Below, piece after piece: positions 1 through 64,000 of a DNA stretch of 64,000 bases. The position numbers and the translations under genes are program-made. How positions within the stretch are numbered: position 1 is the stretch's first letter; every line of letters starts with the position of its first letter. The notes beneath the pieces were generated by a model that made no database searches, was not told the origin of the DNA, and saw only the letters and a program-made list of their open reading frames with translations. Source of the DNA: Thunnus maccoyii (Eukaryota > Chordata > Actinopteri > Scombriformes > Scombridae); assembly GCF_910596095.1 (NCBI RefSeq), contig NC_056548.1:5915151-5979150 (forward strand). The letters are read 5' to 3'.

Positions 1-118
1 GTTTTTTTTCTTCCCAAAAACAAATTATTTTACAAATATTTGTATGAAACAAATATTTGTAAAAAAAAAAAAAAACACCATTTGCTTTGCTGAATATGTA
101 TTTGTATTCGGGGACACC
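1..118 (+). repeat. 3' end of a dispersed repeat, cut by the window edge
   Basis: This segment matches, in the same orientation, the last part of the insertion at about 14,305-15,105. Both have the ATATTTGTATGAAACAAATA core, then a poly-A run, then a stretch ending in ATTTGTATTCGGG. It is therefore the terminal piece of a second copy of that family. The poly-A run is internal rather than terminal. Class unknown. Confidence 0.7.
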
Positions 119-1529
119 CTTGGTGGAAACTTGGGAGAAACCCGGGAAAAACAGGAGAGTTGACAGTTCTGCCATTAACACATCCATGACTCATTCATAG
201 GTGCATGATTTTTCCTTTTTTTTCTAAAGAACACTGGAATGGAAGGACTCCAAAAACAAAGACATGATTTTACCTAAATTATGCCATCTTTTCAGAAATC
301 AACCAAACTGATTTGATTGAGCAGCTCATATGTAAACTCTATAATACCGCCATGTTCTCCACAGAGCCGTTTTTTTTTCTCTTAAAACAGTCAACCAAGG
401 CGCTAACAAGGCTTTAAAAGAACATTATGAATTATAATTTGAGAACATTATGTGCTAATTTCTCCAGGGGTAAGTCTACTAGCTGGATTGTGCCAGGCAC
501 TGTGTGAGGCCTTTTTCATTGCCTTTTGCCTCCCATACACAAAGGCACAACAGAATGAAACCATAACATTTCTCACTGTGCTGCTGCTGCCTATATTTTC
601 ACGCTGTGGTGAGTGGGAGCCCAGCGGACCATGCTGGCAAGTCTGATTCATTCCAGTCATTTTTAGACTTAAGCATTATTCCAACAAGGAAGACACTTAT
701 TACCACAGTCAGGCAGTTTCTACTCAGTCAAATCCCGCGACACCTGCCTGCCCTACAGAACATTATTCCATGAATATGGCTTTGAAGCTGCACACACACA
801 GATTGACACAGTAGTCACACACACCATAATAGTGGGCAGGACACAGGGGTGTACATGCATGCATAAACATATATGAATACACACCCACATCCATACAAAT
901 GCTCACTCGAAGACACACACGGGCTCGCATGCACACACAAAATGAGCTCCACCATTACACAGCTATCCCCTCCACAGCGAGTCCCTCACAGCTCACCATG
1001 GGAGGGTGATGTATATATTTACCGCCTGTAGAATGGATCAGTCACGGAGAAACGCTGCACCAAGCGCAGAGGCAGTAAAGCTAAATTACTTCAAACAGTG
1101 CCGTTTTCACACTGCTGACCGCTCTCACATTGCTGGACACTTTTTTTTCTCCCCCGAATAGATTTACAAACTTTAAGCTGCATTAAGTTATATTTGACCA
1201 CTCCATAACAAGCTGAAGTTTACACCTTTCGCTAAATTTCACAGAAAATCTTCTCAAATGTTTCAAAAGGAGGAATTATATTCAAAATGATTTTGTCCTG
1301 TATTTCATGCATCGAAATTGTGTGGCTATCTGAAGTAATTTTTACAGATCTTCTTGGATAGCTCAAAAACTGCTTTGAGTGAAAGTTAAAAATCAAAAAT
1401 AAGTAGATAATGACATATAGGAGCCCGTCAAAGCAATACAAATACATAGAATCAATGAACAAAACATACAAAACGAACTATGTGCTCAAAATGGCTTAAA
1501 GCTGCAGACTAAGTGTTGATTCTCACTGG
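119..1529. other. Non-coding DNA, CA-rich in part
   Basis: No gene is supported here. About 785-945 is loosely CA-rich with ACACAC tracts and CATGCATG. The short open frames at 448-660 overlap on both strands and show no family motif or splice signals. Confidence 0.6.
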
Positions 1530-2475
1530 GATCAGCACCACTGCCCACTGGTGCTGGAATAGGGGGGACAATGAGACTTTTCATCCCCCCAGTTTAAGGT
1601 GTTATGGTAATAAAGTGGTAATAAAGTCTAAGCCAGGTATTATAGTTAGCCTACTCTAAACATGTTGGATCTTTAAATCCATAATAAATCACAATCAATC
1701 ATTGTGTAATTTAAATTAAATCAAAGTGAGCTGCATCTCATAAAATCTGATTATGAATTCTGTGTGTGTGTGACATGTCGTGTTTGTTTGCCTAACTGCA
1801 CATCAGGTGTTTTTAGTGAGGTGGACAAGCTACTGCGTCTCTACCTCACTGCGCTGATGTCCAACGCCACGGCCGAGCAGAGTCTCTCGAGTCTCCGTCG
1901 TTTGGAGACCTGCTGCATCAGATCTACAATGACAGAGAAACTTAACAATCTACTTTTCCTGCACATCCGCAAATACCTGACTGACGACTTGGACGTGAAC
2001 AAAGTGTTGAATAACTTTTGCTTTAGGGGTGATAGACACACTCAGTACTTTGGAAAATAAGCCTAGGGGACTAAACCTCACTCTGCTGCGGTGTTGTTTA
2101 TTTGTATATTGGATGTAAAGACTCCGTTTTAACAGGGCATGAATTTGTGTTCTGTTTCGAACCTTATTAAAAACACACAGGAACCAGGATGCTCCTTTTT
2201 TAGTCAAATCTTTTTAGCCGCTTGTTGGCGGACCACTATGCTAAAAAAAAAAAAAAAGAAGCTGCTACGATTTTGATCTGAAAGTACCCTGATGAGAAGA
2301 GGGAATGCATTTCTTACTATCTACTTACTAGTTACTTCTACAAAAATGGTAGGCTAGGCTGAGATTGAAAGGAAGTTGACGAGAAAAAGTTCACTAGCCT
2401 ATTACGTCATCCAAAGCTGGATGCCCCCCCCCGCCCCACCTTCAAAACTCATCCCGGCACCACTACCATCTCTTT
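1530..2475 (+). mobile_element. Internally deleted hAT-type DNA transposon
   Basis: The left end (from about 1,535) reads CACTGGTGCTGGAATAGGGG. The reverse complement of the right end (about 2,420-2,470) reads as GTGGTGCCGGGATGAG followed by a G-rich run, so the two ends look like degenerate terminal inverted repeats. Between them is a recognisable C-terminal piece of a hAT transposase at 1,764-2,060. At about 0.95 kb the element is far shorter than an autonomous hAT, so most of the transposase is missing. Exact termini and the expected 8-bp target duplication were not resolved. Confidence 0.55.
1764..2060 (+). pseudogene. hAT transposase C-terminal dimerisation domain, remnant
   Basis: The frame carries the usual end of a hAT transposase (hATC dimerisation region): a run with SNATAEQSLSSLRRLETC, then RSTMTEKLNNLLFLHI and a final acidic LTDDLD stretch. 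In the family this domain mediates transposase multimerisation in the nucleus. In intact proteins the first motif is usually SNASAERSFSALRRLKT, so this copy has only mild changes. The preceding zinc finger and RNase H-like catalytic core are absent. A pyrimidine-rich TTTGCCTAACTGCACATCAG upstream (near 1,788-1,807) may be an old splice acceptor, so the first residues of the open frame are probably not real coding. The stop at 2,058-2,060 is natural for this family. Remnant, not functional. Confidence 0.8.
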
Positions 2476-5400
2476 ACCCAGCAATTTAGTAATGTACTTC
2501 TATAAAGCTGGAGGACTCACAAGGCACACATTAAAAAAAAAAAAAAAAAGATCAAAATTAAAGCAGCAGAGACAGAGATATCCTGGCTTTTAGTGCCTAG
2601 TATGAGTGACCTCCACACCTCCAGTTTATAATGCAGGCTTTCTGTTACACATTTTAGACCCTGAACCCAAGCCCCCCCCCCCCCCGAGCACACAGAAGAC
2701 ATTATACAACTGGATGAGTATACACCAGCACAAGTAAACTGGACTAAATGTGCAAAATCGATGGAGAGCCCCTTTAAAACGACATGCAGTCTGTTGATCC
2801 AGTGTTAACTTGAAAACGTCAAAGCGTAGCTCTATTATCTACTACGGTGAGAGTATACTTACTGAGAGCTTTATCTCTTTTTAAGTGCCCTTGAGCAAGA
2901 CATAACCCTTACCTGGTGCCTTTAAAGGTGCTCAAATCTGATTGAAGGCCTCATTTACATTTTGCCCTGAGCTTTAATTAAACCAATTAAATTATTCCTG
3001 CCTCAATGAAGCATTTCGATCATGGTTGCCTGCCATGCTGCTTGAACAGACACAGCAGAGTACTACATGGATATAGACATGAGTGGCATCCACAGTCTGC
3101 TGCTTGGATGTCTTCTTCTCTTTGTGTGGGTCCCTGTTATGACTGAACAACAATGTTAATCAGGAAGTACCATGAACATTATGTTCCAGTGTGACATTAC
3201 TCACATTTTCTGTGCATACAATCAGATTCATATTGATGATTATTGTGATGAGAAAAATGTAACGGTTTGATGAGAAACAGCTGCAATGAAACGTGGCTAT
3301 GGCAGTTCAATACTGCTCAGCGATGCCGTATGATTAATTTAAAATCGCCAAAATCGCTTTGGAGGAACGTGCAAGTCAAGTCTGCTCCCATCGTGACTCT
3401 TTCATCTACCATCAAACCAGAAAAAAAAGTCCCTCCACCTTCTTTGAAATCAACATAGCATTTACACTTTAGGACGCCCAGATGGCTCATATCTTCGCTG
3501 TGATTACACCTAGACTATCTCAGTTGCAAACACAATGAATATAGCCTACCGACAATTTAAACGGCACCTACTTTGGAAAAACACCACGTGGGAAAGTGGG
3601 AAAATCTTTTGTGAACTGAGCAGCATTTCAAAGTTGTACCTTAACAACTCTAGTCTCTTTGATTCACTGTGAACATGATTAAATGAACATTGTGTTCAGC
3701 TAAATGTTGCCTGCTAAACTTCTTTACATATTCCATTTTATGCATGTGGCCTTTATCACAGCTGTTCTAAAGTGCTTACATTTTGAGTATGCACAGAATC
3801 CCAGACCCCTGCAGAATCATTGACATTTGTTTTCCATTAAGCACTTTAAAACTACAGTAGTCAGATGTGTAAAATACTGATAACAGCAGAAGCTTGTATG
3901 CTGGTTCTGATGGAAAAAAAATTTGCAATCTTGCAATAAGGTGTTTCAGTGGTTAAAGAAACAGTTTTGTGATTTCTGCAGCAGATATTTTGTCCATCTG
4001 TGCTTAAGTGTGAACCCTAGTTATTCCTCCAGCACTTATCTTTGTGCTTTGACGATCATGCTGACATGTATACTTGTCTCACTGGAAGTGTTTAAAATAG
4101 TGATTTAAGAGTTTAAGAGCATTATTCAAAAACACCCCCAATAATATCATCTAAGTCTGCTTAAAAACAGGTCGTATTGGACAATTCATCAATTCACAAT
4201 TAAGCCAACATTCAGCACCTCTGCACAGTGATATTCATGTAGTGTGGCTAAAAGTACATTTGTAATACATTTATTACTCACATCAACCATGAAAATGATC
4301 TCAAATTTTACTGATAAAGCTCCACTGATAAATATTTTTACTGTGATGAGTACACGTGTTGTGACAGAGGTCGCCCGCAGTGACAAACCTACACAGAATT
4401 CATCACCCGACTCTGTAGCCCTTAGGAGTTTTTTTGGGGTTTTTTTAGCCCTTTTGCAATTCATTGTTCTGGTTTTAAGACACATTAACTGTGGTTCAGT
4501 GACAAATCTCTCTTCAACCTTGTTTCCAGCAGCAGCAGGCAGCTGTTTTCAGCCAATAAAACTCTGATAAAGCCACTGTATGTGACTTGCCCTCCACTGA
4601 ACAGCAGCAGAGTTAGGAGACTGGCTGTTGATGAAAGCTGAATATCTAGCAGCTCAAAAGACAGATATTTTTCTCAGAAGTTGGTGAAGACTAAAGCAGA
4701 ACTAAAAGGGGAGTAAATATTGGACTTATTGGATGTTCATCAGTCGGACAGAAACACGACTACAGTTGAACACCTGCATTGTTCTGTGTGTTTCTTCATA
4801 TAGCAATAATTTGTCAGATTGTAAGTATGCCAAGGTCTGTTTTTTGTTTGTTTGTTTTCCTGGCATCAAAAATCAAATCTGTCTATAACCATACTCACTG
4901 TCTTGAATATTTCTGCATATATTGTAGAAATATTTCATAGGATAATAAACATTATCTCATATCATCTTTCTGTTTGGCAAGTGAGCTGAAAATATAAAAA
5001 GCTGGACTGAAGTGAACCAAAAACAGTCACTTACTATTTGCCTGAATGAACACGCTAAAGCATTTTCCTGGAATCTGCTCACAAAGCTTCTTTCCTTTAG
5101 GTCTTTAAAATAATATTTGACTATGATAACTGATATGTTTGCAATAACAGCTATCTGTTCCAAAGCAAACTTTAATACCGTTATGTTCCTGCTGGGTGTG
5201 CTGATTTAAATGCGACTAATCGGGGGAATTCAATGCTAGTTGCTATCTGCAAGAACAATGGGAGTTTTTTTTTTTTTTTTCTTTTTTTCTGAGAAACAAA
5301 GAAACTTTTCTTCCCCTGTGAACTAGAGAAGCTGCACAGTTTGCAGCGACAGATAATGCAGCCTAATGCGCACAGCTTTGGATTGATGACTGCCTGCCTG

Positions 5401-6090
5401 TCAGTGGGATATCTGATGCCGTTTCTGAACTGAATCCTACGAGCAGCGGAGAGAGATGTGGTGGGTTTTGAAACATATCCCATGATGTGTGTTATACACT
5501 GAGCACCATTTGGTTCATCTCTATGCTTTTGATATGGTGTAGAGTTGATGCAACGCTCCATCCTCCTTATTCTGTCACTGATCGCAGTTAATCCTCTTTT
5601 TTTTTTTTTTAAACATGTCAATTTTTCTCTGCTGAGGTTTTTTTTTTTTATTTGAATCTTTTGCTGCTACTCGTCAAACCCTACACCAGGAATAAAACAA
5701 AAATCAAAAATAAGTTTTGAATACCATTTTCTCCTCCTTTTTTTTTTGCATTGTTAAATCATTTCCATATTAAGGCTTTTTTTTTTGCCCCTGAGTTGCA
5801 CTGGAACAGAGCCACTAAAGTGAGAGTTGAGGATTAGAATATAATCTCTGACTCCTTGCAACTTCTGTGCAGTGCTATCATTTCCAACTGCACAGGAAAG
5901 GGTTTTTTTTTTTTCTGTTGGTGGAGGGCCAAATCCATTGCGTTTCCATTTTTCAACCTCTCCTGCTGCCCTTATCCAATTCAGCGCTTATGATTGTAAT
6001 ACTAAAACAGAGCGAGTTGTCAAACCAGAAACAGCAATGATGAATGCCCCGCTGCTCTGTGTGCTTGTTTGTTTTGGGGTGGCGTTGGTT
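2476..6090. other. Non-coding DNA
   Basis: No gene found. Homopolymer tracts occur near 2,530 (A), 2,670 (C), 5,270 (T), 5,600 (T) and 5,890 (T). At about 2,883-2,915 the text AGTGCCCTTGAGCAAGACAT resembles the body of a teleost tRNA-derived SINE. The stretch 2,960-3,055 is AATTAA-rich, of complex sequence and free of repeat character. Open frames up to 146 codons (5,181-5,621) run through T/A homopolymers and lack protein-like composition. Confidence 0.5.
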
Positions 6091-6138
6091 GCGGGGGGAG
6101 GGGGGGGGAAGGTGAGGGGTGGGGGGAGGGAGGGGGGC
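6091..6138 (+). repeat. G-run tract, potential G-quadruplex
   Basis: About 48 bases are almost pure G with A/T interruptions and contain at least five runs of four or more G, so the tract satisfies the simple four-run quadruplex pattern on the + strand. It follows TGTTTTGGGGTGGCGTTGG. No promoter or exon could be tied to it. Confidence 0.75.
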
Positions 6139-8285
6139 AGAATTGAATTTTATGCTTACTTGTTGAGGTGCATTTTCTTGACCACGGCTGCTCTGCTGTA
6201 CTCTAGCAGGCAACATTGATTAAATGGAATAGTTCTGTTATCTGGATAAAAAGGGGAGAAACATGAGGACGATATGGGCAAGAGAAAATAATGAGTTCTT
6301 TCATCTTGGCAGTGAGGGCGTCTGCGTCTTTCAGACTTCCCTGGGAGATGTACACAGCTTAAGGAAACGATTAATTAGAAAATGTCAACCTTGTGTCTGC
6401 GTGCTATGTGTGTGGAATAATAACATTTTTGATGTGAATATGACAGCACATTTCCTTTTGGCTGCTTTCAGACCAACTCAAAGACACGCAATCAATTGAT
6501 TCTGAAGAGGGAGAGAAAATAATTAGCCGCCTACGTTACTGCCACTGCTCTGAAGAAGACAAGGAGCTGTTAATGATTCTATGGCGCTGAACGTTTCGCA
6601 TATTTCATATCATAATCAGACTAGGTGATAATCCTGCACCAGAATTCTCACTGTCCATATGTGTGTGGGTGAGGCAGGTACTTGGTGTGGAAAGTTGGAG
6701 AAAATAAACAAAATCGGTCAGAAGCCATAAGTCATAATGACTCATGGGGATGACTTTTTGAGGAGCTGTGGCCTAAAACAGCATACGCTTCAGAAAAATG
6801 CTATTACCAGACAGTCATCATCCTACGTGGTTAAAATATAGAGGATTCCAAACTCTTTCTAAAACTTTGCTTAAAAATTAAGTAAGCAAAACGAGTGAAA
6901 AAGAAACTAGAAGAGTAAATAGGTCATGAGGCCCTCTGACCCCCTTCTCATTAAGACACAAATGGTTCAGTCTGAACCTGCACTTCAGTTTGATCATAAC
7001 CTAACGTGGCTAATTGTGCTGACTGCTGGCATGCAAGGTGCTTTTCCTCATCATCAAAGCTAAATCTGGATACCCAAAAACAGAAAATATGAAAGGAAAG
7101 AAATAAAAAAAAAATGAGGGAAAACAACACATGGCGCATTTCAGTAAGGAAAAAGTTGGGGTTGCTAATTGTGTAAAACTGTGTTGTATAGTCACTGGCT
7201 TATGTCTCTTTCAGTCTGAAAAGCTTAGTTTAACAGATTCTTTAGTGTTTTATCATAATTGTACAGCACAAGGAATAAATGCAAATGATCAGTCTTTCTG
7301 TTTGGACAGAAGAGTGAAGAGGACACATGCTGAATTTATATAAATGCAGCAATGACATCAATATTTATACAAAGTGATACAAGAGATGATGTGTCAGTTT
7401 AGGACCGAGCTTATAATGTGACAGTTTTAAACACACGACTGCATTCATATATATACAAGAGCAGCTGCAGAGAAGAAAACAGCAGGTTTACCCTCAATCT
7501 GATAATATACAGTAAGACAAGGTGAGTTCAATAGATGAAGGCTAAAATGTGAATATTAGCAATTATTCCAATTTACTGAAATGTACTCATTTAAGCTTGT
7601 TCTGCTAATATTACGAGCATGTCAAGAGAATATTATCAATTCTCTATATGTCCAGAGTAGATTGAAAAGTCTAAAAGTGTTATTCAACTTTTTTTTTAAA
7701 GAGTGCAGTGATCCCAAACTGTCTCATATACAGCTGACTTTTTTTCAAAGATTTCCTGGCCTTCTAGATGTGCTCCTTTGGTGTAGTAACCAAATCTGCC
7801 TTTCAGACCCACGAGGGCTTTAAGATGGCCACATAGGTAAATGCTTCCTCCTCCATCTGCCTTGATAATCCTTGCTAAAACACACATAGATCACAATTAA
7901 TGGGAGCCGCCTCGGCTCTCTCCGAATCCCTTTTTATCCATTTAGCCACGCTGACTCCACAAGGACCTGTCCCTTTCAGAGACACTCTGTAAGTTTGTTT
8001 TAGCTTGGCTTAATCAAGTTCTGTGCCAAGTTAAAGGCCTTTGAGGAACCTTTAGGGGTTCTTTAGAGGGCAACCTCAGGGGAACTTCAAAAAGTTCCTT
8101 AAAGAATTCCTTTATTAATATTTCACAAAATCCAAAGGGACTTTTACAAAACTTATATCAACACATAGAGGGAAGAAGCGTGGCTTTTTGTCTACTAGGA
8201 CCTGGAAAACCCAAAGACACACATGGAAAACATGCTTGTTGTCTGCTAAACCCAAAGTCCACTGGGAATAACTAATTTAGCCAAG
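6139..8285. other. Non-coding DNA
   Basis: No gene found. About 6,505-6,610 and 7,895-8,060 read as complex, non-repetitive sequence with AATTAGC and TTAATCAAG-type motifs and could be conserved non-coding elements, but this cannot be tested from one genome. The short open frames show no domain signature. Confidence 0.45.
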
Positions 8286-8510
8286 CTTATTATTACTGCT
8301 AAAACAATCAACTAATAAATTGATTAGCTGACTGACTGAAAACTCTCAGATTGGCTGACATCGCAGACAAAGATTTCCTGCTTTTGTCTGTTTTATACAG
8401 ATGTAAAATGAATGTCATGCATTTCAAATGTCTTGTTGGGCTTTGGGAAATTGTGAGGGGCCTTTTCCCATTGTTTTCTAACATTTTATAGAAATTGACA
8501 GACATTAAGC
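8286..8510 (+). mobile_element. hAT-type MITE, family A copy 1 (degenerate)
   Basis: Contains the family's internal blocks: GGGCTTTGGGAAATTGTGA, then TTCTAACATTTTATAGA, and AATTGATTAG near the left end. The same blocks occur in the copies at 46.5, 49.7, 53.1, 56.8 and 60.9 kb. The family's terminal TTAGTTGCAGCCCTA is not preserved here. Confidence 0.5.
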
Positions 8511-8839
8511 AGTTTCTTAACCTGATAATTTATAATTTATTTAGGATTATTTTGGTTTGTTTTTGTTCAATCAAAGAAATATACCAATTAAAGAATTATT
8601 TATCTAAGTTGACTAACAACAAATCTGTATATCTGCATCAATCTTACGCTTTTTTGTTGCCATTTTTTTATATCACAAGATCAGACTTATTTGAATTGCA
8701 GAAAAATCTTCACTTCAGAGGTCTGAAAGAAGGCTGGCAATTTCTTTGTTTCTCGTCTTTATGCCACCTAAATATCACTGCAGTTTTTAATTTCTAGTTT
8801 TTAAACATACAACATGTAAAAAAGGGAAGTTTATAAGTT

Positions 8840-9015
8840 GTATTTTTTCATTTTTGGCAAAGCTAGGCTAGCAATTTCCCCCTCTTCCAGTGTTTATCCC
8901 AAGCTAGGCTAAACACATCTCTGACATATCCTTGGACTGGGTGCACAGAGCTCAAATTTATATTGATTTGACTGAGTAAGACATCAAACAAGCGTATTTC
9001 TCAAAATGCCGAAGT
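8840..9015 (-). mobile_element. Short dispersed repeat, family B copy 1
   Basis: The reverse strand shares the core of the repeat at 16,520-16,790: a block around AGCTTAGC/AGCCTAGC, a block around GTCTCTGTG/GATGTG, and a border reading AAATACGCTT near 9,000. Sequences of this kind are very common in spiny-rayed fish introns. Family B has no coding capacity. Confidence 0.5.
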
Positions 9016-12000
9016 AGTCCATTTAGGAGCTTGGTGAAGATCTTTGATGACCCCCGATGAACCCTGGTTTTGTAAAGTGTGATGTTGCCAGACGCAGCCT
9101 TCTCCACTGGCCTCTAAGACCAAGTTAAACATGGAGACAGTGTGAGGTTATTTATTGCCTCCATAAAAGCTGGTGAGTGCGAAAGGGAAGAAGGGTGGAA
9201 GATGGAAGATAGGGCGAGAGATGGAGCAGCTGCAGGCTCGGCTTTCAGAGAGGCTGTAGTTTGTTATCAGAAGAGGATCGAGCGTCACACAAATCAAAGC
9301 AGGAAAGCTACATCAGGAGGAATAAATTCACTGACGCACACATGCGGCACAAGACACACAGTCGCATGTAAGTGAAGAGTAAGAGGTGGGCACCTTAAAA
9401 TCTCTACTTGCGGATAAGCACACATAATCGCACACACAGACAGACACCTACAGACCAACATGATGCAGACACACACTCAGTATATGATTCATACTCTACA
9501 AACAATTTCACACTTCCTCATTATGCCTCAGCCATAAGCACATGCACACAAATGCACACCCATACACAGTAAACAAACAAACACAGATAACCACCCCCCC
9601 TTTTCATACAAACAATTTACCACTTACCCACTCTGCCAATTTTGTGGCAAAAAAAAAAAAACCCCAACAAAAAAACACTAGTCCCTGTTCAGTAGCTGAT
9701 AGTGACTGCATCAAGGCTTCCAACAGCCTGAAGATGAGCAAGTTCAGCTGAGGTTATTGGATTAGTCCCTCTTCTCTTTGTAGTGTTGTGTCCTTAACTT
9801 ATAGGGTACAGTGGATCAGCCTCTCTGTAAAAGGATGACAGGGCAGCAGGTTAGTTTCGAAGCAGAGTTCAGCTTGTTATAGCCTGAATTCTCCAGGTTC
9901 ATCAATAGCACTAGAGAGGAAGACAAAGGTTTCGTCACTCCGGCATGAGCTGGATGGTGGCAGGTATTACATGTTCAGTTCTGAAGGAGGCTCCAGTCAT
10001 TCAGACTGACATTCGCACTTTGAAAAGAATGAGGAGGCTGTGTGCTTTTGACATTGAGACCACTGTGTTAGTGCAGAAGGCTCCTGGCAAAAAATGTGGT
10101 GTTGAACAGCAAAAAAGTTTATTCCCTATCCTGTTTACCCATTTCAAAATTTACTTTTAACAATAGCCTCAGTGTTACTGAACATAGAAACATGAGACTC
10201 TCCGGGATAATCTAACAATCATAAAGGTTTATGTTCCAACTGACAACAATAGGTTTATGCTCAACATACTATAATAACCATGAGCTTCGGCTGCCGTTGC
10301 TATGGAGAAGAAGCCAGAGAGAGACACTAATCAGAGTGGTAGCAAATTCAAAATACTTTATTATTGAATTGAAACAACTGCATAACGGCTCCAACTGTGA
10401 GTCACGCAACATTGTCTGTAGGAAAAATGAATGTGACTTATTTCTGGAACTAGGTGACCTAAAATAGCTCCTGCCACTCCACACTCTTATATGATAAAAA
10501 AACTCCATAAAATCCATAATATGAAGAATAATAATTGACCTTTTTAGTTGAATTACCCCATTAGAATTAGCTTTTACAGAGGTCTCTTTTATAATAGCGG
10601 TCTAATAGGGAAAAGGGATTTTGTTTTTGCAGTACCACGGCTTGCCACATGGGCTAATTGGCAACAAAGATGAACGCTTGCACCGTATCCAGTCCCCTTA
10701 ATACATCTATGGTGCAACCGCAAGCTTATTGAAATGAAATACACGCTAAGTTTCCAGATTTGTAAAATCTCTGTCTCGTAATATTATAGACTGCTGTGTA
10801 GTGTCATCAAACTCACGGATCTATTACTCAAACTGAAATTGCGGGATTGTATTTCAACTTCTCACCTGTACACATAGCAACACATTTAAACCAACACAGC
10901 AACTTAATTTATTCTTTTTTGCACAGCTTTTATTTTATGTGTGAATGCAGCTGAAGTGCTTGTGAGCAAAGCCCTACATTGTTCCAAAAGGATTTAAGTT
11001 CAAATTAATTCATTATTTAATTAAATTAACATACAGTGATAGGTGGGTGAGCACGTTGGATGCACTTAAAGCAAACAGCAAGGCACCTTTGTCTAATTGA
11101 TTCCAGTGATGTATTTCACACGCTGCTTATGTAATGTGGGTATAAGAAATGTTCATCTCCAAGCAGGAAAAAATTATGGCACATATCACGGCATATGTTC
11201 TCTGTTTCCAACTGGTGGTTTAGGATGAACTGGTATTGCTGCTGAGGGCTTCAGTTATCATCAACTGTTTTAGTCAAAACCAAAACTAAATAGGCTTCAT
11301 ACTTTGTATATGTTGCTAGCTAACTTTAGCTATCAATTTAGCTCACTGCATATTCACTCTTTATGGGGTTTTTTTTGTAGAAAAAGTGGTGTCTAGAGGG
11401 CCCTTTGCAGTGACATGAACACTGGTTCAGCACAGTTACTACTATTGTTGTCATTGTTGTGTAATCAACATTTTTGTTGAACAAAAAAGAGGCTGCTTGG
11501 GCTGAATTTTGTACTACCTTTTATGCGCACACGTGCTCCTAAATACATTTTACAGTTCGCACACATCTATTTTTAGTCGCAAATTCAAGTGAAATGCTTG
11601 TACTGTCGCACCCTGGGAAAGAGTGTTAATGAGACATGTTACACTCACACCGAATCAGATGCACGTTAAAGTTTTATTTAGAGCCAGATATCCTCAAGTC
11701 TCTCTCAAAGAATGTGTAATAAATTCAACCTGAACCAGAGCCAGATAGTATCTTTAGGTTGGAGACAAACAGTTAATTTCTGTGATTATTACTTATTGAA
11801 GATATAGCAGCTTTAGCCAGAAGGTGGACTGATTAGACCAGACCCCTGCCTAGCACAATCCACAAACTGAGTTTTATCACATAATGCAGAGCTAGAGTTC
11901 CAACGGCCAAAACTAAATAGATGTTGTCAGGTATGTCCCGTTCATAATGATAAAATGAAGTTGCTCAGCGCCCAGACTCCACACCGACACCCCTGCGGTC

Positions 12001-13500
12001 TGACTTTTAACTTGACAATTTGTCACATTTCATCAGTTTTCAGTGTGGAGCAACAGTTCAAAATCAGGCAAGAAGGGAACTGAGTGAAACACGGTTGTGA
12101 TTGGTGTGCTAATGATGTGCCTTTTGTTTACCACATGACAGCCTCACACTGAAGTGTGCACACGCATACTACTTGGACACACACACAGCCTTTGATATTC
12201 ACACAGAGATCCTTCTGTCAAACATCAACTTGTTTCATTTTTAATGCAGTAAGCGCCTGGCTGTAGTTTTAAAGCTGTGACATTTGTGTCACTGATTTCT
12301 GACAGCCACCCTGTCAGCCGATAAACAACATCATGTTACAAGCACAACATTCAAACCTTCAAGCAGTCTTTCCCCTATATTCATGCACCGCTGCAGAATT
12401 GTGAGTGCTGCCACTAAAATTTCACATCATCATTAATATCAGTTGGCTACTAATGATTTTAACTTGCACACTGTGCAAGCACGATAACACCCTACATTAT
12501 CATGGAATTGTTTTGAGTCGACTAGTGCATCAAATCACAGAATCCTTCCTCTCCTCATTCTTCAAAGGACATCTGAGTGAAAGTTAGTTATAAAAGAAGC
12601 ATATCTTCTTTAAGGAATAGGGCAGTGTGTAATGTATGTGGTTGAGCGAATGTGAGAGACTGAGCGGCAGAAAAGTGTCAGTGAATGCGAGTGGAGCAGA
12701 AGAAAAGGTTAGCAGTAAGCAGCCTCTCAAGACCAAGAAAAGTCCCCTCTGTTGCCTCCTTAACTGCTGGAAAAGTGAAGGGAGTTAGCCCAGAAGCTAG
12801 CGACAATGGATTAGCCTAACCTGACCAGGCTCACATAAGATGGACTGACCTTTAAAGTGGACCAGCTATTGTCATTTCCCCCCAATGGAGTACAAATGTA
12901 GTAGTTTTTTTAAAATGCTTCTGCGTTCTCGGTCTTGAAACTGGAATCCAGCAAAGGCCAGTAATTCATGGTAATGTTCAAGATCATTTTTTTCAATAAA
13001 ACCCAAAATGATTAGAACGATTCAGAGTTTTCTCAAATCTTACACTTGGCATAGCCTGTTCCAGACCTTCCAGTTCATCTCCCACATCTCTGTTGTTCTG
13101 TGATTCAAATAGGTCCGGTGTTGTGCCGAGTGACCGCCGTTTGTGCTGGGCAGAACAACTGACCAATCACAGTTTAAGAGGCAGGATTAAGAACAGGGGA
13201 CGTCAGCCTCCTAACAGGGATGTACCGACCTAACTTGATACCTCAACTCAGGGTATCTGTCAATACAGACAACCAATCTGATAACCAACGTCTTCTTTTG
13301 CCCCAATTTAAAATCTATATACCTCAATGTGTGAAACTCCACTGCATCCCCACTCCGTAGACAGATACAGTAGCTACCTAAATGACCGATTTAAAGCAGA
13401 TATTTTTCTTTTATCGATGTAAAAGAAGCGGTTACATTAACCTCAGTTTCAGCTGAACATTACATTGGCAAGATAGATATGTAACTTGCTATGTAGGTTA
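9016..13500. other. Non-coding DNA
   Basis: No gene is supported. CA-rich microsatellite-like sequence lies at about 9,335-9,580, with a C7 then A12 run near 9,594-9,661. About 10,565-10,740 and 10,930-11,130 are complex, non-repetitive tracts rich in AATTA/TTAAT motifs and are candidates for conserved non-coding elements. Open frames of 60-100 codons here are unspliced, overlap on both strands and look like chance. Confidence 0.5.
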
Positions 13501-13504
13501 GGGA

Positions 13505-14285
13505 AAAACAAAATAAAATAACCACTCCTCCCAGCAGGAAATCAGCTAATATGAAGACAATGTCAGCGTGAGTGAATGAAGTGAAATGAAATGGAAATTC
13601 AGTCTATCAGGCTACACTAGACAGGAATGAGAACACATTTATGAACATTTATAAATGTAAATGCATAAAATCTGTATGACAAGTACAAAGCAGCACTTAA
13701 AAGAGCTTTATTTCTGCCTTAAAGTGCAATGTTGTATTACATGAGAGATGGTTATCGCCTGATTTATCATTTTCTTTTTTTTAATATGAGTCATGGACTC
13801 CCAGGCAGCTGTCACACTCTGAACATCGTCTCACCCCGGGCCGTACCTCATTAGCATGGCAGACACCTCCTTTTAGATACAGGGAGCAAGCCAGCCTAAA
13901 CCACTTCACAGAGAGCCAATCTCTCGCTCCTGTTTCGCCACAGTGGCCCGTCACCTGCTGCCAAGAAGCCTTTCATGGGGATTTTTCCTGCTCCACTGAT
14001 GCAAGGAAGGAGAACCTCCCATGGGGTGCGGCTACCCAATTTTCATGGTGGAGGACATCTCCTTTACAGAAGAGCCTTGCTGCAGAAAAGTGCTCATCTT
14101 CACAAAAAGACACTTGGAATGGACAAGATTTCACAATGCTACATGTCCCTCTGGGGGGAAATGGACCTATTAGTTTGTTTAAAACACTTTTTTGAAATCA
14201 TTTTAAGAGTTGTTGCACATCATAGATATTGCAGTCCTTTGTGGGTCATTTGGAAGAAATGACCCACAAAGGACAAATCCTTTAC
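13505..14285 (+). repeat. Tandem duplication, unit 1, left part
   Basis: From ACTCCTCCCAGCAGGAAATC onward this matches 15,366-16,080 closely and in the same order: the TGTCAGCGTGAGTGAATGAA block, the TCATGGACTCCCAGGCAGC block, the CATGGGGTGCGGCTACCC block and the CAGTCCTTTGTGGGTC block. The unit is interrupted at about 14,290 by an insertion and continues at about 15,108. Short frames in both copies (13,975-14,262 and 15,771-15,953) share a frame only because the DNA is duplicated; nothing suggests a protein. Confidence 0.85.
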
Positions 14286-14304
14286 TTAAAGGAAAACTTA
14301 CTAT

Positions 14305-15105
14305 GTGCAGAAGGTCCAGTATTTGTATTTGTATCTGTATTTCTTGAGGCAGCAAAATTATTTGTATTTGTATTCGAATAAAAGTAGAGAGAGGCTTAAA
14401 AATCCTGTTTTTGTTTGTATTACGCTTTTAATTCTAGAAAATTAAAGTGTTACAGTAAGTGTTCATGAATAAACTACCTTATGAAGGAGGTTCCCACACC
14501 GGGTCTCCAACTGGAGTCTCCCAGATCATAGACGACTGCGCTGACTACTGAGCTAAAACTATACTGATTACCTCATTACAGACAGACCTCTATCTATTTA
14601 TACACCCATAACACAGAGACAGCACACTTTGTAACGTGTAGGGAAGAACTTCAAAGGCGATAATTGCTTTGCACTTTTCGTCTACTGCCTATCTTTTTAC
14701 ACCCTAACTTTGCGGAAAGGAGAAGGGGAACAACAGGTTTTGAAGAGTCCCTTGTAAGCACTTTGCATGTCAGTAGCTCAGCTTTATTTCTGGGGAACAC
14801 CCCCAACTCCAGGAGTGATGTCCAAATTAGGAAATGTGCGTCATGTAGCAGGTGGATGTGACTCCCCTCGTTAAGACTTGCTGATAGACAGAACAGCGGA
14901 GCAGAGGAGAGAAACTGAGATAGTGATGTAACCGACCTGCACGCTGGTATTTGACATGTTTTTTTAATTCTTCCTGAAAACAAATAATTTTTAAAATATT
15001 TGTATGAAACAAATATTCGTAAAAAAAAAATAAATAAATAAAAAAAACACTATTTGTGCTTTGCCGAATAACATATTTGTATTCGGGCACACCCCTAAAA
15101 CTTGT
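14305..15105 (+). mobile_element. Unclassified 0.8-kb insertion splitting the first duplication unit
   Basis: Begins in TTGTATTTGTATCTGTATTT, includes CCGGGTCTCCAACTGGAGTC and AGACGACTGCGCTGACTACT (a tRNA-like or promoter-like patch), and ends with a poly-A run and ATTTGTATTCGGGCACACCC. Comparison with the second duplication unit shows that this segment is absent there, so it inserted after the duplication (or was lost cleanly from unit 2). The end piece recurs at 1-118. No coding sequence or clear terminal inverted repeats; class unknown. Confidence 0.65.
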
Positions 15106-15360
15106 GGTCCTACATGAACACTATCAATAATTTTCAGCCAAACGGTTATTTAAACAGAGAGTTCGGTCTCTGCTGTTTGTGTGGGCTCTTGTTGCTAGTT
15201 TGAATTGGACGGATATAAGTTGGAAAAGGGTGACGTCACATACTTCTGAACACCAATCAATAAAACTTAAACTACAAACTAAGTAACTGTACCTGCTAGC
15301 CAAACATAGCCAAGTGAAAATTATCATATTTCCTTGTAATGTTGTGGAAGGCAAACAAAA
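15106..15360 (+). repeat. Tandem duplication, unit 1, right part
   Basis: Resumes the interrupted unit. The blocks CCTACATGAACACTATCAAT, GGGTGACGTCACATACTTCT and ATGTTGTGGAAGGCAAACAA align with 16,130-16,345 in the second unit. Includes a TGACGTCA CRE-like octamer at about 15,231, changed to TGATGTCA in unit 2. Confidence 0.8.
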
Positions 15361-16350
15361 AGTCTCTCACTCCTCCCAACAAAAAATTGGCTAATACGAA
15401 GACAATGTCAGCGTGAGTGAATGAAGTGAAATGAAATGGAAATTCAGTCTATCGGGCTACATTTGACAGGAAGGAAGATACATTTATGAACATTTATAAA
15501 TGTAAATGCACTAAATATGTATGACAAGTACAAAGCAGCACTTAAAAGCTTTATTTCTGCCTTAAAGTGCAATGTTATACATGAGAGATGGTTATCGGCT
15601 GATTTATCTTTTTTTTTTTTTTTTTTTTTTTTATGAGTCATGGACTCCCAGGCAGCTGTCACACTCTGAACATCGTCTCACCCCGGGCCGTATCTCATTA
15701 GCATAGCAGACACCTCCTTTTAGATACAAGGAGCAAGCCAGCCTAAACCGCTTCACAGAGAGCCAATCTCTTGCTCCTGTTTGGCCACAGTGGCCCTTCA
15801 CCTGCTGCCAAGAACCCCTTCATAGGGATTCTTCCTGCTCCACTGATGCACAGAGGGAGAACCTCCCATGGGGTGCGGCTACCCAATTTTCATGGTGGAG
15901 GACATCTTTACAGAAGAGCCTTGCTACATAAACGTGCTCATCTTTACACTTGAAATGGACAAGTTTTCACAATGCTACATGTCCCTCTGGGTGGAAGTTT
16001 GTTTAAAACACTTTTTTGAAAATCATCATCGTAGCTCTTCCACATCATAGATATTGCAGTCCTTTGTGGGTCGTTTGGAAGAAGTACTCAAATCCTTCAC
16101 TTAAAGGCCCTGAAAACTATGAGTCATGTGGGCCTACATGAACACTCAATAATTTTAAGCCAAATGGTTATTTCAACAGAGATTTTCTGTCTCTGGGTCT
16201 GAGTTAGAAAAGGGTGATGTCACATACTTCTGAACATCAATCCGTAAAACTTTATCTACAAACTAAGTAACCGTACCTGTTAGCCAAATAAAAAGTACAA
16301 TATTTCCCTGTAATGTTGTGGAAGGCAAGCAAAAAGTCTCCCAAATTGGA
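15361..16350 (+). repeat. Tandem duplication, unit 2 (uninterrupted)
   Basis: An about 1-kb direct copy of unit 1. It starts at the ACTCCTCCCAAC block and runs to GGCAAGCAAAAAGTCTCCCA. Small differences include a 20-plus T run at about 15,610 and loss of short segments near 15,910 and 15,990. Without the insertion, unit 1 would have nearly the same length. Confidence 0.85.
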
Positions 16351-16514
16351 AAATACTAAAGTAAAATGTAAGTACCTCAAAACTGATCTTACAGTAAGTA
16401 AATACTTAATTATTCCCAACAACAGTTGTCCTAACCTAAAATCTGACAACAGTAAAGAATAAATGTGTACATATAGAGTATGTTGTGAGCACAGGTCTTA
16501 AGAATAAAAATACA

Positions 16515-16790
16515 GTTTAAACAAATAGTTCAGCATTCTTGCTAAGAGATATGAAGATTGATACCACTTTTATGTCTGTGCACTTGTTATGAAGCAGGTC
16601 ATTCACTTAGCTTAGCATAAAGACTAGAAGCAGACGAAACAGCTTTCCTGTCTGTCCAAAAGGTTAAAAAAAAAAATCCACCTGCCAGTAGCTCTAAATT
16701 GTACTAATTAACACATTAAATCTTGTTTAATCTGTACACTAACCAGAATGAAAAGATGACGAGTTTGTGATTTGTTGCAAGATTTTTTTT
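16515..16790 (+). mobile_element. Short dispersed repeat, family B copy 2
   Basis: Carries the ordered blocks of a repeat widespread in teleost introns: AAATAGTTCAGCATTCTTGC, AGATTGATACCACTTTTATG, CTTAGCTTAGCATAAAGACT, CAGCTTTCCTGTCTGTCCAA and ACTAATTAACACATTAAATC. Other copies, reversed, lie at 8,840-9,015 and 51,160-51,528. Non-autonomous, no ORF. Confidence 0.7.
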
Positions 16791-18440
16791 TTTTTAAAGA
16801 TTGGTTAATTAATGAATCTTAATTACATGAATAATAGAATTTGTTAGGTAAAGGTGACATTGGCCTGAAAATGGATGAGATTCTTTTCTTTAATTGAAAG
16901 TTCTCTTAATTCAGATTAAGCTCCCTGAGCCACACATCTGGGCTTCAGGGACATTTATTCCCGAGAAGGTTGTGACCTCCTCCTCCGAGGCTGTGAACAG
17001 TGTTCATATGAGCATTTATGATAATGTCAAAAGGCGGACAATACCCCATATATTTCACTGAGACATAGATGATACAGAGGACTGAATTTAGGATAAATTA
17101 TTGGAGAATCATTTTGTTCACCAACTATAGTGTCCAATATACATATTTAGCTGTGTCTTATTAACAGTGTTGCACATTTACAGAGTAAAGGCTGAGATGT
17201 GGGTAACACAGTGCATGACACACACATGATAGAGGGATTAAGGGACTTGGGGAAAAAAGCAGACATTTCTTACAGCAGGGAATATATATATGCCCACCTG
17301 GATTTAGAGAGACAGGTGTGGAGAGACACATGTTAGGAGGCAGAGCACTGAAGCGTAATAGCATCAGTGCAAGAACTTTAAGCTCCGTGCGTGTGTGTAT
17401 GTGTGTGTGTGTGTGTGTACGGTGTGAATATATGAGCAGGAGGATCTGTGTGGGTTCTGTGTTGGTGCGTGTTCATGTCTGACTCATTCCAAAGCCGAAC
17501 ATGATCAAAGCCAGGACAGACTGAGGAGGACAGAGCGAACCGGAGATGGATGCAGTCCAGTCCTCACATCAGAAGCCTGTCTCTCCGTCAGGCAGACATA
17601 TTATTGGGCTAACAGCTGATAAGATGCAAACAGCAGCAGGGTCGAGGTGCGTTTAAACACGATGACGTCTTTGAGCTGCACAGAAACACCTGCTCTGCCA
17701 TATTTGAAAACAGAAGGCATGCGTGTCCTCCTTCACAAGCCTTTGAATACCCATACATCTGGGCATGTCAGTGCCTTGTTCGTGAAGGTATGTAGCGTTG
17801 CGTAATGTGGCCAGTAGGTTGCCAAGGGGTAGAGAGGCAGAATAACAACCAAAACATGTTTATTTAATTCTCAGCACCAGCAAGAGGCTTTATCCAAGCT
17901 GTAAACTGAAGTATATTACCTCCATTTTTCCATGGAAGCGGGTCAGTCCACTTTAGCTGCGCTATGCCAAGCCAAGTCGAGGTGACGTGCGTCTTCACTA
18001 CAGTCTCACGGCAGAGGAAAGCCGTGTAAAGCTGCACTGCTGTGGTGCTGTTAGGCGGCATTCAGACTGACATTAGCTCTGCAGCGCATGGGGGCAGTGC
18101 ATTGACACAGCGGGGAGTTTCAGTACAGCAGGGTTGTCTTTTGCTGCAACGTGACGCCATCCGGCAAGACGCTGCGTTGGCCAATCACATACATGCAAGC
18201 GCACATGCCTGGTGGATTACTTTGTAATGTGAACGCCGTGTTCAACTGTTTACCTCGCAATCACCATGACGAAAGATAAAACAGTTGCTGCTGTGATAAC
18301 TTTACAGTTGTAAAATCCTGTCTGTGACTATTACTAACTGCTGTACAGGGTTTTGGCATCTTTAAACACTTTAATCTGTGGTTCCAACTCCTGGATTGTA
18401 CTTCATTGTCTCACCAGTACTTTACACAACAGGTTAGGAT
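16791..18440. other. Non-coding DNA with a GT microsatellite
   Basis: About 16,795-17,060 is complex, AATTA-rich and free of repeats (possible conserved non-coding element). A (GT)n run occupies 17,391-17,418. About 17,920-18,240 has the look of a short dispersed element but its ends could not be fixed. No gene. Confidence 0.45.
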
Positions 18441-18449
18441 TACTTCAGT

Positions 18450-18960
18450 GTTCATCGTTCAAGAGGTTTTTACCGGGAGCCGCTGAATTATCCGCAGAGG
18501 TCTCCTCCTCTCCAGAACAAAGAGACCCGGCGATTAAGACTAATAAAGTGAACAAAGCAGTTTCACATAAAAAAAATCTGTCTCTCTGACACTGTTTGGC
18601 GGACGAAGGAGATAAGGAGGGCCTGCGAGTCCAGCTGCGTCTAACGTTTGCTCAGCTTGTTTCTCTGACAACTTCAGATCCACACGTTCAGCAGGTTTCT
18701 AGCAGGAGCCAAATTATCCACAGAGGTCTCTTCCTCTCCAAAGCAAACGTACATGGGGACTAAACCTGGTAAAAAACACTGAATAAAGCAGTTTCATGTT
18801 TTTAAAAAAAAAAAAGAAAAAAGTGTGAAAGAAAAAGTGTGACGCTGTGCAGCTGATAGAGGACATCTGGGAGGGGCTCTGCATGAGCCGAGCTGCTGCT
18901 AACGTTTGCTCAGCTTGTTACTCTCATAATTTAAGATCCAGTCTGATGGCTAAAATCCTT
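18450..18960 (+). repeat. Imperfect tandem repeat, period about 230 bp
   Basis: Two long units and one partial unit share AGCCGCTGAATTATCC/AGCCAAATTATCC, CAGAGGTCTC-TCCTCTCCA, AAAGCAGTTTCA and AACGTTTGCTCAGCTTGTT. Unit starts are near 18,450, 18,685 and 18,895. Non-coding. Confidence 0.65.
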
Positions 18961-19264
18961 CATCTGTTTAAAAGATATAGTTAAAAATAACCAAGACCTA
19001 AAAAATGTAGCTTAAAGATGAATAAAAGTCAATTTGACAGTTTCTGGCAGACAACCATAACGCCGACATATTGTATATTGGTATTAATTTGGTAGATGCC
19101 ATCGTGGCATCGTTAGCATACTGACAGGGTCTGTCAGAAAGAGCCGCAAGCGTCATTGGCTAGCAACAGCCTTGACAATGGCACATTGATTGATTGACAC
19201 ACATACAGACAAATCAGAATTGAATTCAGATACGTGGAGCATTGTTTATGTTTTTATACTGCAT

Positions 19265-19460
19265 TAGGTAATATTGAACAGGACAGAGCATGATATCTGT
19301 AAGCGCTGAAAACAATTGTGGTGAAAACTGGGACAATTTGATAGTGAATGTTGAAAACCGGGACATTTTAGTGTTTTCTTACAGATACTTGTTGGGACTC
19401 GGACGCCCAGCTTGAAACCAGGCGAATCCCAGAAAAACCAGGACATGTTGTCACCATATA
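19265..19460 (+). repeat. Dispersed repeat with GAAAACCGGGACA motifs
   Basis: The motif AAAACTGGGACAATTTGATA is followed by TTGAAAACCGGGACATTTTA, and the segment ends in AAACCAGGACATGTTGTCAC. This pattern is common as a short dispersed element in fish genomes. No coding potential. Confidence 0.45.
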
Positions 19461-20465
19461 CTCCTCAGCACCATGGAAAAACCTTTAAGTATATTGTACT
19501 AGGCTGATTGGGCCAGTACCCACATGCTTCTGAGCCTAAAGGGCCTTCAGCTGGTTTACACAAAAATGCAGTTAAATACATGGTCAACATAGAGACCTCC
19601 TGCTGAAAAACTCCTGAGTCTGAAGATGATTCAGCTGGAGCGTGGAAGTAATTACGCTTAACATGAGCACATTTCTTTTTTTCTCCTAATCCAACCATTG
19701 TGTGGGGGCAGTCAAAAACTGCAAGTGCTTTTTTTTGTCAAAGGTATAAAGAATGGATAAAAACCAAGATGTCCACTGAGTCAGAGCAAGTCAAAGCCCT
19801 GGATTTTGATGATGTGGGGGATGTTTTTGCCCAGAGACAGATAAGGAAAAAAAATCACCTGGTTTAACGAAATTAGATTTATTCAGATTTATCACAAGTT
19901 TAAAGCTGCACTAGTCAATAGTTTTATATAAACAATGCTTTAAATGACTGTAATTTGAAAGAGATCACTTGTAATGACAAACTTCCTGTTTTTCATGGGT
20001 TTCTATTTTCACTCCCTCTCCTGGCTTCCTCCTGTTTCATAATTTCTCCTCTAAATCTCCCATATTTCCCTTTTTTATTCTTAGTTATACACAGGGCTAT
20101 AGTGGAGACTAAACGCACGTAAACGCCGTTTACCCACCTCTCAAATTCTGAAATAGCTTTTACACAGCTTTCCATCACTTTACAGCTGTTAGCTCAGACT
20201 GGCTTCTTACTACACTTTCTGTTGTAGCTTCTAGCGCTCGTTTTGTTTTCCGTTTGAACATTATATCCTCGTATGAGACATTGAAGTAGCTGTTACAATG
20301 TGGGTGTTAAAGCAAATGAACCATCTGTGCTGAAGCTAGCAGGCAGACTGGAGCTGCATTCATGAGACAGACAAATAAATCAGAGATTAGAGGGTGAAAT
20401 TTGACATTAACTGACGTGCAGAATCAAATAATAATGTCAGACAAAAGACCACAAAGTAAGTAGCT
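19461..20465. other. Non-coding DNA
   Basis: No gene, microsatellite or long repeat was seen here. Short open frames have no family signature. Confidence 0.5.
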
Positions 20466-20469
20466 AACT

Positions 20470-21150
20470 TTTAGGGTCATGTTCTGTTTGGATATTCCGA
20501 ATCAGGCCTCATTCCGAATTTGGCATTTTCTGATTAGGACATTGTGGGATATGCCAGTTTTATTCTTTGGACATGTATACAGCGCATCTGGAATATGCAT
20601 CTCAATTGGGGTTTTTACCGCTGTTTACGACACACGGTCCGCTTGCCTGTTGACCCCTGTGCAGGCATATACTGGAGCAGGAAGGCAGACAGAGGAGAGG
20701 AATGATTCATGGAGGAATGGTCATTTTCCACAACAGGGACGGAGGGGTTTGGTTATTATCCTGACTGATGATGACGACTCGTTGTGATGCACCAGAAACA
20801 CTCAGCAGTGAAGTAAATATCAGGGGACAACCTAGATACTGGATGTGCCTGTAACTGTATATTTATAATATCAGTCATATCAATATCACTTATAAATATC
20901 AGACAGCAGCTCACTAATGCTTTTCACCTCATTGGTTTACTTAACTGCCTGTGGAGATCTTGAGATTCCCGTTCCTACTGGAGAAGAGGGAAATCCTGAA
21001 AACCTTATGCATGTAAACAAGAATATTATTAGTGGAATATTCATTTTCATTAGCCATGTAAACAGCTTAGTGGGAATATTGCCATTTTTGGAATAAGGGC
21101 AAAAACCAAAGAGTATTTTTTTGCATGTAAACATAGTCATTGACATAAAA
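20470..21150. mobile_element. MITE-like element with TTCCGAAT/GGAATATT ends
   Basis: The left side has GATATTCCGAATCAGGCCTC and GGACATGTATACAGCGCATC. The right side has GGAATATTCATTTTCATTAG, CATGTAAACAGCTTAGTGGG and TGCATGTAAACATAG. These read as inverted counterparts of one another. The middle carries the 102-codon open frame at 20,479-20,787, which lacks any domain motif and is probably chance. Boundaries are approximate. Confidence 0.45.
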
Positions 21151-21229
21151 AGTTTAAGGAGGAAAGACAATCACATAGCAGCAGTCCAGGCATCAGGTGA
21201 TGGAGAGACTAAATGTCTGCTTTTTGCAG

Positions 21230-21500
21230 GTGCTCGTTAGCTAACGTGGAACACCTGAGGGCCCCGCCCCAGGTTATTTAAGTCCTGGCTGCAGCACAGT
21301 TCTCTCTCTTTGGCTGACTCTCTGCTCTGCTGCAGCTTTGCTCCTCAGCCTTTCAGTTCGGTTGTGTTGGTTTAATTTATTGTAATTCATTCATTTAATT
21401 CACTTTGCTTTCATGAACCTTTCAACACAAACACACTCACCATCCATGCATCACCATACACTACTGATCCCACTGAATTCCACACCTCATATTATAAATA
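21230..21500 (+). mobile_element. LTR-like or promoter-like module, copy 1
   Basis: Shows a GC-rich AGGGCCCCGCCCCAGG block, a TATA-like TTATTTAAGTC at about 21,275, a C/T-rich leader, then a tail with CACACCTCATATTA and CTCACCATCCATGCATC. A diverged counterpart of the tail and the TATA-like block lies at 60,060-60,310. This layout is like an LTR or an RNA-polymerase-II-driven repeat head. Ends and flanking duplications were not identified. Confidence 0.35.
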
Positions 21501-22125
21501 TTCAGTTATAGCTTTAATTTGTGTTAATTTGCTTAAATATCTTTTGTTGATGCTTTATCATGGTGTGTTTCCCTTTTGTTGTGGCCACTCGAGCCAGGTC
21601 ATGAGCCACCTGTCCGGCTGCAGCACCTCTCTCTCTGTTGCCACTGTTACAGCTCCCATGGTTGCTTCCTCCTCCATACTCTGTTTTATCTTACTAAACA
21701 GCACTATATTGGGCCTCATAAGTTGTAAAGATAGTTTGTGTTGGTGTTAAGAATCACGGAGAAACTCAACAGCCGAAGTCAGGCTGCGGCTGTAACGTCA
21801 CTCCAGTGGTCGCTTCCTCTTCCAGACTCTTCAACAGTGTGATAGTCGGGCTCGTATCATGAAACTAATTTTCTTCCAAATAAACTGATATTTTAAAATA
21901 TTTAGTAGTGTGATATCTTAATGACTGGTTTTCCCTATCGCTAGCATAACATGGTAGACAGGAGTGTTTTGGGAGATCCGCATTTTACCGTCCCTTGAAG
22001 GCACCACTACAGAAAATGTGGAAACATAATTTGTAGTCTAAGGCAGATCCCCAAAGTTTCTCCAAACTTTTGCTGACAAATGAGCGGGGAGCTCTGGGTG
22101 CAGGCAACATGTGAGTTAAACATTG
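21501..22125. other. Non-coding DNA
   Basis: No gene is supported. The 73-codon frame at 21,529-21,750 is isolated. Confidence 0.5.
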
Positions 22126-22126
22126 T

Positions 22127-22400
22127 TCATTTGCATATACTCATCATCAGCAGCATCGCAGTCTCGGAAGACCATAGATTTCTTGTGCCTGGGAGTTTGG
22201 TTTTGGTGCAGCGTCTACTGTGGCTGTGAAGTCCAATCTGTGAGAGGCAGACTCGGCCGCAGGTGTTACATGTAGGCCGGTGGGGAGGGGTGCTATTTAA
22301 CCCCACCAGGGCGCAACCACTTACTGGTGGGACTACACAACATGCCTCTGGGCCCCACTGCTGCTCTGAGATCCCAATGCAGTTCAGTCTGGGATTGCAT
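22127..22400 (-). pseudogene. LINE-type ORF C-terminal zinc-finger relic
   Basis: The reverse strand encodes a C2H2-like knuckle, CNTCGRVCLSQIGLHSHSRR, followed by C (Cys-x2-Cys, then His-x4-Cys). Fish LINE-type reverse-transcriptase proteins often end in a CxxCGRxCxSxxGLxSHxRxC motif, so this is most likely the 3' end of a decayed non-LTR retrotransposon ORF. A host zinc-finger exon is the alternative. The upstream part of the open frame (to about 22,561) shows no reverse-transcriptase motif. No poly-A tail was seen. Confidence 0.5.
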
Positions 22401-22561
22401 GATACCCAGCTACCATGTGTTGCCGCAGGGAGGCACTCTAGGAGTCTTGGTGGTGGAGAGGCTGTGTACTGGAGGCTTACACATACGACTCCCTTCAAAG
22501 TTGAGGAGCTATCCAGGCACACAGAGCAGGTCACTGAAAGCAGAGGTGAAAATGAATTCAA

Positions 22562-23328
22562 GCTACTGTTCTAGGCAACTGCATTTTTCACATCAAACAC
22601 ACCCTGTTTTTCAACACCAAAACACACGATATGCATATGCTACCCACATTGTAAAGATACAATGCTTGTTGAAAGTCTGCAAAGTTTCACTTTTAAGGTT
22701 GGTTATTAGATGTATCCCTAAAATTAATCTAGAGAGAGTACAAACCCTGAGCTGAACCTGTGTCTTGGCTCTCCTCCACCAAATGTACAACCTCCTGTGA
22801 GGTGAAGGCACACTGGTGCCAACTCTAACCTCACTCTCCCCTTCACCTCTTCTCTCACTCTGTGATTGACTTTAAAAGAATTAAAGTGAGGAGTTATTAC
22901 TTAACCGTATAGAAATTAAAAACCATTGTCTACTAACCACAGTATTAGTATACATGCTGTGTATGTTAATGTGTTTAAACAGCAATAATTATATAATAAG
23001 GAATCCAATCAGTCTTCCTGTTACGCACAATGTGCATCCACCTAAAATTGTGTTAATCTGTACTCAATAAGATTCTAATGTAATTAAAGAGAAATTAAAA
23101 TTACCAGCTTGAAGTTAAAACAATGTCTGGGTTTTTTTCTACACTCAAAGCAGTACTTTTAACTGTGACCTCACAGTTAAAACATGACATCAGGGGTCCA
23201 ACTACTCTACATGAAAACAACTAAACTGGTCACAGGTTATCCACGAACAAATATCATTAAGACATTCATTTGATGGATGCAAAATAGCAGATTAAACTGC
23301 ATGAAAATTAAAATAAATCTTCTCTTAC
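22562..23328. other. Non-coding DNA
   Basis: AT-rich sequence without a recognisable gene. It would be downstream of the exon at 23,329-23,564, but no further exon of that gene could be recognised. Confidence 0.45.
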
Positions 23329-23564
23329 ATTGTCCATACTCAAACTCCTCTGCAGGAGCCGGATGTAGAGTGTGGCGTGGTGTATCATGTTCCCTGAGTC
23401 CTTAAGTGTCTGACTGTGTAGCCCTCGTTGGGACAGAGAATAAGTGTAAGTTGACAGCTCCTCCGTAGTCCCAGAGATGTGCATTAACTCAAACCCTCCT
23501 GCATTTCTCAATTTTAACACAGCCAGGATGAAATTTATAAATTCCCCAGGGCTTTCTTGGTCAC
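23329..23564 (-). CDS. Isolated exon, G2/M E3-ligase-like (teleost multi-copy family)
   Basis: A 236-nt open segment is bounded by a strong acceptor (pyrimidine-rich TTTTTCCTTTTTGTGCTAG) and a consensus donor (GTAAGAG), and translates without a stop. It begins DQESPGEFINFILAVLKLRN, then GGFELMHISGTTEELSTYTY, and ends LYIRLLQRSLSMDN. The GGFELM-SGTT block followed by a hydrophobic YIRxLQ strand recalls the region in front of the HECT domain of expanded teleost proteins usually annotated as G2/M-phase-specific E3 ubiquitin-ligase-like. That assignment is from memory. No partner exon was recognised within the window, so it is either one exon of a gene with long introns, or a captured or dead exon. 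Its neighbours are mobile-element genes, which favours a transposed or orphan copy. Confidence 0.45.
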
Positions 23565-24389
23565 CTAGCACAAAAAGGAAAAATACTTGGCATAAATATT
23601 CATACACTTGCTTCAAAACAAGTACAGAGTGCAAAATGGATTTGAAACTGATCTTTTAGCTGGAGAGCACTTCATATCTTCATTCGTTATATTAGAATTC
23701 AAAGACTCTCCTTCATGAGCATAGTTTGCTTTTAACCGATTTCGATCTTATAGGCATATACACACACACACAGTATGTCGACTCATTTACATATAAGGCA
23801 CCAATGCTCAGTCTGAACACTGTGTGTTTTGATATGGGGATTTACGGAGGATAGGAGCAGTCTGGAATGACAACATATGACGGTCATTTGTATTTGTTGC
23901 TGGCAAATCTACAAAATTGCAGATTGCACATTTAGAGGCTTCAGTGTCTATCAGTATGGTGTGCGACCATAATTCTTTCAGCACAACCTTGTGAGACACA
24001 TTAACTTGAAAGGTGAGACGTTTTTCACCCAACCCTATCCGTTGTAGGTGCTCCTTTTCAGCCCTCTGTGAGATTGTGGTGGTTTGTATGTGCATCAGAC
24101 AGCAGAAGGTGTGTGTGTGTTGATAGCGATGGTGTGCTGGTATTGACGTTCGTTCTTTGTGTCCCAGTTGGAATACTTCAGGTGTATGGTCCAAATAGTC
24201 TGGAAAGTTCAGCTAGACTCTCTACACTTGGTACTTAGACACATCTAACCTGCTCCAGAGCAGGGTATGTTCGAGATAACAGATCAACACGTATAAAAGC
24301 GCTGCATACTGACCAATCAGTTCTCTTGGAAAATTTTCACCATTCCTAGAAGATCTTGTGGACCTCAGTGTGCGAATAGTGGAAAAAAA

Positions 24390-25749
24390 CACTTCTTAGG
24401 AAGGCAAGGGTTTTCAGAGACTGACAAAATCCTTTGGCTTTCCCTGACGAGTATCTATATGATCTAGATTCTCTATGGAGGGAATGGCTTTGTCAGCTTC
24501 TTGAGCTGTATGTTGCCAGTGCGACACATTGAAGTTGTGCACCAGCAGTCCTGCAGACTGTATACATTGGCTTGCGTATTTTTTGCTACAGGTGTTTTTA
24601 TGTATGCTGTGGATGATGCAGAGAACCCTTGCAATTCACAAGGTGGTTCTTGCTCTAATAGAGCTACTTGATGTGTTTGTTGTGTTTCCAGGCCAGTTGC
24701 CCACACAGTGAATAAAAAAAGGCTTTTATGAAATAGCAAGTAGACAATAACTTAATTTGACTACTTGATCTATAAATAATGTAGACCCTATGACGTTAAC
24801 TGTTGTATATTCAATGCAGCCTACTCCTTTTCATAGGGTTCCCTGGAGTGATCAGTGCCATAGATTGCACCCATATTCCCATCACAGCACGTCTAGGTGA
24901 GAATGAAGGCAATTTTGTCAATTGCAAGTCATTCCACAGCATCAATCTTCATGTAAAGAATAAATAAGGATGCTCATTGTTAGGTCATACTGGCACATTG
25001 CCTGCATGAACACTAAGGGTTTGCAAAAAATGCAGTAGCCTGAATAATTAAAGGTCATTTCTTTTTAGCACATATGGAATTATTCACACAGCACAGGTGT
25101 CACAGTGGGACTATCTTTCTCTCTACCATGGAGTCCTTTCAAATGCACATCGATGCTACATTTGGAAGTATTATTAACCCCAAATGCTTTTGCAGATGAC
25201 TTGTGACCATCGTTGCATGGTCGCCAGCACTGAGGCAAAGTAGCCTGAGTCAGTCCTTGACTCCCAGATCTTTAGGGATTCTGCACTGTGCCACAGATTT
25301 GAGCAAAGGTAGGGCAACTGTACATATAATTTTTTGTTTGTTTTTTTTAATGCATTTTGTGATACTGATCATGACAATCTTCCTTTTTATCTTCAGGGCT
25401 TTTCAGGGGATTGCTGCTAGGAGACAGAGCCAACCCTTTTTGAATACCGCCTATCCTGACCCAAATGCAGGGCCACAAAATAAATTCAACAACCAAAACA
25501 AGGGTCAGGATAGAAATTACTTGTGGAATACTGAAAGCCCACTTCAGCTGCCTACGTGGGCTCAGAGGGGCCCCAGACCGGGCTTGCCAAATAGTCACAG
25601 TATGTGTTGTGCTTCACAATATAGCATCCATACATACATCCATCCTGTCAGCCAACAACCCCCTGATCTTGTGGACCCCATCGCCCTACACCACCCTACT
25701 GGCAGGGCAGTGGTGGAGGCTATCACACAGCAATTTTTTACCTAATTAA
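24390..25749 (+). pseudogene. HARBI1-like Harbinger transposase nuclease, multi-exon, decayed
   Basis: Four pieces read in order. An N-terminal helical part (24,400-24,700) contains DPLAFPDEY-like and FFATGVFMYAVDDAEN text, the latter in a shifted frame, and is interrupted by stops. An exon opens at 24,837 after CCTTTTCATAG and carries GFPGVISAIDCTHIPI (first catalytic Asp). A piece at about 25,250-25,309 has VLDSQIFRDSALCHRFEQ (second Asp) and ends at a GTAGGG donor. The last exon, from 25,397 after CTTCAG, contains GLLLGDRA, PFLNTAYPDPN and, near 25,510, TRVRIEITCG with the catalytic Glu, then VVLHNIASI. In the family this DDE nuclease cuts the element ends in the nucleus, recruited by the Myb-like partner. 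All three acidic residues survive, but frameshifts make this copy inactive. Confidence 0.8.
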
Positions 25750-26699
25750 GAAAAACTAAGAAAATGCCTCTTTTTTTTCCTCATTTATAAGTCTTTATTT
25801 TTCCAATTATTTTTGTTCTCCCATTCCTAGGAACGAAGACAAATACAATTTAGTTTAATTGTAACCCATGGCTGGAAATAAATTACATTACTAGAATACC
25901 CTCTTTTTGTACTCCTAGTTTCTCCACCTCAAGCTTCACTTTTTTGATTAAAAATTTTTTTGTTCTCAATCTTGAGTTCTAATGTCCTCTTATATAGAGA
26001 CCTCACACTGTCTGCTCCTACCTGAAACAAACAAAACCAATCATACATTGGCTTTAACATTTAAGCATCGTCCCTTTGCAAGGCTCACTGTAAGAAAGAT
26101 GCACTTTGACTATTCTCAAGCCTATTATGAACTTTTGATCCATGGAGGTTTTATATTTGTAAAACTTTCCTTGTGCCGAGAAAAGAGATTTATACATCTG
26201 TGACGTCATCACAATGTAAAGTCTATGGGCCGAGCGGGGGAAACACTACTGCGCATATTGGGCTGCACAACGCGGAAGCAAACCTGGAAGTTAGAAACTT
26301 TTTTGGCATATGTGCCAGCCGAGCAATTCCTATTGGACTAACTGGGCACCATTTTTAGTCCAGTATCCAGCTCTTATTATACATCCATGAGAAAAACGCT
26401 CATGGGTATAGAGTGGGCTCAAATCAAGACTAGAAAGGTGGAGGCTGGGGTGGTGGAGGTGGGTGTGTGGGGGAGGAAGATTTCCTTCTTCCTGCAAAAT
26501 TAACATCATAGCAATGGAAGCAATTGATTCTTTTTTTTCTTTTTTTTTTGATGGAGAGTACCTGAAGCAGTTATTTGTCCCATTTGCAGACCACCACCAT
26601 TTGCAAGTAATTAAAGATTAATCAATTATAGACACTCTCACCATCTGTGTTAAGATAACACAGATAAATTGAAAACAGGATAAAATTGGTAACAAAAGA
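25750..26699. repeat. Between the Harbinger genes; includes a dispersed repeat
   Basis: No gene. The stretch 26,195-26,400 has GTGACGTCATCACAATGTAA, TATGGGCCGAGCGGGGG and ACACTACTGCGCATATTGGG, resembling a common fish interspersed sequence. A T-run lies at about 26,531-26,550. Confidence 0.4.
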
Positions 26700-27688
26700 C
26701 TAAAGTGTACCCCCAAAGCTCTCTGAGTGTACAGACACTGTCTCTTGGTCATCTAGGGCTTCCACCTGAGAAAATAAGAAATGTAAATGGTCAATTTAAT
26801 CCATGATCAGTAACTACTGACACGCCAGGATATATGACAGATCACTTTCACTGTTACCTCTGTATGGGACAGTGGCATGTAAGTGGTTGGTGGCAGCAAC
26901 AATGTCTCTCCATCAACTGCAGAGAAAGCAAATACACATACTCCCACAGTAATTATCATATTATATAATCATGCTTTATTAGCAACCCAGTATTTAAACA
27001 TTGACTAATTGAAACATACCCCATACAAATTGTCCTTGTTTGAAGCTGCCAGTTTCACCGGGGTCTGATGATACACCCCCTTCCACCTCTTCCATCAAGG
27101 AGTGACCCTGATTATTGGAGAGGGCCAGCTGCTCAGCAGGAGTGTACTCCTGTAGAGGAGGGCCCCTCCAGTGTTCCTTGCTTCATTTTTTTCCCCCCCT
27201 TTTGGCTGCAAGCAGTTTCAAAGCCATTTCATTGTTCTAGAGGCCTTTTTATACCAATATCATATCATCCTAAAACAGAGAGTGATTAAAGCACTAAAGC
27301 CTTGTACTTGTTGACCTTATAAGATTCACAAGTAAGTCTACTTACTTTGAATTATGTTTTCATATTTATTTCTTATTCTTAACAGGGTTGCAGCTGAAAG
27401 AATAAGGCTTAACTGTTTTACACAACCTAAGAATACATCTAAGCAACACATTAATTTAATGGAATACACAATTGTAATTATAGTCCGATCTACTCTTGAC
27501 TTAATGATGGGGAAGTGATATTGATAAGCCTATTAACTTATGCATTCACACAGTCTGTAATTTTTTGCCAGCTTTCCTCCCTGCCTTTGGCAGCAGCAAC
27601 TGTGTTGCTTTTAGCCTGCATTATTAATTCTTAATATTATAGTTTGCTCATCTTGCGTAAAATATGCAGCTGTTGTAGACTTGTCCAT
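26700..27688 (-). pseudogene. Harbinger Myb/SANT-type DNA-binding partner protein
   Basis: Read on the reverse strand. A start at 27,688 opens MDKSTTAAYFTQDEQTIILR and, after a stop and frame slip, SNTVAAAKGREESWQKITDC: the Myb/SANT trihelix-like domain of Harbinger second genes. After an intron, 27,020-27,269 holds a basic GGKKNEARNTGG motif, STPAEQLALSNN and MEEVEGGVSSDPGETGS. Then come a 59-nt exon (26,858-26,916, DGETLLLPPTTYMPLSHTE) and a last exon (26,700-26,765) ending SESFGGTL-stop. The last two introns have proper GT-AG ends and agreeing phases (1, then 0). In the family this protein binds the transposase and the element ends. N-terminal decay makes it a pseudogene; its C-terminal half is intact. 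Confidence 0.75.
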
Positions 27689-27959
27689 GTTTGCAATTGG
27701 TCATATGGTGCAAACACTACCACTTTTTATTTAAATGCACTCATAGCCAGATAAGGAAAACCTGGGTTGAGTTTTGAATATGTTATTACAAGGAAAGATA
27801 AATGGGTCCCTCCTAAATCTTGATTTGTAAGTCTAAACAATTTTATTTACTAGGTGTAAGGCAAAATTGGTGTGGCATACCTTGTGTGATGTGGAAAGTC
27901 TGCTTGGTCTGGGCTCAGGCTCAATGTTTTTTCCCCCCTTGGGGCTCAACTGAGGAAGG

Positions 27960-30343
27960 ACCAGCATCTAAGAGGTGCTGTGGCACATGGCCCTCATGAG
28001 GGCCGGGTTGGAGATGTCTCTGGGCTTAGGAAAAAGGGAAAGAGCGAGTTTTGAGGGCATCCTCAGAGCAGAAGCAGAACCCAGCACCTACACCAACCCC
28101 AAAATCATAAAAAGTAAAAAAGTTGTCACATGAACTTTCCTTTAAAGTGTTGAAAACGAGGATGTGATGAGTGTGGTGGTGACATGAGGCACCCCACACT
28201 CCTCCCAGACCTTTGTCACCAGCTCCCTGATTTTGTTAAACCCCCCCACCAGCACAGTTAATTAAAAAAACAAACAAACATAGAATGTCCTGGTGGCAGC
28301 CTGGCAGGAGGTGGCACGGACAGGAAAATTCCAGGAGCTTCCAGCTTGGCCCTACTGTACATGGCTGCAGTCTTGTGGAATTTTGCATTACTTTGGACAT
28401 AAAAAGATGTGCGATATTACAGCTAAGGTGGAATAAAGAAACATTAATGTACAAAAGTAATATGTAAAAATACACTTGATGCTTGGTTAAGTTGACATTT
28501 ACTTACATTGCTGATGTATTCATCATTCATGCGGTCGCAGTAGAGGACCCCTTTCCTGTGGCATGTGACTGCATTAATGTTGCCAGCAAGGAGACCCACA
28601 TGTCTCCTTGTGAGTGACACCCTTGAGGGGTGTTTCCTGAGTTTTTCTCAAAGACAAATTAGAAAAAAAGGTAATTGCCTCTAAACATATGCATTATCCA
28701 AATCTAACCTAAATGTGGAAAAGACCTTTTAGTTACTTACCAAGACTCTTTGGAATCTGCTAGATCACCCACGCCTTGAAGGTGCAAATCTGAGTCGGTA
28801 ACAGAAGGTTCTCTGTAAAATTATTCAATCAATCACAAAGAATCATAAGTTTTACACAATCAGATAATTACCATTTTAAAAAGCCAAGTTACACATAAAC
28901 TGTGAAAAGAATGAAAGTATCATAGAAAACTTTCTCTTTACTGCTCTTCTTCGAATGCAACTCTAGGCGGTGGGTGACTATTTCTTTGGACAGGTTGGAG
29001 AGCTCAGTCTTCATCACAGTGTCCAGGGAGAGCATGTGTGCCTGGGAGAGATGAACCAGAGGAAGAAAAAGACACATCCAAAAAGGTATTTTAACACCTG
29101 TTCTAGAAAGAGCTTGATCCTGACAAAGATAATCCCACACACAGAAAGTAGCTTCCAATAAGACAATAGTACCTGTGGGATGTTCTCTTCCCTGAGGAAA
29201 GCGAGGAACCTCCTTACATCCAACAGGTAATGTTTGCAGGTAGAGGCCAATTTGTCCCTCCTCAGCTGCCTTACACAGCTAAAACAAAGAACAAACATGA
29301 ATGAATGTCACAGTGATGGAAACCGTTACTAAACAATAACACCAAAACCAAAAAGCTTACCCTACTATTTTAACATGTTGGTCCACAAATCTCAAGTGCA
29401 GGGGGGGGGGTGTTGTGTCTTGCCCCCCACATGTACAAAAGGAACACCCTGACGTGGGTTAGGTTCAAAATCTGCTTGATGTTCGACTCAACCCTTTTTG
29501 TAGGATTAGAGCCCAACTGCAGTGCTTTTGAATGTCTTGGGGAGCTTGTCTAGAAACAATAAACAAACAGGAAAATTGTTAGGAAAATGTCAGGGCAACA
29601 CAGTAATTAGAAGACTTGACAATTCGGTGATGAACTAAGGCTCTTGTGGTCCCCTTTGTCATTTTTTCTGTGTGTCCAGGTGGGTGAGCTTTCCTCATCT
29701 TCTGTCCTCTTGCTTTTTTTTGGCCTTATTCCCAGAACCTTCTGCGTGCCTCCTCTTGTAGTGCTTTCAGTTGGCTGTAAAGCTTGGAGACCTTTTCCAC
29801 AAGCATATCCACTTTATGTGGATGCACGTCCCTTTTTGTTTGTCCGAATTTCTGCCAATTTAACACAAATTTCCTATTGTTTTGCCTCTTTGACCAGGTT
29901 CTTATTTTCATCTTTTTGTTAACGCAGAACATTAAGTGAAAGAATTTTACATGGGATTAGAATATATTATACATTAGAGACAACTTTGTTATCATTTTGC
30001 AGTTTGCTACTAAGCCAGCAAAATGCAGTTTGCATCTACCAATGGTATTGCTACTAGTGCAGTCATAGTACAATTCACAAAAGTGCAAAAGTATACTGTG
30101 ATGTTGTGTATGGTGTTCAAATGCCTGTTTTAACATTTGCTTTCAGTATCTCTTGACTGGGCAGGCAAGTGGTCCTCCATATCTAAACAAACATTGTCAT
30201 AAATTTGAGGAACATGTTCTGCACAGTACAGTAACTTCACCAACCTCTGTAGTGTCTGAAAATCTTTTACGTACCTTCAGGAAGTCCCAGAGGTGCTCTG
30301 AGACAATCATGTAATGAACCTTGCACAGGGGACACCTATTCAT
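27960..30343 (-). pseudogene. Tyrosine-recombinase-like gene with N-terminal Zn motif, multi-exon
   Basis: A first exon (30,275-30,343) starts ATG and encodes MNRCPLCKVHYMIVSEHLWD, with CxxC and a nearby His. Later exons with GT-AG ends lie at about 29,350-29,549 (frameshifted at a C10 run), 29,173-29,278 (STCKHYLLDVRRFLAFLREE, like the helical core-binding domain), 28,942-29,041, 28,741-28,810 and 28,507-28,636 (phases agree; contains TCHRKGVLYC, likely the box-I Arg). A downstream open piece at about 28,160-28,420 has HKTAAMYSRAKLEAPGIF and IRELVTKVWEECGVPHVTTT. A last piece ends NPALMRAMCHSTS then TAG (27,968-27,970), where a catalytic Tyr should follow. Such proteins are frequent in fish and cut and rejoin DNA through a 3'-phosphotyrosine. 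Truncation before the Tyr and frameshifts argue that it is dead. Family assignment is by motif only. Confidence 0.55.
29726..29932 (-). other. Basic, possibly coiled-coil open segment inside the recombinase-like gene
   Basis: This open segment is rich in K/R and then heptad-like: KVDMLVEKVSKLYSQLKALQ followed by EEARRR. It lies in the same orientation between the first and second recognised exons of the recombinase-like gene. It may be an extra exon of that gene, but it has no clear acceptor or donor in the right phase. It could equally be chance. Confidence 0.25.
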
Positions 30344-31116
30344 TTTGACTGTTGCCTGTGCACAAAATTAATAAGCAACAACAAACTTGAATGAATAATT
30401 AACTCAATACCAAAAATGCAAGACATATGTAATAACTATTATGCTAATAACTATTATAAGATTTTTAAATTCCTTATGAAAGCAGCATCAAAAGAATGAA
30501 TGAATCTAATGAATTCAGGAACCCTTTAAAGCTGGTTTGTCAACCTTTTCTAAAGCTGTCATCTTTAGTTTCTATTTTAACTATTACTTTTACTTTTATT
30601 CAAATAAAAATTATAATAAAGTAATGAATCAATTAAAAAACTTACCAAAAGTCCATCTGTGTGATTCTGTCCTGTAAGTGTGCTTGTGTTGTCTGTTTGG
30701 TGGTTCAGTTAAGACTGCTCTCTCACACTTACCTGCAGGGGTATGTTTTATACTGGTGCCAATTTTGGGGGTGTTAATCCTGTTCCGTGCACCAGAATTA
30801 TGCGGTATTGAGGGCAAACTTCGTGAATACCTTGTGAACACGTTATTAAAACCTTCTAAACCTTTTAAAGCTGGTTTCAAAAGTTAAAGTCTGATTTTAA
30901 TGTTAACTACTGAAAATAAGTAATCAAGCATTATCTGTTTGGTCACAACATGAATGATAAACAGAAATGATACTCATTTTTCTAGGAGTCAAATAATGGG
31001 AACATGTACTTACCAATAGTTTAACTTTGTGAATAAAGTTTTTGTTGTTCTTGTATTTTTACCCCTGAGTGGCCTGTAAAGACTTTGCCCCATCAAAGAC
31101 AGATGGCACTAATAGG
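30344..31116. other. Region between the recombinase-like gene and the Ginger-like element
   Basis: A strong minus-strand donor (CCTGCAG/GTAAGTGTGAG) at 30,732/30,733 and an acceptor (TGTGCACAG) just before the 30,343 start codon could delimit a 5' non-coding exon and intron of the recombinase-like gene. The rest is AT-rich and featureless. Confidence 0.3.
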
Positions 31117-31159
31117 TGCAATGGTATGGTTATTAGTTTTACAGGTAAGTTTACAGCTT

Positions 31160-31415
31160 TACAGGTAGACATTTATCTCTCTCACCACAATATTCTACAG
31201 TATCCAGCACAGTCTTTCATCCAAATTAGACACGACTGTCAACTCTCATTTTGCAAATGGGGACAGAAATTACACACAGGTATAAAAACTCAAATTAGTA
31301 GGAGTGGTGTACTCTATACTAGACAAGTCTGGTTAACATGTCACAACTTTGTGGGTTTTTGAGTAGGTTGGACAGTGATTAGACAGTGCTAATCCTGTGA
31401 CAGTCACATTTGTAA
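31160..31415 (+). repeat. Left terminal inverted repeat of the Ginger-like element
   Basis: Aligned blocks with the right end, read inward, include ATTTATCTCTCTCACCACAA, ACTCTCATTTTGCAAATGGG, GACAGAAATT, ACATGTCACAACTTTGTGG and TTAGACAGTG. The opposite end has ATTTATCTCTCTCATCACAA, ACTCTCATTTTGCAAATAGG, GACAGAAATT, ACATGTCACAACTTTGTGG and TTAGACAGTG. Weaker similarity extends out to about 31,117. Confidence 0.85.
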
Positions 31416-31733
31416 ACGCTTCACAATAATACAATGAATGATTTTAAAATGTGAGCAAACTGTGTTTTTTATTGTAGCTACAATGTAATGCTATACAATA
31501 TAATATATAGCTTTACAATATGTTGTAGTAATACTGGCTGACTTTTCTATCTTACATCATTTAGACTCACCAAAATCAAATACTTTACAGCAAAGGCAAC
31601 ACGCCAGCTCTGGCTCTCACAGTGGACAAATTCAAGTTCAATATGCAGTGTAAGCTCTGTCTTCTTACATAGTAGCTAGATTGACCCATTACTGTGACTG
31701 AAGGAAAGACAACAAAGATTTGTAATCTAGGAT

Positions 31734-31739
31734 TTTATT
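31734..31739 (-). promoter_or_regulatory. AATAAA poly(A) signal overlapping the PHD gene stop
   Basis: On the reverse strand the sequence reads TGCCAATAAAATCC. The TAA stop of the PHD exon lies inside an AATAAA hexamer, so the transcript could be polyadenylated with almost no 3' untranslated region. A GT-rich downstream element was not obvious. Confidence 0.45.
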
Positions 31740-33656
31740 GGCATGCTTTGCAAAAATAGTCTTTCTCTGTGGAGGGATGGTCCATACAGACAGTGTGGTA
31801 CCACAGAGTGCAGGTGGTGCACTCAATCTGAAAGGGGAAAAAGAAAAAAACCCTTTAGATAACTGTCAAACATTTTGTCAGGTTCAGGTCTCTCATGCAG
31901 AGAACGATGTACAATAAAGCACTTTAGACATTACTACTTTATTACTTAAGATTGTGTGACAATGTGTGTCAGATTCTGGGTTTAAATCTTAGCCGTGGTT
32001 CTTTCTGTGTGGAGTCAGTGTGTTCCTGTGTTTCTCCAGGTGCACCAGTGTCCTCAGAAGGTGCAAAGACATGCAAGTTAGGTGAATTGAACTATACATT
32101 TTCAATAGCTGTGTGATTGGGAGAGTTCATCCAGTGATGTTGAGGTGACATAAGGTAAGGTGGATCCTAGTTTTCCATCCAAACATCTGGAGTTGAATTA
32201 ATCTTCTTACCCATTCATCAATGTCACACCCTGGGTTCTCCTTCTCACAAGCGCGACACAGCTGGGATAGGTCATCTGTACAAATACAGGCATTAATGTA
32301 GTATAATGCAAATAGAGACACAACATTTAAGTAGACCTGGTAGAGTACTGCATACCTGTATCATTCAGCAAGGACATCACTATGTCCAGCTGCAACCTGG
32401 CCACACCTTCCTGGTCCAGGAAGGTACTAGACAGGGTCCTGCTGCAAGATTTTATGTATAATTATGACAACTTGTCACAGAGATAATCACATTATTACCT
32501 TGCACACAAACACGCCACATGACGTTGTGTCCTGCTGTTTTGGATGTGCAATTGTGGAGCAAACCCACTTCCCAATGGCTGGACATTGTCTGCAGACCAG
32601 TGCTCTACACAGATAACACAGATTGATTGAGTTTACCAGTTTTAACTTCAGCCCATGTAAGATCCTTTTTCAATTCAAGATCAGTTGAATGTTGTTTAAA
32701 GGACTTCACAAATACAGGCTTATGTTAGTCCAGGTCAACAGTAATCACAAGGAAGATGATCTAATGTGCTTTGTTGCTCCCTCAATATTATCCAAACTGC
32801 ATGAATACATGAGTCTGTCTGATGCACACATTAAAGCTGATACTTCACTCACCTTGTTACATCTTTGCAGTGATTGAGCTGCTGTTCAGTGGCTTCAAAT
32901 GGGTCCACAAGCAAGGACCTCATCTCTTTAAGATACGTGATCTATGGAAATGCAATTAAAAATTAGAGCCAACCCTGTCATACACACAGATGGTCCCATT
33001 GTTGCATCTGAATCTGTTAACATTTAAGATTACTTACAATGAGTGTACAGTGTCCGTTGTGACATATTACACCAGCTGCCACATCATATTTAAAAAGGTC
33101 CAACTTAAAAAAAAAAAAAACATTCATAATATAGACACATCTCAATTTGAGATATCACTATATTGGAAGGGTAAAACTTCCTACTCACCCTTCTAAAACC
33201 TTTTAGCAAGCCCTGCCAGACTGCAGTCATAGCATCGATAATGCATTCAGTCTGAGTACAAGAGTGACTTGTAATCCACTGTTTTTCTAACAATCTAAAA
33301 GAGAAATATCAGACCAATATTTTTTTTTTTTTTTTAAAGAAAGTACTTCACTCTCCAACTACTTTCCTGGGGCCAGGTCCATCTGATTCTCTGAATAAAC
33401 TTTGTATGGCCCAATCCTTGACCACAGAGTCTCCTTTTTCCTCCCTGCCCATATGTCTCTGATTACTGTATAAACATCAGTGTCAGTTATTTGTGAAATA
33501 CATGATTAAGGGTGTACTTACTGGAAGTTTATTTTCAAATTTCTGCATCATTTGAGGGTTCTGGGGCCTTGTGGCACATGGATGGCCTTGCACATGTTGG
33601 CCCGTCAGAAGATGTGGTGCATGTTTGTGTGGTGTGTATTGTTGTGGAAATTTTCT
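31735..33656 (-). pseudogene. Ulp1/SENP-type (C48) cysteine protease with C-terminal PHD finger, 8 exons
   Basis: Exons, read leftward: 33,522-33,656 (Pro/Gln-rich linker), 33,363-33,465 (SRIGPYKVYSENQMDLAPGK), 33,189-33,294 (IIDAMTAVWQG), 33,038-33,103 (HNGHCTLI, catalytic His), 32,853-32,941 (LLVDPFEATEQQ, catalytic Asp), 32,499-32,604 (HPKQQDTTSCGVFVCK, oxyanion Gln and catalytic Cys), 32,356-32,438 (1-nt frameshift), 32,211-32,275 and 31,735-31,827, which together form a PHD finger (CRAC, CDIDEW, CTTC, WYHTVC, CKAC) with all eight ligands. Most junctions have GT-AG ends and agreeing phases. Ulp1 enzymes cleave SUMO-type modifiers; PHD fingers read histone tails. In Ginger-type elements the protease follows the integrase, as here, so it may be the same polyprotein. 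The usual Trp after the catalytic His is Cys. Confidence 0.8.
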
Positions 33657-34280
33657 CTCGAGAAAGAAGGCACATGTAGACATAAAGAAAGCATTAAACA
33701 TTGTTACTTGTTGAAGCAGTTGTAAACACTGTACAATCCATCACATCATCAGTAACAATTATACAAATGTCCAAACACAAACAAAAATACAATCATCTTG
33801 TATTTTTGGAGAGAAAGCATGTTGTTCAGCTGGCCCTTTCTCTAAAGATTGTGAACTCAAACTTGACAGCTTTATACCTCTCCAGAAGCAAAGCTAAAAA
33901 CAGTCTGGTCCCTAAATGGACACTTCCACAAACTATTACACCTTCTTACAAACAAGTATGGTCTCTAAAACAGTAGCCTTAAGACAAAGATATCTCTAGC
34001 TAACCCCAGAGGTCAGCAAGCAACCCTCAGATAGAAACAGGTTCAAGAGTTCAACTAGCCTAGGAGTAGGATTTCTTCACCAACATGTGTCCCCAAAATG
34101 ACAATGACATTACATCACATTCAGTTGATAACAAACATTGACTCCTTAGTTTGAAAACATTTGTAACATATATACAAAAGATTTATAAAATGATAACCTA
34201 CTATTCAATTTTCTTTCACAGTATGTGTGTCTGTCTGTCTGTGGAGTGGTTTGTGTTAGGCCAGCTAGAGGTGAAGGATC
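33657..34280. other. Non-coding gap between integrase and protease exons
   Basis: AT-rich, no domain motif seen on either strand; probably an intron if integrase and protease belong to one transcript. The 91-codon + frame at 33,701-33,976 has no signature. Confidence 0.4.
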
Positions 34281-34284
34281 CAAC

Positions 34285-36282
34285 TTTTTTTTTTTCCAAA
34301 AAAATTTGGCAGGGATTCTCTCCTCTGGCTGGAAATAATGTGTCAAGTGTTTATTTTGATTGTCCTTTTCCCCTTTTCTGACACCAGATCAGTGCTTTTC
34401 TCCTTCAGTTTGGTTATTTTGAAGGGTCCCAGCATGTCCACTTCCAACTTCTTCCCTTTTCTCTTCTCCTGTCTAATGTGAAAGACAAGATCCCCCACTT
34501 CAGAATTGTCCTCCTGGTCCCTTTCTTCTTTTATTTACTTTGTCTTCACTTTTTTTAATGTGTCCCTTGATCTCTGTGAAGGTTGTGCTCTGCTTTTTTT
34601 TTTAGCCTTTCAGAGATCTCCTCTTTGCACATCAGGTTGCTGACTTTGTCTTCCGTTACCTGCCACAGATCAGTTTTAATGAAGAGGACATAGGTGGAGT
34701 AGACTGACTGTTGATTCAAATTTAAAAAAGATAAAAAAGGATGAAAATTGAGAATCTTACTTTGTAGTCCTTTGGCACCTCTTAGGAACACCTTGCCTCC
34801 GTCCCAAACATCAAATAATAGAGGCTGTATTTTGTTGTTGTCCCGCCTTTTGGGATGATCAGCCACCACTTAAGTAAAGGCATGAGGAGGCAGGAGAGAA
34901 TTTGGGTTGTCTGGTACGATAAAGCAACCTCTTTTTTTAAGGAAAGTATCATTACTGATTACATGTTCGGATAACAAAAGGAAATCTGTACATGTTTTTC
35001 TATGAGAGCTAGAATCCATTCAAGTATTAAAACGAAAAAACACCTCTGTACTTTTCCATTCAATTTCTCCACAAAGCCATTGGTCTGTTGATGGTAGGGG
35101 GAGCACAGGCTTCTTTTGATGCCCAGACTCTCACACAAGCTGTAGTTGACCTTGAAATGATTAGCTGGACAAAAGTGAAATAAGTCAGCACAGCAACAGT
35201 TGGGGACTGGGGATCCATAATGAATTATTACCATATCTGAGAGAGCCCTGGTCTGTTAGCAGTCTTTGAGGTGCACCAAATTTGTAAAGAAATCAAGAAT
35301 ACAATTGGTCACCTCATCTGCTGTTTGCTTTTAAATTGGTAGGGTTAGGCCCATTTAGTGAAATAGTCAACCATGACACATATGTACTAGTTGTCACCAT
35401 CTGTTTGCATGAATTTACCCACCAGAGAAAAAAAAGACATGAGCACTACAGTATATCACTCTTGCAGTTGTTTCCATTACCTGTATTGGATTATACTCCC
35501 TCTTTTCTTTAATATTGGCTCTCTTGGAGTGGCATGGTGGACACTGAGCAATCTGAAAAGACAAACATCATTTCAAACTTATGACAAATATGATATTCAA
35601 ACCTAATAGTAGGCTTTTGAGCATGCAGTATCAGCAGGCATTATCTGCACACTTTCCCAGGACAGCTGCAGAACATTAGTTCAGTGTGACATTCACAGAC
35701 AGGCTTTTTACATTTGCAAAAAATACACATTACACTCCTCTGTGCTCCATTCAATCAAATCAAGTTTTAATGTCACGTACACAATCATACACAGTACAGC
35801 GTGTAGTGAAATTCTTAAGTGCCCGGCTCGAACGAGGCAGAACAAACAAGACTAACAAATAGATTCATCTTTATTTTATTTATCTAACAATAGAATAGAA
35901 AATTAATCTGGCAAATAGATAAATAATAAAAATGAATGATAAAACAATGAACAATATGATCAGTAATGATTTTCAATGTCGAGTTTCAGAAAAAGGGATG
36001 ACAGGAATGTATGGCAGGTGGATGAACTATAAGTTATCAATAATAAATTATGTGTAAAGTCCTCTCTGCGGTCGCTGAATGTGTATTAGATACCGACTCA
36101 CCCAGTTGTAAATGTCCTACTCCATGCCGGGCCAATAGTACCAGATGATAATAGCACTCTGGGTTTTCTTCACTCCACAATGTCCACCAAAATGACTGCA
36201 ATGAAACTCCTCAAAGATGGAGTTTGCATCTTCTGCACTCGACACAACTTTTGCCAGGTGCTCCGACCTGTTTCTCTTGCGC
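34285..36282 (-). pseudogene. Gypsy-type integrase (Ginger transposase), multi-exon, inactivated
   Basis: Reading leftward: exon 36,102-36,282 has FEEFHCSHFGGHCGVKKTQ (the two His of the H2C2 zinc site) and WYYWPGME; a TAG at 36,117-36,119 interrupts it. Exon 35,481-35,552 supplies the Cys pair (CPPCHSK). The piece at 35,232 to about 35,445 has VMVDYFTKW (first Asp) and LLTDQGS (second Asp), with stops at 35,387-35,389 and 35,345-35,347. The piece to 35,164 has KRSLCSPYHQQTNGFVEKLN, whose Glu completes DDE. Then come TTTKYSLYYLMFGTEARCS (about 34,761-34,870) and a GPY/F module (LGPFKI near 34,430) closing with EERIPAKF (34,290-34,315). These enzymes join donor DNA ends to target DNA in the nucleus. 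No start codon was identified. Confidence 0.8.
35755..36060. repeat. Dispersed repeat inserted in an integrase intron
   Basis: The text CAAATCAAGTTTTAATGTCA, TACACAGTACAGCGTGTAGT and GTGCCCGGCTCGAACGAGGC marks a short interspersed repeat widespread in ray-finned fishes, followed by an AT-rich tail. It separates the two halves of the H2C2 zinc site and lies between a donor at 36,101 and an acceptor at 35,553. Confidence 0.5.
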
Positions 36283-36499
36283 CTGCAGATGTATTACAGG
36301 CCTCCATCTGGTGTTTCAATGTCATAATATTAGATTTATTGGGAGTTGTACAACAACAGCTGATCATTGTTTTGTAAAGTCCACATGGCATGCATCCTTA
36401 CCCTTTATCCTGAAGATGTCGGCTTTTCTCTTAATTACATAGACACACAACAATCCTACAATAACAGCCTTTCTCAGAAACACACAAGTCCATCTCAAT

Positions 36500-36590
36500 T
36501 ACTCACCCACTATCACTCATAAGGACAATCACTCAGTCACAATCAGTGCTCAGTCACACACTATCACTCACTATCACTCAGTATAACTAT
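36500..36590. repeat. Minisatellite of CACTATCACTCA-type units
   Basis: Several degenerate copies of an ACTATCACTC/AATCACTCAG unit in a row sit at the inner edge of the right inverted repeat of the Ginger-like element. Not present at the inner edge of the left repeat. Confidence 0.65.
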
Positions 36591-36856
36591 GTCCCACTGT
36601 CTCTTATCACTGTCTAATTGCTGTTTAATCGCTTTCTATCAAAACTCCTTACAAAACCACAAAGTTGTGACATGTCAATCGAACTTACATAGATTCCACC
36701 CCCTCCATGCTTTTAGTTTCTACACTTGTGCGTAGTTATCCAATTTCTGTCCCTATTTGCAAAATGAGAGTAAACAGTCATGTCTGATCTGGATGAGTGA
36801 GCATGCCGAATAGTGTATGAACATCATTGTGATGAGAGAGATAAATACCTGTAGCC
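36585..36856 (-). repeat. Right terminal inverted repeat of the Ginger-like element
   Basis: Inverted partner of 31,160-31,415. Similarity is clear over about 260 bp with scattered substitutions and small indels, so the ends have diverged considerably since insertion. Weaker similarity (TGCAATGTTAT against TGCAATGGTAT) continues out to about 36,894. Confidence 0.85.
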
Positions 36857-36894
36857 TTCAATATAAAACATGATCAGTAGTAGATAACATTGCA

Positions 36895-38694
36895 GCTACA
36901 ACAGCTAGCAGCTAACTCCACACTATGTTCCAGCTGAACACATACATACCTCACACTGTGTTTCACTTATAGGTTGTATGAAAGTATAAACAGTTCTCAA
37001 GTCGACTTTACATTGGATTAATGACGAAATATAAGACTGACAATAAGAACATTTTGTAAATTACTTAACGCTACTGTTGTTTGCAGTGTTTTGAACAGGC
37101 TTCAACACAGTCACCTACCACAGCCTCATGCAGGGGAATATCACCAGTTAATTCACCACCAGTTAAACTGTGACACCAGTCAGCACTGAGCTGCTGCTGT
37201 GAGTGGAGCTGATGACGCAGCTGTGTGTTCCGGACGAACCGCACCAGCTATCAGCCTCGCACAGTCCCGGCTTCGACATCCCATTCTGAATTTCATCATA
37301 TCACAAATAACATAACCCTCCTGTCTAAAATGAGCCTGCACACAACCGTGTTCTCCCGTTACAGCAGTGAAGTCTGTCTCTCTACCAGCATGAAAACTAG
37401 CTGCTGCTTTTCCTGCTAGGAAAGTGGATTTCAGGTCCTGACAGGCTGGAATTTGTGCAGCCTGCACAGACACAATTATTCACGATGATGAAAAATTATA
37501 AAATGCAAAACAAAACTGGCTCAGACTCATAAGTACTTAGTACCACACGTTGTACTGCAGCTGTGACAGGGGGAGCGACTCCCTTCTGTTGCATAATATG
37601 ACGTGTTGTTGAATAAAAAAGGTAATTTTAAGGACACTGCTCAAAATGCTAACTTTTCCATCTTAATTTCTGCATTTATGTCTCGTTAAACTAATAAAAT
37701 CATACATGAACCTTTTACAGGATCATTTTCATGATGCATAAACTGTAAATCCAGTAAAAATTTCAACCTGCAAGTTGTTCTTTAAACTGACAGCTGGGCT
37801 GCAAGTAAATACCTCAGTTTAGCGGTTAGCTCACCTGCTAACTGGTAGTATTACTTCTGTAATGCCACAAGCTAGCGTGATGTCAGCTCAGGTGTACTAT
37901 GTTGGTGTCCTTTTTTTTAAACTGTCGACTTCCTGCTAGTTATCCAAAACGACACACTAACGCTTCTAAACAACATCAACTGTTTGCTTTTCAGCTGTGA
38001 AATTAATTTGGTTGTACTGTTTGGTTTTTGTCAGTAATATCCATTTTAAACAAGGCCAAATAGACTCTCAATACTTTTTAATGCAGTTGTGCACACCTGC
38101 TCTTATTTATTTATGGAATTGTTTGTGTTGTCACATGTCATTTTATGTGAGTTTTTCATGGGTGTATGTTTTTATGTTTATGAGCCCTTAATCTAGCCAA
38201 ATTTCTATCATTATGTGATAAACAATAAAGTTTTCTGAGTCTTGAGTACAGTTCAGTAACTTGCAAAATAGTCTTAAAAACTAACATGAAGAATCGTGAT
38301 AAGTTGATCGTGATCCTGCCTGGAAAAAAACATGATATATTTTTGCCCATCCCTACATACATGTTTGAGATATATCCCGATACATCATTTAAAAACTTTC
38401 AGTATACATTCAGTATGTTTGTATGTATGTTTAGTCAAAAGTAGATATAGTATATTTCATACCAGTGTTTTATAGGTTAGTGGTTGCCTGCTGCTCACTC
38501 TGTGTGTTAAAACACTTATTGATCAGTTTGATGGTTATAATAACTTCTAAGTAACCTGACACACCAGATGGTCTGTTACAGAATTAGCTGCAGGCCTAAC
38601 CATTAATGCAGTATCTGATAATTATGAAGCTGCTCTTAACTGCATAAAGCGTGTGATTTGTTAATTGTCACTAAATGGGGCCATTGAAACCCTT
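36895..38694. other. Non-coding DNA right of the Ginger-like element
   Basis: About 37,180-37,430 is relatively CpG-containing and of mixed composition (GATGACGCAGCTGTGTGTTC, TTCCGGACGAACCGCACC), unlike its AT-rich surroundings, and could be a promoter or an old exon; no frame is convincing. Nothing else recognisable. Confidence 0.35.
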
Positions 38695-38905
38695 TGTAAT
38701 AGCTTCTTTATTTATATAACACCTTTAAAAACTGAGATTACAAAGTGCTATGACAGACAAAGCAAAGGCAGTACGATACAAAAGCAAAGACGCATGACAC
38801 AGAAAGCAATAACAAGTCCGACATTAAGATGACAACAGTAGAAGACATGAAAAACAATAGAGAGATGATAAAAGGATTAAAAGATGATAAAAAGACAACT
38901 CTGTA
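38695..38905 (+). repeat. Dispersed repeat (TTTATTTATATAACACCTTT type)
   Basis: The sequence TTTATTTATATAACACCTTT followed by AGATTACAAAGTGCTATGAC is a very common teleost interspersed motif, followed by an A-rich AAAG/AAGATGATAAAA tail. It has the look of the 3' end of a non-LTR or SINE-type element. Confidence 0.55.
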
Positions 38906-39458
38906 ATGTCCTATTAAAAACTTACATTAGAAATGTTTTTCTTTATCTGCCTCTCTCTCCTGTGGGACAGCAACGTAATAGTGAGGAGTTAAATCAGACA
39001 CTGCGACATATAACTGACTTAACGAGCTGATCATTGCACATTTAGTTTCTGATGTCTGTTGCCAGTAGACAGTCATTACTAATGTTGGCACTGCCTGATA
39101 TGTGATTAGCAAACTACAACATTGTGGGGTGAAACAACACTGCATTACGTGCCGCTAGCTGCACATCTGCCCGGAAGTTATGGTATAACAGGATTTGGCC
39201 ATTATTTCTCTTAATCCTTGTTTGTTTCTGATCCTTTGGACACTGAGCAGGATCAAAATTATGCATTTGTAGTCTGTCATTTATATGAACATATATTTTC
39301 AACCTCAGCAGTGTCAAAACTAGTGCTGAGATCCAGATTTCTTATTGTTAAACTGGACCTAGCTTGACCACTGTACCTTATGTGATATCACATGCAACGA
39401 CTCTTTTTGAGGCGGAAGTGAAAACGGCCTTCTAAAATTGACTCTGGATGTTACTGTA

Positions 39459-39489
<31 letters not shown>

Positions 39490-41875
39490 TTTTATTTATT
39501 TCTTGGGGGGGAGGAATCCTGTCTCTATGTCATTTTGCCACACATTAGCTCACTGGGGTCGCCAACCTGCAAGTTGCTCTTTAAACGTCCCTGATCGACT
39601 TCCCCATTAACTCCATCTGTAGCACTTTGCATTGTTTAATTTAAATGTGCTTTGCATTCATTGATTGCGATTATGTATGATGTTGTTTGTCTTGCAAGAA
39701 GCCCAATTACCCGTCAGACACACTGAAGCTTGAACCCTTAACTCCACTGCAGAGAAAGTCTGGTAATCTGTATGCTTATCTGCTTCAAAACACCTACTAA
39801 TCTACTTAAAAACACCTTTAGACTTAAACTGTGCAGTAAACCTCTACATTGTGCTCTTTTTGGGCGATTTTTGAAAGGTGAGAGCTTTTCCTGCAGACTG
39901 AAAACACGACCACCGCTCTCATTATCTGCCCTTCACTTTTCTGAAGCACTTTGAGAGAATTTGTGTGCGTGTTTGTGTGTCTTGGCCTATCTTCCTGTTG
40001 TTCATGTTGGTGAATGGTAATCTGAATGAATAATGAATTTGGCTGTGAACCAGTTATAAATGAGAGGTTTGGTTTTCCTTTTGCTGAACTACAAATGTGC
40101 TTTGATGTTTCGTACCAAGGCTGACTAAGAGCAAAAGGAATAAAAATAGAAGAGAGCTCCGTTACAGCAGGTTCAATGACTGCGCTCTCTACAGAGGATT
40201 TTAGAGAGGGAGAGGATTTGAAGCTAATCCCACCAACAGAGTACAGTATGAATGAGGGCAACGAAGTGATCCCCGCTGCATCTAAGTTGCTCAATGACAC
40301 TGCTGTCAAAAGCTCTTAACTGATCAAACTGGCAAATTGGTATTTTAAGGCTAGCAATATTTATAGGAGCTGTAAGCCTGATACAGATTGATAGAAACAA
40401 GCCTGCATCACAATGGACAGTGATTTTTGCAAATCTCCTGCACAAGTAGTATATCCCCCTTCAAATCACAATAGGACACAAAGCATTTGAATACTGCTTT
40501 TGTCAGCTGAAATCCATATAACTCTATAATTCTGCTTCGGATAAAAAGGCTGTTTATCATTTGCTTCGTGAAATGTGTCCAAGACATCAAATTTTACATT
40601 CTCACTACTGTAGCTTTTGTGAAAACCTCCAATTTCAGTGATTTTCAGCCATTAACTTCCCCCAGATAGATCACACAGATTGTTACAGGTTGAGGTAAAC
40701 ATTTTTGAAATTCCACCAGTAAACCATTTAAAGCCGTTGAAAAGTTTTAAATGAAACCATTGTCATGACCAATGAAATTACACATTTTACATTACAATAA
40801 CTGCATTAAATTATAGTCAACTGAACTATAAACATTGTTGTTCTGGGCCATTTTTCAAACCTGCATTTGGGCAGACAGCTGTTTCTGTAGCATATGGCAT
40901 TTGTCATTTACACAACTCAAGATTGATAGTAATTGGGACCATTTGAACTATAAATTGAAACTGGTTCTGAAAGCTAATGAGTCATTCAGTTACTGTTGTC
41001 CTAAACTAACTCTTTCTTTGTCTTTTCATGTTCCCGTCCTGGAGCACTCTCAAAATCTGTCTCTAACAAAAGCCCATTTTGGGACTAAATTGCAAATTAA
41101 ATAAGAGTTGATTAGTTTATGTACTTCACATTAGTTGACATTACTTACATTACTTGTCCAGCCACTATTCAAATAAATACTGTCGCTTGTTTTACAAAAA
41201 TAAACTTTACAATAGAACGCACTTTGAATGCACTGTTGAGGACAAAGAACCAGCATCAAAGGTCAATAAATATTATTATCAGAGCTACACTGGGGCTGTA
41301 ATTGAGAAACTAAGACAACTGTGCACAGACTTATTTTTCCATGTTTTTCCAAAACCTAGCAAAAAAAACTAGCATAGACTAACTGACATTTAGCTAATGC
41401 TTGTGTTTTTCTTATTGGGTCTGGCTTGGAGCTACTTGAGTGCCACTTGGGGGTAATGCAAGGTGAGGATTTCTTATTAGAGAGCATATTACCCCATTTA
41501 CACTCAGTCACTTCATGTGTCTTAGGTGGGTCAGGTTGCTATTGGCTATCAAAAAAAGCTAGTGTAAATGCATCCAATAATGTTCTTCTAGCATTTGCAG
41601 ATGCATCACCACCAGCCTCTGGACTAGAGTGGGGCTGGCCCCTATTTGTATGTAGTCTGGGAAAACCAGATGGATTGCAATAAGATTTATGATCTGGCCA
41701 ACAGGGATTCATATATGTGGCTAAGTGTAAATAAAAATGTATTCAGAAACATATAGAATGTATGTGGATACAAGACACTTGAAATGAGAGGTGTAAATAG
41801 GGCCCATGTGTTTTTAGCTATCCACTATCTACAAGGGGGGACACTTAATATACTCTACAATATTGTAGCATTATA
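38906..41875. other. Non-coding DNA with a TA microsatellite
   Basis: A (TA)14 run lies at 39,460-39,487. Open frames up to 161 codons (39,824-40,309, minus strand) have no domain motif or splice context. No gene is supported. Confidence 0.5.
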
Positions 41876-41879
41876 AAAC

Positions 41880-42075
41880 AATGAAGAAGGTGGCCCAGTT
41901 TTCAGGGGGTCTGTCCTATATGCAGTGGGTCCTGGGTTCAGTTCAGCCTCCGTTACAGCCGGTGTTGCATCCATCAGCAGCCATGTGCCCTGTCAAAGTG
42001 TCCTTGAGCAAAACACTAACCTCCCTGCTTGTAGGTCACTGTGGATGAAAGTGTCAAATACTGTACATGGTTTAA
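41880..42075 (+). mobile_element. tRNA-derived SINE (degenerate)
   Basis: The head contains an A-box-like GTGGCCCAGTTTTCAGGG and a B-box-like GGGTTCAGTTC about 45 bases later, the spacing of an internal RNA polymerase III promoter. The body has TGTCCTTGAGCAAAACACTA and GTCACTGTGGATGAAAGTGT, hallmarks of common teleost tRNA-derived SINEs. No simple tail was seen. Confidence 0.6.
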
Positions 42076-43880
42076 TTGTACTAGAAAATTATACCTCCTT
42101 TTTAATAGTGTATGGAGTCCACAGGTAAGCGATGGCCGGTTGCAGAGAGAGGCCATGATGAGCCACGGGGCAGACTCAGTCATGATGAGGATTCCATTAT
42201 TGCTCTGATCCCACACCTCCTTCCTCTCACCGCTGCTTTGGCCCTTGACACCCATCACCTTGAGTTGCTATCAAAGTCTGACACTGATGATACATTCCCT
42301 GGTAGGGGATCCTGGGAATAGACCTTATCCATCATCCTGCTCCTCTCCAATAAAAGCCTTTGCCAGAAAACACAACAACATGGGGCACAGTGGAGTAAAA
42401 AAAAAAAAAAGATTTAACACCCAAGATTCAAGGATAACAAGCTCTCAGTAACTACGTATGGAGTTAGGGGCAAGGTGAAGTCGTTAACGGTCAAAAATCC
42501 CTCAAAAACCACAAATTGAAAATTCAACTACAGCAGGATGAATAGACTATAAAAACACAGAAGTATCACTGTCAATGCTGATCTCCGCAGGAAAATTCTC
42601 TTTCTTGCTAACAGGGCAGAAAGAGGAAAGTGTTAGCAACAAATCATGAAATTAGTTTTAATTTATTTCTGATGAAGGCTGCTTTTATGAAACATGCAGA
42701 TGAACTCATTGCGGAAGTTCAGAATTTTTACAGTATGCTCACTGAACTACCACTGCACTTTTTATTTATTCTTAGGAGTCATCTTTAGGAAAACTTGTGA
42801 GAAGCCACATCAGAAAGATATGCTAATTTTGGAAGGGGAATGAGATGTTTATTCTGTTGGAAATTGATTCATTTTGCTGACCTAAATGATGAGACTAAAA
42901 GTCTAAAGCCCTGTTAGTGGCCTCTAGAGGCTGCAAGAGGAATTTTATCCTTACATCCCACAATACAAAAGCATCGGCCAAATGAAAAACATACTGATGC
43001 ATTTGCTATTGGTAGGGCCTCACTTCTAGGGATGGCAGAAATCTAAAGGAGCCTCTTAAATCAAAAGTGTTTATTTACCATCTAAAAAGCATAAATGTGC
43101 TTAAAGGATGACTCCATCTGTGTTTTTTCAAATGGAAACACCCACTCAGCCATTAGCAAAAAGCAGTGATGTGGGCTAGAGCGCTGATGCCCCCCCCTCC
43201 AGCCACCCCCACCACACTCACACACACACACACACACACACACAAGCAGTTAGCTGACAGTCTTCCTAACATACTCTCTCACTGTATGTTAGAGCCTAAA
43301 AAATTGTCCTGATATACTACGAGTGATGCTGCAGCACTGAATCTGAGTGTGTGTGAGATGTTTATAGATGCACCGGACGGAGCGGAGGGACAGACAGCTG
43401 CCGAGTGCTGGTAGCTCTGGAGGAGAGACTCAGGAGCAGAGCTGGAGCTTCAGGACGAATAACACCCGCAAGTCAGACCGGATTCTGTTCAGATCCGCAG
43501 CCGTTTACTGGCGGGAGGAGAGCTCACAGTTTATTTTTTTTAAACTTTGAGCAACAGCGACAGTGAGTGCTCCATCTGTGTGTGTGTGTGTATGTGTGGC
43601 TGTTAGTGTGTTTAGCAGAGCAGCAGCAACAGTGACTGATCAGTCCGTCTCTGTGGCTACTGGCTAGGCAGGCTATGGGGGTTTTACATTGGTTTATATG
43701 TAGCAACATCAGGTCACGTGGGAAAAAGTTGGGAAAATGGCATTTTGACACTAAAACATATCTACTTCAACCAAAATTTGAATTTTCGGTTTTGAATACA
43801 TATGGAACACAACTGGAAAGCTACAGAGTGATATAAAAACCTCACAAAAACTCAAAAAATAATGGACTTGCACTTGAAAA
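42076..43880. other. Non-coding DNA with CA microsatellite and a GC-richer patch
   Basis: A (CA)n run is at 43,214-43,244 and a GT run at about 43,577-43,597. The stretch 43,360-43,560 is GC-richer (ACCGGACGGAGCGGAGGGAC) and ends near a GACA/GTGAGT donor-like site at 43,560; it could be a first exon or part of a repeat. About 42,640-42,850 is complex, repeat-free sequence. Confidence 0.35.
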
Positions 43881-43884
43881 AACT

Positions 43885-43992
43885 TGCATATTATCCATTT
43901 TCTACCACTTGTTTGGGTCACAGTGGCAGCAGGCTAAGAGAGGGAGCCTAGACATTCCTCTCTCAAGCCACATCCTCCAAGTCCTGGAGGAT
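43885..43992 (-). mobile_element. LINE-type dispersed repeat, first half
   Basis: The text CACAGTGGCAGCAGGCTAAG and CACATCCTCCAAGTCCTGGA corresponds to a frequent teleost LINE-type repeat. The text breaks off at about 43,992 and resumes at about 44,503, on the other side of an inserted MITE. Orientation is tentative. Confidence 0.5.
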
Positions 43993-43994
43993 CT

Positions 43995-44500
43995 GTCCTT
44001 GGCCTGGACGATACAACAGTAGCAATATATACTGGCGATAGACACTTTATGAATAGCAATAAGAAAATTGTTCTAGAGAATGTTTGATAGCTTCACTTAA
44101 ATGCATTAAATGCAAACCGCCATGAAAGCACATCATATGCAAGGTTCGGTTGAGCATGAACAAATCTGCACCAAGCGTGCTCCCTCCCTGAATCATAAGC
44201 AGCCTATCATATCCCTTGATAATGGCGCATGCTATGAGTGACACGCAAACAGCCAATCATTTAACAGGTGTGTTGTTTGGTTGCACCATCGACATGTGAC
44301 ACAACAGCAGAAACAGCATGGAGTGACAGCATGTGTGCCTTGATAAATAAAGTGATTAAATTCAAAGTAAGGTGGTTAAATTCAACCTTTTTTCTCCTGG
44401 TCTTTATTAAAAATAGGTCATTAATAATTATCTTTATCGACTGAAATGAAACATTTTAATGTGATAAATCTGTCAGCTATATTGCCCGGCCCTAATCTCT
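43995..44500. mobile_element. Nested hAT-like MITE
   Basis: The left end reads CTTGGCCTGGACGATACAAC; the reverse complement of the right end reads TAGGGCCGGGCAATATAGC. Both fit a CAGGGCTGGGCRATAT-type hAT terminus. The inside includes AGCCAATCATTTAACAGGTG and GTTTGGTTGCACCATCGACA. The element interrupts a LINE-type repeat, so it is the younger insertion. It has no transposase. Confidence 0.55.
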
Positions 44501-44502
44501 CC

Positions 44503-44665
44503 AGTAGGCATTCTCAAGCCAGGGTGAGATATATCATCCCTCCAGCGTGTTCTGGGTCTGTCCTGGGTCTCCTCGCTGTTGGTCTTTCTTTCCCCAAAAA
44601 CCCCTAAAGGGAGAAACCCAGAAGGCATCCTGGTTACCCAAACCACCTCAACTGGGTCCTTACAG
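44503..44665 (-). mobile_element. LINE-type dispersed repeat, second half
   Basis: Continues the repeat broken at 43,992: GCATTCTCAAGCCAGGGTGA, ATCATCCCTCCAGCGTGTTC, GGGTCTGTCCTGGGTCTCCT and ACCCAAACCACCTCAACTGG. Confidence 0.55.
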
Positions 44666-46474
44666 TGCAACACAGCAGCAAGTTATGTCTGAATGTCTGT
44701 CTGAGCTCTAAAGTGCATCATACATCAGCTTCATCATGCAGCGTCACATCATTTGACGTGCATCAACTGACGCACGTAGCACACAGTGGACACGCTGCAC
44801 AGACAGAAGTCAAGACACAATAGCTGTGATGAAGTCAGAATGTGCTGATCAAGGGAAAAAAATGTGATAAAATTGTTGCTTTCTATGAGCTGATACTGGT
44901 CAAAAAGCAGCTGGCATGCAAGCATCCATAGCAAATAATCACCGGGTGTTCTGACATGCATCATACACCACCGCTGTGTGTTGAGCGTAAAGGTGAGCCC
45001 TACTCGTATCCATAATTTCATTCTTTCAGTCTCTACCCGACGGATGCGAGATGAATGTACCGGTGCACCTTCACCTTCAGGCTCAGCTTTTCAGGAACAG
45101 AGAATTTGTATGTTAGGTTAGAGATGTGCAATGCACAAACATAATATTTTGACCTGACAGTAGCACAAGAGTGAAAAGTCAAAAATAAAAAAAGGTTCAT
45201 CCTTTTGAGGAGCATGCAAGTCTTCAGGAAATATCACAGTATTCTGCTGTCACTCTGGGAAAAGTTGGCGCTCACAAGACATATCAGGATTCGTCTTTCC
45301 AGGACCATGACACGTTGTCACCATGTCAGAGATTGTGGCCATTAGGTTTTGAGATGTCTTATTCACCATCTTCAGTGCATCAAACCATTAGACAGTAAGA
45401 CTGACTGCCTAACTGATTGACTTAACAACTAATTTGCCATCTTTTAGGCCTGAGTAAAGGTAAAAAGAACTGTCTCTTGTACAAATGCACAGTGTAAGTT
45501 AACCATATCACTTTAGGATTTTAAACTTTTGCCCATAACTTGGTCCACACTCCACCAATGACACTAATGAACCCTTTTTTTCTAAGCAAAAAGTTACTGG
45601 GGCATAATAGAACTTCTAGAGACCAAATACACAAACTCTGAAAGTAGCAATTTTCAGCACACGATCTGCCGTATTGGACTCGCTTTAGAAAAGTAATGAA
45701 ATTAGTATTTGTGTTCTCGCATCAGGCTAGCAAGAGAATTAAGGCCATCTAGGCTTAAAGGAAAATTAGATGCTTTCCTAACAGCAGATTGAGATGTGTG
45801 CTGCAATGCATTAGGGGTACTTTCTTCCATTAGAAGCCACAAAAGATGTTTGAAAGAATCTTTTAATAATGATAACTGTGCATAATTGAGGAGGCTGGGA
45901 GCTAATGGCTCAAGTGTTAACAGAACTATCTGAGCTGCATTTAAATGATGTACATGGAATAAGTATTTGAATCCTCAAAGGCCAAAGCACAGAACATGCA
46001 GGCCATTTCATCATGTTAATTCTTTATAGACACATTTTCAGATGCATAAACATCAGAGTGAGCGGTGACATGTTTGTGACTCTGTGGAATATTTAACACA
46101 CTACAGCTTCTGGCATTTAGTCCACTAAGTAGCAGAGCTTTAGCACACCTGAGGACATAGAAACAGATGCACAGGAGAAGACAAAGCTGCTGTCGACAGT
46201 CTACTGAACTCTACAGCTACAATACTGTTATTGGAAACAATGCTCCACTACTGATACCTTCATCAGATTGATTATCTGTCAATGTGTCTGACTTTCATGC
46301 AGAGCTTAGTCCATCAACTTCAGTAAAAGCAGTGCTAGAGTTACCAAGCTCAGTGCTTCGTTAACAGATATTGCACTGTAAGAAGTAATTAGGCTTATAG
46401 TTGTGTTAATAAAAAATGGCAAATTTCCTCTTATGCATAAATATTTTCTGATTCCTTTAGTCTTATATGATTGT
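44666..46474. other. Non-coding DNA, candidate conserved block
   Basis: No gene. About 45,690-46,030 is complex, repeat-free sequence with AGAGAATTAAGGCC, AGGAGGCTGGGAGCTAATGG and CATTTAAATGATGT motifs, typical in style of vertebrate conserved non-coding elements. Confidence 0.4.
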
Positions 46475-46732
46475 GAGCTTAATATAAACTCAATATCTTT
46501 GAGTTGTCGGTTGGTTCTGACATTTTATAGACCAAACAACTAATCAGTTCATTGAGAAAATAATTGACAGTTTAATCAGCGATGAAAATAAGTGTGTCAC
46601 CTTGGGCTCTAAGAAAATAACAACGGCCATTTAATACTATTTGGTGATGTTTTATAGACAAAATGATTAATTAAGAAAATAATTGTGAGATTAATTGATA
46701 ATGAAAATAATTATTAGTTACAGCCCTAGTTT
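46475..46732 (+). mobile_element. hAT-type MITE, family A copy 2
   Basis: Contains TTCTGACATTTTATAGACCA, GAGAAAATAATTGACAG, CACCTTGGGCTCTAAGAAAA and the terminal TTAGTTACAGCCCTAG. The internal order suggests a rearranged or partly duplicated copy, since the TTTTATAGAC and GAGAAAATAATTG blocks occur twice. Confidence 0.65.
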
Positions 46733-48079
46733 AAATTGATTTTGACTCAGACTTTTTGTTCCCACACATCAAGTATTTGCTGTTTCCTGTTGCAACATCA
46801 CACTTTTCACCGCAGTTTCAATCTTACAGCTCAGGTTGTGTTTTCAATTAACAAAACACTAAAGAGGGAAATCAGGGACGAAATACAAAAGAGCTGCTGA
46901 TTATACTGCAGATCAGCCAATTATTTTAACAATTTACAGTGTTTTCACTGCAAATGGTATTTCTGTAATTCAATTTCACTTGGACGTGTGCGTCATTGAT
47001 TTTTTTTCATCAGTTTCTTATTATTAAAAATAAATGGAATAACATCAAATATTAAAATAACCATTTCAATAAAAATTTAAACAAAGAACATCATCACAAG
47101 GGACAGAAATGAAAAAATAAGGGGGGGAGATGAGATGGGCAATATAAAAGCAGGTAAAAAAGCATGACATGAAACAAAATAATATGTGTGTTGAGAATGG
47201 CACCGATAAACCTGCGTTAAGGGTTACAAAATATGGTCTAAAATACCACGACTTGATTGGTGTGAAATGGCATGTTATCAGAATAAAAATTAATCCTCTA
47301 ATAGACCGCTGCTTGCCATAACAAGTTGTAAATTCCTATGATTTGATTGGAGTTCATTGGCACATAATCAAGAACAATTTAGCTTTAAGAGTCTCTTTTA
47401 AAAACAAGGAAATGTGTATTCCACTGGGGTTTGTAAGAACATTTTTATCTGTAAACCCCATGGCAGTAGAAATCTGTTTCAAAGGATTTTGCATCATTTT
47501 GACTGTTGACGCTCATCGCTGAGTTGTTATGTTGCCAATGGACAGGTGTCAATGATTCCAAGAGGGCTGCAATCTGGAGGAAATCCCAAAATTTTGGATT
47601 AATAAGGCTTAATTATGCCAATCCTTTGATCTTAATGTGTTACATCCTTCCAGGGGCCCTAATAGTCCCTGCAGTGTTCCTGCATAACTAATTCAGTATT
47701 TTGGGATGTTGTGTTACTGCATCCTGCACAGTTAATAGTAACAAGATTTTAATGGCAGGTTATTTCCATATGTTACCGTCAGCTCCCAACACAAAAACCT
47801 GAACCTGAAATTATGATGCAATACGATAAAAAACATACTTTGATGTCACAAAAACTTTAATCAACAACTCTGAAAGTTACAACAAAACCTAAAAAAAACA
47901 TAAGTCTCACAAAGATACGGTAATATTTACTGCAGCTACAGGTGATCATGATGTACATCATCCACCTGTGAACACTTTTACAGGGGTACCTGGGGAGTAT
48001 GTGGAGAGATTTTGGAGTAGTTCAGTTACTTTGAAAAATTTGATTTGGTAAAAAATGTATGTATCCAAAAAACAAGTCC
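46733..48079. other. Non-coding DNA, candidate conserved block
   Basis: No gene. About 47,215-47,690 is a long complex tract (ACGACTTGATTGGTGTGAAA, GACAGGTGTCAATGATTCCA, TAATAAGGCTTAATTATGCC) without repeat character and is the best conserved-element candidate in the window. (AT)-rich low-complexity DNA lies around 47,020-47,180. Confidence 0.4.
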
Positions 48080-48740
48080 TCTAAATTAATTGACAAAACA
48101 TTGCTGTCCATGCACTCACGTCTGGTTTGGTTGTTGGACGTCTGTGTTAAACACGGTCAAAGGTTCAAAACTTGTGGTGAACGTATATAAAAATGCTCCC
48201 TGCAAGTCAAAAGCCAGGGCTTCAGCCTGCTCTGAACTCTTTGTTTGCAATGTTACCTCTACTTCCTCCATCTGATGATGTCAAATTGCACATGCCCACA
48301 AATGGTCATCCACTGGTAGCCTTTGTTGCTATGCGCTGTTCCACAGGTTCACGTTGTCCACTCGTATATCTCGGATTGGATTTGGGCTCGAACATGTACA
48401 GATGTATGTGAGAAGTTTCCATTTTGAGTAAAGAACAATAAAAAGAATTGAAAACCTACTACTATTGTTTGTTTGCATAGCCTCCTCCAGCAGAGGTCTG
48501 TAAAGGGGAAGCTTCTGGAAGCCAACCAATCAGAACAGAGTGGGCTCATCGGGAGGCGGGCCTTAAACAGACAGGAGCTAAAACAGCCTGTTTCAGACAA
48601 AGGATGAACTGAAGGGCTGCATAAAGGGCCAGTATGAGATAAATAAGGAAGTTTTTGAACTGTAAATCATGTAACGATATCCCAGTAGAGCCCCAGAATA
48701 TAAATATAAACCTGGAAACATGCATGAAAATTGAAACATC
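48080..48740. mobile_element. Long dispersed repeat (non-autonomous)
   Basis: Carries ordered blocks of an abundant fish interspersed element: TGCTCCCTGCAAGTCAAAAG, TCTGATGATGTCAAATTGCA, CCAACCAATCAGAACAGAGT, GCGGGCCTTAAACAGACAGG, GCTAAAACAGCCTGTTTCAG and CAGTAGAGCCCCAGAATATA. Frames on both strands (48,090-48,600) are by-products. Class not determined. Confidence 0.6.
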
Positions 48741-49689
48741 CAGCTACCGCCATATCAGATAGTAATAGTACAAATGCAAACTTGACCAAATCTACTGAAA
48801 AAGTAGGAGGAATTCTTTAAAAAAAAGAGACCTAACCTAAAAATCAACAAAGCCAGTGTCATTGAATAGTAACATCCAGTTTAAAATCCATTCCAAACTA
48901 AGCCGTTTGGACTGGTGTGGATGATGCGGTGTAGAGCTCATCTGATAGGGCTGCTGGGGTACCACTGTTTTAGGGCAACAGTAGCAGCTGGAGAAGCAGC
49001 AGTATTAGTAGCAGTGCAATTCATAATAACAGTATTTAGTTGTATTAGCATCAGCAGCTGTAACAACAGTAGTTTTGGAAGCAGATTAGAATAGATCCAA
49101 CAGGTAAGACTTGAATAATCCCTTTAGGAACAAAGAACAAAAACATTGGTGTCATTAGTCAATAGATATACAGCAAAGATGCAGAGAGTGTAAAAAAAAA
49201 ACTGCAGGAGACCAAATATATGAACTGAAAATGTATGTAAATAAGAAAATATACGCAGTATGAAAATAACAAGCTAGACTGATGATAATGCTTTATTGTT
49301 CCCTCAGAGAGAAATTCCTTTATCACCAAAACAGCCCAGTTTGTACAGCAGAAAGAGAGCAAAGAACAGTCAAGACACTGCGCACACAGACAGATCAGAG
49401 TACACCAGAGACACACAGACATATACAGTAAATACCAGTCGCTGCCTGTGCTGCCTGGAAGCCACAGTAAAAGGATGGATCAGGATCAAAAGCCTTCTGC
49501 ACGAGAACTAAATGTGCCCATGTTTCATGTTTTCAGACGGGAGGGCATTTCATTTCAGATGGATTCACTGTGGTAAGCTGTAGGTTACAAGAAAAGCCTG
49601 AAGTGTAATGGTGTTCTGTTTGCTACAATTTGGTCATGATGGGCTCTGGTGCATTAATTCTTGAGGGCTTTCCCTCCGAATAACTGAGC
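48741..49689. other. Non-coding DNA
   Basis: Contains loose CAGCAG/AGTAGC trinucleotide-like text at 48,975-49,075 and CAGACA-rich text near 49,380-49,430. The text ATGCTTTATTGTTCCCTCAG (about 49,288) resembles a common repeat 3' end. No gene. Confidence 0.45.
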
Positions 49690-49985
49690 GGCTATCGATT
49701 AACAATTAGCCGCTCAACAAGAAACTAAAGTGGCAACAATCTGTAAAGCAACTTATCAAGCAAAAATGTAAAACGTGCTTTTTCTAGCTTCTCAGATGTT
49801 AGCACTTGCTGCTTTTCTGTGTTATATCATTGTAAGTTAAACATCTTTGGCTTCTAGGTTGTTGATGTGGGAAAAAACAACCAGCTTGATGAAACTAGCT
49901 TGCGCTCTGGGAGATTATAATTGACCTTCATTGTTATGATTTTTCACTGTTTTAGGTGATAAATGAATAACTTGTTTGAGTAATT
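49690..49985 (+). mobile_element. hAT-type MITE, family A copy 3
   Basis: Shares TAGCTTCTCAGATGTTAGCA, TTGCTGCTTTTCTGTGTTAT, AAGTTAAACATCTTTGGCTT and GCGCTCTGGGAGATTATAAT with the other family A copies. Termini are eroded. Confidence 0.55.
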
Positions 49986-51155
49986 TTGTTCAGACCTAAA
50001 TGATAACAGGTAAACTAACTGAAACATACAAAAAAAAAAAAACTCACATTTACCAAACAGCCAGAGTATAATGATCCAACAATGTTCGTCAGACTTTGTC
50101 TGGACAGTTTTCACTCACTGCTGTTTAGCAGGCAGTTTGAATTTTACTCTCAGCTTCTGATTCATTACTTCCTGTTAGAAGTGTCCACTTCAAAAATGTT
50201 ATCTGGGCAAAATGTCTGAGTAGCCTCTCTAACAGTAGTGATGCCAGAGACAGACACACTGCTCTCCATCTTTTATGCTTTTCAAAAAATAGAGTGTGTT
50301 GTGTCTGCCCACTGTTGTTGCCACACAGATGCTGCCAGTAAACATCGAAAGGGATACTATTGAAGTTTCACATTAACTTTTAGGAAGCATTTTAGGAAAA
50401 AGCATATGTCCAAAATGTTTGCAAAATAAATGCGAATCAGTGTGTGTTTCCTCCGGCTAGTGTTGTGAGAGGACATGACAAGATTACATGAGGAACCAGT
50501 AACTCCAGAGTACATATGGCGTTTGAGTCGTGCTTCCCGCCTTTGATGGCGTTCGTGTTATTTTAACGATGCAATATGTGGTGTTTTTGTCAGCTGCCAT
50601 GGGAACACTGCTGTATTCAAATTATAAATGTGGTTATTCATGTAGGATCTATAGACGACTGTGTTTTTTTTAAAGAAGACCAGATTTAGCCACCTTGTGT
50701 GGTCTGAGACAACACGCACACAACACAACATCCACCTTCTACAGTCACACCATGTCAGTGATGAAAATCCAGCACCTTCTCCCTACTGTCAGAGAGCGAA
50801 CAGATTTAGGCATACTGTCACTTCACAGCTTGCCATTTTCACGGCACCCATTAGGCGTCACCTTGCTCCTGAAATTAAAAAGCAACAACAGGCGCTTCTG
50901 TGCCTTCCCTGTGACAGAGGCTTATCTAATAGGAGCAGGAAACATCTCAGCAGAAACCCCTTTTCTTCTACCGCTGCTGCCGTTTTTTTGTTTTTTGATT
51001 TTCTTGATTCTGAATCACTGCTGCTACAGGACATCATTTGTGAGATTCCTATTTATATCTCTCCTACATCTGCTAACATATCAACTGGTAGTGAACAAAA
51101 AAAACACGTAAGCTTGCACAGATAAACAACAGTAACATCACTTCAGGTATAAAAC
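49986..51155. other. Non-coding DNA with two overlapping chance frames
   Basis: Two + frames of 154 and 138 codons overlap at 50,661-51,125. Neither has a domain signature, and two long overlapping frames indicate stop-poor DNA rather than a gene. The block 50,805-50,950 is complex sequence that might be conserved. Confidence 0.4.
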
Positions 51156-51159
51156 GTGT

Positions 51160-51528
51160 TTTTCCCAAATGCCAAGTCAACTATTCAGGATATTTTTTAC
51201 ATTTGGGACAGTCTAGCTGTTTCTACCTGCTTCCAGTATTTATGCTAAGCCAAGCTAATAGTCTCCTGGCTCTTTACACTTTGCGTACAAACATGAGTAG
51301 TATCGATCTTTTCATCCGACTTTCAGCAAGAAAGAGAATAAGCATATTTCCCAAAATGTCTATTCCTCTAGGCACAAGGTGGATGGATGTTGTTTGCCAA
51401 GAATTAGGCCTTAAACTAGACTCCAGCTGCATTTTTAACGCACAAAAACACTATATTGATATTGATCTTCTCATCTCTCAAGAAAAGCGAATAAGAATAA
51501 ATCCCAAAATGTTTAACTATTCCCTTTA
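51160..51528 (-). mobile_element. Short dispersed repeat, family B copy 3, internally duplicated
   Basis: The terminal block (GAATAAGCATATTTCCCAAAATG and, 160 bp later, GAATAAGAATAAATCCCAAA) occurs twice, and GATCTTTTCATCCGACTTTC/GATCTTCTCATCTCTCAAGA likewise, so the left end of the element is duplicated. The 108-codon + frame through it is not a gene. Confidence 0.65.
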
Positions 51529-53070
51529 AATAAAATGCCTGACTCTATTCAATGCTGATTTGTGTCACAGGAGGTAAAACAAGTTTAAATTGGGGAAACA
51601 AGTGCAGTGTGTGTGTTTCCATCTCTCCTAGTTAGATCAAGAGGGGAAATAGAGACGCAGGAGGGGAGAAACCAATGAAAAATGAAATCACCAGCCGTGA
51701 TGATGAAATCTGCAGTGATCAGCAATATATAATATATAAACACACAAGATATTCTGCCTCTCCTCTCTCCCATGCAGATGTAGTAAGAGAGCGAGGGGTA
51801 TTTCCATCTGGATTTATTGCTGATTGTGGCTGACTTTACACTGCATGAACTTAAATTGTATAAGAATTCATTATCAAACTCAGTGAGTCAGACTCTTCTG
51901 GGATAATATGAAAGTGACAGTTGTTACTGGGATGTTACCTCATAGAGCTCAGCTCACTGGGACCTGCGCTACCATTTATGTGATGTAACACAGAAAGATA
52001 CCTGGGTAACACGCTGGAAAAACTGTGGTAAAATGTGACCAGTTTGGTATTAAATTGACTCACTCTGGATTAGAAGATGGGATTTCTATCATGGCATACC
52101 TGAGCAAATCATACAAATCTCTCTTGACATAACTCCCATTTTAACTGAAGGCTTTGGGTCGGGTAAAGGGCGGGACCATCTGATCTTGACAGTCAAAGGC
52201 GGAGGGATTTGACTGAACATCCAAGGGTGCGTTCAGTGTGAAAATGTTGCGCAGCACTTCCCAACGTCGGACACCCTTATTTATTTGTTTCCTTCAAGTT
52301 TTCAACATTTTTGTTACAGACTTTGAGATAAGTTTGCTCCTGTTTGGCTGGTATAACAGGGATGAAATCTAATACATCCATAATGAAAACCCAACAGAGC
52401 AGTGAAATGAACATTAATGTTTACAAGACTACAACCATTTAGATCTTTTTTTTTTTAAACATTTGCATTCACTTTTATCGGAAGAGAACACACTGATATG
52501 TGTTAGATCCCTGCTAAAGTAGCAGCTAGTAACCAAAACTTTGTTTCAGGATGCAAAATGCAGCACCGTTTCCATCAAAACAACAACAAAAAAAAACATT
52601 TTGTCAAATTTTGGCAGCCGCATGTGTCCCTGATGGTTGTTCTCTGTTAACACAGAAAACAGAGAAATGAACATACAGTAATTATTGCCAAAACAGAAAA
52701 ATAACAGTCTGTCCCAAACTCTGTAATAAAAAAAGGTTTGAAAGATCTGTGTGTGCAACTGTTAGGTAGAACATTTTAACTTAATCTTAAACTTTTCTTA
52801 ATCTGTTATGATAACATCGTAATCACTGTAATTGCTGAGGTCTGGGAACATGGCAGCGTCACTTCTGGGTAAGAAACAAGATAAAAAGATTGTAAACAAG
52901 CCAACAGTTTAGTCAGATTATCTAAACCCCTTTTATCTGGAAGTGAAACCTAAAGTGAGCATTACTGAGACGATCCCTCACTGGACCGCAACATTTTTGC
53001 AACAGTACAGTAGGTTTTCTCTTCCAAATAAGTTTGGCTAACTTTTTGGGTTTTGTTCACTGCGAGCATT
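51529..53070. other. Non-coding DNA
   Basis: AT-rich, with no gene, microsatellite or clear repeat; a poly-T run lies near 52,447-52,456. Confidence 0.45.
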
Positions 53071-53071
53071 A

Positions 53072-53382
53072 TAGAGCTGAAACTATTAATGATTGATTAG
53101 TTGATGGAAAGAAAAACATTCAGCAGCAATTTTAATAATTGATTCAATGTTTCAGTGATTTTTTTTTCAAGCAAAAACATCAAAATCTTCTGGTTTCAGC
53201 TTTTCCAATGTGAAGATTTGAAGCTTTTGGGTTTTGGACTCTTTGGTCAGACTAAACAAAACATGTGAAAACGTCCTCTTGGGCTTTTTTCATTACTTTT
53301 TAATATTTAACAGGCAATTAAACAAGTAATCGAACAAATTATCAGCAGATTAATTGATGATGAAAATACTCGTTAGTTGTAA
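53072..53382 (+). mobile_element. hAT-type MITE, family A copy 4
   Basis: Starts TAGAGCTGAAACTATTAATG and ends GATGATGAAAATACTCGTTAGTTG, an inverted pair. Inside are GGTTTCAGCTTTTCCAATGT, AAGCTTTTGGGTTTTGGACT and AAAACGTCCTCTTGGGC. The best-bounded left end in the window together with copy 6. Confidence 0.7.
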
Positions 53383-54880
53383 GTTAAGTGCAGTGTCACT
53401 ATAACAAAACAAAGTTATAGCCTAAACTATTAAAGACAAACTTTTATTAACAAGCTGTTAATAAACCACTACTATGCTTGAGACATAGAAACTGAACACA
53501 GCTGTGACAGAAGTTAATTAAATATGTCAGCTGTTAACGTTTACTTTCTTGCTGTCATCGTTCAGGCCAGACTGAACTATAACTGCCACATGCCAGGAAC
53601 ACTTGAGCCGAGCTCAAAGTGACGCAGGAGACGGTTTCATACGGTTGCCATAGCTCTGTGTTGATACGGCACATGTGCAGTCATTTTTTTGAAATTACTG
53701 GACCGTTGAACTTCTGCTCGGAGTGACTTAAATTCTATGATGGATGAAGCTAAAAACATCCATCAACTCGCATTCATCACTAAACTGTCAACCGCTCAAA
53801 CATGTTAGACCCAGCAGAGAGGGAGCTGCTGCATATATTATAGAAATATTTTTAGCAGCTGTATTGTTACAGTCAGATTATACTCTATAAAAACTTCCAT
53901 ACACACTAACGCTAACAAAACAGGAGTATTACGATCATCAGCTGTGATGAAACCTGGCGTTTGGGTGCATTAGAATACATTAGAGAAAATGAATTCCCCC
54001 TCTCCTGCTTTTCCCCGTCGAGCAGGGCTGGTCGACGCGTGAGGTAGCAGACTGACAGGGCTTGCAGTTCCCTGCATTCCTATTTTTCCTTTTCATGTGG
54101 GGAGCGACGCTGTCACGCTTGTGCCTCGCTGACAAATGAAAAACATAAGGTTGATGACTACTTTTTCATTTGTTTCTCAGCGCTTCCTCCCATGATTTAG
54201 AGACGTCTATCCGGGATCCCTGCGTTCGGTACCTGCTCATTATTATTGCTTCACACATTTCTGAAAGATTACAGGTTTCCCGTGCAAACAAGACAACGAC
54301 ACAATACAGACAGACAGGCAGACATGCTAAAAAGGAAGCGTGAAGGTGATGTCTCGCAGTATAACAAAAGAAAAACCTTGAGCGCTCAGTCACACGCCAG
54401 ACAGACACACCTGCATGTGCAGAGTTTGCCGTCTAATTTGTTCTTTTTCTCCTTCTCTCACACACTGACAGTCAATCACAGCAGGCGAGCCGTGCAGCTT
54501 CGCTCCCAGCTTTTGTCCCAGCTTCACCACTACAAAAGCAGAGTCAAGCACTACCTCTGTGGCCTTGCCCACCACCAAAACCAAAAAAGAGCAGACATGT
54601 TTTTACCTAAAGTGATTTTTTTCCAATGAGTTTGTCCATGTGTGAGTATTTGTTTTTCTCCTCCATGCTGCCAAACTTTGGCACAGGGAGCGAGCGTTGT
54701 GTGTGGATTTCTGTGTGTTCATGCACGTGTGTATCTGAGACAAGGCCATCCATCTCAGACGGTCCCATCTGCGAGCAACAGCCTTGTTTACTTATCCCTC
54801 GACCAGAGAGCAGCAGCAGCCGTCCACAGGTAAGCAAGCAGCCAGTGCGCATGACGAGCTGGGAGGAGCGGGAGGCGGAG
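53383..54880. other. Non-coding DNA
   Basis: No gene. Mixed composition from 54,000 to 54,850 with several open frames on both strands (54,246-54,629; 54,626-55,048), none with a domain or splice pattern. Confidence 0.4.
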
Positions 54881-54884
54881 AGGG

Positions 54885-55400
54885 GGGTCGGCTTCTGTCT
54901 TCATCTGAGGATAAATCATTCTTTACACCGACGCCAAACTTCCACACCTTTCCCCCCCTGCTCACGCTGTCTACTCGTCTCGCCGAAGTCATCCCTTTTC
55001 TCCTCTCCATTTTCCCGCATCTTTCGCCACTTTCTCACTCCGGTTTAATTTACTCATCTTTTCAAAGCATTCCCTTTCACCTCTCCATTTTCTCTCCGAG
55101 CCCCCACCCTTTTCACACCGTTTCACTCTCTCAAACCTCCTACACCTTTCGCTTTTCCATGTCGCTGTCTAGTTATCTCTCCAAAGCAATCCTTTCCCCT
55201 GCCCAAGTCGTTCTCTTCTCCGCTCCCCCCACCTCCCCCCTCTTTCACCGTCCACCCTCCCAAGTCGTCTCTCTCATCTGGTCAGAGCATCTTTCAAAGC
55301 AAAGCCCTCTCCTTCCCTCAATCTGCTTCACTTTCTTCTCCATCCTGACTCTCATTACCATTTTTTTTTCTGCCCCGTTCTCCCTTTCAGTTTCTATCGG
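54885..55400 (+). repeat. Pyrimidine-rich low-complexity block, loosely periodic
   Basis: Strong C/T bias on the + strand with a recurring CAAAGCATTCCC/CAAAGCAATCC/CAAAGCAAAGCCC core at about 55,064, 55,181 and 55,294, a loose period near 110-120 bp. The absence of purine-rich stops explains the 217-codon frame at 54,784-55,437, which has no protein-like features. Confidence 0.65.
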
Positions 55401-55437
55401 AGGACAGGGAACAGCCGGCATGAAGCTGATGGGGTGA

Positions 55438-56794
55438 CACAACGTCCTGTGATGAATATTCATCCGGTCCAGCCAGCCGCTGTCCCCGGTCGCCTCGGCA
55501 CAGAGGCCTCCAGCTCACTGATGCCACTATTTATTTGTCACAAGCGAGACGGGACCCACAAGAAGGTTTCTTGTGCCAAGGCTGAGATGGGAACAACTAC
55601 AAGAGCCCCACCCACTGAGTCTGAACATGCTCATACATCTGAGAAACATGGAATGGGTGTTAAGAGACTGAGACAGTGATGACACCGTCCTCGGCTGTTC
55701 TCCCTGCTGCCCATCACGGCCTTGAGTGCATCTCGCAGCAGACGATTGGCAAAACACTGGATGAATTCTAAGGGAAATTCAATTTTTTTTTTGGTCATCA
55801 TTCCTATTGGTTATAGCTTTATACTCAACTTTATGTCTGATATCTGCAACAGTGCAACACAGGTTGTAAACAAATCCCCAGTTTAACCCTATTTTGAGGA
55901 GAAGAGGAGGAGGAGAGGAGACAGGTGGATAGGAGAAAGAAATCTAATGAATTGTTTAATACGTCAAAGTTCAACAGACAGAGCTTCTTTAATATATATT
56001 GAGGCAATAGTGTAAAGGAGTTCAATAGTTTTTCAAGAGAAAACAGAGGCAAGAAAACGTATTACTCACTCTGTGCTTTCTAAACCTCCATTAGATCTAC
56101 TCCTTGGTTCAATTTTGACCAAGAATACTTTACTATGGTTGTGAGCGTACAGTTTTTTTTAATGCAATAAAGGATTATAACAGACAGATGTACTCACTCT
56201 CAGTTTCACTTTCACATGGCTGCTTTAGATAAGTTCTTCCCCAATGTTCTCCTCTTAGATAAGCCTACTTAGAACCCATCATCACACTTTGCATATTGTC
56301 ACGGTCACATCATTTTCAATGTCCAATTGATTAGTTTGCCGAACATTATTAAGACGGGTCTTATCTAATATGAGCTGGTCAGAGACAGAAGCCGAGAGGG
56401 AGGAAACACAATTGGGAGAAAGTTTGAGCTGCAGAATAGCGAGTAACTCCTGTGTTGAGACCATGATGGACAGTGAATAACAGCCTTCATCCCTCATGTA
56501 TTTCGGCGTAGTTTATGTCGGTGTTTACATGTTAACCTATATTAACTGAAACAAACAGCTGCAAAACTTAGTTTGTTGTTACATCTGAGGAATCAGTACT
56601 ATTTCTCCAGTACTACCTGTGCCACGACAAGATGTTATAATACAGTTCCACCAGACTGATTACTGCTCACAACCTTCTCATTTCATCTATTTAAGAATAG
56701 ATAACACTCTTCAATATTTCACAAAATGATAAGATTATAAAAAGAGTATTTTCTTATAATTTTGTGATTTTGTTTCTGTTTTGTTTTTTTTATA
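55438..56794. other. Non-coding DNA
   Basis: A purine-rich GAGGAGAAGAGGAGGAGGAG tract lies at about 55,896-55,918. No gene. Confidence 0.45.
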
Positions 56795-57135
56795 AATTTG
56801 AGACTCAACTCATCATAAACAGGAGATTAACTGAAAAATTTTGATAATCAATTCATTGTTTAAGCCATTTATAATGCCACAAATGAACTGATTCCAGCTT
56901 CTCAGTTATAAGGATTTGCTGCTTGTTTGTTTTTTATAATTACTGTAAATTAAACATGTTTCGCATTTTGACTGTTGGTCAGACAACAAAAAAGGTATTT
57001 GAAGACGTCATCTTGGGCATTTTCACTTCTTCCCTCTTTATAACTGATAGATAAACTAATCAAATAAACTAAATTGATTAAAAAATAAAAACATATGACC
57101 CATCAATCATGAAAATTATCACCAGTTGCAGTTTT
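56795..57135 (+). mobile_element. hAT-type MITE, family A copy 5
   Basis: Shares TTCCAGCTTCTCAGTTATAA, GGATTTGCTGCTTGTTTG, TAAATTAAACATGTTTCGCA, GACTGTTGGTCAGACAACAA and GAAGACGTCATCTTGGGC with copies 4 and 6. The end reads ATCACCAGTTGCAG. Confidence 0.65.
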
Positions 57136-60055
57136 TCTCCTAACCTACCGTGTTAATCATCCTTCAGATCTATCTTTTAACACTCCGAAGGGATCACGAA
57201 CAATAGGTTTAATTATACGGACAAACTGCCTGTTCTTTGTTCTATTCCACTATAAAATAAGCAGATTGTTAAAAAGCCTAAAAAAAATCCTCCTTTAACT
57301 GTGATTCAAATTGTAAACACTTTGACAAGACACTCTGCTTCAACCTCGCAGATGATTTTCAGTGAAGGCGCCCTGAACAGTGTGAAATAGAAATATACTG
57401 CTAATGGATAAAAAGAGAGCGGGGTCAGATGGGGGGAAAACGCAGACATGATTGAGGTTCCTGCCCAATTAACTGGAGATCACTTAAATGGTTGGCAAGC
57501 TGAAGAGGTCATTATCCTGAAGAGCTCTGAAGAAGCCCATTAGGGCTTTCAAAAGCTGGACCCATGACTCCTCCACTTTGGTTTTATGTTTCTCCAATAA
57601 AAAGACACATGGCTGAATCTGCTCCATGGAGGCTGCTGGCCTGTTTGCTAAATGCTTTACCTTCACTGAATCTTAAGAACATGTGCAGCCATGCGTATGT
57701 GTGTGTGTGTGTCAGTGGGCTAAATCAGACACACACACACTGTCATACATTCAGTACACTCCAAGCTATCAAGAAACTTCATCCCGTAACACTGAGCGAA
57801 ACCAAAAGAAAAACACAAAGGAACAAATGAATTTTTTCCTCAAACTGAGCACTTCACACAAAACCAATCCAAGAAATATCGACTTTCAGGTTAACTCTGC
57901 ATAAGAGATGGTAAACTAAACAATGCACAAATGTTTCCCTGAACAGCCAGAGAAACATGATTTGCAACATCAATATATACAGCTGCAAAGGGACTGGGTG
58001 TATAAAGTCTTTTTCAACGGGATTCCACATACACGGTGTGTGTGGGAATCATCCATTCATGCACAAACGTTCTACATAATCACGCTTCTCTGACCATGAA
58101 CATCACAGCAGCATCTCTTATATTAGTCATGCCTTCTCTTCAGCACATTCAACATGAAGCAGTCTCTCTCAACCTCCCCCGAATCCCCATCGTCTCTTCA
58201 CCAACATGCAAGTTGAATCCAAATGTATTTTTAAGGGCTTTTTGCAAAACATGGCTGTTTAAAGTGCGGTTTAAAGAGCATGACTACAGATAAAAAGACC
58301 CTACGTGAGTGTTTGTGCATATAAGAGTGCTACTAATTTGTCTCTCCACTTGTACCGGGATGGCTCAAATTCACAGAAAATGTTTTTTTTTCATCCTTTA
58401 ACACCTGGTTTTAGTTTTAAAATTAATCTCTGCAAACTATATCTACATGAAAAATTACTCAAGGAAAGAAAATTAAGGAATTTAGTGAGTGCAACTATAA
58501 AAACTGTACAAGAATAATAGAATTTCATGAATATGTGACTATATTATGATAATAAAAAATGACGGACTTCACATTTGCGATTTGCTCATCTGGGGGCTCG
58601 TTTGTGAGACTCCAGTGGTTTTAAGGCCACAGACAGCAGCTTAATTCACTTATACCTCATGCCAGATGTGGCACAGTTCAAGGTAGTATTCACTCTGTTG
58701 GCAATGGGCTTTTCAAGAACATAACTTATTGCCACTAATGAACTGTTCATTTGTAATGGCAGTGTGTAATGGTGATGAGCAACAGGAGTTCATAGTTTGC
58801 CCACCTTTTTTATTCCTAACCACATCTCTTGCAGCAGAGCCCCGATAGAGAGATTGCCATATGACCTAATTATCTCTCATTAGTGGCCTCGGTAATTACA
58901 GGCCCTTTTACAGCTCCATCTCCTCTGTCTCACATAAGAGGGGATTTCAATTAGGCTTGCCTTGCAGCTCTGCCTGCCTCGCTTTCACAGCTAAGCCACA
59001 CTGTCACCTGTGTAGCCAAGCATAGCCAATCGGCAGGCAGACTGGCACCCATGGAAAGCTCCTACAAAAGATATGTGTTTCTGCGGATGGGTTTTATTCA
59101 TTCCATATCACGCACCCATCAACGAGACATGACAACAAGACAGCTTGAAGAGGTATCTTCTTTCAGTGAAGAGAAAAATAACCTTTTACGCCATCTTCTG
59201 CAAGCAGCACATCAAAAAAAAAAAACATAAGAAACAAACTATGTATTGCAGCGCATCTTCCTGTCATAAGTAAATAGTATGTGATATGCAAATTCTCAGG
59301 CATCCAAGTGACAGAAAATGCCTCCATCAAGCCAGATTCGTCAGACATAGACTAGGAGGGGAAAGAAGATTGAATCAGTGGCCCTTACATTATTCAGATA
59401 AAAGCAAAGTTGGACACACGGGAGGAAGAAACAGTGGAGGAGAGAAAGAGAGGAAGCAACAGAAGAGGCTTGAAATTGTTGAGTAGGGGCGAGGAATTAC
59501 TCCACCATCCCCTTCACACCCGCTTATCATTTATCTCTCACTCCAACCCCGGTGCCAAATCAGTCACCCTAATTAACAGGCCAGCGAGAAACACCAATCA
59601 ATACTGCAGAGGGATAATTAACCCCTTGTGTTCTCAATCGTCTCTACAAAGGTGAAATTGAAATTGATTGAGATTACCTTTTGTTGGCTAATTGTGGCCC
59701 TCAGTCGGGTGAAGGAGGGTCGACTAACGGCACATGGGCCGTTATCAGGAATCAGTGGGATTGATGTTAGTTGGAGAAGTGCAGCAACAAGGTGTTTTGA
59801 CTGCTGTGGAATATACCGGCTGAGGGACGCTGAGGATTTTGAAACTGCACTGCAGCTTCAAATGGCACTGCGGTATAGTTACAATGTTGAATGCAACATA
59901 TGACTTCAGGAGCAACCAGAACCTTGCTTCTATTGACCTGACAAGCCTGGTTAACACATCCTATATTGTTTCTGTGACAACCCTGGGATTACCCTCTGTT
60001 TTATATTGGGTTATGTTCCTGGGTGCCTGGAGGTGGAGTGAAGGGCAGGGTTGTC
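57136..60055. other. Non-coding DNA with candidate conserved blocks
   Basis: No gene. About 58,805-58,990 (GACCTAATTATCTCTCATTA, CTCGGTAATTACAGGCCC, GATTTCAATTAGGCTTGCC) is dense in AATTA/TAATTA homeobox-type sites. About 57,450-57,560 and 59,560-59,710 are similar in style. CA/GT-rich text at 57,695-57,740. Confidence 0.4.
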
Positions 60056-60059
60056 AGAG

Positions 60060-60310
60060 GAGATGCGGCTCACCTGTATTTAAAATGGCTGCTGGACCTG
60101 CTCTGGTTCTCTCTCACCATGTAACACCCTGTTGATACTCCAGTTCTCCACTTTATCATTATTTTTTGATTCTTAATTTTCCACACACCTCATGATACAC
60201 TCATCCATACACTCCTGGCACTACTGATTCCCATGTTTTGCTTGATGTTTATGTTGTTCCGTATTTTGGCCCAGTAAAACCCTTCAAGGTAATGTTTGTG
60301 TGAGTTTCCT
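60060..60310 (+). mobile_element. LTR-like or promoter-like module, copy 2
   Basis: Shares with 21,230-21,500 a TATTTAAAATGGCTGCTGGA-type TATA block, a C/T-rich leader, and a tail with CCACACACCTCATGATACAC and CATCCATACACTCCTGGCAC. The two are clearly diverged. A poly(A)-like or LTR end was not located. Confidence 0.35.
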
Positions 60311-60944
60311 CTTTGTTGCAAGAGGGAGCCAGGTTGTATCAGTTTATCTTTTATTTAGACTCAGATCATATTTTAAATGTGGGTGCAGGTGTTGTTAGTT
60401 GTGTGGCATTACATCAAATTCCTGTTTAATAACCAGAAACTAAAGTTTTTCCTGTGAACATATTTAGTACAATTGTAAGATTTTGACCTAACCTATGATT
60501 TGTTCTTTGTATGTAATGTTTTGCTCCTTTCTTAAAATAAAAACTAATAAAAACAGTTTATGAAATATATATTTATAATTATTTGACTGAGGTTTGGTCT
60601 TAATATCTATAAAGTTTGTTTTACAGAATATTTTTCAATCAACTGAACTTATCCTGCAGTTTTTATCACTTTTTACTGTGTTTTGTGTGTATTTGGCCTC
60701 TTATGTCATCTATTGTCATATTGTTAGCTTTTTGATTGTTTTTAGTTTGCCTAGCTGCAAAATGAATTTACTCTGATGCGACAACAAATGTCTGAACTGC
60801 CATTAGCAATTAATATCAGATGTCTTGTAGATACAAGTGGGTTGCAGAAGCAAAAACAGTAAGAATTTTGAACATTGCAACTTATACAGAACATTTTTAT
60901 GTTGAGTCAGTTTTTTTATATATTATTATTATTAATAATATACC

Positions 60945-61262
60945 CATAGAGCTGCAACGAGTAGTCATTTAATCGATTAGTCAACAATGCAACTTTGATA
61001 ATCAAAATTATTTCATTTCATTGTCATTTTTAAAGGAAAATGCCAAACATTTGCTGGTTGCAGCTTCTCAAATTTGAGGATTTGAACCTTTTTTTTGTGT
61101 GTGTCATACATGACAGTAAACTGACTATCTTTGGATTTTGGGTTGATCAGACAAAGCAAAACAAAAAAGACTTTTAAAGACGTCACCTTGGAGTCTAAAA
61201 AACTTTATATTTTAGACAAAATGATTAATATTGAGAAAATAATTGTTACTTGCAGCCCTAAT
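60945..61262 (+). mobile_element. hAT-type MITE, family A copy 6
   Basis: Starts TAGAGCTGCAACGAGTAGTC and ends GTTACTTGCAGCCCTA, so the two ends are inverted repeats of a TAGGGCTGCAAC-type terminus. Internal blocks: GGTTGCAGCTTCTCAAATTT, ATCTTTGGATTTTGGGTTGA, AAGACGTCACCTTGGAGTCT. The most complete copy here. Confidence 0.75.
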
Positions 61263-61770
61263 AACATAGAAATGAGTTTACACTACAGTCCTGCAGCGGC
61301 CCAGCAGCAGACACACCATACTTCGCTCTCATATGCATAATCAGCCTATCAAATCTCACTCACATCCTTGTTGGTTTACATTCTTTAAATAATGGACTCA
61401 CCATTTGGACGCTGGACTGCTGATTCATCTATCTGATTTGGCTGACAATCAATGTTTGCAGGTCTCCTAAATCAATATAAGGTGGCCTACATCTGCAGCA
61501 GACAGGAGAGTGTCCCTGCAGAGCCACTAACCCACAGCAGTTGAGATACTTGGCCTCCAAAGTGGATTTTCTTTCCACTGAAGCTAACAAGTCCCGATGC
61601 AAATCCAAGGTCGACAACAGTTAACGTTGGCGTCACTCCTTCCCTCATCAGGCGGCTCTCAGGTGCACAGTTCTGGGTAATCAACCTGCACTGCTCTGTC
61701 CTCCTCCAGAAATAGTCTTTATATTCTAAATCAGTACCCGACAATGAGACTGATATGTGGGCAGTGGGCA
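61263..61770. other. Non-coding DNA
   Basis: No gene; overlapping minus-strand frames at 61,429-61,771 lack a signature. Confidence 0.45.
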
Positions 61771-61771
61771 A

Positions 61772-62700
61772 TTTGAGGGGGGATGAGGGGGGATGCCATC
61801 CCCCTTGTTAGCAAAATCACTAAAATGCATCCCCTTTGTCACCCCCCCTCTCCATCCCCTAATAGCAGAGAGAGTGCAGGGGCAGAGGGGTTGTTTAGTT
61901 GAATGTTAGTCTAGTCTGTCTGACTCATTGATCCTTTATCTGACTGAGGTTCGAGCAAGTTAGAATATATAGCCCCGACCATGTCTCTGAAATATCAGTA
62001 ACCTAACAGCGCTGTGTATTGATAAATCCATGGTGCTGTCCATGGTGCTGAAGTAGCAGATGGATTTGTAATTGTGCCTTTTTCTCTCAGTCCTGCCCTT
62101 CTGTCAGTTTCATCTTGGATCTGTAATATTCTATAAACTATATACTATAAATACTCAATTCTATACTTTATTGTAGCCTATATACTCTGTAGAGTAGTGT
62201 CACCCTCATGATGAAAGTGACAAGTAGCAACTTGTAGTCGCTGAAGAGCGAGAGGATCATAGAGACACACTGCTGCCTGCAGTATTCCTATAATATTTCT
62301 ATGATCATTCAGTAGCATCTGTCCTGCTGAAAATATACCTCCAGACCAACCCACCTCTGTAACAAAATATGTTAGGGGAGACATGACTACAAATATAGCT
62401 TTTAATATAGATGTTAGGTGTAAATTGGGAGTGGAGCAGCTGCTACAGTTAGATAATTCAAGGTAAAGTTTGTACTGTTAAAACTAAGGTGTGTTTTTAA
62501 AAATAAGCATTATTAAAATGCTTAATGTCCACATCCAGTAAAAGAATAGGCCTACACAAAATGTTTATTTAGCCTGATAGCAGTTCTATTAAATCAAAAT
62601 TATGATCGCAATTATAATACCAACAATTAGGCCTATATGATGATCCTGCAGTCCTAGAGTTAACTCTAACTCTCCCTTTGGGCCATCCCCCCAGTTAAAA
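61772..62700. mobile_element. Repeat bounded by GGGGGGATG-type ends
   Basis: The left side reads GAGGGGGGATGAGGGGGGAT; the reverse complement of the right side (about 62,675-62,700) reads TTTTTAACTGGGGGGATGGC. The ends therefore look inverted and G-rich, like the hAT element at 1.5-2.5 kb. No transposase text was seen in between. Boundaries tentative. Confidence 0.35.
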
Positions 62701-63490
62701 ATTAACAAATCACCTACTGTATGTGGGGAAGATATTCCCTCCATCAGCACTGTCAGGGATGACGGGTTATTTTAATATCACTTTGCCTTAATCAAAAAAC
62801 TTAACACCTGTGGGAGCAGCAGCCATGGCAACAAACGAGCCTTCTGCGCTCGCCAGTGTTATGTCCCAACTGGTTTTCAAACTAACTGGTTACTGTACAT
62901 GTGCACGTGTTGTGTTCACCTAACAGCAGTAGTTGTGGTCTGCCCCGTCATCAGATTCATCACACATTCTCAAGCATATTAGTGGCGATTGTCAAGTCGC
63001 ATCTCATATCTACTGCAGCAAATATGATTGTATACTGTAAGTGAGCACTACATTACAGCCCCCTATGACACTACACATTATGACAAAGAAACACTCAGAC
63101 AGTACTGTCAACATACACTAAATAATTGCTAACACTGAGCCACAGGAAGAACAGAATACAAGCGGTAATATCCTACCCACAGAACAGTTCTGAAGGCATG
63201 GACGCAATGATTTACAGAGTCATTCTCCTTCCTTTTTGTGTATATTGTATAGTAAAATACAGAGGCACCCACTCAGACCTCTTTATTTGCCATTAAGTGC
63301 TCGTCAATACAGTGTTATTTAAGAGTTTTATCGAATGATTCCATCCAAAGCGACCTCCAAAAATGCAATCATAACAAATCAGTTGTCAAACATTTATTGC
63401 AAGAAAGGCATTAGAAAAAAATAAATACTTGATTTCTTAATAACAGGCCGGCACTTTGTGGGAGTAAGGCTCTCAGTTGTCTGTTCCAGG
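62701..63490. other. Non-coding DNA
   Basis: No gene or clear repeat. It would be downstream of the Ulp1 relic if that element extends beyond the window. Confidence 0.4.
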
Positions 63491-63514
63491 TCCTCCTCCT
63501 CCTCCTCCTCCTCC
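63491..63514 (+). repeat. (TCC)8 microsatellite
   Basis: Eight consecutive TCC units. Lies just downstream of the Ulp1 relic on the opposite strand. Confidence 0.9.
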
Positions 63515-63594
63515 TTGATAGTTGTCAGAAAGCTTCAGGTCCTGTTACAGCGTACACGCTGAATAATAGAAGACAGAAAAAAAAGTCTGAATCA

Positions 63595-63874
63595 GTGTCC
63601 AGTCTTCTTCTCCAAGCTATTTCCCTCATCAACTGAGTGATAGCAGCTTCATCAGTCACAAAATCCAGCACCCATTCAGTTAGAAGAAGCTCTGCAAACT
63701 ACACAAGACACAGTACAATCAGCAACATTCAATAGCTGTATTTAACAAAGGGTCAGTTGCACTCACACCTTGCGGACAAATGCCCCACAGCACACTGAGT
63801 CTTGCTGACACAGATGGCTTACTGTATCACAAGTCAACTGTGAGATGTGGATGTGTTTGTGTCTCATGAAAGCT
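63595..63874 (-). pseudogene. Second Ulp1/SENP-type protease relic, two exons
   Basis: Exon 63,769-63,874 (acceptor TTCTACAG, donor GTGTGAGT) encodes RAFMRHKHIHISQLTCDTVS followed by HLCQQDSVCCGAFVRK: the Gln and catalytic Cys region of a C48 protease. It is 106 nt long, the same as the matching exon at 32,499-32,604, and opens the frame in the same phase. The next exon, to 63,698 after GTGTAG, encodes FAELLLTEWVLDFVTDEAAI then TQLMREIAWRRRL, the expected C-terminal helices. The PHD finger found at 31.7-32.3 kb was not seen downstream. HPKQ is HLCQ here, and the first Cys of CCGAF is where Ser or Asn usually sits. The 5' exons lie beyond the window. A relic of a related element is most likely; the frames shown are open. 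Confidence 0.65.
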
Positions 63875-64000
63875 CTGTAGAATAGCAAAATATTGTTGCT
63901 ATTTGTAACAAAGAACCTTTTTATGACATTATTACCACTGATGAATAACTTCATCCTCGTCATATCCTTGCATTTGTTTATGTGGTCAGGGGTTTCACCT
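63875..64000. other. Probable intron of the Ulp1 relic
   Basis: AT-rich; would precede the 106-nt exon on the minus strand. No Asp-containing exon (VDPF-type) is reached before the window edge. Confidence 0.35.

Follow-up and report, generated by a model that had tools for sequence, protein, structure and literature searches.

The element lying within the window (the whole stretch of 64,000 nucleotides of Thunnus maccoyii DNA analysed here) is a minus-strand copy, dead and rearranged, from a Ginger1 family with many members, an assignment to which we give a probability of about 0.92. Its coding blocks follow the order H2C2 zinc finger, integrase core, GPF motif, Ulp1/C48 blocks and PHD finger, and no fewer than four in-frame stops plus three frameshifts, counted by eye, interrupt them; this copy is dead. 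The first-pass annotation had proposed a Ginger-type DNA transposon, which was borne out by the domains, the CCGG-type flanks and the grouping of the integrase apart from Gypsy-like ones. At the family level we observed the order of the domains, the terminal sequences, many of which have CCGG-type flanks, a single non-autonomous copy with both ends and near-matching flanks, and the clustering apart from Gypsy-like integrases. The copy in the window is an ordinary but clear addition to Ginger1, with its ends corrected (Table 1). Its kind is already known, and what is unusual here is the number of introns, if the exon reading holds.

Table 1. Features of the window element (window positions) and further loci with integrase and Ulp1/PHD
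Feature	Position	Strand	Remarks
Flanking CTGG, read as decayed CCGG target	37176..37179	-	precedes TGTCACAG
5' terminus, beginning TGTCACAGTTTAACTGGTGGTGAATTAACTGG	37138..37175	-	inverse match to C4 copy 3' end
5' subterminal segment, inside the family, outside the element as drawn earlier	36854..37137	-
Right arm of inverted repeat, subterminal not terminal	36621..36853	-
H2C2 zinc-binding exon, one in-frame TAG	36102..36239	-	PF17921, E 1.2e-10 straight through, 3.4e-16 joined
Second exon (IAQCPPCHSK...), completes H2C2	35481..35552	-	preceded by GT-AG intron
Integrase core piece, second catalytic Asp (TDQG), two frameshifts, 5' limit uncertain	35232..35432	-	motifs by eye
Integrase core piece with catalytic Glu (NGFVEKLN)	35044..35164	-	by eye
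Integrase C-terminal exon (TKYSLYYLMFG...)	34761..34930	-
Exon(s) with GPY/F-type motif (LGPFKI)	34343..34659	-	by eye, Pfam support weak
Nested 581-bp insertion, TGTGAAAG...CACAACA, TG...CA ends, between 4-bp ATAC repeats	33640..34220	-	foreign to transposon
Ulp1/C48 protease blocks	32356..33103	-	PF02902 (Peptidase_C48), E 3.2e-5 joined; introns
PHD finger, two exons (32275-32211, 31827-31735), ends in TAA	31735..32275	-	PF00628, E 5.9e-6 joined
3' part common to other copies	31384..31734	-	alignments to C19, C8b, C1
Left arm, inverted copy of 5' subterminal segment	31160..31386	+	matches 5' regions of other copies
Integrase + Ulp1/PHD loci	C21:23601-23603k, C8:34211-34213k, C19:3156-3160k, C12:25580-25583k
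Integrase + Ulp1/PHD loci	C12:25545-25549k, C1:4663-4666k, C6:32270-32274k, C12:1305-1307k

Coding blocks and predicted exons

The minus-strand coding blocks claimed at first sight for an integrase, a C48 protease and a PHD finger were recovered by Pfam as H2C2, rve (E 1.7e-9 for the integrase core), Peptidase_C48 and PHD in hand-joined blocks, E-values that are flattered because the blocks were selected by eye, the support for C48 depending on this joining. In straight-through scanning, H2C2 alone stood above the cut-off, and the PHD finger fell below it (E 4.2e-4, 20.7 bits against 24). Better evidence than the E-values is that these blocks recur at other loci.

The H2C2 and DDE core of Ginger1 are represented by the Pfam H2C2 and rve matches, without the first catalytic Asp, which has been lost in the window, as it reads SLVGK where sister copies have DLVGK; the motif GMDLVGK was present in six of the nine sister loci scanned. 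Downstream of the core, LGPFKI corresponds by eye to the GPY/F motif of Ginger1, and Pfam gave SH3_Tf2-1 at E 0.018 and nothing else in this region. Upstream of H2C2, the C19 copy reads YPAG...NFRI...DLYYLCRR (by eye), which may be compared with the YPYY motif of Ginger1; that motif was not made out in the window, and an expression search returned one unrelated match. The C48 and PHD domains agree with the C-terminal Ulp1 or OTU (PHD in one family) of Ginger1. The catalytic set His, Asp, Gln and Cys of C48 can be pointed to by eye, and the protease matched SENP1 weakly (E 0.08); the PHD finger matched KMT2D (E 4.3e-5) and KDM5B (E 1e-3).

Eleven donor-acceptor pairs were first proposed by eye and ten were kept, the acceptor proposed for the second intron (35400) having been rejected as the exon begins further upstream in sister copies. 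The mean donor score was reached by none of 20000 random draws of 11 GTs among the 398 of the region, the donors having been hand-picked by eye and the score weights being general background values. Among the matches listed, several copies are broken at about the same query residues, 49 and 122, which is what shared introns would give. With about ten predicted GT-AG introns, compared with 0–4 across the 16 families of the 2010 Ginger1 table (PMC2836005), the family would be unusually intron-rich, if the exon reading holds.

Termini and target site

Imperfect inverted repeats do exist in the window, 31160-31386 aligning with 36853-36621 at 71.2% identity over 243 columns (E 3e-31), with a local score of 108.5 compared with 18.5 for the best of 100 shuffles. 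Their interpretation as 260-bp TIRs that terminate a Ginger at 31117 and 36894 was not borne out and is very improbable: although the repeat is real, Ginger1 TIRs of up to 270 bp are known (PMC2836005) and one alignment each begins at 36895 (C8 copy) and 36886 (C21 copy), homology with other copies passes 36894 and continues to 37167 (C21b) and 37177 (C15), and those copies that have a 3' end possess a different, common tail. Nor did a 4-bp duplication emerge at 31117/36894, where the sole equal flank of 4 or 5 bp nearby is TGCA, with 0.285 expected for random pairs of places.

Positions 37167-36672 align unbroken to C21:23598884-23599431 (C21b; 71.8% over 554), and 37177-36708 to the C15 copy (64.4% over 517). 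The family extends to 37175, with TGTCACAGTTTAACTGG directly after CTGG, the boundary reading CTGG/TGTCACAGTTTAACTGGTGGTGAATTAACTGG. When the C4 copy is turned round, its 3' end matches the stretch 37140-37176 (94.7% over 38), and a close pattern of the terminus was found at two places in the genome compared with none in the reversed control. From these alignments we place the true 5' end of the window copy at 37175, starting with TGT and flanked by CTGG. A THAP domain seen by eye further upstream (37250-37479) was rejected, Pfam giving nothing there at E 1, and lies outside this 5' end.

At the opposite side, 31845-31413 aligns to C19, 31592-31413 to C8b and 31493-31384 to C1, and a 3' tail is shared by the C19, C8b, C4 and short C8 copies. 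No genuine 3' end was found beyond approximately 31384, since on the minus strand of 27000-31420 the tails of five copies (C1 being the fifth) scored no better than the best of 40 shuffles; a candidate terminus at about 31011 was rejected, with six errors in 20 letters and as one of more than 100 such matches in the window. Because the left arm is 5'-like (74.9% over 239 with C21:4991984-4992216) and no tail match was found, the 3' end of the window copy appears to have been replaced by, or to adjoin, an inverted 5' fragment. As separate observations, the 5' regions of C8a (L014), C21a (L021, L057), C21b (L055, L015) and C19 (L009) contain two subterminal units with a piece similar to 35584-35508 between them, to be read either as partial copies in tandem or as a duplication of the 5' part, and window positions 13523-14292 and 15368-16107 form a direct repeat (about 770 bp, 87% identity).

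Searching the genome for TGTYACAGTTTAACTGGTGTT, two mismatches being allowed, returned 17 places compared with eight in the reversed control, ten of them homologous to the window (itself included) and seven without homology. The ten homologous ends are flanked by CCGG (three), CCAG (two), CTGG (the window) and, once each, TCAG, ATGG, GAGG and AGGG, so that six of the ten have CCGG, CCAG or CTGG and four have no CCGG-like flank; none of the seven non-homologous matches has any of these three, and one has ACGG. The C21b end (C21:23598876) is flanked by CCAG, and the more distant copies L044 and L045, with ends TGTTACAAATCAACTGG, by CCTG and ACGC. A non-autonomous copy of 782 bp (L064, C8:7254471-7255252) has both ends, facing each other, with flanks CCAG and CCGG. 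The family as a whole accords with the 4-bp target duplication of Ginger1 (CCGG or CCGT/ACGG); the window copy has CTGG at one end only, and a duplication cannot be shown for it because its 3' end was not found. Termini of the form TGTNR were seen in eight of the ten homologous ends, including the window (TGTCA), in a search whose pattern itself favoured TGT; exceptions are TGTTT (C6) and TATTA (C1), and also TGTGT of C21b.

Sister copies and relation to retrotransposons and host genes

In the genome searched (782 Mb, 54 contigs) we found the further copies that the first-pass annotation had suggested looking for: many and dispersed, with integrase followed by Ulp1 and/or PHD on the same strand and in the same order at no fewer than eight places besides the window (Table 1). 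Another locus, C24:10192k, has both parts in unclear order and was left out of this count. Other places among the matches listed have one of the two parts alone, and no Ulp1 or PHD match was obtained at several places with a Ginger-like integrase, C8:1057k, C21:4990k and C23:438k among them. Ginger Ulp1 blocks at three places (L045, L046 and L047; C12:25583842, 25602681 and 25621464) follow one another at intervals of about 18.8 kb, an arrangement suggestive of a tandem segmental duplication that includes a Ginger copy.

Identity to the 161-residue integrase query was 51–80% for ten Ginger-like loci, 25–43% for 17 Gypsy-like loci (labelled by identity and open-frame length alone, not by RT content) and 42–48% for three candidates. 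The integrase stood apart from the Gypsy-like rows: in a FastTree tree of 28 rows of this same genome, the window, nine of the ten Ginger-like loci and candidate L097 were placed together with support of 0.999 and the 17 Gypsy-like rows outside, a result that is partly circular because the Ginger-like rows were chosen by similarity to the window. Rows with fewer than 70 columns were left out (L025 with 59, L095 and L096 with 61 each), and L019/L020 and L028/L029 are near-identical. The loci L095 and L096 (C1:39066049 and C1:37838794) hold stop-free integrase-like frames of 142 residues, with 46–48% identity over a short stretch, and are possible host genes.

These results bear on the reading of the element as the remnant of a Gypsy retrotransposon next to host Ulp1 and PHD exons, which we consider very unlikely. 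The integrase does resemble those of Ty3 and PFV, and an LTR-like sequence lies inside; yet the integrase keeps the same company in the same order elsewhere, the tree sets it apart, no RT was seen and the LTR-like piece is missing from three sister copies. We interpret that piece, the nested insertion of Table 1, as most probably a solo LTR. It recurs at 38 or more other places with 90–99% identity, has matching 4-bp flanks in five of six further copies inspected by eye (L003 unclear) and is missing from the C19, C21a and C21b copies. Six read-through frames of 30601-38400 contained no RT, RNase H or gag families at E 0.05, scans that a badly decayed RT could escape, as C48 and PHD were missed there and H2C2 alone appeared. 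The longest block-free stretch is about 1.0–1.2 kb (34343 to 33300 or 33103), 581 bp of it being the later insertion. The earlier statement that RT, gag and LTRs are absent stands in these scans for RT and gag, and is amended for LTRs by this one insertion; of the Gypsy hallmarks (RT/RNase H, gag, direct LTRs) we found none, the sole LTR-like piece having arrived later. The attributes of Ginger2/Tdd, an AT-rich target (RTATAY) and no GPY/F, were likewise not found, the flanks being CCGG-type and GPF being present by eye.

Pfam at E 0.001 gave nothing in 44 of the 68 open frames of at least 88 residues in the window, Rfam gave no match and no tRNAs were found. Phages yielded no near match to the element, and collections of viral contigs and genome contigs yielded two and 24 pattern matches, respectively, none of which was confirmed as a relative.

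A domesticated GIN2-like host gene, or a pseudogene thereof, would explain a multi-exon integrase, GIN2 having eight coding exons and being present in fish according to the available part of PMC3424704, but stops and frameshifts in the blocks, many dispersed copies and TGT ends with CCGG-type flanks make it hardly credible.

Proposed activity and known Ginger elements

Returning to the Ginger1 reading, the intact family would have encoded a spliced transposase with H2C2, DDE core, GPY/F, Ulp1 protease and PHD, which would recognise the short TGTYACAGTTTAACTGG ends and insert into CCGG with duplication of 4 bp, presumably through cut-and-paste by the integrase, which we infer, as we do the way of excision. 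Most likely, the protease would act at the integration complex, stripping SUMO or a related tag from the transposase or from proteins of the host, while the PHD finger would tether this complex to chromatin; the roles proposed before, targeting for the PHD and SUMO-related host defence for the protease, are speculation. The window copy would have lost its 3' end, an inverted 5' fragment standing in its place, and later received the solo-LTR-like insertion. For a Ginger1 family that carries Ulp1 and PHD, the termini and the target are hereby fixed in a large eukaryote genome, and the company of integrase and Ulp1/PHD is seen at several loci. A decayed copy can also mimic terminal repeats, as the false pair presented here illustrates.

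We regard it as a tentative and rather doubtful possibility that the family is an undescribed intron-rich Ginger1 lineage, in which the integrase, a SUMO-type protease and a PHD reader are combined in one transposase spliced from about 11 exons, and whose insertion into CCGG (CpG-bearing) could be chromatin-steered. A literature search for Ginger with a PHD finger returned no on-subject titles, and the lineage may already be in print.

The vertebrate genes GIN1 and GIN2 are similar in being multi-exon integrase genes derived from Ginger1, as given in the available parts of PMC2836005 and PMC3424704; they are host genes, GIN2 being syntenic (neighbours OGFOD2 and ABCB9), whereas the window family consists of decayed copies that are scattered through the genome and bear the ends of a transposon. 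Teleost Ginger has been annotated, with 6053 copies in zebrafish and 236 in a second species in the available part of PMC4746887, and shares fish hosts with the window family, beside which it is set by copy counts alone and not by architecture. Ginger1 relics are recorded in frog, coelacanth, turtle and alligator in the accessible text of PMC9004415.

Ginger1 itself was defined in PMC2836005, the available part of which lists Ginger1-9_HM with Ulp1 and PHD. The association of Ulp1 and PHD with the integrase was correctly recognised at first reading, and was overstated as a combination, Ginger1-9_HM being already in print. This element from Hydra (Bao, Kapitonov and Jurka 2010, PMC2836005, Table 1) measures 3,758 bp, with a TIR of 120 bp and 2 introns. 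It resembles the window family in integrase, Ulp1 and PHD, in the TGTNR ends of Ginger1 and in the CCGG target, and the window family differs from it in having about ten predicted introns, a recognisable TIR of about 38 bp and another host.
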